DNA from: Anaerolineae bacterium
GTDB lineage: Bacteria > Chloroflexota > Anaerolineae > Anaerolineales > Villigracilaceae
Reading direction: 5' to 3'
Length of the DNA stretch: 34,616 nucleotides
Assembly: GCA_017303655.1 (NCBI GenBank)
Contig: JAFLCE010000045.1
Location: 1-34,616, forward strand
Shown piece after piece: positions 1 to 34,616 of the stretch. Position numbers and translations under genes: made by a program. The notes under the pieces were generated by a model. The model had not been told where the DNA came from and ran no database searches. It worked only from the letters and a program-made list of their open reading frames with translations. Positions within the stretch are counted from its first letter, which is position 1; every line of letters begins with the position of its first letter.

Positions 1-175
1 CCTCCAACACCGTAATCTCAACCTGGTCACCCAAAGCGGCGATGTCGCCTTTGGCTCTGCCTTGTTTGAGTTTGCCGCGCAGTTGACAAACAATAACGCC
101 CTCCCCGGTTTCTACCCAAAAGAAACCGGATTGGGCTTTTGTGATCAAACCATTTTTTGAGTTTGTCTCTGGCAA
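1..175 (-). CDS. rsgA: Ribosome small subunit-dependent GTPase A, N-terminal part (partial)
   Basis: The minus strand reads from a TTG start at 175 and runs off the left edge, so only about 58 residues are present. The peptide has the pattern of the RsgA N-terminal OB fold: G-L-I-T-K, an aromatic F-F-W-V stretch, then C-Q-L-R-G-K and a G-D-Q-V-E-I turn. RsgA is a circularly permuted GTPase that acts late in 30S subunit maturation. The TTG start is chosen because GAGGA lies about six bases upstream and no ATG or GTG fits as well. The GTPase domain lies outside the window, so the call rests on the OB-fold pattern alone. The gene follows the penicillin-binding protein gene on the same strand, separated by a strong hairpin. 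Confidence 0.72.
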   Translation of the reverse strand, partial: MPETNSKNGLITKAQSGFFWVETGEGVIVCQLRGKLKQGRAKGDIAALGDQVEITVLE

Positions 176-187
176 GTGATTTCCTCA

Positions 188-218
188 AGAGACAGTCACT
201 ATAAAAGTGACTGTCTCT
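188..218. repeat. Palindromic hairpin between PBP gene and rsgA
   Basis: A 13-bp perfect stem (AGAGACAGTCACT, 188-200, with its complement at 206-218) encloses a 5-nt loop ATAAA. It lies downstream of the penicillin-binding protein stop and just upstream of the rsgA ribosome binding site. There is no T-run on the minus strand, so it is not a classical terminator. The GACAGTCACT core is identical to the hairpin at 19872-19910, so it belongs to a dispersed palindrome family. Confidence 0.8.
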
Positions 219-227
219 CATTAAGAA

Positions 228-2459
228 CTATGGGATGATCCCGCCGCCAGGAGGCGTGGGCGTATAGGGCGGGTAGCCGATCTGACCCCAGTCATAGTAC
301 TGGCGCTGCGGCGCACCGTAGTAATAGGTTTCCACCATGGCGCGGAAGATCGGCACACCATACTCGGATCCCTGCCCGATATTCTCGACGATCACAGCGA
401 TGGCAATATCTGGCAGACCCGTATTTTCTTCATTATCGGTAAAGCCTGCAAACCAGGCATGCGGCAACCCATTGCTGGATTCAGCCGTACCCGTCTTCCC
501 AGCGACATTAAACTGCAAGCCACGAATATCGGCGCGAGCCGTTCCATTCGGACCCGTAACCATGAACATGGCTTCTCGAATAATATCGAGGTTTTCACTG
601 CGCACAGGCAAGGTGCCATTGGCTTCGGGTTTAAAAACTAATTCTGCCGCACCCTCTACGGGTTGAATCTTCTCTACAATTTGCGGACGATACAGAGTCC
701 CACCATTTGCAATGGCTGCGATAAAACGAGCGACCTGCAAAGGCGTCACCAGCATATCACCCTGACCAATCGCTTGATTGACGGCATCGATCTGGGTTGC
801 CGGGTTGGAGATCTGACCAGCCGATTCAGGAATCTGCTGAATGCCCGTAGGCGCCCCAAGACCAAAACCGCGCGCCATATTGGCAATGTCATTCGGACGC
901 TGCCAGTTGGTATACAGGTCATTGCCAATATGCCAGAAATACGGGTTGCATGAACGCATCAAGCCTTCTTGCAGAGTGAGCAACCCACCCGGACGAGTTC
1001 TGGCGGTATTACAGGCTTCTCCACGCGCGATTGCGTCCTGACAATTGGTATAGGTCCAGTCTGTGAGCACAAATCCCTGGACTTCGGTAAATTCGTATTG
1101 ACAATTATAGGGTGTATCTTTGAGATACAAACCGCTTTCCAAACCAGCCGCAGCCGTAATGAGTTTAAAAACAGACCCGAGCGGATATTGCCCCTGTGTG
1201 GCACGATTAAGTGTAGGCGAGCGGGAATCATTTTGCAAGTCACCCAAGCCTAAATTGTTGGGGTTCTCAGCGTCAAAATAATTCGGGTCAAAGTCCGGTC
1301 CAGATGCCATGGCGAGGATGCGACCCGTATCCATTTCCATCACCACCACTGCCCCACGGAAGAACTCCACCGCAGACTGGGCATAGTATTGCATATTGCT
1401 GTCGATGGTCAAATAAATTGAATCGGCAGGTTTGGGCGCGCTTTGCCCAAGGGTTGAAATGATCTGCCCGGTCGGGCTGACGACGCGCAAGGTGCCGCCA
1501 TGTTGACCCGCAAGATAATCTTCAGCCCATTGTTCCACGCCGGTCTGACCGATACGCTCGCTGCCACTATAGCCTTTGCGCCTATATTCATTCAATTGTT
1601 CCGGTGAAATCAACTGGGTATACCCCACCGCCTGCGGAGCCAGCCCGCCGCGGAAGTAGTAACGTGACTCATATTCACTAACCACCAAGCCGCCCGGGTT
1701 AATCGAAAGCAAACGCTGGGCTTCTTCACGAGTGCCTTCGCACATCGGTATGTAATAGCCTGGTCCGTAGGCATCAATTTGATCTTGAATAAAAAGCGGA
1801 TCCAACCCGCATAAACGTCCCAACTCCCCGGTCAGGGCGCTGATCATATCGTAATCGATACTACCGGTTTGAATGCCAAATGCAAAAGCAGCCGACTGCG
1901 TGACGATGGGCAAGCCAGCGCGGTCATAAATATCACCACGCGCCGGAATGTTGTATTCCATGACAAGGTTATTCCCGCCTGCAAGCTCTGGCAGGATCAA
2001 GGCGTCATCCCATAACACCTTCCAGCCATTCTCTTCATTGGCTAGTCGCATGACAATGTCACGCTGAAAATCGCCAGCCAAGACGGTCTTATATGTAATG
2101 CTATAGCCAACTTCCGCATTGAACGGACTGATAGTAGAGGAAAGGATTGACACCTCGAAGCTGGAGGCGCTCATCGTGTTCAAGGCGTCGTTCCAGCGTT
2201 TCGAGAAGTCTTCCAAGGTCAGCGTAGCCCGGCTGGACTCTGAAAGCATGGCGTACATCTCTTCGTAATTGTCCGCTTTCAACGCATCGAAGAAAGCTGT
2301 TACGGCTGCTTCCGCATTGGGTGCAGGGATGACCGTCACAATAGGGGTCGGCAACGGAGCATCCGTAGCAAAGATCGAAGTCCCTCCCTGGGTATTGGAG
2401 GTACATGCCGCCAAGAGCAGCGCAACTAGGATAATTTGTTTCCAGCGTAATGACTTCAT
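228..2459 (-). CDS. Penicillin-binding protein transpeptidase, lipoprotein type with NTF2-like domain
   Basis: This class B penicillin-binding protein has 743 residues and cross-links peptidoglycan peptides on the outer face of the membrane. The N-terminus is a lipoprotein signal with lipobox L-A-A-C. An NTF2-like (MecA_N type) domain follows at about residues 50-165. The PBP dimerisation region starts near I-P-A-R-G-D-I-Y-D-R (about 171). The transpeptidase domain has all three motifs: S429-V-F-K432 (catalytic Ser), S503-C-N505, and K655-T-G-T-A-E. The start was placed at 2459 because AAAGGA lies directly upstream; an in-frame ATG 15 bases earlier overlaps that site. The C-terminus is a Pro/Gly/Tyr-rich tail. 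It lacks a glycosyltransferase domain. MecA-like domain order is known from Gram-positives, but resistance cannot be inferred from this. Confidence 0.93.
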   Translation of the reverse strand: MKSLRWKQIILVALLLAACTSNTQGGTSIFATDAPLPTPIVTVIPAPNAEAAVTAFFDALKADNYEEMYAMLSESSRATLTLEDFSKRWNDALNTMSASSFEVSILSSTISPFNAEVGYSITYKTVLAGDFQRDIVMRLANEENGWKVLWDDALILPELAGGNNLVMEYNIPARGDIYDRAGLPIVTQSAAFAFGIQTGSIDYDMISALTGELGRLCGLDPLFIQDQIDAYGPGYYIPMCEGTREEAQRLLSINPGGLVVSEYESRYYFRGGLAPQAVGYTQLISPEQLNEYRRKGYSGSERIGQTGVEQWAEDYLAGQHGGTLRVVSPTGQIISTLGQSAPKPADSIYLTIDSNMQYYAQSAVEFFRGAVVVMEMDTGRILAMASGPDFDPNYFDAENPNNLGLGDLQNDSRSPTLNRATQGQYPLGSVFKLITAAAGLESGLYLKDTPYNCQYEFTEVQGFVLTDWTYTNCQDAIARGEACNTARTRPGGLLTLQEGLMRSCNPYFWHIGNDLYTNWQRPNDIANMARGFGLGAPTGIQQIPESAGQISNPATQIDAVNQAIGQGDMLVTPLQVARFIAAIANGGTLYRPQIVEKIQPVEGAAELVFKPEANGTLPVRSENLDIIREAMFMVTGPNGTARADIRGLQFNVAGKTGTAESSNGLPHAWFAGFTDNEENTGLPDIAIAVIVENIGQGSEYGVPIFRAMVETYYYGAPQRQYYDWGQIGYPPYTPTPPGGGIIP

Positions 2460-2480
2460 TACGTTTCCTTTCAATATACA

Positions 2481-2540
2481 TAGAGGCGACCCTTGAGGGT
2501 TGAGTAGGTTCGTTGAACCTACTGGGCGGGTCGCCCCTAC
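2481..2540. repeat. Dispersed TAGGGGCG palindrome, copy 1
   Basis: Nested inverted repeat between maf and the PBP gene. Outer arms TAGAGGCGACCC (2481-2492) and GGGTCGCCCCTA (2528-2539) pair with one mismatch. Inner arms GTAGGTTC (2504-2511) and GAACCTAC (2515-2522) pair perfectly. Related copies lie at 4308-4369, 28020-28048 and 30601-30670. On the minus strand its terminal TAG (2539-2537) is the stop codon of maf. Confidence 0.8.
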
Positions 2541-3193
2541 TTTAAAATCTCAGACGAGACCTTGCAATCATACTGTAAAAGAGATTGACACGCCGCAGGA
2601 ACATCTTCAGAACTAACAAGTTCAAATTGCCTTAACGAACGCAACACATGGCACATGGGCAGTCCCATCACCCCGGCACGGCAGCCTTCCAAAAAAGAAA
2701 CCGGCTGAAACTCAGGGTGTTGAATGGCATATGCCCCGGCTTTATCCATCGGGTCGCCGCTTTGGATGTAGGCTTCGATCTCCGCATCATAATAGTTACG
2801 CATGGGCACATCAATAATGGACAGGTCTGTCACCATTTTCCCGTTTTGTAAAATCGCAATCGCCGTATACACCTGATGGACTCGTCCGCGTAGTTGCTTT
2901 AACATGCGCCGCGCATCTTCATCATTGACGGGTTTCCCGAGGATTTCGTTCCCATCTACCACTGTGGTATCAGACCCGAGAATAACCGCACCAGCCTCCG
3001 CCTTGGGTTGAACCGCTAAAGCTTTGGCTTGTGCCAGTCTGATCACATAGTCGCGCGGAGACTCGTTCTCAAAGGGAGTCTCATCTATATCTGCAACGAT
3101 GACGGTGAAATCCCAACCGCCCAAGCCGAAGAGTTGTTTCCTGCGTGGAGAGTTAGACGCCAACACGAACTTGATCTTGTCATTCACGCGCAA
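2537..3193 (-). CDS. maf: Maf family nucleoside triphosphate pyrophosphatase
   Basis: Maf proteins hydrolyse non-canonical or excess nucleoside triphosphates to monophosphate and pyrophosphate, and are linked to septum inhibition. This 218-residue protein has the family motifs: A-S-N-S-P-R-R near the N-terminus, G-S-D-T-T-V-V around residue 73, L-G-K-P-V-N-D, and L-R-G-R-V-H-Q-V-Y-T. The end is unusual: after G-L-P-M there are about 40 extra residues. The last residues S-E-I-L-K stop at a TAG contributed by the adjacent repeat, so the tail may have been altered by repeat insertion. The start is uncertain: TTG at 3193 or GTG at 3187, neither with a strong ribosome binding site. Substrate preference (dTTP/UTP or m7GTP type) cannot be decided by eye. 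Confidence 0.9.
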   Translation of the reverse strand: MRVNDKIKFVLASNSPRRKQLFGLGGWDFTVIVADIDETPFENESPRDYVIRLAQAKALAVQPKAEAGAVILGSDTTVVDGNEILGKPVNDEDARRMLKQLRGRVHQVYTAIAILQNGKMVTDLSIIDVPMRNYYDAEIEAYIQSGDPMDKAGAYAIQHPEFQPVSFLEGCRAGVMGLPMCHVLRSLRQFELVSSEDVPAACQSLLQYDCKVSSEILK

Positions 3194-3351
3194 GATTCTA
3201 ACACAGACGTTTTTGATGGATTAAATGGGGATAAGCGAAGAAAATGTAATGCGAAATGCGGTATTTACAAAACAGTAACTTCTTTCCTCTTTCCTCTTTC
3301 TTCATCCGGTTGTAAAATCATCCAATAATCTGTCCAGACAATCGGAGGCGT

Positions 3352-3921
3352 ATGAACGCATTGCAAGAACGTATTTTAAAAGAGGGGAAAGTGCTCGGTG
3401 GTGGAATTCTTAAAGTAGATAGTTTTGTCAATCATCAAGTGGACCCCAAACTCATGGACGAGTGCGGGCGTGATTTTGCCAAACGCTTTGCACAGGTGGG
3501 TGCCACCAAAATTCTTACGGCTGAAATTTCGGGCATTGCCCCGGCATTGGCAACCGCCATTCATATGAATCTGCCCGTGGTCTATGCGCGCAAGTCTAAG
3601 CCTGTCACCATGCCAGATCAGGTCTATCTCACTCTCGCTCCATCCCACACAAAAGGTCGCATGGTCGAGTTGATCGTCTCGCCGGAATATCTTGCCAACA
3701 ACGAAAAAGTCCTCATCATCGACGACTTCCTCGCCAGCGGGCAGACCATCCTGGGTCTTGCACGGCTTGCCGAAGCTTCTGGCTCCAAGATCGTTGGCAT
3801 CGGCACCCTGATCGAAAAGGTATTCGAAGGTGGGCGCGCTGCCCTCGCTTCACTTAACGTGCAGATCGAATCGATTGCTCTAATCAAGTCACTCGATGAT
3901 GGCAAGATTGAATTTGTCTAA
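3352..3921 (+). CDS. xpt: Xanthine phosphoribosyltransferase
   Basis: Converts xanthine and PRPP to XMP in purine salvage, in the cytoplasm. The 189-residue length and sequence fit Xpt closely: the opening M-N-A-L-Q-E-R-I, the D-S-F-V-N-H-Q-V-D-P block, and the PRPP-binding loop V-L-I-I-D-D-F-L-A-S-G-Q-T at about residues 118-130. The start has a good ribosome binding site (CGGAGG, spacing 5). guaA follows two genes downstream, so XMP made here can pass directly to GMP synthase. Many Firmicutes xpt genes have a guanine riboswitch; I looked for its conserved core in the 158-base upstream gap and did not see it. A TAAAAT at 3313-3318 is a possible -10. Confidence 0.93.
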   Translation: MNALQERILKEGKVLGGGILKVDSFVNHQVDPKLMDECGRDFAKRFAQVGATKILTAEISGIAPALATAIHMNLPVVYARKSKPVTMPDQVYLTLAPSHTKGRMVELIVSPEYLANNEKVLIIDDFLASGQTILGLARLAEASGSKIVGIGTLIEKVFEGGRAALASLNVQIESIALIKSLDDGKIEFV

Positions 3922-3932
3922 TTTCACGTTTT

Positions 3933-3966
3933 ACGTTTCACTGATTAACCGTAAAGAGTGAAACGT
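3933..3966. other. Hairpin covering the start codon of the HIT gene
   Basis: Perfect 10-bp inverted repeat ACGTTTCACT (3933-3942) and AGTGAAACGT (3957-3966) with a 14-nt loop. The right arm contains the first two bases of the GTG start codon at 3965. There is no T-run, so it is a poor terminator for xpt. It could restrict translation of the downstream gene. Confidence 0.55.
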
Positions 3967-4312
3967 GATTCGAAAAATTCTTCGCCTTCGATTTATCATC
4001 TTCCTCATCGGCTGGATCTTCACCTACATGAGTTTTGCCATCCCGGTCAAACGCCTCCGCGACACCTCGAACCTGATTGCATTTCAGCATCCTTCTCCCA
4101 GCTATAAGGTTCATCTGCTCATCGTCCCCAAGCGACAGGTTCAAACGCTGGCAGACCTCAATCCTGAAGACACCGCCTTTCTGACAGATCTATACGCCAC
4201 GGTGCAAAGTCTTGTCAAAGAATTTGACCTCAATGCTTATCGGCTCATCGTCAACGGCGGAGAGTATCAGGATTTTCCACATTTACATTTTCATTTGATA
4301 TCCGATTTGTAG
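3965..4312 (+). CDS. HIT-family (histidine triad) protein with N-terminal membrane segment
   Basis: A 115-residue protein with a hydrophobic N-terminal segment (about residues 9-26) followed by a short HIT fold. The C-terminal F-P-H-L-H-F-H-L-I carries the histidine triad pattern HxHxH. HIT proteins are nucleotide hydrolases or transferases acting on AMP-linked or dinucleotide substrates. The protein ends immediately after the triad, and the final residues S-D-L stop at the TAG of the adjacent repeat, so the usual residues after the third His are missing. The GTG start at 3965 gives the full membrane segment; an ATG at 4028 would remove it. It sits between xpt and guaA in the same direction, which suggests a link to purine nucleotide metabolism, by inference only. 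Confidence 0.75.
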   Translation: MIRKILRLRFIIFLIGWIFTYMSFAIPVKRLRDTSNLIAFQHPSPSYKVHLLIVPKRQVQTLADLNPEDTAFLTDLYATVQSLVKEFDLNAYRLIVNGGEYQDFPHLHFHLISDL

Positions 4313-4369
4313 GGCACAGCAATGCTACGCCCCTACAACCATCCAGGGCGGGGAGACCCCGCCCCTACA
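4308..4369. repeat. Dispersed TAGGGGCG palindromes, copies 2a and 2b
   Basis: Two copies in tandem between the HIT gene and guaA. Copy 2a (4308-4337) is a degenerate version of the palindrome at 28020-28048, sharing the CAGCAATGCT centre. Copy 2b (4346-4369) has the centre GGGGAGACCCC and is almost identical to 30646-30670. The TAG of copy 2a is the stop codon of the HIT gene. Confidence 0.82.
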
Positions 4370-4385
4370 GGATTAAATTAAACAC

Positions 4386-5921
4386 ATGAATTCAATTGCC
4401 ATTCTCGATTTCGGTTCTCAATATGCACAGATCATCGCCCGGCGTGTGCGTGAAGCGCAGGTCTACTGCGAATTATTTCCATGGGATGCCCCTCAGGAAA
4501 AAATCCTTTCGATCAAACCGAAGGGATTTATTTTGTCGGGCGGACCTAAATCGGTCTATGAAGAGAATGCGCCCTTCATTCAAAAATTTATCCTCGAAAG
4601 TGGATTGCCCATTTTGGGTATCTGCTATGGAATGCAAGCCCTCACCCACGCCCTCGGCGGTAAGGTGGATCCATCTTCAGAACGTGAATATGGTCATGCA
4701 GAAATCACACCGTTAATCCCCGGCACAATGTTGGATGTGCTGTCCAAAGTTTGGATGTCTCACGGCGATAAAGTGACCCAACTGCCTGAAGGTTTTATCC
4801 CTCTTGCCAAAAGCGGAAATAGTCCTTTCGCGGCAATGGGCGATATGAAACGCAAATATTTTGGCGTGCAATTCCACCCAGAAGTGCATCACACCCCCAA
4901 CGGCAGTGAACTGCTCAAACATTTCGTCACTGACATTTGCGACGTGACTCCGGATTGGACGCCCGCCTCTATCATCGAAGAAAGTGTCAAACGGATTCGT
5001 GAACAGGTCGGCAACGAACGCGTCCTCGCGGCGGTTTCAGGTGGCGTGGATTCATCCGTTGCGGCGGCGTTGGTGCATAAAGCCATCGGTGATCAACTCG
5101 TGTGCGTGTTCGTGGATACAGGTCTTTTGCGCGCGAATGAAGGCGCTCAAGTAGCAGATGCCTTCCGCAATGGACTCGGCGCGGAATTAATTACAGTGGA
5201 AGCCAGTGCTGAATTTCTTGGTGCGTTGAAGGGTCAAACCGACCCCGAGAAGAAGCGCAAGATCGTTGGCGAGAAGTTCATCCGCATTTTTGAGCGCGAG
5301 GCGAAGAACGTGGGTCAACCTAGATTCTTGGTGCAAGGGACAATTTATCCCGATGTCGTTGAATCATCAGGACCCGACCGCAGCAAGGCGGAGAAGATCA
5401 AGTCCCATCACAATGTAGGCGGGCTGCCGGAAGATATGCAATTTGAGCTCGTCGAACCGTTGCGTTATTTATTCAAGGATGAAGTGCGGTTGGTGGGCGA
5501 AGCTCTCGGCTTGAATCAAGGCTTGGTGTGGCGGCAACCATTCCCCGGTCCGGGTCTGACCGTGCGCTGTCTCGGGGAGTGTACGCCCGAGCGTGTATCC
5601 CGTTTGCGGGCGGCGGATGCGATCCTCTTGGAGGAATTATCCAAAGCCGGTTTTCTTGGGAAAAGCGCTCAGACCTCACAAGCCTTTATGGTTCTTCTGC
5701 CTGTTCGCTCTGTGGGTGTCATGGGCGACATGCGCACGTATCAAGAAGCTGCTGCAATTCGTGCCGTGACCACGGATGATTTCATGACTGCCGATTGGGC
5801 ACGCCTGCCTTTTGATTTGCTGGCAAAGGTCTCCAGCCGGGTCGTGAACGAAGTGGAAGGCATTAATCGCGTGGTGTATGATGTTACAAGCAAACCGCCC
5901 GCGACGATTGAATGGGAATAA
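4386..5921 (+). CDS. guaA: GMP synthase (glutamine-hydrolysing)
   Basis: Converts XMP to GMP with ATP and glutamine. The 511-residue length is typical. The glutamine amidotransferase domain (about 1-185) has Cys80 in G-I-C-Y-G-M and the His164/Glu166 pair in F-H-P-E-V. The ATP pyrophosphatase P-loop S-G-G-V-D-S-S is at about 218-224. The dimerisation domain ends in the expected [13 protein letters not shown]. No strong ribosome binding site precedes the ATG. It is downstream of xpt, which makes the XMP substrate by salvage, with repeat elements in the gap. Confidence 0.98.
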
Positions 5922-5959
5922 ATCAATTGACAATTGGTAATTGATAATTGGGAGACAAA

Positions 5960-6844
5960 ATGAACTTTGATTACGGCAATGTCTTAACTCGCGCATTTCA
6001 GATCACATGGAGACACAAGTCTTTTTGGCTTCTTTTGATGATCCCAGTATTGCTCTCGTCATTGATTTTTGCCGTTTTTGTCGCTCCGGTTTTTATTTTG
6101 GATGGAAATGAAGATTGGATGACACTGATCACCATGCTTTGGGTTGGATTAGTCATCATTGGGTTGACCATTAACTTTTTACTAAGCACGCTGGGAATGA
6201 CTTCAGTGGTGCATGGAATCCTGCGTGCGGAACGAGGTGAAGATTCCATCGCTCCCATTGACCTTGTACGTGATAGTGTTCCATTCTTTGGGCGGGCACT
6301 TGGAGCAACTCTTATCATTCAATGCAGTGTGGGAGCAGTCTTCACGATGTTCTTTTTGTGTGTAACAGCCCTTTCACTGGTAACGATGGGACTTGCTTCG
6401 TTCTGCCTACAACCTATTTTTATCGTGTTGACACCATTCTCCTTCCTGATGCTAGCTGTTATTTATGGATCATTAGTAGCTGTTATTGATGAAGGACTGG
6501 GCGCCTGGGAAGCTGTCAAACGCGCAATTGAAGTCACACGCGAACATGTGTGGAAGTTCATAATCCTTTCGTTAATTGCCTACTGTGGCACATCAATCCT
6601 GACCAGTATCTTCATGATCCCCGTCATGCTTCCAGTTATGGCAGGCCCGGTTCTGTTGAGTTCTGGCATAAAAATAAGCAGCAGCTCGTTTACACTCGTC
6701 GCCATTCCCTTCGTTTGCATCTTCCTTGGGGGGATGTCTCTGATCTCCGGAGTTTCGGGGACTTTCATGGCTGCCACACTGGGAATTTCGTTTTCCCGCC
6801 TCTCACGCCCCATAGAGACTGTAACAGACCCTGCGACCTCATAA
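5960..6844 (+). CDS. Multi-pass membrane protein, paralogue of the 6990-7928 gene
   Basis: A 294-residue protein with about six hydrophobic segments and an amphipathic N-terminal region reading F-D-Y-G-N-V-L-T-R-A-F, then W-R-H-K-S-F-W. The next gene has the same pattern (I-D-L-G-K-I-L-A-R-S-W, W-N-H-K-V-L-W), so the two are probably an old duplication. Such proteins resemble the YciC/DUF975-like and glycerophosphodiesterase membrane-domain families, whose function is unclear. The start is placed at 5960 because GGGAG lies just upstream; a TTG at 5948 overlaps that site. A cytosolic R-A-I-E-V-T-R-E-H-V-W helix near residue 190 is typical of the group. Confidence 0.75.
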   Translation: MNFDYGNVLTRAFQITWRHKSFWLLLMIPVLLSSLIFAVFVAPVFILDGNEDWMTLITMLWVGLVIIGLTINFLLSTLGMTSVVHGILRAERGEDSIAPIDLVRDSVPFFGRALGATLIIQCSVGAVFTMFFLCVTALSLVTMGLASFCLQPIFIVLTPFSFLMLAVIYGSLVAVIDEGLGAWEAVKRAIEVTREHVWKFIILSLIAYCGTSILTSIFMIPVMLPVMAGPVLLSSGIKISSSSFTLVAIPFVCIFLGGMSLISGVSGTFMAATLGISFSRLSRPIETVTDPATS

Positions 6845-6873
6845 CTCAACTCTGCGTACATTAGGGTGACACT

Positions 6874-6895
6874 AGAACGGGAAAAAATCCGTTCT
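6874..6895 (+). terminator. Weak hairpin after first membrane gene
   Basis: Stem AGAACGG (6874-6880) pairs with CCGTTCT (6889-6895) across an 8-nt A-rich loop. There is no T-run after it, so it could be a weak or factor-assisted terminator, or simply an RNA-stabilising hairpin. Confidence 0.3.
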
Positions 6896-6910
6896 CAAAC
6901 ACCCTCCACG

Positions 6911-6939
6911 TGGACGGAAATCATTGAGTAGTGTATGAT
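6911..6939 (+). promoter_or_regulatory. Candidate promoter for the 6990-10703 operon
   Basis: TGGACG (6911-6916) and TATGAT (6934-6939) are spaced by 17 bases, four and five matches to the sigma-70 consensus. It lies in the 145-base gap before the second membrane gene, which has a clear AGGAG ribosome binding site. Confidence 0.4.
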
Positions 6940-6989
6940 TCACCCGGTTTCACTGCTGGAGGAACACCTGAAAGACTTAGGAGAATGTT

Positions 6990-7928
6990 ATGAAAATCGA
7001 TCTTGGTAAGATCCTTGCCCGTTCCTGGCAGATCATTTGGAATCACAAAGTATTATGGATTTTTGGCATCCTGGCGGGCTTCGCCAGTGGTAACGGGGGC
7101 GGCAATAACAACTCCGGCTCCTCCAGCGGCAATAACGGTGACCCAAGCAATTTTGGTGGCAACCCAGAACAATTCGTTGGGCAGGCGCAGGAATTTTTCG
7201 CGCAATATATGCTCATCATCATTGCAGTCTGTGCTGTCATTGCTTTGCTCTCTCTCATTTTCTTTGCCCTCGGCATGATGGGACGGATCGGGTTGCTTAA
7301 GGGTGTCTACAAAGTTGAAAATGGCGCTGCCTCACTTTCTTTTCCTGAACTTTGGTCTGAAAGCATGCCTTACTTCTGGCGCTTCGCCGGTCTGAATTTT
7401 CTGGTTGGGCTTGTCTTCTTCATCATAATATTGCCCGTGATTGTCATCGCCATAGCCACTGCAGGGATTGGGCTGGCTTGCTTGCTCCCGCTGATCTGTT
7501 TACTCATCCCGGTGGGTTGGGTGGTCAATGTTATTATGGAACAGGGACAAGCCGCCATTGTTGCCGAAGACTTAACCATGTTCGACGGTTTCAAACGTGG
7601 TTGGGCAATCGCTAAATCGGACATCGGCGGCATGATCGTGCTCTCGCTGGTACTGGGTATCGGCGGCGCCATCATCGGCGTGATCATGGCTCTGCCTATT
7701 TTTGCAGCCATGATTCCACTTGTAATCAGTATGATATCCTATGAAGTAGGTGACGCCCTGCCCCCCACTGCCTGGATCTCGCTCATTTGCTGTGGGCTTT
7801 ATACACCTGTCTTGATCGGTTTGAACGGTGTGCTGACTGCATACATGAAGACCGCCTGGGCACTTTCATATTTACAACTAACCAAACCCACAGAAAATCC
7901 GTCCATTCCCGCACAAGTGAATGCGTAA
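6990..7928 (+). CDS. Multi-pass membrane protein with Gly/Asn/Ser-rich loop
   Basis: This 312-residue protein is the paralogue of the preceding gene: N-terminal amphipathic helix I-D-L-G-K-I-L-A-R-S-W, a W-N-H-K-V-L-W-I-F-G motif, then several hydrophobic segments. It differs by a low-complexity insertion rich in Gly, Asn and Ser at about residues 33-55, probably an exposed loop. AGGAG is well spaced from the ATG. Its stop codon overlaps the next gene's start by 8 bases (7921-7928), which indicates translational coupling with the VWA/FHA protein. A role as membrane partner of that protein is an inference from the coupling. Function is unknown. Confidence 0.78.
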   Translation: MKIDLGKILARSWQIIWNHKVLWIFGILAGFASGNGGGNNNSGSSSGNNGDPSNFGGNPEQFVGQAQEFFAQYMLIIIAVCAVIALLSLIFFALGMMGRIGLLKGVYKVENGAASLSFPELWSESMPYFWRFAGLNFLVGLVFFIIILPVIVIAIATAGIGLACLLPLICLLIPVGWVVNVIMEQGQAAIVAEDLTMFDGFKRGWAIAKSDIGGMIVLSLVLGIGGAIIGVIMALPIFAAMIPLVISMISYEVGDALPPTAWISLICCGLYTPVLIGLNGVLTAYMKTAWALSYLQLTKPTENPSIPAQVNA

Positions 7929-9843
7929 ACTTTTACTCTTCCTTACCTCCGCTAGTTTATTAATCGTGACTTCTGTCCCTGCCTTTGCGCAGGGACAGAT
8001 TTCCGCATCCGCCACAATCTACAACGTGGACACTTCCGCTTTCCCGGTCATCTCTGGGTTTGTGGATGTGACCGACACTACCGGAATCTTCGCCTCGGGA
8101 CTCAAGCCCGAAGCTGTTACTGTTTTAGAAAATGGGCAGCCCCTCCCAGCGGATGCTTTCACCGAGTTGGCGATCCCGCTGCAATTGGTCGTTGCCGTTA
8201 ATCAAGGCGAAGCCCTCGATGCCCGCAATGCCAATGGCATCTCGCGCTTCCAACGCGTGGCACAAGTCATCTCACAATGGGCACAGGCACGTCCCGCCGA
8301 TATGCTCGATGACCTCAGTCTCGTCAGCCAGGCGGGACCAGTTATCAATCATGCCGCACCCGCAGACTTCGTCGTCGGGTTGGATGGCTTCCAGCCAGAC
8401 ATGCGCACTGCGGCTCCCAATTTGCAATCGCTTGCCACCGCATTGGATGTCGTCAGTGCTCAAACGCCGCGCATTGGGATGAAGCGCGCCATCCTTTTCA
8501 TCACCCCGCAAATGACCGACCCTAATCTCGCCGCATCACTGGAACCGATTCTTCAGCGCGCCGTGGAAAGTCAGATCCGTATCTTTGTCTGGTATGTGGA
8601 TGCAAACACCACTTTTACAACCACCAGCGCCGCCGTCTTCAATAACCTTGCCATTCAAACCGGCGGCAGCATGTTCCAATTCTCCGGCGAAGAACGTTTC
8701 CCCGACCCGGAAGCCTATCTCGCTCCTTTACGCCGAATTTACTTTCTCTCATATACATCCCGTCTCAATGTGCCCGGCGATCAAACCTTTGCATTTCAAG
8801 TAAACCTATCCAACGGCAATACGGTCAATTCACCTACACAAACCTTCGCGTTGAATATTCAGCCGCCCAACCCGATTCTGGTCGTACCAGCTTTACAGAT
8901 CACCCGGCAGGCACCTGAGGAAGATCCTTTCAATACCGAGCTGCTTCTGCCAGAATCGCAGCAGATCGAGATTATTGTTGAATTCCCAGATGGCTTCGAT
9001 CGTCCATTAGTGCGAACTACTTTATACGTAGATGGCGCCATTGTAGATGAAAATACGGTTGAACCTTTCAACACCTTCACCTGGGACTTAAAGCCCTACG
9101 CCATCAGCGGTGAACATCAAGTGATGGTCGAAGCGGTTGACTCACTTGGCTTGAGCAAGACCAGCATGTCCCTTCCGATTCTGGTGACAGTCATTCAACC
9201 ACCCAGTGGACCGACTGCCTTGCTTGCAAAATACCGGACTCAACTCACTTTTGGTGCGATTATCTTTGCCGGGTTGGTACTCTTTGCCATCCTTTTGAGT
9301 GGACGCCTACGCTCTCTTTCCTTGCGAAGCCTGCAAGAACAACGCCGCGTTCAAAACGACCCACTCACTCAGCAGATCTCCGTGCTGACAGATGAAGCGG
9401 CGCCTGCGGCAATAGAGAAAAAGCCAAAGCGTCAGTACAAGCCGCGGAAAGCCAAAGCAGGCAAAACGGCGGAGGTGGAAGCGGTAGCGTCTCTCATTCG
9501 CCTACAAGCAGATGGGCAATTTGCAGCACTTCCTCCCATCCCTCTAAATGGCAAGGAAGTTATCCTCGGCAACGACCCGGTACAATGCACCCAAATTTTG
9601 GATGATCCCTCTATTTCGGCAATGCACGCGCGGATTCGCGCCACAGATGATGGCGGCTACCTGCTTCAAGATGGACAGTCTATTGCCGGAACATGGGTTA
9701 ATTTCGAACCCCTCCCCCGCGAAGGATATCGGCTGAATCATGGGGATATGGTAAACTTTGGTCAACTTCGGTATCGGTTTATGCTCAAGAACGCACCGAT
9801 GCCTCAACCTCCAAAAATCACTCCCCTGACTCCTGACGAATGA
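7921..9843 (+). CDS. VWA-like / FHA domain membrane protein
   Basis: A 640-residue protein with a signal peptide (cut near A-F-A-Q, about residue 24), a long extracytoplasmic region with a von Willebrand A-like fold (about 50-290), a second beta-rich region (about 315-425), one transmembrane segment (about 443-460), a basic linker, and a cytoplasmic C-terminal FHA domain (about 525-622). In the VWA part the metal-binding DxSxS is absent (V-A-V-N-Q-G-E-A in its place). In the FHA part the S-I-S-A-M-H-A-R and G-T-W-V-N motifs are present, but the usual G-R is G-N, so phosphothreonine binding may be weakened. It overlaps the genes on both sides; ATGA joins it to the phosphatase gene. A sensor role linking an outside ligand to phospho-signalling is inferred. 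Confidence 0.85.
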   Translation: MRKLLLFLTSASLLIVTSVPAFAQGQISASATIYNVDTSAFPVISGFVDVTDTTGIFASGLKPEAVTVLENGQPLPADAFTELAIPLQLVVAVNQGEALDARNANGISRFQRVAQVISQWAQARPADMLDDLSLVSQAGPVINHAAPADFVVGLDGFQPDMRTAAPNLQSLATALDVVSAQTPRIGMKRAILFITPQMTDPNLAASLEPILQRAVESQIRIFVWYVDANTTFTTTSAAVFNNLAIQTGGSMFQFSGEERFPDPEAYLAPLRRIYFLSYTSRLNVPGDQTFAFQVNLSNGNTVNSPTQTFALNIQPPNPILVVPALQITRQAPEEDPFNTELLLPESQQIEIIVEFPDGFDRPLVRTTLYVDGAIVDENTVEPFNTFTWDLKPYAISGEHQVMVEAVDSLGLSKTSMSLPILVTVIQPPSGPTALLAKYRTQLTFGAIIFAGLVLFAILLSGRLRSLSLRSLQEQRRVQNDPLTQQISVLTDEAAPAAIEKKPKRQYKPRKAKAGKTAEVEAVASLIRLQADGQFAALPPIPLNGKEVILGNDPVQCTQILDDPSISAMHARIRATDDGGYLLQDGQSIAGTWVNFEPLPREGYRLNHGDMVNFGQLRYRFMLKNAPMPQPPKITPLTPDE

Positions 9844-10703
9844 TTCGTACCACGCTTGCTCATTTGCATATTGCGGCACTCAGCCATGCAGGTCTCTCTG
9901 GCAAGAATAATGAGGATCGGTATGCGGCTTCTTCGTTTCAGTTAAGCAAAGAAGATACGCGCCCTTCCATTTTTGCCGTGGTGGCAGATGGCATTGGCGG
10001 GCATCGTGCTGGCGAAGTGGCGGCGGAGTTAGCTGTCAACTATATTAGTATGCATGTGGCAGAAAGCAATGCCAAGAAACCGATCAAGATCCTGGAAAAT
10101 GCCATTCACGATGCCAGCCAGGCGATCGCAGCTCACTCAGCGGGGAAAGAAGAAGAACACGGCATGGGTTCCACTTGCGCCTGTGTTTGGATCATTGAAA
10201 ACAAACTCTACACTGCCTACGTGGGCGACTCACGCCTTTACCTTTTACGCGGAAAATACATTCAACGCCTAAGCATTGACCATACCTGGGTACAGGAAGC
10301 CTACGAAAAAGGCATCATCACTGCCGACCAGATGCGTGACCATCCCAACGTCCACGTGATTCGGCGGCACTTGGGCGGCATCCGTTTGCCCGAAGTGGAC
10401 TTTCGCCTACGCATTGATGACAATGAGACCGATGAAGAATCGCTCAATAATCAGGGCTTTCATCTCGAGCCAGGCGATACCATCCTAATGACCACAGACG
10501 GGTTGACCGACCTTGTCTGGGACGATGAAATCCAAACCCTCATCCGTTCGAAGCGTGATCTCAAATCTGCCGCTGAAGCCTTGGTCAGCCTCGCAAACGA
10601 ACGCGGCGGGCACGATAACATTACCGTCGTTCTATTGGCAATGCCACGCGTGGAAGAGACTGTTCCGAAAAAGGGATTTCTAAGCTGGCTTTCTGGTGAA
10701 TAA
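9840..10703 (+). CDS. PP2C-family serine/threonine phosphatase
   Basis: A 287-residue metal-dependent (PPM/PP2C) protein phosphatase. The metal-binding and catalytic motifs are all visible: N-N-E-D-R-Y near residue 23, V-A-D-G-I-G-G-H around 46-53, V-G-D-S-R-L-Y, T-T-D-G-L-T-D, and the final G-G-H-D-N-I-T-V-V. There is no signal peptide or membrane segment, so it is cytoplasmic. The ATG overlaps the TGA of the VWA/FHA gene, so the two are probably translated together; FHA domains read phosphothreonine and PP2C removes it. No partner kinase gene lies in the window. A strong terminator overlaps the stop codon. Confidence 0.95.
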   Translation: MIRTTLAHLHIAALSHAGLSGKNNEDRYAASSFQLSKEDTRPSIFAVVADGIGGHRAGEVAAELAVNYISMHVAESNAKKPIKILENAIHDASQAIAAHSAGKEEEHGMGSTCACVWIIENKLYTAYVGDSRLYLLRGKYIQRLSIDHTWVQEAYEKGIITADQMRDHPNVHVIRRHLGGIRLPEVDFRLRIDDNETDEESLNNQGFHLEPGDTILMTTDGLTDLVWDDEIQTLIRSKRDLKSAAEALVSLANERGGHDNITVVLLAMPRVEETVPKKGFLSWLSGE

Positions 10704-10731
10704 AAAAGGACGAGCATCTCGTCCTTTTTTT
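10702..10731. terminator. Bidirectional terminator between PP2C and plsY
   Basis: A 13-bp stem AAAAAAGGACGAG (10702-10714) pairs with CTCGTCCTTTTTT (10718-10730) over a CAT loop. The flanking A-run and T-run let it work for the plus-strand operon and for the convergent minus-strand plsY gene. Confidence 0.9.
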
Positions 10732-10772
10732 ACGCTTCTTTCCCAGCCGATACTTGCCCAGCCTACCTGAGC

Positions 10773-11372
10773 TTATTCTCCCTGTTCGTTTTTCTTCTCT
10801 CTATCCAACCACAGCTCACGATATTTGCGATTCCAATCGATCAAAAAGCGGACGGCAATGACTATGCCCGCACCAAGCCCCACCCAAAAGGCAACATCAC
10901 GAATATTGAATAACCACAAGATCGGTGCAATCAGAATCCCTGCAAAAACACTTGCCCGCGCCGAATGACGGACAACCAACACAAGCAGAATCAATATCCC
11001 CAAACATATGAAAAATGCCAGCGGGCTGACTGCAAGAATACTACCACCTGCGGTGGCGAGCCCCATGCCGCCGCGAAAACCAGCGAAGATCGTCCAACAG
11101 TGACCGATGACAGCCGCCGTCGCCGTCAAGGCAATGACCCAGGTTTCGCCAGAATATTGTGCGGCGAGATAAGTGGGTAGAAATCCTTTGGCGATATCCA
11201 GAATGAGCACCAAGGCGCCCCACCCAAACCCCGCCTGACGGATGGTATTGGTCGTGGTGGCATGACCAGACCCGGCATCACGCACGTCCACATTTTTGAC
11301 AAGGCGAGTGATCCAAATAGAGAATGGAAGCGAACCGAGGATATAACCGAAGAGGGGAAAAAGAATATTCAT
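10773..11372 (-). CDS. plsY: PlsY-like glycerol-3-phosphate acyltransferase
   Basis: PlsY transfers an acyl group from acyl-phosphate to glycerol-3-phosphate, the first step of phospholipid synthesis, in the membrane. The 199-residue length and five or so hydrophobic segments fit. Motif 1 (residues 34-46) reads G-S-G-H-A-T-T-T-N-T-I-R where typical PlsY has G-S-G-N-I-G-A-T-N. The region at about 90-107 reads G-H-C-W-T-I-F then F-R-G-G-M-G-L-A-T instead of F-K-G-G-K-G-V-A-T. Thus two conserved Lys are replaced by Arg and Met. It may be a second, specialised copy. The ATG at 11372 lacks a strong ribosome binding site. Confidence 0.82.
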   Translation of the reverse strand: MNILFPLFGYILGSLPFSIWITRLVKNVDVRDAGSGHATTTNTIRQAGFGWGALVLILDIAKGFLPTYLAAQYSGETWVIALTATAAVIGHCWTIFAGFRGGMGLATAGGSILAVSPLAFFICLGILILLVLVVRHSARASVFAGILIAPILWLFNIRDVAFWVGLGAGIVIAVRFLIDWNRKYRELWLDREKKNEQGE

Positions 11373-11394
11373 GCCCTATATAACCCCAATGAAT

Positions 11395-11431
11395 AAAAAA
11401 TGCTCTGGCAGGAGTTGAGCCCTGCCAGAGC
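11395..11431 (-). terminator. Terminator downstream of the DUF2867 gene
   Basis: An 11-bp perfect stem GCTCTGGCAGG (11402-11412) pairs with CCTGCCAGAGC (11421-11431). On the minus strand it is followed by a T-run (plus-strand AAAAAA at 11395-11400), a classical intrinsic terminator. It separates this gene from plsY. Confidence 0.9.
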
Positions 11432-11437
11432 GGATCA

Positions 11438-12910
11438 TTAGTAAGCGTGTGCCAACACTCTCGCACGCGAAGCAAGCCGACGGGCGAGACCGTCAAAGAT
11501 ATATTTGTGGAAGGGCCACATGGCATACCAATACAAGAAGCCGGGCAGACCATACGGCTCGAAGTAAGCGGTGACGGTGAAAACCGTTTTATTTTTCTCT
11601 TCTTCCACCGGTGTAGACTCAAACTGTAACCAGGCTTTGCCGGGTACCAGCATTTCAGCACGCAGGCGCATTAAATGATTCTTCTCAATCGCTTCCACCC
11701 GCCAGAAATCCAGCGCTTCGCCGGTATTAATATCATCGGGGTGGCGACGCCCACGCCGCAACCCGACGCCGCCGATGGCTTTATCCATCCAACCGCGGAT
11801 CGCCCATGCCCAGTCCATATACATCCAGCCGCGTGCGCCGCCAATGCCCACATACGAACGGAAGACCGTTTCAGGTGTGAGGTCCAGCACGATCTGACGG
11901 CGTTCAATGAATAAACCATCTTCGACCGTGAAGACATAAGGTTGAACATCGCCTGATTCAGTCACGAGCGCATCTGCCCAGGAGGTTTCCACGTTATCGC
12001 GTTGGACACGTCCCAGCGCGAGGTGAACGGCTGTTTGGTAATCAATTGGCTGGATATGTGGGAATATTTTCTTCGCCGTCTCATCGCGGACGATGAGTTC
12101 GGCACGCAAGCCTTCGATCAACGGTGCCACGACTCGCCAATGGATCGGCGTGACCATATGCACCCAATAAGCAGATAACCTTGGGGCGTAAAACGGAGTG
12201 CGGATCAGCCAACGGCGGAGATCCCGCTCTTTTGCATAACCCAGCAACATGTCGGCGTAGGTGAGGCGCGAAGGTCCACCCACTTCGATCACTCTGCCCG
12301 TCGCATCCGGCGTCTTAAGCGTATCCACCAAATAGGAGAGCACATCTCGAATGGCGATGGGTTGGGCATGTGAGAAAAACCAAGCGGGACAAGTCAGGAT
12401 CGGCTGACGCTCAGTGATGTAGCGAACCATTTCAAAAAGCGCGGAGCCGGAACCAATGATCATGCCTGCACGAATTTCAGTGACTGGTGTTTTGCCATGC
12501 CGAAGAATAAACCCGGTTTCATGTCGCGAACGCAGATATGGAGAGAGGTTTGCAGTGGGATCTACAAGTTCGCCCAGATAAATAATCTGTTCGATGCCTT
12601 CGCTCTCGGCAGCTTGAGAAAAATTTTGTGCAGCTTGTAGGTCTCGCTCGGCACTATCTTTGCTGCCTTGCTTACCATGTACCAGATAATAGGCAACGGA
12701 AACATCTTTCATCGCGAATGCAAGTTCATCGGGGTTGAGCGCATCACCTGCAACAACTTCCACTTTTTTCAACCAAGTACGTCCCTGCAAACGGGAGGGG
12801 TCGCGGACAAGACAACGCACACGATACCCGGCTTCGAGCAGTTTAGGGACGAGTCTGCCGCCCACATAGCCGGTGGCACCGGTGACAAGGATGAGTTTGG
12901 CTTGGTTCAT
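11438..12910 (-). CDS. NAD(P)-binding epimerase-like protein with DUF2867 domain
   Basis: A 490-residue two-domain protein. The N-terminal half is an atypical short-chain dehydrogenase/NmrA-like Rossmann fold starting V-T-G-A-T-G-Y-V-G-G-R (about residues 9-19). The C-terminal part (about 330-480) is a DUF2867/SRPBCC-like domain, seen in the W-R-V-E and L-R-L-R-A-E-M-L-V-P-G-K-A-W stretch and the Y-W-Y-A-M-W-P-F-H end. This domain pair is known in many bacteria, usually labelled NDP-sugar epimerase-like, with no proven reaction. There is no ribosome binding site. A TATAAT ends 8 bases before the ATG, so the mRNA may be leaderless. It stands alone with its own terminator. Confidence 0.85.
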   Translation of the reverse strand: MNQAKLILVTGATGYVGGRLVPKLLEAGYRVRCLVRDPSRLQGRTWLKKVEVVAGDALNPDELAFAMKDVSVAYYLVHGKQGSKDSAERDLQAAQNFSQAAESEGIEQIIYLGELVDPTANLSPYLRSRHETGFILRHGKTPVTEIRAGMIIGSGSALFEMVRYITERQPILTCPAWFFSHAQPIAIRDVLSYLVDTLKTPDATGRVIEVGGPSRLTYADMLLGYAKERDLRRWLIRTPFYAPRLSAYWVHMVTPIHWRVVAPLIEGLRAELIVRDETAKKIFPHIQPIDYQTAVHLALGRVQRDNVETSWADALVTESGDVQPYVFTVEDGLFIERRQIVLDLTPETVFRSYVGIGGARGWMYMDWAWAIRGWMDKAIGGVGLRRGRRHPDDINTGEALDFWRVEAIEKNHLMRLRAEMLVPGKAWLQFESTPVEEEKNKTVFTVTAYFEPYGLPGFLYWYAMWPFHKYIFDGLARRLASRARVLAHAY

Positions 12911-12918
12911 GATGGTGG

Positions 12919-12924
12919 ATTATA
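12919..12924 (-). promoter_or_regulatory. -10 element (TATAAT) 8 nt before start, likely leaderless
   Basis: A perfect TATAAT on the minus strand ends 8 bases before the ATG at 12910. Transcription would start at or next to the ATG. No convincing -35 was found at 16-18 bases. Confidence 0.55.
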
Positions 12925-12995
12925 ACTTTGAGACCGATATGGGATGTCATAATTATAGAGGAAGGTTGTCAGGTTTTAATAACAACAGCGGGGCG

Positions 12996-13001
12996 TATAA
13001 T
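12996..13001 (+). promoter_or_regulatory. -10 element (TATAAT) for the ZIP transporter gene
   Basis: Perfect TATAAT 33 bases before the ATG at 13035, giving a short leader of about 27 nt. No good -35 hexamer is seen at the standard spacing. Confidence 0.45.
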
Positions 13002-13034
13002 CACTTCAAACGTTAAAAGACTTGGAATTGCATT

Positions 13035-13850
13035 ATGGCATACGAATGGTTCGCGGGATTAAACCCCATCACCCAGGCATTTCTGGCAACATGCTTTACA
13101 TGGTTCGTCACAGCATTAGGGGCAAGTGTTGTTTTTTTCTTCAAGGATGTTAACCGCAGATTTTTAGACGGCATGCTCGGCTTTGCGGCAGGCGTAATGA
13201 TCGCCGCCAGCTTCTGGTCCTTGCTTGCGCCAGCCATTGAAATGGCTGAAGAAATGTCACAACCTTCGTGGCTTCCCGCTGCAGCAGGATTCCTCATGGG
13301 TGGTATTTTCCTCTGGGGTGTAGATAAGATCCTGCCGCATCTTCATATTGGGTATCCGATCGAACAAGCAGAAGGCATCAAGACCCACTGGCAAAAAAGT
13401 ATTCTTTTGGTCATGGCGATCACTCTACACAACATTCCAGAAGGGCTGGCAGTCGGGGTCGCATTCGGCGCGCTGTATGATGTAAACTCTCCCGCAACAT
13501 TGGCAGGAGCCATTGCGCTTGCCATCGGCATTGGGCTGCAAAACTTTCCCGAAGGCACATCCGTTGCTGCGCCGTTGCATCGTGCAGGCATGAGCCGTCT
13601 CAAAAGCTTCTGGTATGGTCAACTCTCGGGGATCGTCGAACCCATTGCGGGCGTGTTGGGAGCCGCCGCAGTGATTTACATCAAACCGCTTTTGCCTTAT
13701 GCGCTTGCCTTCGCGGCGGGAGCGATGATCTACGTCGTCATTGAAGAACTGATCCCCGAATCGCAATTGGAAAAAGATATTCACATCGCTACGGGCGGAG
13801 CCATGCTTGGATTTACGATCATGATGATTTTGGATGTGGCTTTGGGATAA
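13035..13850 (+). CDS. ZIP-family metal transporter
   Basis: A 271-residue membrane protein of the ZIP (GufA/ZupT-like) family, which imports divalent metals such as zinc, iron or manganese. It has about eight transmembrane segments. The two metal-site helices are clear: [10 protein letters not shown] in segment IV (about residues 135-144) and N-F-P-E-G-T-S-V-A in segment V (about 173-181). The cytoplasmic His-rich loop usual between segments III and IV is short. GGAA lies before the ATG but is weak. A metal-regulator gene is not adjacent. Confidence 0.93.
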
Positions 13851-13853
13851 AAT
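13848..13853 (+). promoter_or_regulatory. Possible -10 element before the GNAT gene
   Basis: TAAAAT ends 10 bases before the ATG at 13864 and overlaps the stop of the ZIP gene. No ribosome binding site is present. This is the weakest of the leaderless candidates. Confidence 0.3.
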
Positions 13854-13863
13854 CGCCTCCAGC

Positions 13864-14406
13864 ATGAACTGGAAACTGATTCCCGAACCCGAACTTTCTC
13901 CTACACTCGAAGCGGACATCCAAAAGATGTTGATCGCTTCCTTCCCTGAATATGTAGATTTTTTCACTGCAAATTCGTATTGGGGCACCAAACCTGAATT
14001 CCGCTTGATCGCCGTTGACAATGCTCAACCGATCGCACATGTAGAGTTCGGCTACCGCCATATCACGATTGAAGATGTTTCGTTTGAAATTGCAGGTATG
14101 GGGGCAGTCGCTATTCATCCAGATCATCAAGGCAAGAAACTTGGCAAAGCCATGTTCGCCTATCTGCGCGAATATCTTTTGAAAAACTCGAACGCTGATT
14201 TCGGTTTTCTTGGCTGTCACGAAAAGGTAGCCCGGTTTTATGCTGCTTCTGGTTTTCAACAAGTCCACCAGAGTGTATACAACCTCAACCCTGACTCACA
14301 AACATGGGAAACCTACCACGGACCGACCATGGTTATGCCCATTCACAAATCTATGCAGGCATGGAAGGCTGATGGACTAATCCACCTCCACGGAATGCCC
14401 TGGTAA
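13864..14406 (+). CDS. GNAT-fold acyltransferase, NodA/AAC(2')-like
   Basis: A 180-residue acyltransferase. The acyl-CoA binding motif A is clear at about residues 80-95: A-I-H-P-D-H-Q-G-K-K-L-G-K-A. The flanking layout (opening M-N-W-K-L, then K-P-E-F-R-L-I-A, A-H-V-E-F-G, the V-S-F-E-I-A-G-M-G-A-V strand) resembles NodA and aminoglycoside 2'-N-acetyltransferases more than RimI-type proteins; this is from memory of those families, not a search. The start at 13864 was preferred; an in-frame ATG at 13834 overlaps the ZIP gene's end. Substrate unknown. Confidence 0.72.
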   Translation: MNWKLIPEPELSPTLEADIQKMLIASFPEYVDFFTANSYWGTKPEFRLIAVDNAQPIAHVEFGYRHITIEDVSFEIAGMGAVAIHPDHQGKKLGKAMFAYLREYLLKNSNADFGFLGCHEKVARFYAASGFQQVHQSVYNLNPDSQTWETYHGPTMVMPIHKSMQAWKADGLIHLHGMPW

Positions 14407-14414
14407 AACTAAAG

Positions 14415-14420
14415 TAGAAT
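14415..14420 (+). promoter_or_regulatory. -10-like element 7 nt before comEC start
   Basis: TAGAAT ends 7 bases before the ATG at 14428 with no Shine-Dalgarno sequence, in line with leaderless transcription. Confidence 0.4.
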
Positions 14421-14427
14421 CCACGTT

Positions 14428-16815
14428 ATGCCTTTGTTGTGGATCTCACTCTCGTTTCTTACAGGAATCGTCCTGGCGGCTTCATTTTCTTTACCAGCCT
14501 GGGCATGGGCACTCATCGCACTGCTTTTCCTTCTTATTTCATTCTTTCTTCGCCGTTCCACGCTCCTGACTCGTTACTCGTTACTCACCGCTCATCCCTT
14601 CATTCCCCTCCTCCCCATTTTTCTCTTTCTCGGCTCGGCATATTACCAAGTCCGCCAGCCGAATATTGATGCCTTCCATATCGCTTTTTACAACGACCGC
14701 GAATATGAATTGCTCATCACTGGCTATCTGGTCAAACCGCCCGATTACAGAGACAACTACACCAACCTCACACTCAACGTCCAAGCCGTGGACACTGGCG
14801 ATGGTGACCTGCCCGTGTCTGGTCAACTGCTGGTGCGCGTTTCGCCGAACGAAAAATACGAGTATGGCGAAGTCATTCGCCTGCGCGGACAGTTAAAGAC
14901 TCCGCCCGAGAACGAAGAATTTTCCTATCGCGATTATCTTGCCAGACAGGGCATCCATTCCTACATGACCAAAACCGAAGTGACACGCCTGCCGGGGAAT
15001 AATGGCAGTTTCATCAATAAGGTCATTTACAGTTTCAAATCAGATCTTGTTGAGAATACCTACAAAATCTTTCAAGACCCCGAAGCCTCGCTCTTTGCGG
15101 GCATCCTTTTCGGCGTGGATACAGGTTTGCCCAAAAAATTACAAGACGCCTTCAAGAACACCGGCACAGCCCATATCATTGCTATCTCCGGTTTCAACAT
15201 CGCCATCATTGCCGGTCTATTCTTTTCATTCTTCAAGTGGATGTTAAAAAACGAAAGGCTTGGCGCAGTCCTTGCCGTGCTCTTTGTTTTTCTATATGCC
15301 TTCCTCGTCGGCGGTGACCCAGCTGTGATGCGCGCTGCCATCATGGGCAGTCTCTCGCTGTTCGCGCGGCAGGTCGGCAGGCGCAATGCGGGTATCAATA
15401 CGCTGGCGGTTGTCGCCTTGGTCATGGCGCTCATCAATCCGCTCACCTTATGGGACGTGGGCTTTCAACTCTCGTTCTTCGCTACACTTGGATTGATCTT
15501 ATACGCCGAGCCATTTTCAAAAGTCACGGCAAGCTTTATTGAAAGAATCACAAAACAAGAGAACAGCGCTCTCACCAACATCATCAACGACAATGTTATT
15601 TTGACTCTCGCCGCGCAGGTCATGACCATTCCTATCATGGCATATTATTTTCAACGCATCTCACTCATCTCATTCATTGCCAACCCGTTCATTCTGCCCG
15701 TCCAACCAGCGGTGATGATTCTGGGCGGCTTGGCTGTTTTCGTCAGCCTGCCCATCCTGTCGCTGGGTCAATTGCTGGCATGGGTCGCCTGGCCTTTTGC
15801 GGGTTACACCATTCGTGTGGTGGAATTTTTCGACCGTATCCCCAACGGCGTGATCGTCTTGGGAGACGTCCCTCTTTGGATTATTTTTATGACATATGCT
15901 TCGCTTCTTCTCGTGACCTTTAACGGGTCTGCCATCCAAGCCTGGTTCAAGTCTGCGGCTTCTTCACTTCGAGCCGCCGCATTGACCCTTGCCTTCGCCA
16001 CCATCTTCATCTGCATGCTGACCTTTTGGAGCGCCTCTGCCAAATCGGGTGATGGACGCTTCCATGTCATCTTCCTAGAAGCCGGTTCCGCGGATGCTGT
16101 ACTCATCCAAACGCCAGAAGGACGGAACATCCTCATCAACGGCGGAGGCAGCGCCTCTACCCTATCCGATGAACTCGGTCGTCGTCTGCCTTTCTTCACC
16201 CGCAAATTAGACTGGCTCATCATCGCCTCTACCGAAGAAGATCAACTCACAGCGTTGCCACGCATTGTGGAACGCTACCAGCCAGAGAATGTTTTGTGGA
16301 GCGGAAATGTACAAGCCTCGTTCTCGTCGCGTTTGTTGGATGAATACTTTGCACAGAACGAAATCCCCGTCAGCCGCGCAGAAGTGGGACAAAGGCTCGA
16401 GCTGGGTGATGGCGCATTTATTGAGGTACAAGCTGCAGGTCCGCGTGGAAGCGTGTTACTCATCGAGTATGGAAGTTTCCGCGCTCTGCTCCCTATCGGC
16501 GTTAGTGAAGGGACATTTGAAATAATCGAGTATGGCAACACCATTGGCAAAGTGGATGTGCTTTCGCTTGCAGAGTCTGGGTATGCGCCCAGCAACCCGC
16601 CAGATATTTTTGAGAATCTGAATCCGCAATTGGTCGTGTTGAACGTCGCCGCTGGTGACTTGGACGGTTTGCCGTCACAAGATACGCTTAACTCGCTTGA
16701 AGGCTATTCATTATTGCGCACCGACCGCAACGGCTGGATCGATATTAGCACCGATGGCGTGGAAATGCGTGTGAGTGTTGAGCGCGGCGAAGAGTCAATA
16801 AACAATGACGAGTGA
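14428..16815 (+). CDS. comEC: ComEC/Rec2-family DNA uptake channel protein
   Basis: ComEC forms the membrane channel for single-stranded DNA in natural transformation. The 795-residue length fits. Domains: N-terminal membrane segments and DUF4131-type OB region (about 1-190), the Competence channel domain (about 220-500) with H-I-I-A-I-S-G-F-N-I and the G-G-D-P-A-V-M-R-A motif, then a metallo-beta-lactamase-like domain (about 545-790). In that last domain the entry strand D-A-V-L-I-Q-T-P-E-G-R is kept, but the metal motif HxHxDH is replaced by A-S-T-E-E-D-Q-L (600-607), so nuclease activity there is unlikely. No other competence genes are adjacent. The ATG follows a -10-like hexamer closely. 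Confidence 0.92.
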   Translation: MPLLWISLSFLTGIVLAASFSLPAWAWALIALLFLLISFFLRRSTLLTRYSLLTAHPFIPLLPIFLFLGSAYYQVRQPNIDAFHIAFYNDREYELLITGYLVKPPDYRDNYTNLTLNVQAVDTGDGDLPVSGQLLVRVSPNEKYEYGEVIRLRGQLKTPPENEEFSYRDYLARQGIHSYMTKTEVTRLPGNNGSFINKVIYSFKSDLVENTYKIFQDPEASLFAGILFGVDTGLPKKLQDAFKNTGTAHIIAISGFNIAIIAGLFFSFFKWMLKNERLGAVLAVLFVFLYAFLVGGDPAVMRAAIMGSLSLFARQVGRRNAGINTLAVVALVMALINPLTLWDVGFQLSFFATLGLILYAEPFSKVTASFIERITKQENSALTNIINDNVILTLAAQVMTIPIMAYYFQRISLISFIANPFILPVQPAVMILGGLAVFVSLPILSLGQLLAWVAWPFAGYTIRVVEFFDRIPNGVIVLGDVPLWIIFMTYASLLLVTFNGSAIQAWFKSAASSLRAAALTLAFATIFICMLTFWSASAKSGDGRFHVIFLEAGSADAVLIQTPEGRNILINGGGSASTLSDELGRRLPFFTRKLDWLIIASTEEDQLTALPRIVERYQPENVLWSGNVQASFSSRLLDEYFAQNEIPVSRAEVGQRLELGDGAFIEVQAAGPRGSVLLIEYGSFRALLPIGVSEGTFEIIEYGNTIGKVDVLSLAESGYAPSNPPDIFENLNPQLVVLNVAAGDLDGLPSQDTLNSLEGYSLLRTDRNGWIDISTDGVEMRVSVERGEESINNDE

Positions 16816-16821
16816 TATAAA

Positions 16822-17547
16822 TTGAGGCATTCTATTGGTTATCTTTTATTAGAAGGCGGCGCAGAGTTTGGCGGACGAATGTCTGAGCCCGATTTGCTCG
16901 CCATTAAATTAGCAGGTGGGGTCGATGCCCCTATTTGCATTATTCCCACTGCCGCCGCGCCGGATAAGAATCACAACCGGGCGGGCAGGAATGGTGTGAA
17001 TTGGTTCGAAAGCCTTGGAGCAAAACAGGTTTTTACTGTTGATGTGATTAACTCAAAATCAGCCAATGACTCTGCACTTGCGGATCAAATTCGTAGCTCA
17101 AAACTAATTTACATGCTCGGCGGTTTCACTCACTATCTGGGCGAAACGCTCAAAGAGAGTCTATGCTGGTCAGCGGCACTAGAGGCGTATCAGAATGGTG
17201 CTGTCATCGCCGGGAGCAGCGCCGGGGCGATGGTGATGTGTGAATATTACTTCGACCCAAATAAGCAGCGAGTGGAACGCGGATTGAATTTGGTCCCCAA
17301 TGCCTGTGTCTTGCCGCATCACAATACGTTTGGAAAAGGCTGGGCAGGTGAGTTAAGGAAAATGCTGCCAGAGGTGCTCTTGATCGGCATTGACGAGCGT
17401 ACGGGCATGCTGTCAACGGACTCTTTCACGGATTCGCGGACGATAATGGACGTAGAATGGGAAGTCCACGGCGGCGGTGGGGTGACGCTTTACCGAAGCG
17501 AATCCACTGTCAGCTATGGAAGAGGCGCAAAGTTTAGTCTGAAATGA
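16822..17547 (+). CDS. Peptidase S51 / cyanophycinase-like protein
   Basis: A 241-residue protein of the S51 family (dipeptidase E and cyanophycinase). The nucleophile elbow G-S-S-A-G-A-M (about residue 131-137) holds the catalytic Ser. I-P-T-A-A-A, M-L-G-G-F-T-H and the L-P-H-H-N-T-F-G region are typical. Family members cleave beta-aspartyl or aspartyl dipeptides, or cyanophycin; the substrate here cannot be told. The start is TTG at 16822, six bases after the comEC stop, with no clear ribosome binding site, so expression probably depends on comEC translation. No signal peptide, so cytoplasmic. Confidence 0.85.
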   Translation: MRHSIGYLLLEGGAEFGGRMSEPDLLAIKLAGGVDAPICIIPTAAAPDKNHNRAGRNGVNWFESLGAKQVFTVDVINSKSANDSALADQIRSSKLIYMLGGFTHYLGETLKESLCWSAALEAYQNGAVIAGSSAGAMVMCEYYFDPNKQRVERGLNLVPNACVLPHHNTFGKGWAGELRKMLPEVLLIGIDERTGMLSTDSFTDSRTIMDVEWEVHGGGGVTLYRSESTVSYGRGAKFSLK

Positions 17548-17615
17548 AGAATTCCTAAGCAAACTATCATGCTCTCATTAGAAAGATTCCATAAAATAAA
17601 CCATCTTATTTAAGT

Positions 17616-18164
17616 ATGAGAAAATGGCTAATTTTGCTTCCGTTTTTTTTGACTGCATGCGCAAGCACGGGGTCGACTCCAGCCCAGGAGGTTGTATTGC
17701 CCATCTTCTCTCTACAAGATCACGGTCTTGCCCCCGAGTTGACAAATGAAACCTGGCTGAATGTGGATGCTCCCTTACGCCTTGCCGACCTGCGCGGCAA
17801 GGTGGTTGCCATAGACATGTGGACCTTTGGCTGAATTAACTGCCAACATGTGATTCCTTCGTTGAAGGAATGGGACGAGAAATATCGCGAGCAGGGTTTG
17901 GTGATCATTGGTAATCATTACCCCGAGTTTGGGTATGAGGCAGATCTAAATAATCTGAAAGCCAAGGTTCTGGAATACGGCATCGAATACGCTGTAGCCC
18001 AAGACAACGATGGTGCAACCTGGCAGGCATACGACAACATTTATTGGCCCACTTTATATTTGATCGATAAACAAGGGCATATTCGCTACGTCCATATCGG
18101 CGAAGGCAGGTATGAAGAAACCGAAGCTGCTATTCAAATCTTGCTGGCTGAAACATATCCATAA
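17616..18164 (+). CDS. Predicted selenocysteine-containing TlpA/DipZ-like thioredoxin lipoprotein
   Basis: Read with the TGA at 17832-17834 as selenocysteine, this is one 182-residue protein. The N-terminus is a lipoprotein signal with lipobox L-T-A-C (Cys15). A thioredoxin-like domain of the TlpA/DipZ C-terminal type follows: L-R-G-K-V-V-A-I-D-M-W-T-F-G-U73-I-N-C76, then P-S-L-K-E-W, G-L-V-I-I-G and the cis-Pro site W-P-T-L-Y-L-I-D. Known relatives have W-T-Y-x-C-I-N-C, so U replaces precisely the nucleophilic first Cys. Reading frame and homology continue unbroken through the TGA, and a SECIS-like hairpin follows. The ATG has only a weak ribosome binding site. It is 20 bases upstream of msrP. 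Alternatives are a recent nonsense mutation or a sequencing error. It would act as an extracytoplasmic thiol reductant or peroxidase-type redoxin. Confidence 0.86.
17835..17873 (+). promoter_or_regulatory. SECIS-like hairpin after the in-frame TGA
   Basis: Just after the TGA, ATTCCTTC (17853-17860) and GAAGGAAT (17864-17871) form a perfect 8-bp stem with a GTT loop. The loop lies 27-29 nt after the TGA and starts with G. Known bacterial SECIS elements place a small loop containing a G about 16-37 nt downstream of the UGA, inside the coding sequence; SelB binds it. The match is by eye only. Confidence 0.62.
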
Positions 18165-18184
18165 ATTTTTTCGAGGAGAGAATC

Positions 18185-19138
18185 ATGAGTCATCGTTTTA
18201 AGTCCGTCCCTGTCCGTTCATCCGAAATTACGCCGAAAGAGACTTATCTTTCACGGCGTGACTTTATCAAAGCCGCTGGTGTGATCGCCGGAAGTGCAGC
18301 CTTGTTGGCTTGCGCGCCCGATGCTGCTGAATCCACACCCGAGGTGGCAGGTGTGACACGCCCTGCTTTCTCTGATGAGCTTGGAAACCCCGCCAACACC
18401 TTTGAAGAGATCACCAGTTATAACAATTATTACGAGTTCAGCACCAACAAAGAAGCTGTAAAACCGCTCTCTGAAAGTTTCAACGCCAACCCATGGACAG
18501 TAGAAGTGACTGGCATGGTGGCGAAGCCCAAGACCTTTGGCATCGAAGACTTGCTTGCGATGTTCCCGCAGGAAGAACGCATCTATCGCCTGCGTTGTGT
18601 TGAAGCCTGGAGCATGGTCATTCCGTGGAACGGCTTTTCACTGGCAAGTTTGTTGAAGGCTGTCGAGCCTACTTCTGATGCGCAATACGTCCGCTTTGAA
18701 ACGGTCTATCGCCCTGAAGAAATGAAAGGACAAGGTAGTCCCTTCTACCCGTGGCCCTATCAAGAAGGTTTGCGCATTGATGAAGCCATGAACGACCTGA
18801 CCTTGCTCGCCACCGGTTTGTATGGCGAGATGATGCCGAATCAAAATGGTGCGCCTATTCGTCTGGTGGTGCCGTGGAAGTACGGTTTCAAATCCATCAA
18901 GTCTATCGTCAAGATCGAGCTGACCGATCAACGTCCCAACACGTTATGGAACACTGTGGCAACCAATGAATATGGCTTCTATGCCAACGTGAATCCCAAC
19001 GTAGATCATCCGCGCTGGTCGCAGGCATCAGAACGACGCATCGGTGAACTCACCCGCCGCGAAACCCTCATGTTCAACGGCTACGGCGAACAAGTGGCTG
19101 ACCTGTACGCCGATATGGATCTGAGTTTGCAGTACTAG
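18185..19138 (+). CDS. msrP: Protein-methionine-sulfoxide reductase, molybdopterin catalytic subunit
   Basis: MsrP (YedY) reduces methionine sulfoxide in proteins outside the cytoplasm with a molybdopterin cofactor, taking electrons from MsrQ. The 317-residue protein has a twin-arginine signal S-R-R-D-F-I-K (residues 23-29) and the Mo-coordinating Cys138 in R-L-R-C-V-E-A-W. The signal ends in L-L-A-C (Cys43), so the protein could be a Tat-exported lipoprotein. The start has a strong ribosome binding site (GAGGAG). It lies 20 bases after the predicted selenoprotein gene and before msrQ, so the three are likely one operon. Confidence 0.93.
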   Translation: MSHRFKSVPVRSSEITPKETYLSRRDFIKAAGVIAGSAALLACAPDAAESTPEVAGVTRPAFSDELGNPANTFEEITSYNNYYEFSTNKEAVKPLSESFNANPWTVEVTGMVAKPKTFGIEDLLAMFPQEERIYRLRCVEAWSMVIPWNGFSLASLLKAVEPTSDAQYVRFETVYRPEEMKGQGSPFYPWPYQEGLRIDEAMNDLTLLATGLYGEMMPNQNGAPIRLVVPWKYGFKSIKSIVKIELTDQRPNTLWNTVATNEYGFYANVNPNVDHPRWSQASERRIGELTRRETLMFNGYGEQVADLYADMDLSLQY

Positions 19139-19144
19139 AAAGTC

Positions 19145-19177
19145 AGACTTCCGAAGTCTTAAAGGCTTCGGAAGTCT
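19145..19177. repeat. Palindrome between msrP and msrQ
   Basis: A perfect 12-bp stem AGACTTCCGAAG (19145-19156) with CTTCGGAAGTCT (19166-19177) and a 9-nt loop. It fills most of the 47-base gap. With no T-run it is unlikely to stop transcription fully, but may lower msrQ expression or protect the msrP end of the transcript. Confidence 0.75.
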
Positions 19178-19185
19178 CTTAAACC

Positions 19186-19866
19186 ATGAAAATCTTTAAT
19201 CGTTATACCCCGTTACAAATTGTCATTCATCTTTATGCCTGGTCTGCATTGCTTTGGATCATTTTTGAATTACTGACTGATTCTTTTTCCATCAATCCCA
19301 TTCAAGAACTTGAACAGCGCACCGGTCGGCATGCCATTACTTTGCTTGTCCTGTCTTTGCTTTGCACACCGTTGAATGCCATCATCAAATTCCCCGAACT
19401 GCTCAAACGCCGCCGCACTCTGGGGCTCTATGCCCTGATGTACGCCACCATTCATGTCCTTATTTTTATCAATCTCGACTATGGTCTCGCCTGGAGTCTG
19501 ATCGTCCGCACCGTATTTGAAAAGCCCTACATCATCGTCGGTGCCCTTGCTTTCTTATTGATGATCCCGCTTGGCATCACTTCCTTTGATGTTTGGAAAA
19601 TACGCCTCGGCAAAAACTGGAAGCGCCTACATCAGGTTGTTTACCTGATCGCGCCGCTTGCCATCCTCCATTACATCTGGAGCAAAAAAGGCGATATCCT
19701 CTCCCTCTCGGGTGACATCCTCCGTCCCGCCATTTATGGACTCATCCTAGCAATCTTCCTCATCTTACGCATCCCTGCGGTGAAGAAGTACATCGCATCC
19801 CTTCCAACGGGGAAGCTGACTCTGCCCTTCAAAAAGAATCCACAACCCAAAGTGGATGCGCCTTAA
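19186..19866 (+). CDS. msrQ: Heme-binding membrane subunit of the MsrPQ system
   Basis: MsrQ (YedZ) is a b-type heme membrane protein of the ferric reductase-like family that passes electrons from the quinone pool or flavin donors to MsrP. The 226-residue protein has about six hydrophobic segments. Conserved features include R-H-A-I-T-L-L-V-L-S-L-L-C-T-P, A-L-M-Y-A-T-I-H-V, and W-K-R-L-H-Q-V-V-Y-L with A-I-L-H-Y, which hold the heme-ligand histidines. The ATG lacks a clear ribosome binding site and is preceded by a palindrome. Adjacent msrP supports the assignment. Confidence 0.92.
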   Translation: MKIFNRYTPLQIVIHLYAWSALLWIIFELLTDSFSINPIQELEQRTGRHAITLLVLSLLCTPLNAIIKFPELLKRRRTLGLYALMYATIHVLIFINLDYGLAWSLIVRTVFEKPYIIVGALAFLLMIPLGITSFDVWKIRLGKNWKRLHQVVYLIAPLAILHYIWSKKGDILSLSGDILRPAIYGLILAIFLILRIPAVKKYIASLPTGKLTLPFKKNPQPKVDAP

Positions 19867-19871
19867 ATGGC

Positions 19872-19910
19872 AAAAGGTGACAGTCACTTTGGAAGTGACT
19901 GTCACCTTTT
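19872..19910. terminator. Strong bidirectional terminator with GACAGTCACT core
   Basis: An 18-bp perfect stem: AAAAGGTGACAGTCACTT (19872-19889) with its complement at 19893-19910 and a TGG loop, followed by a T-rich run. It lies between the convergent msrQ and small membrane protein genes. The core is shared with the hairpin at 188-218. Confidence 0.88.
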
Positions 19911-19914
19911 ATTT

Positions 19915-20139
19915 TTAAAACATCCCACGGAAGAACAGCAGCAAACCGACGAGTGCCAGCGGGATACCCACAATGGCACCAACGATCGTCAAGCTGACGA
20001 TCACGCCAACCAGCATCAGAACGACGCCCAACACCATCGCCACGAAGCGACCGGTCATCTCAACGATGACCGCCAGCAGTTTCCAAATGGCGGCAAAGGG
20101 CCATAAATACCAGGGGATCGATTGTTTTTGTGTAGTCAT
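19915..20139 (-). CDS. Small two-helix membrane protein
   Basis: A 74-residue protein with a W-rich N-terminal stretch (S-I-P-W-Y-L-W-P-F) and two long hydrophobic segments, about residues 20-45 and 48-71, ending R-G-M-F. The start at 20139 is fixed by GGAGG eight bases upstream. The reading frame stays open further upstream and through the divergent DsbA-like gene, but that part is not real. I do not recognise a family. It is divergent from the DsbA-like gene and convergent with msrQ. Confidence 0.65.
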   Translation of the reverse strand: MTTQKQSIPWYLWPFAAIWKLLAVIVEMTGRFVAMVLGVVLMLVGVIVSLTIVGAIVGIPLALVGLLLFFRGMF

Positions 20140-20235
20140 AAGAAGAACCTCCATGCTCAATATACGTGCCTGCACTGAAAATGGTGCAGAATAATAAAAA
20201 CTTAAGTACCCCTGCATAAATGGGAAAGAGCGGGC

Positions 20236-20241
20236 TATAAT
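20236..20241 (+). promoter_or_regulatory. -10 element (TATAAT) 9 nt before DsbA-like gene
   Basis: A perfect TATAAT ends 9 bases before the ATG at 20251, with no Shine-Dalgarno sequence, so the transcript would begin at or close to the start codon. Confidence 0.55.
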
Positions 20242-20250
20242 CCTGCCACT

Positions 20251-21063
20251 ATGGCTACAAAAACTACAAGAAGCAAAAAATCTGAACCTGCTGTGATCGA
20301 GATCGAACAGGAAGAACCTGAAGCCTTTACAGCAGATGACCCGGAAGCCTTCGTCACCTTCAAGCGCAGTCATTTTTATTCTGTGCTGGTGGTACTCGCC
20401 TTCGCGGTAGGACTTTTCCTTGGGTACGTGCTTTGGGGTAGCAAGACCACTGTCACAGCCGCCGCACCCAGCCAGGAAACAGCGAACCAGCCTGCGGGTC
20501 AGATCGCGGAAGCGCCCGTTACTCCTCAGCCCACTCGCTACGACATCCCCACCGAGGGCTATCCCAGCCTCGGACCGGCTGACGCGCCCATTACCATTGT
20601 GGAGTTCAGTGACTTCCAATGCCCGTTCTGCCGCCGCTTCCACGATGATACGTATCAGGCGCTGTTAGATGCCTACCCGGGTCAGATCCGTTTTGTGTAT
20701 CGCAACTTGCCGCTGACCTCCATTCATCCTGACGCGATGGATGCGGCGGTCGCGTCTTTGTGCGCGAACGACCAGAATGCCTATTGGGATTATCACGGCA
20801 AATTGTTCAGCAATGAGGTCTTTGGGCGCGATACCTACGTTCAATATGCCACTGACCTGGGGTTGGACGTGGAAACCTTTTCTGCCTGCCTCGACAGCGG
20901 CAAGCATGATGATTTCATCGCACAGGATATGGATTTCTCACTCAATCTGGGTGTTCAATCCACGCCCACCTTCTTCGTGAATGGACTGGCGGTCGTTGGC
21001 GCTCAGCCGCTCTCTACCTTCACACAACTCATCGACATGGAACTGGCTGGAGATATCCCGTAA
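20251..21063 (+). CDS. DsbA-family thioredoxin-like protein, membrane anchored
   Basis: A 270-residue thiol-disulfide oxidoreductase. An acidic cytoplasmic N-terminus (about 1-40) precedes one transmembrane segment (about 43-62), a Pro/Ala/Gln-rich linker, and a DsbA-like domain (about 105-270). The active site is C124-P-F-C127 in F-S-D-F-Q-C-P-F-C-R-R-F. The cis-Pro site is in S-T-P-T-F-F-V-N-G. This architecture is common in Gram-positives and Chloroflexota (BdbD/DsbA-like). It probably forms or exchanges disulfides in exported proteins. It lies near the predicted selenoprotein and MsrPQ genes but is separately transcribed. Confidence 0.92.
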   Translation: MATKTTRSKKSEPAVIEIEQEEPEAFTADDPEAFVTFKRSHFYSVLVVLAFAVGLFLGYVLWGSKTTVTAAAPSQETANQPAGQIAEAPVTPQPTRYDIPTEGYPSLGPADAPITIVEFSDFQCPFCRRFHDDTYQALLDAYPGQIRFVYRNLPLTSIHPDAMDAAVASLCANDQNAYWDYHGKLFSNEVFGRDTYVQYATDLGLDVETFSACLDSGKHDDFIAQDMDFSLNLGVQSTPTFFVNGLAVVGAQPLSTFTQLIDMELAGDIP

Positions 21064-21097
21064 GCTGCATAGCCGTTCAAAACGATTATTAGTCATA

Positions 21098-21127
21098 AAA
21101 AGCGGTGGGCGATTGCCCACCGCTTTT
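21098..21127 (+). terminator. Terminator after the DsbA-like gene
   Basis: A 13-bp stem AAAAGCGGTGGGC (21098-21110) with GCCCACCGCTTTT (21115-21127) and a GATT loop, ending in a T-run. A standard intrinsic terminator. Confidence 0.9.
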
Positions 21128-21205
21128 CTTAAAATCCCGTTTTACTTTTTTTACGAGTGGTAAGATACAAATGTTCCTTGAAACCACTTCATCAGAGAGA
21201 ATGCC

Positions 21206-21871
21206 ATGAAACGATTTATTGCCATTGCGGGAAATATCGGTGTTGGAAAGTCCACGCTCGTCAAAATGCTTTGCGACCAAATGGGCTGGGACCCGTTCTA
21301 TGAGCCGGTTACAGAAAACCCCTATCTTTCGGATTTTTACAAGAACATGTCTGCCTGGTCGTTCCACTCGCAGGTCTTCTTCCTCACCCACCGATTGCGT
21401 TCACACCTTAATCTTGCCTCTCATCCTAATTCGGTCATCCAAGATCGCAGCGTGTATGAAGATGCAGAGATCTTTGCCCACAACCTTTATCAGCAAGGGA
21501 ATATGACCGACCGCGATTATCAGACCTATCGCGACCTGTACGAGACCGCTGTGCAGTTCCTGCCGCCGCCTGACCTCGTCATCTACCTGCGCGCCTCAGT
21601 AGATACGCTCATGAATCGCATCAGCAACCGCGGACGTGATTACGAGCGCACCATCAGCCCTGAATATTTGCAAAACCTGAATGACCTGTATGAAGGCTGG
21701 ATTGAGAACTTCACCCTCTGCCCTGTGCTTGCCGTCCCTGCCGATGACTTGGACTACGTCGCCCATAACGGTCACCTGCGCTTGATCGTCTCCAAGATCG
21801 AAGCGAAGCTCACTGGTAAGGAAGAAGTCGTTTTTGAACCAGAAGAAGTGGCAAGAGCGGCGGAAGACTAA
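21206..21871 (+). CDS. Deoxynucleoside kinase (dAK/dCK/dGK family)
   Basis: Phosphorylates deoxynucleosides for DNA precursor salvage. The 221-residue protein has the P-loop G-N-I-G-V-G-K-S-T (about 9-17), the E-P-V-T-E-N-P-Y-L substrate loop, the catalytic/base-binding Q-D-R-S-V-Y-E-D, and the Arg-rich lid S-N-R-G-R-D-Y-E-R. The C-terminal 20 residues are acidic. AGAGAG lies before the ATG. A second family member is at 25853-26488. They differ in the DRS motif, so their base preferences probably differ. Confidence 0.93.
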   Translation: MKRFIAIAGNIGVGKSTLVKMLCDQMGWDPFYEPVTENPYLSDFYKNMSAWSFHSQVFFLTHRLRSHLNLASHPNSVIQDRSVYEDAEIFAHNLYQQGNMTDRDYQTYRDLYETAVQFLPPPDLVIYLRASVDTLMNRISNRGRDYERTISPEYLQNLNDLYEGWIENFTLCPVLAVPADDLDYVAHNGHLRLIVSKIEAKLTGKEEVVFEPEEVARAAED

Positions 21872-21950
21872 GTAACAAGGGATAAGAAATGAGAAACGAG
21901 TTGTGAAGTAATCTCACAACTCGTTTCTTTTTCTCTCGTTACTTGTTACT
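21871..21950. terminator. Bidirectional terminator between deoxynucleoside kinase and pyrB
   Basis: The core is a 14-bp perfect stem GAAACGAGTTGTGA (21893-21906) with TCACAACTCGTTTC (21914-21927), followed by a T-run. An outer pair AGTAACAAG (21871-21879) and CTTGTTACT (21942-21950) encloses it. The position between convergent genes fits termination in both directions. Confidence 0.85.
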
Positions 21951-21954
21951 ACTA

Positions 21955-22935
21955 TTACGCCTTCCCCAATACCATCGCCAACAACGCCATACGCACATAC
22001 AAACCATATTCCATCTGACGGAAATAGGCGGCGCGGGGGTCTTCGTCAAAGTCAGTGGAGATTTCACCCACGCGCGGAAGTGGATGCATGACCGCCATCT
22101 CCTGCTTCGCGGCTTTCATGATCTCGGGGTCGATCACATAGGCACCCTTCACTGTTTCATAGTCAGCCGGGTCTTCGAAACGTTCTTTCTGAACACGGGT
22201 CACATACAGGATGTCGGTTTCGGGCAGGACTTTTTCAAGTGAAGAGAACTCCGCTTGTGGCACGCCTTTTGCGCCAACTTCTTCCATCACTTCTTTGGGC
22301 ATCTTCAAAATATCCGGTGAGACGTAGTTCAACTTGATGCCGTTAAACTGCGAAAGTAAGCGCGCCAACGAATGGACGGTACGCCCATACTTCAAGTCAC
22401 CGAGCATGGTCACGGTCAGGTTCTCGAGGCGACCAAGTTCTTCCATAATAGTGAAGGCATCTAGCAAGGCTTGAGTGGGATGCTCCCCCACACCGTCACC
22501 GGCATTGATGATCGGCTTCTTTGCCGCCTTTGCCGCGATCGCCGCCGAGCCCGTTTCAGGATGGCGCAGCACGATCACATCCGCATAACATTCCAATGTG
22601 CGGATGGTATCGGGCAGGCTCTCACCTTTAGACACCGATGAATATTTCACTTCACTGATCGGTATGACTGACCCACCGAGGCGTTCCATTGCCGCCGTAA
22701 ACGAGGATGATGTACGTGTAGACGGTTCATAGAAAAGGTTGGCAAGGATCTTCCCCTTGAGCAGGTCGAAGGTCCCGACACGCTCGACCATGCCGCGCAT
22801 CTCGTGCGCCACACCGAAGACGTACTCCAGATCCGCACGGGTGAACTGCTTGACGGACAAAATATCCTTGCCGTACCACTCGGCATTCTTATTTTCGCCG
22901 AAAGGTAAATGGGGGTTGGTGGAAGTTGTTGGCAT
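21955..22935 (-). CDS. pyrB: Aspartate carbamoyltransferase catalytic chain
   Basis: Catalyses carbamoyl phosphate plus L-aspartate to N-carbamoyl aspartate in pyrimidine synthesis. The 326-residue protein has the carbamoyl phosphate motif Y-E-P-S-T-R-T (about residues 70-76), [10 protein letters not shown], and H-P-L-P-R-V-G-E-I. The start at 22935 follows a good AAGGAG ribosome binding site; an in-frame ATG 63 bases upstream lacks one. There is no pyrI or other pyr gene adjacent. The 244-base upstream region holds an imperfect inverted repeat and a second structured segment. Confidence 0.96.
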
Positions 22936-22970
22936 TTTTAGTCTCCTTGTTTTAGTTTGTTGGTCTTCCA

Positions 22971-23042
22971 TCATTACGAGGGCGTTAGCTCGAAGCAATC
23001 TTGCATTTGGCTAGGAGATTACTTCGCGCCGCTCGCAACGAC
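22971..23042. repeat. Imperfect inverted repeat upstream of pyrB
   Basis: The arms TCATTACGAG...CGAAGCAATC (22971-23000) and GGAGATTACTTCG...CGCAACGAC (23014-23042) are imperfect inverted copies. The arms resemble the widespread TCATTGCGAG/GAAGCAATC type of short palindromic intergenic repeat. It lies 36 bases before the pyrB start, so it would be in or near its leader. Confidence 0.6.
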
Positions 23043-23059
23043 ATTTGTTTTGAATATCC

Positions 23060-23158
23060 GGACTCTGGCTGCGCACTGGGAGCAAATCCTGTTTAATAAA
23101 ATTTTCTACACCTAAACATTTTCCTGCTCGGACTCATGCGACGGGTGGAGCTGGTCGC
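23060..23158. other. Structured intergenic segment, function unknown
   Basis: No coding signal is seen. Direct repeats GGACTC at 23060-23065 and 23130-23135 frame nested stems: GAGCA (23080-23084) with TGCTC (23125-23129), and GTTTA (23091-23095) with TAAAC (23113-23117). A third pair is GCGAC (23138-23142) with GTCGC (23154-23158). It may be an RNA structure in the pyrB leader or a repeat. Confidence 0.35.
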
Positions 23159-23179
23159 TGTTTCGAGGTTTTTTGATTC

Positions 23180-23545
23180 TCAGTTTCTTTTCGGTTTAAG
23201 GATTTTTGTAATAGCTAAAGACACAAAACTTACAATCCAAATTATTCCAAACAGAATAGATGAACTTGCACTAACTACAAATAGGTTTCTTTGGCATATC
23301 ACAGCTGACCAAGTAGTGCAATAAAATGAGTAAGCAAAGAATTCAACCAAGAATGCAACTCCAATTATTAGAAGTCCCACCTGTATTTTCCGTAGCGAAA
23401 TTTTGAATGCAATAAAACCAACAATAAGCTCTATTAAAACACCAAAACCTGGTTTCTTAATAGTTAATAGTACCCCAAGCAAAATGATAGCTACGCCCAT
23501 AATCGACCATAGAAGATAATATAGCTTCAATCTTTTTTCTATCAT
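23180..23545 (-). CDS. Hypothetical small membrane protein, AT-rich
   Basis: A 121-residue protein with four hydrophobic segments (about residues 8-27, 30-49, 54-76, 90-113) and a basic C-terminus K-I-L-K-P-K-R-N. I do not recognise a family. Base composition is clearly more AT-rich than its neighbours, which suggests recent acquisition. It starts 33 bases after the EamA-family gene on the same strand, with only a weak GAAGAAA upstream. It could be co-transcribed with that gene. Confidence 0.55.
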   Translation of the reverse strand: MIEKRLKLYYLLWSIMGVAIILLGVLLTIKKPGFGVLIELIVGFIAFKISLRKIQVGLLIIGVAFLVEFFAYSFYCTTWSAVICQRNLFVVSASSSILFGIIWIVSFVSLAITKILKPKRN

Positions 23546-23578
23546 ATTTACATTTTCATATTTCTTCCAAACACTATT

Positions 23579-24619
23579 TCATTCCTCATGTCCATGCCGA
23601 TGATGGATATCTGGCATGTGGTCATGGTCGTGTTCTTCTTGCGGGTGTTCATGCTCATGCGAATGGACTTCCTTTGAATCAGCATGTCTGTGCATGCCAT
23701 CGTCGTGGCTGTGACTGTGTTCATGGACAATGGCGGTATGCGCATGGGTATGAGTATGGTTCTCGTTGATCAACAGCAATGCGCCGCCGATCATCAATAC
23801 AGCGGCGATGATGAAAAAGAAGGATGGAAATTCGCCGAACATGAAGATCGAGAGCAGCACACCCGCCAGTGGAGCTGTGCCATACAAGGCGCTTGTGCGG
23901 GCTGCGCCGAGTCCGCGCATGGAACGGATGAAAAGAAAGGTACTCAAGCCATAACTAAGAAAGCCCAGCACCATTGTGCCAAGGATGGTCGTAAAAGATG
24001 GGAATGGGTTGCCAAGCGTCCAAGCCAAAAGGAAGGAGAACGACCCGGCGATGAGTCCCTTCCATGCCACGATGACAAGCGGGTCTTTGCCCGAGATATT
24101 GCGCGTGAAATTATTATCCACACCCCAGAGCACACAGGCGAGGATGACTCCCAGGGCGCCAAGTGATAACCCCAACCCACCTGAAAAATCAGTGGAAAGA
24201 AAAACACTCGCGAGTGTGATGACGATGATCGCCATCCATGCGCGGCGACTAATGGCTTCTTTGAAGAACAACAGGGCGATCAGCGTCGTCCCAACACCTT
24301 CGAAGTTGAGCAACAATGAAGCCGTTGAGGCAGGCGTGTTTTGCAAACTAACCATCAGGATGATGGGCGCTAGAATTCCGCCTGAGATAATCGCGCCTGC
24401 CAGCCAGGGAATATCCTCGCGCGTGATGCCCGCCTCGGTCCCTTTGCGCTGGGTCAGTTTGGTCAACGCAATGCCGGTTCCGCTGCCAAGATATAGAAAC
24501 GATGCGAGAAAGACCGGTGTGATATCCCCAAGCAATAGTTTTGCAACCGGCGCACTTGCTCCGAAGAAAACAGCGGCAAGCAGGGCTTGCAGAATATAAA
24601 CAAGATTTTTTGATCTCAT
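23579..24619 (-). CDS. EamA/DMT-family transporter with His-rich C-terminal tail
   Basis: A 346-residue protein of the drug/metabolite transporter superfamily with two EamA repeats and ten predicted transmembrane segments (residues 1-284). The last 62 residues contain 21 His, many in H-x-H pairs with Asp and Glu, like the metal-binding loops of zinc transporters. This tail is not part of the usual EamA fold. The ATG at 24619 follows GAGAAA, a weak ribosome binding site; a GATAAT about 20 bases further upstream is a possible -10. A role in metal or metal-complex transport is inferred from the tail only. Confidence 0.88.
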   Translation of the reverse strand: MRSKNLVYILQALLAAVFFGASAPVAKLLLGDITPVFLASFLYLGSGTGIALTKLTQRKGTEAGITREDIPWLAGAIISGGILAPIILMVSLQNTPASTASLLLNFEGVGTTLIALLFFKEAISRRAWMAIIVITLASVFLSTDFSGGLGLSLGALGVILACVLWGVDNNFTRNISGKDPLVIVAWKGLIAGSFSFLLAWTLGNPFPSFTTILGTMVLGFLSYGLSTFLFIRSMRGLGAARTSALYGTAPLAGVLLSIFMFGEFPSFFFIIAAVLMIGGALLLINENHTHTHAHTAIVHEHSHSHDDGMHRHADSKEVHSHEHEHPQEEHDHDHMPDIHHRHGHEE

Positions 24620-24686
24620 GGGTTTCTCACTACAATTATCTTAAGTTTTATATCGGTAAAGTTGTGCATCGAATATCTCCATTAAG

Positions 24687-24718
24687 AAAAAAGCCTGACA
24701 ATTAATTGTCAGGCTTTT
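24687..24718 (-). terminator. Terminator after the nucleotidyltransferase gene
   Basis: Perfect palindrome: AAAAGCCTGACAATT (24689-24703) and AATTGTCAGGCTTTT (24704-24718), 15 bases per arm. A T-run follows on the minus strand. It lies 99 bases after the nucleotidyltransferase stop and upstream of the EamA gene. Confidence 0.87.
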
Positions 24719-24817
24719 GAGAACGATGAAAGAAAACAAAGCATGCGCCTAGTTGGGATTTTTCAAATAAGTGGCACAAGGGATTTCCTCGAAACATCGG
24801 CGCGATTATACCCATAA

Positions 24818-25843
24818 TTAGAAACCTGTCGATGGTTCGCTGTCCAATCCGTTTTCACGAGCGATCTCTTCGAGCATGATCTCGATCTCATCGAGGAAGT
24901 GATCCAGTCCTTCCACACGTTCGGCGAAGCCATCACCAAGCAGACCCAACTCCGTAGCCGCAGACTGCCAGAACTTGAGATGGTCGCCGCTTAACACAGC
25001 GGCAGATAAGGTCCAGGTATGCAGAACAGGCCAGAGCGCGGAAAGAGGCGTTTCTCCATCCAGCAAGGCTTTGATGGCTTTCTCGTAATAATTCAGGCGC
25101 GCGGGATGAATCCGCACGTCCACACCAGGAGTTTCGGCAGCGAGTTTGAAGGCGTGCTTCCAATCGTTGAGCCAGCCTTTGACCTTCTCCGCATCAACAT
25201 TCGTTGCACCAAGCAAACCATACACAGTAGCGACCGTATTGGGCTTGTTTGCTGCCTCGGCGCGGACGGGAAAATCGAGCAACAGGCGACGCTCCCAAAT
25301 GGGCGGACCGCTCAGCTCGGCGATGGCATTGACCGCATGAAAAAGTGACTTCATGTATTTTCGAACTTGTTTCGGACCCACTTCCCCATCATGCTCGGAG
25401 ATGTCCATCCAATTGCCGCGCCCATGATTGAGGAGTGTGCGACAGCGCTGCAGCATCAGTGGCGGTTGTTCGAACTCGAAACCTGCGCGCAGACTGGCTT
25501 GTACGAAGTCAAAGAATTTTTCGCGCTCATACAAGAGGACAGGGTCGTACATTTCAAAGCCAAGCCACGGGTCGGCGCGCAACTCACGCGGAGATTTGAA
25601 TTCATCCTTTGCGCGGCGACTAATGTCAATGTGAAAGTCGGGCGTGAGTTTGATGAACTCGCGTGACTTCATCGGCGTGGTCTTATGGACGAAGACAATG
25701 TCAATGTCGGCGGCGCCGCCGAGCATGGGTTCACCGCGCAGAGAACCCGTAAGATAAGCAGCGACAATATCCGGGTCGTTATACGCCCGTTCCTGAACGG
25801 TCTCTTTGGCAATGCGTAAAAGGGAATCTCGTGTAACGCGCAT
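24818..25843 (-). CDS. Nucleotidyltransferase-domain protein
   Basis: A 341-residue protein with an N-terminal polymerase-beta-like nucleotidyltransferase core: T-G-S-L-R-G-E-P (about residues 32-39) followed by D-I-D-I-V-F-V, giving the G-S...D-x-D metal site; a later H-I-D-I may supply the third acid. The rest is alpha-helical with no family I recognise. It is probably a nucleotide-transferring enzyme with an unknown acceptor. It begins 9 bases after the second deoxynucleoside kinase with AGGTGA as ribosome binding site, so the two form an operon. Confidence 0.82.
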   Translation of the reverse strand: MRVTRDSLLRIAKETVQERAYNDPDIVAAYLTGSLRGEPMLGGAADIDIVFVHKTTPMKSREFIKLTPDFHIDISRRAKDEFKSPRELRADPWLGFEMYDPVLLYEREKFFDFVQASLRAGFEFEQPPLMLQRCRTLLNHGRGNWMDISEHDGEVGPKQVRKYMKSLFHAVNAIAELSGPPIWERRLLLDFPVRAEAANKPNTVATVYGLLGATNVDAEKVKGWLNDWKHAFKLAAETPGVDVRIHPARLNYYEKAIKALLDGETPLSALWPVLHTWTLSAAVLSGDHLKFWQSAATELGLLGDGFAERVEGLDHFLDEIEIMLEEIARENGLDSEPSTGF

Positions 25844-25852
25844 GTCACCTGC

Positions 25853-26488
25853 TTACTTCATGGGCAGGGCTGGTTGATACGGCGCCAACCCCAGGGCTTC
25901 ACGGATGCGATTTTCGATCAACTTGATATGCTCCGCGTTATGGATGATGTTTAGCTCATTGCTATCAATTTTCAAAATGGGCGTATGGTCAAACGGCTTC
26001 GAAAAGAATTCTTCATACGCCACATTCAATTCGTCAATATAGCTTCGTTCCATTTGACGCTCATATGACCGATCGCGAAAAGCGATACGCTGCATGAGCG
26101 TGTCGGTGGTCGCTTGCAAATACACCAACAGGTCGGGCTTGGGAATCTTCTCGCCAAGCGCTTCATGAACCTTGCCATACATCTCAAGCTCATCGCCCTT
26201 GAGGTTGATGCCTGCAAACAACGCATCCTTCGCGAAGGTGTAATCGGCGATGAGGCTTTTGCCAGCGGCAAGGATGTTCGGTACATTATTATTCTGTTGG
26301 CGATAGCGGCTGAGCAAAAAGAAAATTTGCGTTTGAAACGCATAGCGCGCGCGGTCGCCATAAAAATCAGAAAGGAAGGGATTCTCTTCGAACACTTCCA
26401 ACAACACGTCTGCTTCAAAGGCTGGCTGCAAGAGGCGGGCGAGCGTGGTCTTGCCCACACCGATCACGCCCTCAATGGCAATATACAT
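25853..26488 (-). CDS. Deoxynucleoside kinase, second copy
   Basis: A 211-residue deoxynucleoside kinase. P-loop G-V-I-G-V-G-K-T-T (about 7-15), E-E-N-P-F-L-S-D-F-Y substrate loop, and lid F-R-D-R-S-Y-E-R-Q match the family. Where the copy at 21206-21871 has Q-D-R-S-V-Y-E-D, this one has A-D-Y-T-F-A-K-D, nearer to the dGK-type arrangement. The start at 26488 has GGGAG upstream; an earlier in-frame codon 39 bases upstream has none. It leads a two-gene operon with the nucleotidyltransferase. Confidence 0.92.
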   Translation of the reverse strand: MYIAIEGVIGVGKTTLARLLQPAFEADVLLEVFEENPFLSDFYGDRARYAFQTQIFFLLSRYRQQNNNVPNILAAGKSLIADYTFAKDALFAGINLKGDELEMYGKVHEALGEKIPKPDLLVYLQATTDTLMQRIAFRDRSYERQMERSYIDELNVAYEEFFSKPFDHTPILKIDSNELNIIHNAEHIKLIENRIREALGLAPYQPALPMK

Positions 26489-26571
26489 GAACAATTTCTC
26501 CCGAATGAGATAAACGAAGGATACCATAATTTAAGAATGAAGGCAGAATGCAGAAAGCAGAATGAAGATTG

Positions 26572-26577
26572 TATAAT
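26572..26577 (+). promoter_or_regulatory. -10 element (TATAAT) 6 nt before a GT4 gene
   Basis: A perfect TATAAT ends 6 bases before the ATG at 26584. There is no Shine-Dalgarno sequence. Of the leaderless candidates this has the shortest gap. Confidence 0.58.
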
Positions 26578-26583
26578 GGACGA

Positions 26584-27588
26584 ATGACCAAGATCTGCAT
26601 CACGCCATTCGTTCAAGGCACTGGGGGCATGGCGTCCTTCCGTTTGAAATTTGAGCAGGGATTACACGCCCGCGGCATTGACGTTACTCACGATCTGGAT
26701 GACAAGTCTGACGCGGTGCTCGTCATCGCAGGCACGCGCTTCTTACTTGACCTGAACCGGGCTCGCCGACGGGGCATTCGCGTCGTCCAAAGGTTGGATG
26801 GCATCAACTGGGTGCAGCGCGTGAAATGGTCAGGCGTCAAATACAGCGTCCGCGCCGAGTATGGCAATGTGATGTTGGCAACCATCCGCAATCACTTTGC
26901 AGATAGGGTCATTTACCAAAGTCAGTTTATTCGCAAATGGTGGGAAGATTGGTACGGTATTGCTAAAGCGCCTGCCTCCGTCATCATCAACGGCGTGGAT
27001 CTAAATGCTCACACGCATGAAGGCGAGCATGAACGCCCAACAGAAAAATACCGAATGCTGTTACTTGAAGGCAGCCTCGCTCGCGGATTAAACTCCGGCT
27101 TGTTTCATGCTGTTTCAGTGGCAGAGAAAATGTCTGCGAAGTATCCGATGGAAGTTGTTGTAGCAGGTGTCGTGGATGAAGCTACACAACAAAAACTGCA
27201 AAGCAAAATCCCTGTAAAATTTCTAGGCACCGTCCCACGAGCAGACATTCCGAAACTCGCCCGTTCCTCTCATTTCATGTACTGTGCCGAAGTCAACCCG
27301 CCCTGCCCCAACTCAGTCATCGAAGCATTGGCATGTGGCTTACCCGTCATCGGTTTCGACAGCGGCTCGCTCAAAGAGTTAGTCACCGACGATGTAGGCT
27401 GCATCGTTCCGTATGGATCGAACCCGTGGAAGTTGGAAACACCAAACATCGACGCATTGGCATCGTCAGCGGGAGAGGTGCTCGAGAAACAGAGTCAATT
27501 TCGGGCGGCAGCACGGAAGCGTGCGGAGTCCGCATTTGGGCTCGATCAAATGGTCGAGTCGTATCTCAAAGTTTTATTGGAGAATTAA
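26584..27588 (+). CDS. GT4-family glycosyltransferase
   Basis: A 334-residue GT-B fold glycosyltransferase, probably cytoplasmic. The donor-binding part has P-N-S-V-I-E-A-L-A-C-G-L-P-V (about 242-255) and a later G-S-L-K-E-L. The N-terminal region has the G-T-G-G-M-A-S-F acceptor-side loop. The start at 26584 was chosen because TTG at 26569 would put the TATAAT inside the coding sequence. It is the first gene of a run with an NTF2-like protein, a GT-C-like membrane protein and a second GT4 enzyme, which suggests surface glycan or glycolipid synthesis. Sugar and acceptor unknown. Confidence 0.88.
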   Translation: MTKICITPFVQGTGGMASFRLKFEQGLHARGIDVTHDLDDKSDAVLVIAGTRFLLDLNRARRRGIRVVQRLDGINWVQRVKWSGVKYSVRAEYGNVMLATIRNHFADRVIYQSQFIRKWWEDWYGIAKAPASVIINGVDLNAHTHEGEHERPTEKYRMLLLEGSLARGLNSGLFHAVSVAEKMSAKYPMEVVVAGVVDEATQQKLQSKIPVKFLGTVPRADIPKLARSSHFMYCAEVNPPCPNSVIEALACGLPVIGFDSGSLKELVTDDVGCIVPYGSNPWKLETPNIDALASSAGEVLEKQSQFRAAARKRAESAFGLDQMVESYLKVLLEN

Positions 27589-27590
27589 TT

Positions 27591-28010
27591 ATGGATCAAG
27601 AAGTCCACGAATTTCTTTTGAAACATTTGCAAGGCATTATGACGAATGACATCGCGTCATATCACGAAACGACAGCAGAAGATCTGACGTTATACGAATG
27701 GTGGGTCACACCGCATCGGTTGGATGGACTGCCCTTCCATGAATTTATGATGACCTCGAACGATTCACGTGGAGCCGTCTTTGGCGCAGAAGAAGTCGGA
27801 AAGACAAGGTTTGACTTATCGAATTTACTCATTCAGCGTTATGGTGATACTGCCATTGCAAGCTACACATTATTAATTAGCACCGCACTTGGGATAGGCG
27901 TTCAAGTTGCAGCACATAACGAAAGCCGTGTGATGGTGAAATTAAATGGGCAATGGAAAGTTGTGCATGTGCATAAATCACCGGCATATTCTGCGGCGCA
28001 TGTTGGATGA
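27591..28010 (+). CDS. NTF2-like / DUF4440-type protein
   Basis: A 139-residue single-domain protein of the NTF2-like superfamily (SnoaL-3/DUF4440 group). The final strand pair R-V-M-V-K-L-N-G-Q-W-K-V-V-H-V-H-K-S is typical. The start is fixed by GGAG nine bases before the ATG; the same frame is open for longer upstream but overlaps the GT4 gene. It begins 2 bases after the GT4 stop, so it is co-transcribed. Such proteins bind small molecules or act as polyketide-cyclase-like enzymes; the role here is unknown. Confidence 0.85.
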   Translation: MDQEVHEFLLKHLQGIMTNDIASYHETTAEDLTLYEWWVTPHRLDGLPFHEFMMTSNDSRGAVFGAEEVGKTRFDLSNLLIQRYGDTAIASYTLLISTALGIGVQVAAHNESRVMVKLNGQWKVVHVHKSPAYSAAHVG

Positions 28011-28019
28011 AATATCAAT

Positions 28020-28048
28020 GTAGGGGCGCAGCAATGCTGCGCCCCTAC
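28020..28048. repeat. Dispersed TAGGGGCG palindrome, copy 3
   Basis: Near-perfect palindrome GTAGGGGCGCAGC (28020-28032) with GCTGCGCCCCTAC (28036-28048) and an AAT centre. It is the clearest copy of the family. The NTF2-like gene stop is 9 bases upstream, and the GT-C-like gene starts 11 bases downstream. Confidence 0.85.
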
Positions 28049-28058
28049 GATAATAATT

Positions 28059-29546
28059 ATGAAAAATTCTTCTCGCTCGTACGATCTCCTCTGGCTCAGC
28101 ATTGCTTTGCTCCCATTAATTGGGCTGTCTTTCATGCTCTCCGTCCCGGCACAGGATTATTGGTGGTATCTGCGATTGGGCAAAGACATCATTGAACAAG
28201 GTGCGGTTCCTCTTGTGGATACGATGGGCTACAGCCGCGCAGGCGAGCCGATTTTTTATCAACAGTGGCTGTCTGGCATTATCTTTTATCTCGTTTATCA
28301 AACCGGTGCCGCCCCGTTGACCTTCCTCCTGCGTGCCGTACTCATTGGAATTACCTATGGCTCGATCTGGTCTTTGATGCGCTCCCATATCGGCACGCGG
28401 ACAGCGACCATTCTTCTCATTATCCTGGGTATGGCAACCTCGAATAACTGGATGATCCGTCCGCAATTATTTGCATATCCTTTATTCTTGTTATGTCTCT
28501 TTGCAATTTACAAATGGCAAAAAGGGAACAATCGTCTACTCTTTCTTTTACCGCTGTCCACTTTTCTCTGGGCAAACTTGCACGGCTCGTTCGTCCTGCC
28601 TTTCCTCTTGGCAGGAGCCTCTCTTGTCTTTGGTGCGACGAATATTGAACTCAAATCAAAAGGTTTTCTTAGCGCACTTCGCGAGCTTGGCGGTTCAAAA
28701 AAACATCAAGCCATGTTCCTCACCATCCTCGCGATGCTAATTGCCAGCCTGCTCAACCCACACGGATTTGGCGTGTGGCAGTATCTTGTTTTCATTCTCA
28801 ACAATCCATCTGATTATTTATTCAGCGTCGAGTGGCGTCCGCCCACGAATGAAGGCTGGCAGATGAACATCTTCTTCGCTTGGATGCTCGCCTTCCCTAT
28901 TGCCGCGGCATTTTCAAAACAAAAACTGACCTGGCTCGAATGGATCCTCTTCCTCGGCTTCGGCTGGCTTGCGTTATCAGGTGTTCGCTATGTTATCTGG
29001 TTCATGTTCCTACTGGCAATCTTCACAGCCAAGTTAGTCAGCGAGTGGACAAATACTTACATTGACAAGCCAATTGAGAATATCAACCCGCGCATCAATA
29101 TGGCGATTGCGGTTATGCTCTTGCTTCTTTCATTAGTCTTCATGCCTGGCATCCGCGACTCATGGTGGGATGGTGCGCCAGACTTATACGAACTCACAAC
29201 AACTCCGGTCGATGCCGTTGAATTTCTAAAAACGCGTGAAGACTTGCCGGGGAAAATGTGGAACGATTACGCTTTCGGCTCTTATCTCGAATTCGCCCTA
29301 CCCTCCCGCCCCACTTGGATGGACACACGCATGTACAGCTTTTCGCTTGAACAATGGCAGGAATACGTGCGCGTGACAAGCGGCGAGGGCTGGCAGGAAA
29401 TGTTCGATCGCGAAGGCATCAACTTGCTATTGCTCTCGCAAGCTGCGCAACCAAATTTGATTCAAGCAGTTTCAGAGTCGCCCGTTTGGTGTGAAGAATA
29501 CAAGGATAAATATGCCTTCGTCTTCTCCCGTTGCGAGGCAAAATGA
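28059..29546 (+). CDS. GT-C-like multi-pass membrane protein
   Basis: A 495-residue protein with about eleven transmembrane segments. The first external loop has A-Q-D-Y-W-W-Y-L-R-L-G-K and D-T-M-G-Y-S then Q-Q-W-L-S-G, typical of GT-C membrane glycosyltransferases that use lipid-linked sugars (DxW-type acid near the first loop). The C-terminal 100 residues are soluble. The place between two GT4 genes supports a role in glycan assembly at the membrane. The ATG lies just after a repeat; no strong ribosome binding site is seen. The stop overlaps the next gene's start as ATGA. Confidence 0.78.
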   Translation: MKNSSRSYDLLWLSIALLPLIGLSFMLSVPAQDYWWYLRLGKDIIEQGAVPLVDTMGYSRAGEPIFYQQWLSGIIFYLVYQTGAAPLTFLLRAVLIGITYGSIWSLMRSHIGTRTATILLIILGMATSNNWMIRPQLFAYPLFLLCLFAIYKWQKGNNRLLFLLPLSTFLWANLHGSFVLPFLLAGASLVFGATNIELKSKGFLSALRELGGSKKHQAMFLTILAMLIASLLNPHGFGVWQYLVFILNNPSDYLFSVEWRPPTNEGWQMNIFFAWMLAFPIAAAFSKQKLTWLEWILFLGFGWLALSGVRYVIWFMFLLAIFTAKLVSEWTNTYIDKPIENINPRINMAIAVMLLLLSLVFMPGIRDSWWDGAPDLYELTTTPVDAVEFLKTREDLPGKMWNDYAFGSYLEFALPSRPTWMDTRMYSFSLEQWQEYVRVTSGEGWQEMFDREGINLLLLSQAAQPNLIQAVSESPVWCEEYKDKYAFVFSRCEAK

Positions 29547-30604
29547 AATTCAACGGCAAATTGGGTTTGCAACAACGCGTCCTGCCGAGTTATCGCGTTC
29601 CATTTTTTGACCTGCTTGCACAGCACTGCGAAGGCGGCATGAGTCTCTTTGCCGGTCAGGCTCGCCCCGCTGAAATGATCGCAGGTGGCATGACAAAAAT
29701 CGCCAAACATGTCGAAGCAGATAACCTACATCTATTCGGTGGCGCGCTTTATTTTTGTTATCAACGGAATTTCATCCGCTGGCTCGAAGAGTGGAATCCC
29801 GACGCGCTCATCATGGAAGCGAATCCGCGTTATCTCGCCTCTCCCTCCACCGTAAATTGGATGCACAAACGCGGGCGAAAAGTCCTAGGCTGGGGCTTGG
29901 GCGCGCCGAAACAAAGCGGACTTTGGAAACGCTTCATTCATCAATTCGACGGGATGATCGCTTACAGTCAACGCGGTGCGGAGGAATATGCGGCACTTGG
30001 TTTCCCGCGTGAGAAGATTTTTGTGGCACATAATTCGGTTTCCCCTGCCCCCGCAAAACCCGACGATAGACCATTAACGATTGACCATGCGACCATTTTG
30101 TTCGTGGGACGTTTACAAGCTCGAAAGCGAATTGATTCATTATTACTCGCCTGTGCGGAGATGGAATCTAAGCCTCGTTTGCTTATCGTCGGTGATGGAC
30201 CCAAACGCGGAGCATTGGAAACTCTGGCAAAGAGTATTTATCCATCGGCTGAATTCATCGGCGCGAAGCATGGCGTTGAATTAAAACCATATTTTCAACA
30301 AGCCGATCTGTTCGTCCTCCCTGGCACTGGCGGACTTGCTGTGCAGGAAGCCATGAGTTATGGGCTGCCTGTCATTGTGGCAAAAGGCGATGGGACGCAA
30401 GATGATTTGGTTCGAGAGAAGAATGGCTGGCAGATCGAGCCAGAGAATTACAACGCGCTGGTTTCAACAATGAAAAACGCGCTATCAGACATAGCGCGTT
30501 TGCGAGAGATGGGAAAAGAGTCGTATCGAATTGTTTCCGAAGAGATCAATATCGAGAAAATGGAAGAAACGTTTGTAAGAGCATTAAATTCATTGCAACC
30601 GTAG
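29543..30604 (+). CDS. GT4-family glycosyltransferase
   Basis: A 353-residue GT-B fold enzyme. The donor-binding part has I-V-G-D-G-P-K-R-G, then G-G-L-A-V-Q-E-A-M-S-Y-G-L-P-V-I-V near residue 265-281. The start at 29543 has GAGG nearby and overlaps the preceding stop (ATGA), so it is translationally coupled to the GT-C-like gene. The TAG at 30602-30604 is the first triplet of the adjacent repeat. Sugar and acceptor unknown. Confidence 0.88.
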   Translation: MKFNGKLGLQQRVLPSYRVPFFDLLAQHCEGGMSLFAGQARPAEMIAGGMTKIAKHVEADNLHLFGGALYFCYQRNFIRWLEEWNPDALIMEANPRYLASPSTVNWMHKRGRKVLGWGLGAPKQSGLWKRFIHQFDGMIAYSQRGAEEYAALGFPREKIFVAHNSVSPAPAKPDDRPLTIDHATILFVGRLQARKRIDSLLLACAEMESKPRLLIVGDGPKRGALETLAKSIYPSAEFIGAKHGVELKPYFQQADLFVLPGTGGLAVQEAMSYGLPVIVAKGDGTQDDLVREKNGWQIEPENYNALVSTMKNALSDIARLREMGKESYRIVSEEINIEKMEETFVRALNSLQP

Positions 30605-30670
30605 GGGCGAGATCCCCTCGCCCTTGTATTGGGTAGGTATTATATGGGGCGGGGAGACCCCGCCCCTACA
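30601..30670. repeat. Dispersed TAGGGGCG palindromes, copies 4a and 4b
   Basis: Copy 4a (30601-30628) is a hairpin of GTAGGGGCGAG with CTCGCCCTTGTA. Copy 4b (30646-30670) has the centre GGGGAGACCCC and matches the copy at 4346-4369. The first supplies the stop of the GT4 gene. The second encodes the C-terminal residues of the convergent PH-like gene. The copies sit between convergent genes. Confidence 0.85.
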
Positions 30671-31074
30671 AGTTCAATCAAGGTCTCAATAAATTGTTTC
30701 TGACCAGAAGCGTAATGAGTCGCCAGTGTATTCAAGCGGAAGACGAGAGTCTTGCCGTCCTTGAGTTCGATGGCGATCATCTTTTGGTTGAGAAATCCGC
30801 TCGGCTTGATGGACTTGATGTCTGCATAGAGAATATCGCTCAGACCTTTGTTCTCCATCTTCAGCGAAGCAACTCCCATTTCAGTGGCGATGATGAACAT
30901 GCGTCTGCGAGTGAGAGCGGCGAAATAGTAGCCGTCACCGACCAGGCTCAAGCCGCCAGAGAGGACAACGCTTCTCAAAGATTTGGTGTAGAGAAAACCG
31001 GTGAGGTCGATGCCTTCTCCGGCGGAGAGATGCGGCGCGAGTTCCTGGTGAATGAATTCATCGAATTTATGCAT
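30640..31074 (-). CDS. Bacterial PH-like domain protein
   Basis: A 144-residue protein, probably of the bacterial PH/YokE-like group: after a helical N-terminus there is a beta-rich core with Y-Y-F-A-A-L-T-R-R-R-M-F-I-I-A-T, then D-I-K-S-I-K-P-S-G-F-L and L-V-F-R-L-N. The start at 31074 is 1 base after the acetolactate decarboxylase stop, with GGAAAA as a weak ribosome binding site. The last nine residues V-G-A-G-S-P-R-P-I come from repeat copy 4b, so the native C-terminus was probably replaced when the repeat arrived. Function unknown. Confidence 0.75.
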   Translation of the reverse strand: MHKFDEFIHQELAPHLSAGEGIDLTGFLYTKSLRSVVLSGGLSLVGDGYYFAALTRRRMFIIATEMGVASLKMENKGLSDILYADIKSIKPSGFLNQKMIAIELKDGKTLVFRLNTLATHYASGQKQFIETLIELVGAGSPRPI

Positions 31075-31075
31075 G

Positions 31076-31819
31076 TTATTTTTCCGCTTTGTCCAAGTCC
31101 TTACCAATATCGCGTTGGAAATCCCAGGTGAGGTAATCAAGATTTGCAGGCAGCGAAAGCTCCACGGTGTAAAGGTATTGCAGCTCGAGCGTCACCTTGC
31201 GCGGACGGCACTCAAGCAAATGTCCGCCGCTGGTCTTATCTTCGGTGAGGAAGTGCAAATGCACGCCCGGCACACTGAGCGATGACATGAAAGATGGCGT
31301 ATAAAAACCGACCATCTGCCCACTAACATTATTGAACTCAAATGTCGGCTGTTCCTTTGCAACTTCCACCAGCGGACGATAATTCTCCTGCTTTGGCACT
31401 GAGCGTGTCTTGACGTATGCGAACTCGCCCGTAATGCGAAAGGCATAAAAAATATTGGGCGACGGCATCAACTCCACCATCCAGCGCAAAAATTCTTCAT
31501 ACGTTAATTCTTTTTCCAACACTTCATCACTGGCAGGCTGAAAGAATGTGACACAGGCGAAAGGTGTACACATATCATCATCAAGAATTTGATTAACCTT
31601 GCCATCCGAACCCACGCGATAGATTTCGCCATCCACCATCATCATTTCGCCATCGAGATCATTGAAGGTGCCCAAACCCATATCACCATGCTTGCGAATT
31701 TCATGGAAAGGGATATTCTGCTCGTAAATGCCTTCAACCAGTGAATTGACCGGTGCACACAAATAGACTTTACTGTCTGCACGCCTCTTTCTGGACCTGC
31801 GAATGGTTGTTCGTTCCAT
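31076..31819 (-). CDS. budA: Alpha-acetolactate decarboxylase
   Basis: Converts acetolactate to acetoin, taking acetolactate out of valine/leucine synthesis or fermentation. The 247-residue protein has the family features: G-L-G-T-F-N-D-L-D-G-E-M near residue 48-59, V-D-G-E-I-Y-R, F-A-C-V-T-F-F, the zinc-binding V-H-L-H-F-L-T-E-D with G-G-H-L-L, and the C-terminal core. The start has AGAGG upstream. It lies between a HAD hydrolase and a PH-like gene in an operon. No acetolactate synthase or butanediol dehydrogenase lies nearby, so its supply gene is elsewhere. Confidence 0.93.
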   Translation of the reverse strand: MERTTIRRSRKRRADSKVYLCAPVNSLVEGIYEQNIPFHEIRKHGDMGLGTFNDLDGEMMMVDGEIYRVGSDGKVNQILDDDMCTPFACVTFFQPASDEVLEKELTYEEFLRWMVELMPSPNIFYAFRITGEFAYVKTRSVPKQENYRPLVEVAKEQPTFEFNNVSGQMVGFYTPSFMSSLSVPGVHLHFLTEDKTSGGHLLECRPRKVTLELQYLYTVELSLPANLDYLTWDFQRDIGKDLDKAEK

Positions 31820-31842
31820 TTGACCTCTTCTCCTCTGATGCT

Positions 31843-32499
31843 TTATCCGTATTCCGGCGTATCGCCGAGAATTTCCCAGCCGCGTTCCAGGGCAACCTTC
31901 TTTAATTTTGCTTCCGGGTAAACCGCTACAGGATGGTCAGCTTTTTCGAGCATGGGTACATCGAGGATCGTATCGCCATAAGCGACATCCACTCTATCCA
32001 CGCCGAGGCGACTAAGTACCTGCTTAATCTTTTTTTCATTCGCCACCAACTCACCGATCATGTGTAGTTTCCCATTTATGATCTCGGTCGGTGTGCCGAT
32101 GGTTTCCGCGCCAATGCGCTGTGCAAATGGTTGAATGAACGGCTCGACCATACTGCTAGCAATGTATACCTTCGCACCCGCCTCTCGGTGAGCGACCAGC
32201 CGTGCAATCACATCTTCACGGCGTTTTGCCCACAAGTCGTGAACCACCATCCATTCGGATACTTCCGCAACCTTTTCAGGCGTGGCATCTTTGATATAGC
32301 CGAGGCTATCCACCATTAATTTCTGTCCCCAAGCCTGCCAGTCGATCAGCCCACGTTTTGCAAGCAAATACGAAGGCATAATCGTTGCTATGTGCCAATT
32401 TGCTTGGAGTTTGCTCTGGTTATGTTTGACCCAATTCACCATGCCTAAAAAGGGTGAGCCGGTGGTGAGGGTTCCCATCATATCGGATACGACAATCAT
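31843..32499 (-). CDS. HAD-superfamily hydrolase, SerB-like (subclass IB)
   Basis: A 218-residue HAD protein. Motif I reads S-D6-M-M-G-T, so the nucleophile Asp6 is kept but the usual second Asp (DxD, general acid/base) is Met8. Motif II (I-A-S-S), the motif III Lys region (N-E-K-K-I) and motif IV (Y-G-D-T-I-L-D) are present. HAD-IB members dephosphorylate phosphoserine and other small phosphates. With Met at the second position, activity may be reduced or changed. The ATG has a strong AGGAG ribosome binding site. It precedes the acetolactate decarboxylase gene by 23 bases. Confidence 0.85.
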   Translation of the reverse strand: MIVVSDMMGTLTTGSPFLGMVNWVKHNQSKLQANWHIATIMPSYLLAKRGLIDWQAWGQKLMVDSLGYIKDATPEKVAEVSEWMVVHDLWAKRREDVIARLVAHREAGAKVYIASSMVEPFIQPFAQRIGAETIGTPTEIINGKLHMIGELVANEKKIKQVLSRLGVDRVDVAYGDTILDVPMLEKADHPVAVYPEAKLKKVALERGWEILGDTPEYG

Positions 32500-32533
32500 A
32501 AATTCTCCTAAATTTTCGCAGATAAATCTTGTG

Positions 32534-34015
32534 TTACTTTATCTCTATCTTCAAATCTTCTTCCAACATCTGACAATCTGAACCCGCACAATATTTCAAG
32601 GCTTCCAATTTTGCATGGAGCGTATCGAGGGTTGCCTGACTCAGCTTGCCTGAGATATTTTCCAACTGATACGGGTCGTTAGCCAGATCATAAAACTCGA
32701 TCTCACCATTGGCATACTCTACATAAACATAACCCTCGCCGCGGATACCGCGAAACGCGCCGCCAACCACATCCACGAGTAGATTATCGGTCTCCGGGTC
32801 GTTTAGGGCTTCGGTGACGGCTTCTTCGTCAATATACCCGAACTCGATCAGCAAACCGTCGCGCCATTGTACATTCTCTCCTTGCGAAAAAGGCAGGAAG
32901 GAACGCCCGTCTACAAAATCGGGAGTCTCTACGCCGGTTATATCAGCAATGGTGGGAGCGAGATCAATATTAGCGGACATTTGAGTCACGGTCGTGCCGG
33001 GCGTAATGCCTGGTCCACGAACCATAAGCGGCACGCGAATGTCTTCTTCATAAGGCGTGCCCTTGCCAGAAGGGAGTTGATGCTCACCCAGGTGAAAGCC
33101 ATTATCTGAGACGAAGAAGATATAGGTGTTCTCCAACTGACCAGTCGCTTCGAGGGTGTGGATCAAATCTGCTACAAGGTCATCCACCGGTTGTAAAGAA
33201 GCGACTCGTTTTTGAAAAGTGTGGTTGGCATCGTTTTCGTCGAACTCATCTCCCGTTTGGGTGAGCGAGCGGATGATCTGTGGCTTGTCGCTCAAATCTG
33301 CTTCGAGAAAGGATGGGCTTTGTGGATAGGTCAGAGTGTTGTCTAAACCCGGATGGTCAGGAGCAATCGTCGCCGGGCCATGAGGCGCGTACACTGAAAC
33401 GAAAAGGAAGAAAGGCGAATCAGCTTCAACGCTGTCTTCGATAAAGGTCAGAGATTTATCCCGAATCACATAGGTGCTGTAATCTTTGGGTGTGTCGCCA
33501 TACTCGACCAGAGTACCATTCTCATTCATGGTGTAGTTGTAGAAAAAATCACCGTCGTCGGTGTTGGCGATGAAGCCAGCCCAATCCGTCCAGCCGGGCG
33601 GAACATAATTTCTGCCTGCATTGACAGGGTAATTATTTAAATATTTTCCGAACAGTGCCGTGCGATAGCCCGCATCGTGCAGCCACACATTGAGTGTATT
33701 TTCTTCTTCCTTCAACTTGAAGAAACGCGCAAAGCCCGGCGAGTTTTGCAGGATGTCGGTGTTGTGTGCGTATTGCCCGCGCAGCATCGAAGCGCGTGAG
33801 GGACAGCAAATGGGTGTGGTGATGAAATAATTTTCAAAGGTCGCGCCTTGTTCGCCGATGAGTGCGATGGTCTGTGGCATGTAGGGCATCAAGGTCATGT
33901 CCATATCATCGGTAAGGATGATGATGACATTGGGTGCGTCTTTGAACGGGTTGTTCATTGTGCAGCCTGTTAACAAAGTGAGCATGATGATGGCGCTGAT
34001 AATTTTCTTTTGCAT
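32534..34015 (-). CDS. Sulfatase, lipoprotein type
   Basis: A 493-residue S1-type sulfatase of the N-sulfoglucosamine/arylsulfatase type that cleaves sulfate esters. A lipoprotein signal ends in L-T-G-C (Cys18). The metal-binding L-T-D-D-M-D lies near residue 35. The active-site motif is C70-C-P-S-R, matching CxPSR, where Cys70 is converted to formylglycine. The C-terminal part has V-S-D-N-G-F-H-L-G-E-H and the usual G-K-G-T-P-Y-E-E-D-I-R. The start at 34015 follows TTGGAG and gives the lipobox. No maturation enzyme gene is in the window. Confidence 0.92.
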   Translation of the reverse strand: MQKKIISAIIMLTLLTGCTMNNPFKDAPNVIIILTDDMDMTLMPYMPQTIALIGEQGATFENYFITTPICCPSRASMLRGQYAHNTDILQNSPGFARFFKLKEEENTLNVWLHDAGYRTALFGKYLNNYPVNAGRNYVPPGWTDWAGFIANTDDGDFFYNYTMNENGTLVEYGDTPKDYSTYVIRDKSLTFIEDSVEADSPFFLFVSVYAPHGPATIAPDHPGLDNTLTYPQSPSFLEADLSDKPQIIRSLTQTGDEFDENDANHTFQKRVASLQPVDDLVADLIHTLEATGQLENTYIFFVSDNGFHLGEHQLPSGKGTPYEEDIRVPLMVRGPGITPGTTVTQMSANIDLAPTIADITGVETPDFVDGRSFLPFSQGENVQWRDGLLIEFGYIDEEAVTEALNDPETDNLLVDVVGGAFRGIRGEGYVYVEYANGEIEFYDLANDPYQLENISGKLSQATLDTLHAKLEALKYCAGSDCQMLEEDLKIEIK

Positions 34016-34073
34016 AAAACTCCAAAAACTACGGTCTACCATGTGTTGTCTACGGTCGTTCGTCAGCAGTATA

Positions 34074-34616
34074 TCACTGCGCTGTATTGCCACCATCCAC
34101 CAGTAAGAGATGACCCGTCACGAAGGATGCTTCATCCGATGCGAGAAACACGACAGCATTGGCGATCTCTTCTGGTTTTCCAAAACGCCCCATCGGAATA
34201 TACGCGCTCGACTCTTTAATCGCATCCTCCAGCTTCACCGGGTCAGAGCCTTCAAAATATCCTTTCTCCATCCAACGATCCACAAAGGTATCGCCGGGGC
34301 AAACCGCATTCACGCGAATGCCATCGCGCGCATAATCAAGCGCCATCGCCTTCGTCATCATGCCCACCGCGCCTTTACTCATGATATATGGGAACGCATT
34401 CTTTCCCGCCACCAACGACCAATCGGAACCGTTATTCACGATCGCGCCACTCCCCTGCTTCTTCATATGCGGCAACACCAACTGACACATCTTCCACACC
34501 GCGGTCACATTGATGTTCAACGTATCCTGCCATGTTTCATCGCTGGTCGTTTCGGCAGTTCCTTTTGTAACAATGCCAGCGTTATTAAACAAAATATCAA
34601 TGCGATTAAATTCCTT
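34074..34616 (-). CDS. Short-chain dehydrogenase/reductase (partial, N-terminus missing)
   Basis: The frame is open to the right edge, so about 180 residues of the C-terminal part are present and the Rossmann G-x-x-x-G-x-G lies outside. Visible motifs are N-N-A-G, the catalytic Ser in N-G-S-D-W-S, Y-I-M-S-K (YxxxK), and P-G near N-A-V-C-P-G-D-T. The end S-F-V-T-G-H-L-L-L-V-D-G-G is typical of classical SDRs (FabG/glucose dehydrogenase-like). Substrate unknown. It is 58 bases upstream of the sulfatase on the same strand. Confidence 0.92.
   Translation of the reverse strand, partial: KEFNRIDILFNNAGIVTKGTAETTSDETWQDTLNINVTAVWKMCQLVLPHMKKQGSGAIVNNGSDWSLVAGKNAFPYIMSKGAVGMMTKAMALDYARDGIRVNAVCPGDTFVDRWMEKGYFEGSDPVKLEDAIKESSAYIPMGRFGKPEEIANAVVFLASDEASFVTGHLLLVDGGNTAQ

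Follow-up and report, generated by a model that had tools for sequence, protein, structure and literature searches.

Does the TGA that interrupts a thioredoxin-like gene in the genome of an Anaerolineae bacterium end translation, or is it read as selenocysteine (Sec)? The gene lies at positions 17616–18164 (+ strand) of the window, the whole 34,616-nucleotide stretch of DNA analysed here, and its 183 codons, counting the stop, include only one internal stop, at codon 73. On the comparisons of sequence and predicted structure presented below, decoding of this UGA as Sec is strongly supported, and the gene very probably makes a selenoprotein.

The gene and its predicted product

17616..18164, + strand: predicted DipZ-type thioredoxin-like selenolipoprotein gene, 182 aa with TGA as Sec (from sequence, Pfam, PDB and fold matches)
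17649..17660, + strand: predicted lipobox L-T-A-C with candidate lipidated Cys15 (read by eye from the sequence)
17832..17834, + strand: in-frame TGA, codon 73, probable Sec at the nucleophilic Cys of CxxC (from sequence and homologue column)
17841..17843, + strand: TGC, resolving Cys76 of U-I-N-C, invariant in 69 aligned sequences
18048..18050, + strand: codon of Pro145 in YWP, the predicted cis-Pro expected of the thioredoxin fold (from sequence and alignment)

An earlier note on this DNA had described a thioredoxin-like frame running open across the TGA. The single internal stop agrees with that description, as do the flanking residues, DMWTFG-U-INCQHVIPSLKEW. The motifs that it had named as lipobox and cis-Pro are also there, LTAC (Cys15) in the first half of the protein and YWP (Pro145) in the second. 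By eye, the N-terminus is hydrophobic and is followed by LTAC, a candidate lipobox. The note had further expected gene callers to split the locus into two false genes. When open reading frames (ORFs) are listed down to a length of 100 aa, a single false fragment, 17850–18164, appears at the locus.

Read through the TGA, the protein scores above the Pfam cut-offs for AhpC-TSA, Thioredoxin_8 and Redoxin, and all of its Pfam matches are thioredoxin-like. In an alignment of 69 of the 111 listed sequences, the window protein included, which also served for the structure model, residues Trp69, Thr70, Asn75 and Cys76 and column 73 (with Sec entered as Cys) are invariant, and Pro145 is nearly so. An Rfam search of the window returned no match, and ARAGORN found no tRNA within it.

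The active-site codon in homologues

Homologous loci were drawn from a sample of the window's family (152 genomes), a sample of its class (396 genomes), 32 loci from named genomes and further fetched regions. The resulting 163 loci were reduced to 140 distinct loci by merging identical local DNA; one locus that starts downstream of the active-site column (L079) stands outside the counts. At this column, TGA occurs in 92 loci, TGC in 27 and TGT in 21, and no other codon was found. The TGA falls on the first active-site Cys, as the earlier note had proposed, with TGA homologues in related genomes and Cys (TGC or TGT) at the same position in the other 48 loci. Two marks of bacterial selenoprotein genes are thus present, a UGA with conserved flanks and Cys at the UGA column in homologues.

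Scattered stops in close relatives, which the earlier note had named as evidence against its reading, were not the pattern observed. A close homologue (at least 232 bits) was found in 51 of the 152 family genomes; in the search table, 31 of these homologues carry one TGA, 19 are stop-free and one has a TAA elsewhere in the frame, off the column. From a sample of 400 genomes across the phylum, 20 more regions with TGA in their table row were retrieved; the TGA lies at the column in 19, and the remaining region (L184) has TGC there. TAA as a changed Sec codon was considered for genomes G105, G511 and G327 and rejected, the column codons being TGT, TGT and TGC, respectively. One homologue, L179, carries an extra in-frame TGA besides that of the column and looks damaged.

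A SECIS-like hairpin downstream of the UGA

17853..17871, + strand: SECIS-like hairpin AUUCCUUC-GUU-GAAGGAAU, 8 of 8 pairs (from folding and homologue covariation)

A bacterial SECIS element is described in PMC1088965 as a hairpin just 3′ of the UGA with a G in a small apical loop. Such a hairpin is found in the window: 18 bases separate the TGA from its 8 bp stem, and 26 separate the TGA from the G of its GUU loop (position 17861). The stem was compared across 68 of 84 distinct Sec regions and 45 of 48 distinct Cys regions, omitting L164–L179 and L181–L183 as long, distant or damaged; L179 was also omitted from the folding test. The first loop position is G in 61 of the 68 Sec rows; the other seven lack G there.

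Across the 65 distinct Sec rows, 92.1% of cells are paired, a value reached in none of 500 shuffles. Compensatory swaps occur at pair 24–38 (UA to CG in eight rows) and at pair 27–35 (CG to UA in 17), and RNAalifold predicts a consensus helix. Two of the five pairing measures applied to the Sec rows are not clearly above shuffles, namely two-sided pair changes (50/500) and further pair types (262/500). In the 45 Cys rows, 58.9% of cells are paired; these rows, too, exceed their own shuffles on some measures, and RNAalifold found no helix in this set.

Shuffling of synonymous codons gave a stem-specific test. Of the 8 pairs, 7.40 are retained in the Sec set (shuffles 4.61, at most 5.09) and 4.71 in the Cys set (shuffles 4.05, at most 4.44); in each case, none of 500 shuffles was as high. 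The window's own 8/8 stem was reached in 35 of 5000 synonymous shuffles. Pair 27–35 joins a synonymous change of a Pro codon to a Lys/Arg codon (AAG or AGG) eight bases on, and among regions with Pro and Lys/Arg at these places it is standard in 67 of 76 Sec regions versus 20 of 40 Cys regions. The folding energy of the window stretch is unexceptional (z = −0.17 versus synonymous shuffles), and dinucleotide shuffles folded as well in 42 of 200 cases for 51 bases and in 16 of 200 for 69 bases. As this energy is ordinary, it is the stem-specific test and the covariation that carry the case for the hairpin.

The stem is not uniform across the family. Two TGA loci of the same family (L068 and L069) lack the usual stem, and in five Sec-type loci (L091, L101, L153, L157 and L162) it is paired differently, as seen on folding L091 and L157.

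The selenocysteine machinery

Decoding of UGA as Sec calls for selA, selB, selC and selD, as the earlier note had pointed out, and all four are represented in the source genome (4.6 Mb, 172 contigs, 93.55% complete, 5.82% contaminated). A tRNA-Sec with anticodon UCA scores 68.5 bits (gathering threshold 47), and SelA (443 bits), SelB (343 bits) and SelD (361 bits) all exceed their family cut-offs. The selD gene itself carries one in-frame TGA, within CAGUAS. SelD is listed among selenoprotein families in PMC1794560, and the genome therefore holds at least one further Sec gene of the classical kind. All four components lie off the window's contig. Mis-binning of the Sec genes was considered and is unlikely, because in each of the single-contig genomes G011 and G437 the TGA gene shares its molecule with SelA.

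Of the 396 class-sample genomes, 334 have a SelA match. Taking as TGA-form genomes those among the matches listed, it is present in 58 of 62 of these versus 276 of the 334 others (one-sided p = 0.018, kinship ignored), a comparison in which TGA forms may be present among the others and a small number of the SelA matches are fragmentary. As SelA is so common in the class, this is a weak test. The four TGA genomes of the class sample (matches listed) in which SelA was not found are at most 86% complete. In the family sample, which overlaps the class sample, SelA is present in 29 of 31 TGA genomes and was not found in G109 (92% complete) or G076 (60% complete).

A weak DsbD_TM match, for which the search table gives one in-frame TGA, lies beside another (G000:C1:227461–227679); it could be a second Sec gene or noise.

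Alternative readings of the UGA codon

The TGA could be a nonsense mutation or a sequencing error, leaving either a pseudogene or a miscalled TGC or TGT. The damaged look of L179, with its second in-frame TGA, counts in favour of this. Chance nonsense mutation, which the earlier note had judged unlikely, is excluded because 92 of 140 homologous loci share the TGA and the remaining 48 have TGC or TGT; TAA, TAG and all other codons are absent from the column. Furthermore, the frame in the window is open on both sides of the TGA and the downstream stem is conserved, so that mutation or error is scarcely credible and was rejected. A reading of UGA as Cys, Trp or another residue, by a different tRNA or through a genome-wide change of code, was also rejected as highly improbable: the neighbouring gene at 16822–17547 terminates with TGA, TGA replaces Cys solely at the active-site column of the homologues, with a SECIS-like hairpin behind it, and the genome has the Sec apparatus.

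It is also very unlikely that the UGA mainly terminates translation as a selenium-dependent switch, with a short lipopeptide made when selenium is lacking and the full protein when it is present. Termination is a possibility inherent to any Sec UGA, but a product of the first 72 residues would break off at the active site, which the Pfam matches span. Decoding as Sec remains the strongly preferred reading. It is proposed that the UGA at codon 73 would be decoded by the host's SelA, SelB, SelD and tRNA-Sec, with insertion directed by the hairpin that starts 18 bases downstream.

Repeated exchange of Sec and Cys

With the Sec/Cys column masked, a 117-domain tree requires 18 switches between Sec and Cys, at least 11 of which are forced by well-supported branches. 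This tree left out L140, L155, L156, L162 and loci above L164; its bootstrap had yet to converge completely, and the placement of some long branches is uncertain. In one pair of close sisters, L040 (Cys, genome G019) and L049 (Sec, genome G011), SelA is present in both genomes; therefore, Sec was exchanged there without loss of SelA.

Three Cys genes, L040, L046 and L149 (TGT or TGC), retain all eight pairs of the stem. The loop G is kept in L040 and L149, and the loop of L046 is CTT. Judging from these sequences, L040 and L149 are likely to be former Sec genes that underwent a recent Sec-to-Cys change and retain a fossil SECIS. Repeated exchange in a class rich in SelA, together with stem-bearing Cys genes, allows one protein to be used to ask why Sec is retained or given up, and for it L040 and L049 offer a natural Cys/Sec pair.

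Relation to known thioredoxin-like proteins

Among proteins of solved structure, the closest sequence matches are DipZ (5.8e-37), NHLRC2 (3.4e-25) and SOQ1 (1.7e-23). The top PDB fold matches of the structure model (mean pLDDT 92.2) follow the same order. As DipZ is closest in both sequence and fold, and W-T-x-x-[CU]-x-N-C and YWP are both present, the protein was assigned to a DipZ/NHLRC2 type. It shares 42% identity with the DipZ C-terminal domain (2hyx, 5cyy) in structural alignment. In the sequence match, the C-I-N-C, YWP and GEG motifs of DipZ align with the window protein, and DipZ has Cys at the column of the TGA. DipZ is a thioredoxin-like domain fused to a CcdA-type membrane part. In contrast, the window protein, with 182 aa and thioredoxin-like Pfam matches only, has no such fused domain and is a predicted free-standing lipoprotein. 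Similarly, it resembles the thioredoxin-like domains of NHLRC2 (6gc1) and SOQ1 (7djj, 7djk), the next best in sequence and fold, which are eukaryotic fusions with NHL repeats, whereas the window protein has no NHL repeat.

Seven NCBIfam models match the window protein at E 0.001, with no selenoprotein model among them, and the subfamily cut-offs are not reached for ResA (56.3 of 170 bits), DsbE (22.8 of 123.15) or TlpA (24.8 of 230). The model NF041057 (Rcas_1661 family thioredoxin-like (seleno)lipoprotein) is likewise of UxxC type, and the window protein does not match it at E 0.001.

The U-x-N-C thioredoxin-like domain also occurs in longer proteins, from the class (L166–L178) and, for many of L184–L203, from the phylum; L164 and L165 are short proteins. 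The long homologues often have a different hairpin, of the CCGCAGUUGCGG type. Pfam finds NHL repeats in L168, the sole long homologue scanned. One long homologue, L197 (genome G545), has two in-frame TGA codons in the search table, of which that at the active-site column was confirmed. The long U-x-N-C homologues may form a phylum-wide, NHLRC2-like selenoprotein group.

Linkage to msrPQ and proposed function

18185..19138, + strand: msrP, catalytic subunit of the molybdenum methionine sulfoxide reductase, 20 bases past the selenoprotein gene
19186..19866, + strand: msrQ, haem-binding membrane subunit (from Pfam/NCBIfam and locus comparison)

The gene directly precedes msrP-msrQ throughout part of the Anaerolineae, namely in the family of the window and in some others, in Sec and Cys forms alike. 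Among loci with at least 800 bases of downstream sequence, MsrP follows on the same strand at 32 of 76 Sec and 25 of 43 Cys loci, and MsrQ at 30 of 76 and 22 of 43. At these 57 loci, MsrP starts 333–605 bases past the column codon in all but L150, where the MsrP match is weak (23% identity). MsrP is partial at L035, and L072 has MsrQ without MsrP.

In the proposed model, the product is a lipoprotein held at the membrane's outer face; it would have a thioredoxin fold of the DipZ type with U-I-N-C as its active site, and would work as an extracytoplasmic selenol/thiol reductase. Lipid anchoring, outward orientation and reductase chemistry are inferred. CcdA/DsbD-type membrane proteins are the usual electron donors of such lipoproteins; one is encoded elsewhere in the genome, and a CcdA-like membrane reductase may recharge the selenoprotein. 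Because the gene directly precedes msrP-msrQ, its most likely job would be guarding or repairing exported proteins against oxidation, in parallel to MsrPQ. A role tied to MsrPQ in this way is about an even bet.

Nearly as probable, at a little under even chances, is that Sec is inserted and the protein is unrelated to MsrPQ, the genes being operon-mates only and the protein serving thiol redox in general or the maturation of cytochrome c, like TlpA and ResA. MsrP takes electrons from MsrQ and requires no thiol partner, which counts for this alternative, and within flanks of limited length no MsrP was seen at 44 of 76 Sec loci or at 18 of 43 Cys loci. Against it stand the 57 loci, of Sec and Cys versions, at which MsrP follows, and the 52 at which MsrQ does.

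For the MsrPQ-linked role, pneumococcal Etrx2 may be a functional parallel: in PMC3914529, it is a surface thioredoxin lipoprotein tied to extracellular methionine sulfoxide repair with MsrAB2. Etrx2 is among the fold matches of the window model, and both would be thioredoxin-fold lipoproteins paired with a methionine sulfoxide reductase; the partner of Etrx2 is a thiol-type MsrAB, whereas the window neighbour is the molybdenum enzyme MsrP. Etrx2 has Cys, not Sec, and is recharged by CcdA.

Precedent and significance

Thioredoxin-like selenoproteins of the UxxC type are already well known, as seen in the tables of PMC1088965, PMC9312934 and PMC13188914, which catalogue thiol-disulfide isomerase-like (cd02966), Redoxin family (PF08534) and Prx-like thiol:disulfide oxidoreductase (PF00578) members; MGB1650493.1 and HEU0032618.1 are accessions listed for the cd02966 and PF08534 kinds. 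By their table descriptions, these share the fold superfamily of the window protein and have Sec first in the CxxC. The main text of PMC13188914 contains none of the words Chloroflex, DipZ, Anaerolin, NHL and MsrP. In the literature searched, largely open-access journal papers, neither a DipZ-type Sec clade nor a link to MsrPQ was found. No paper there joined selenoprotein, selenocysteine, NHL repeat and thioredoxin, a paper on GH126 glycosidases was the single match for selenocysteine with either DipZ or NHLRC2, and eight papers matched MsrP with selenocysteine.

Tentatively, and with slightly less than an even chance of being right as a whole, Chloroflexota may hold a large, uncatalogued set of DipZ/NHLRC2-type U-x-N-C selenoproteins, comprising short lipoproteins and long fusions, at least one with NHL repeats, that were gained or lost many times. 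Its MsrPQ-linked branch would join selenium and molybdenum chemistry in one extracytoplasmic methionine-oxidation defence operon, and the linkage suggests a selenium-dependent partner in extracytoplasmic oxidation repair. The class Anaerolineae consists mostly of uncultivated bacteria, and in many of its genomes, as this locus illustrates, a protein's active site drops out of routine annotation where UGA is Sec.

Other neighbouring genes

Neighbouring ORFs were grouped by single linkage as plain ORFs, antisense included, and these clusters served only to pick examples, among them a UvrD-like helicase, a LysM protein, a histidine kinase and a response regulator. Upstream, at 16822–17547, lies a Peptidase S51/cyanophycinase-like gene with a TGA stop, a relative of which occurs upstream in only two other loci in the flanks examined (L027 and L047). 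Downstream of msrQ in L123 (5409–6245) is a DsbA-like protein with Pfam Thioredoxin_4/DSBA matches, a relative of NF041057 at 123 bits, below the cut-off of 190; its ORF cluster has a member downstream in 12 loci.
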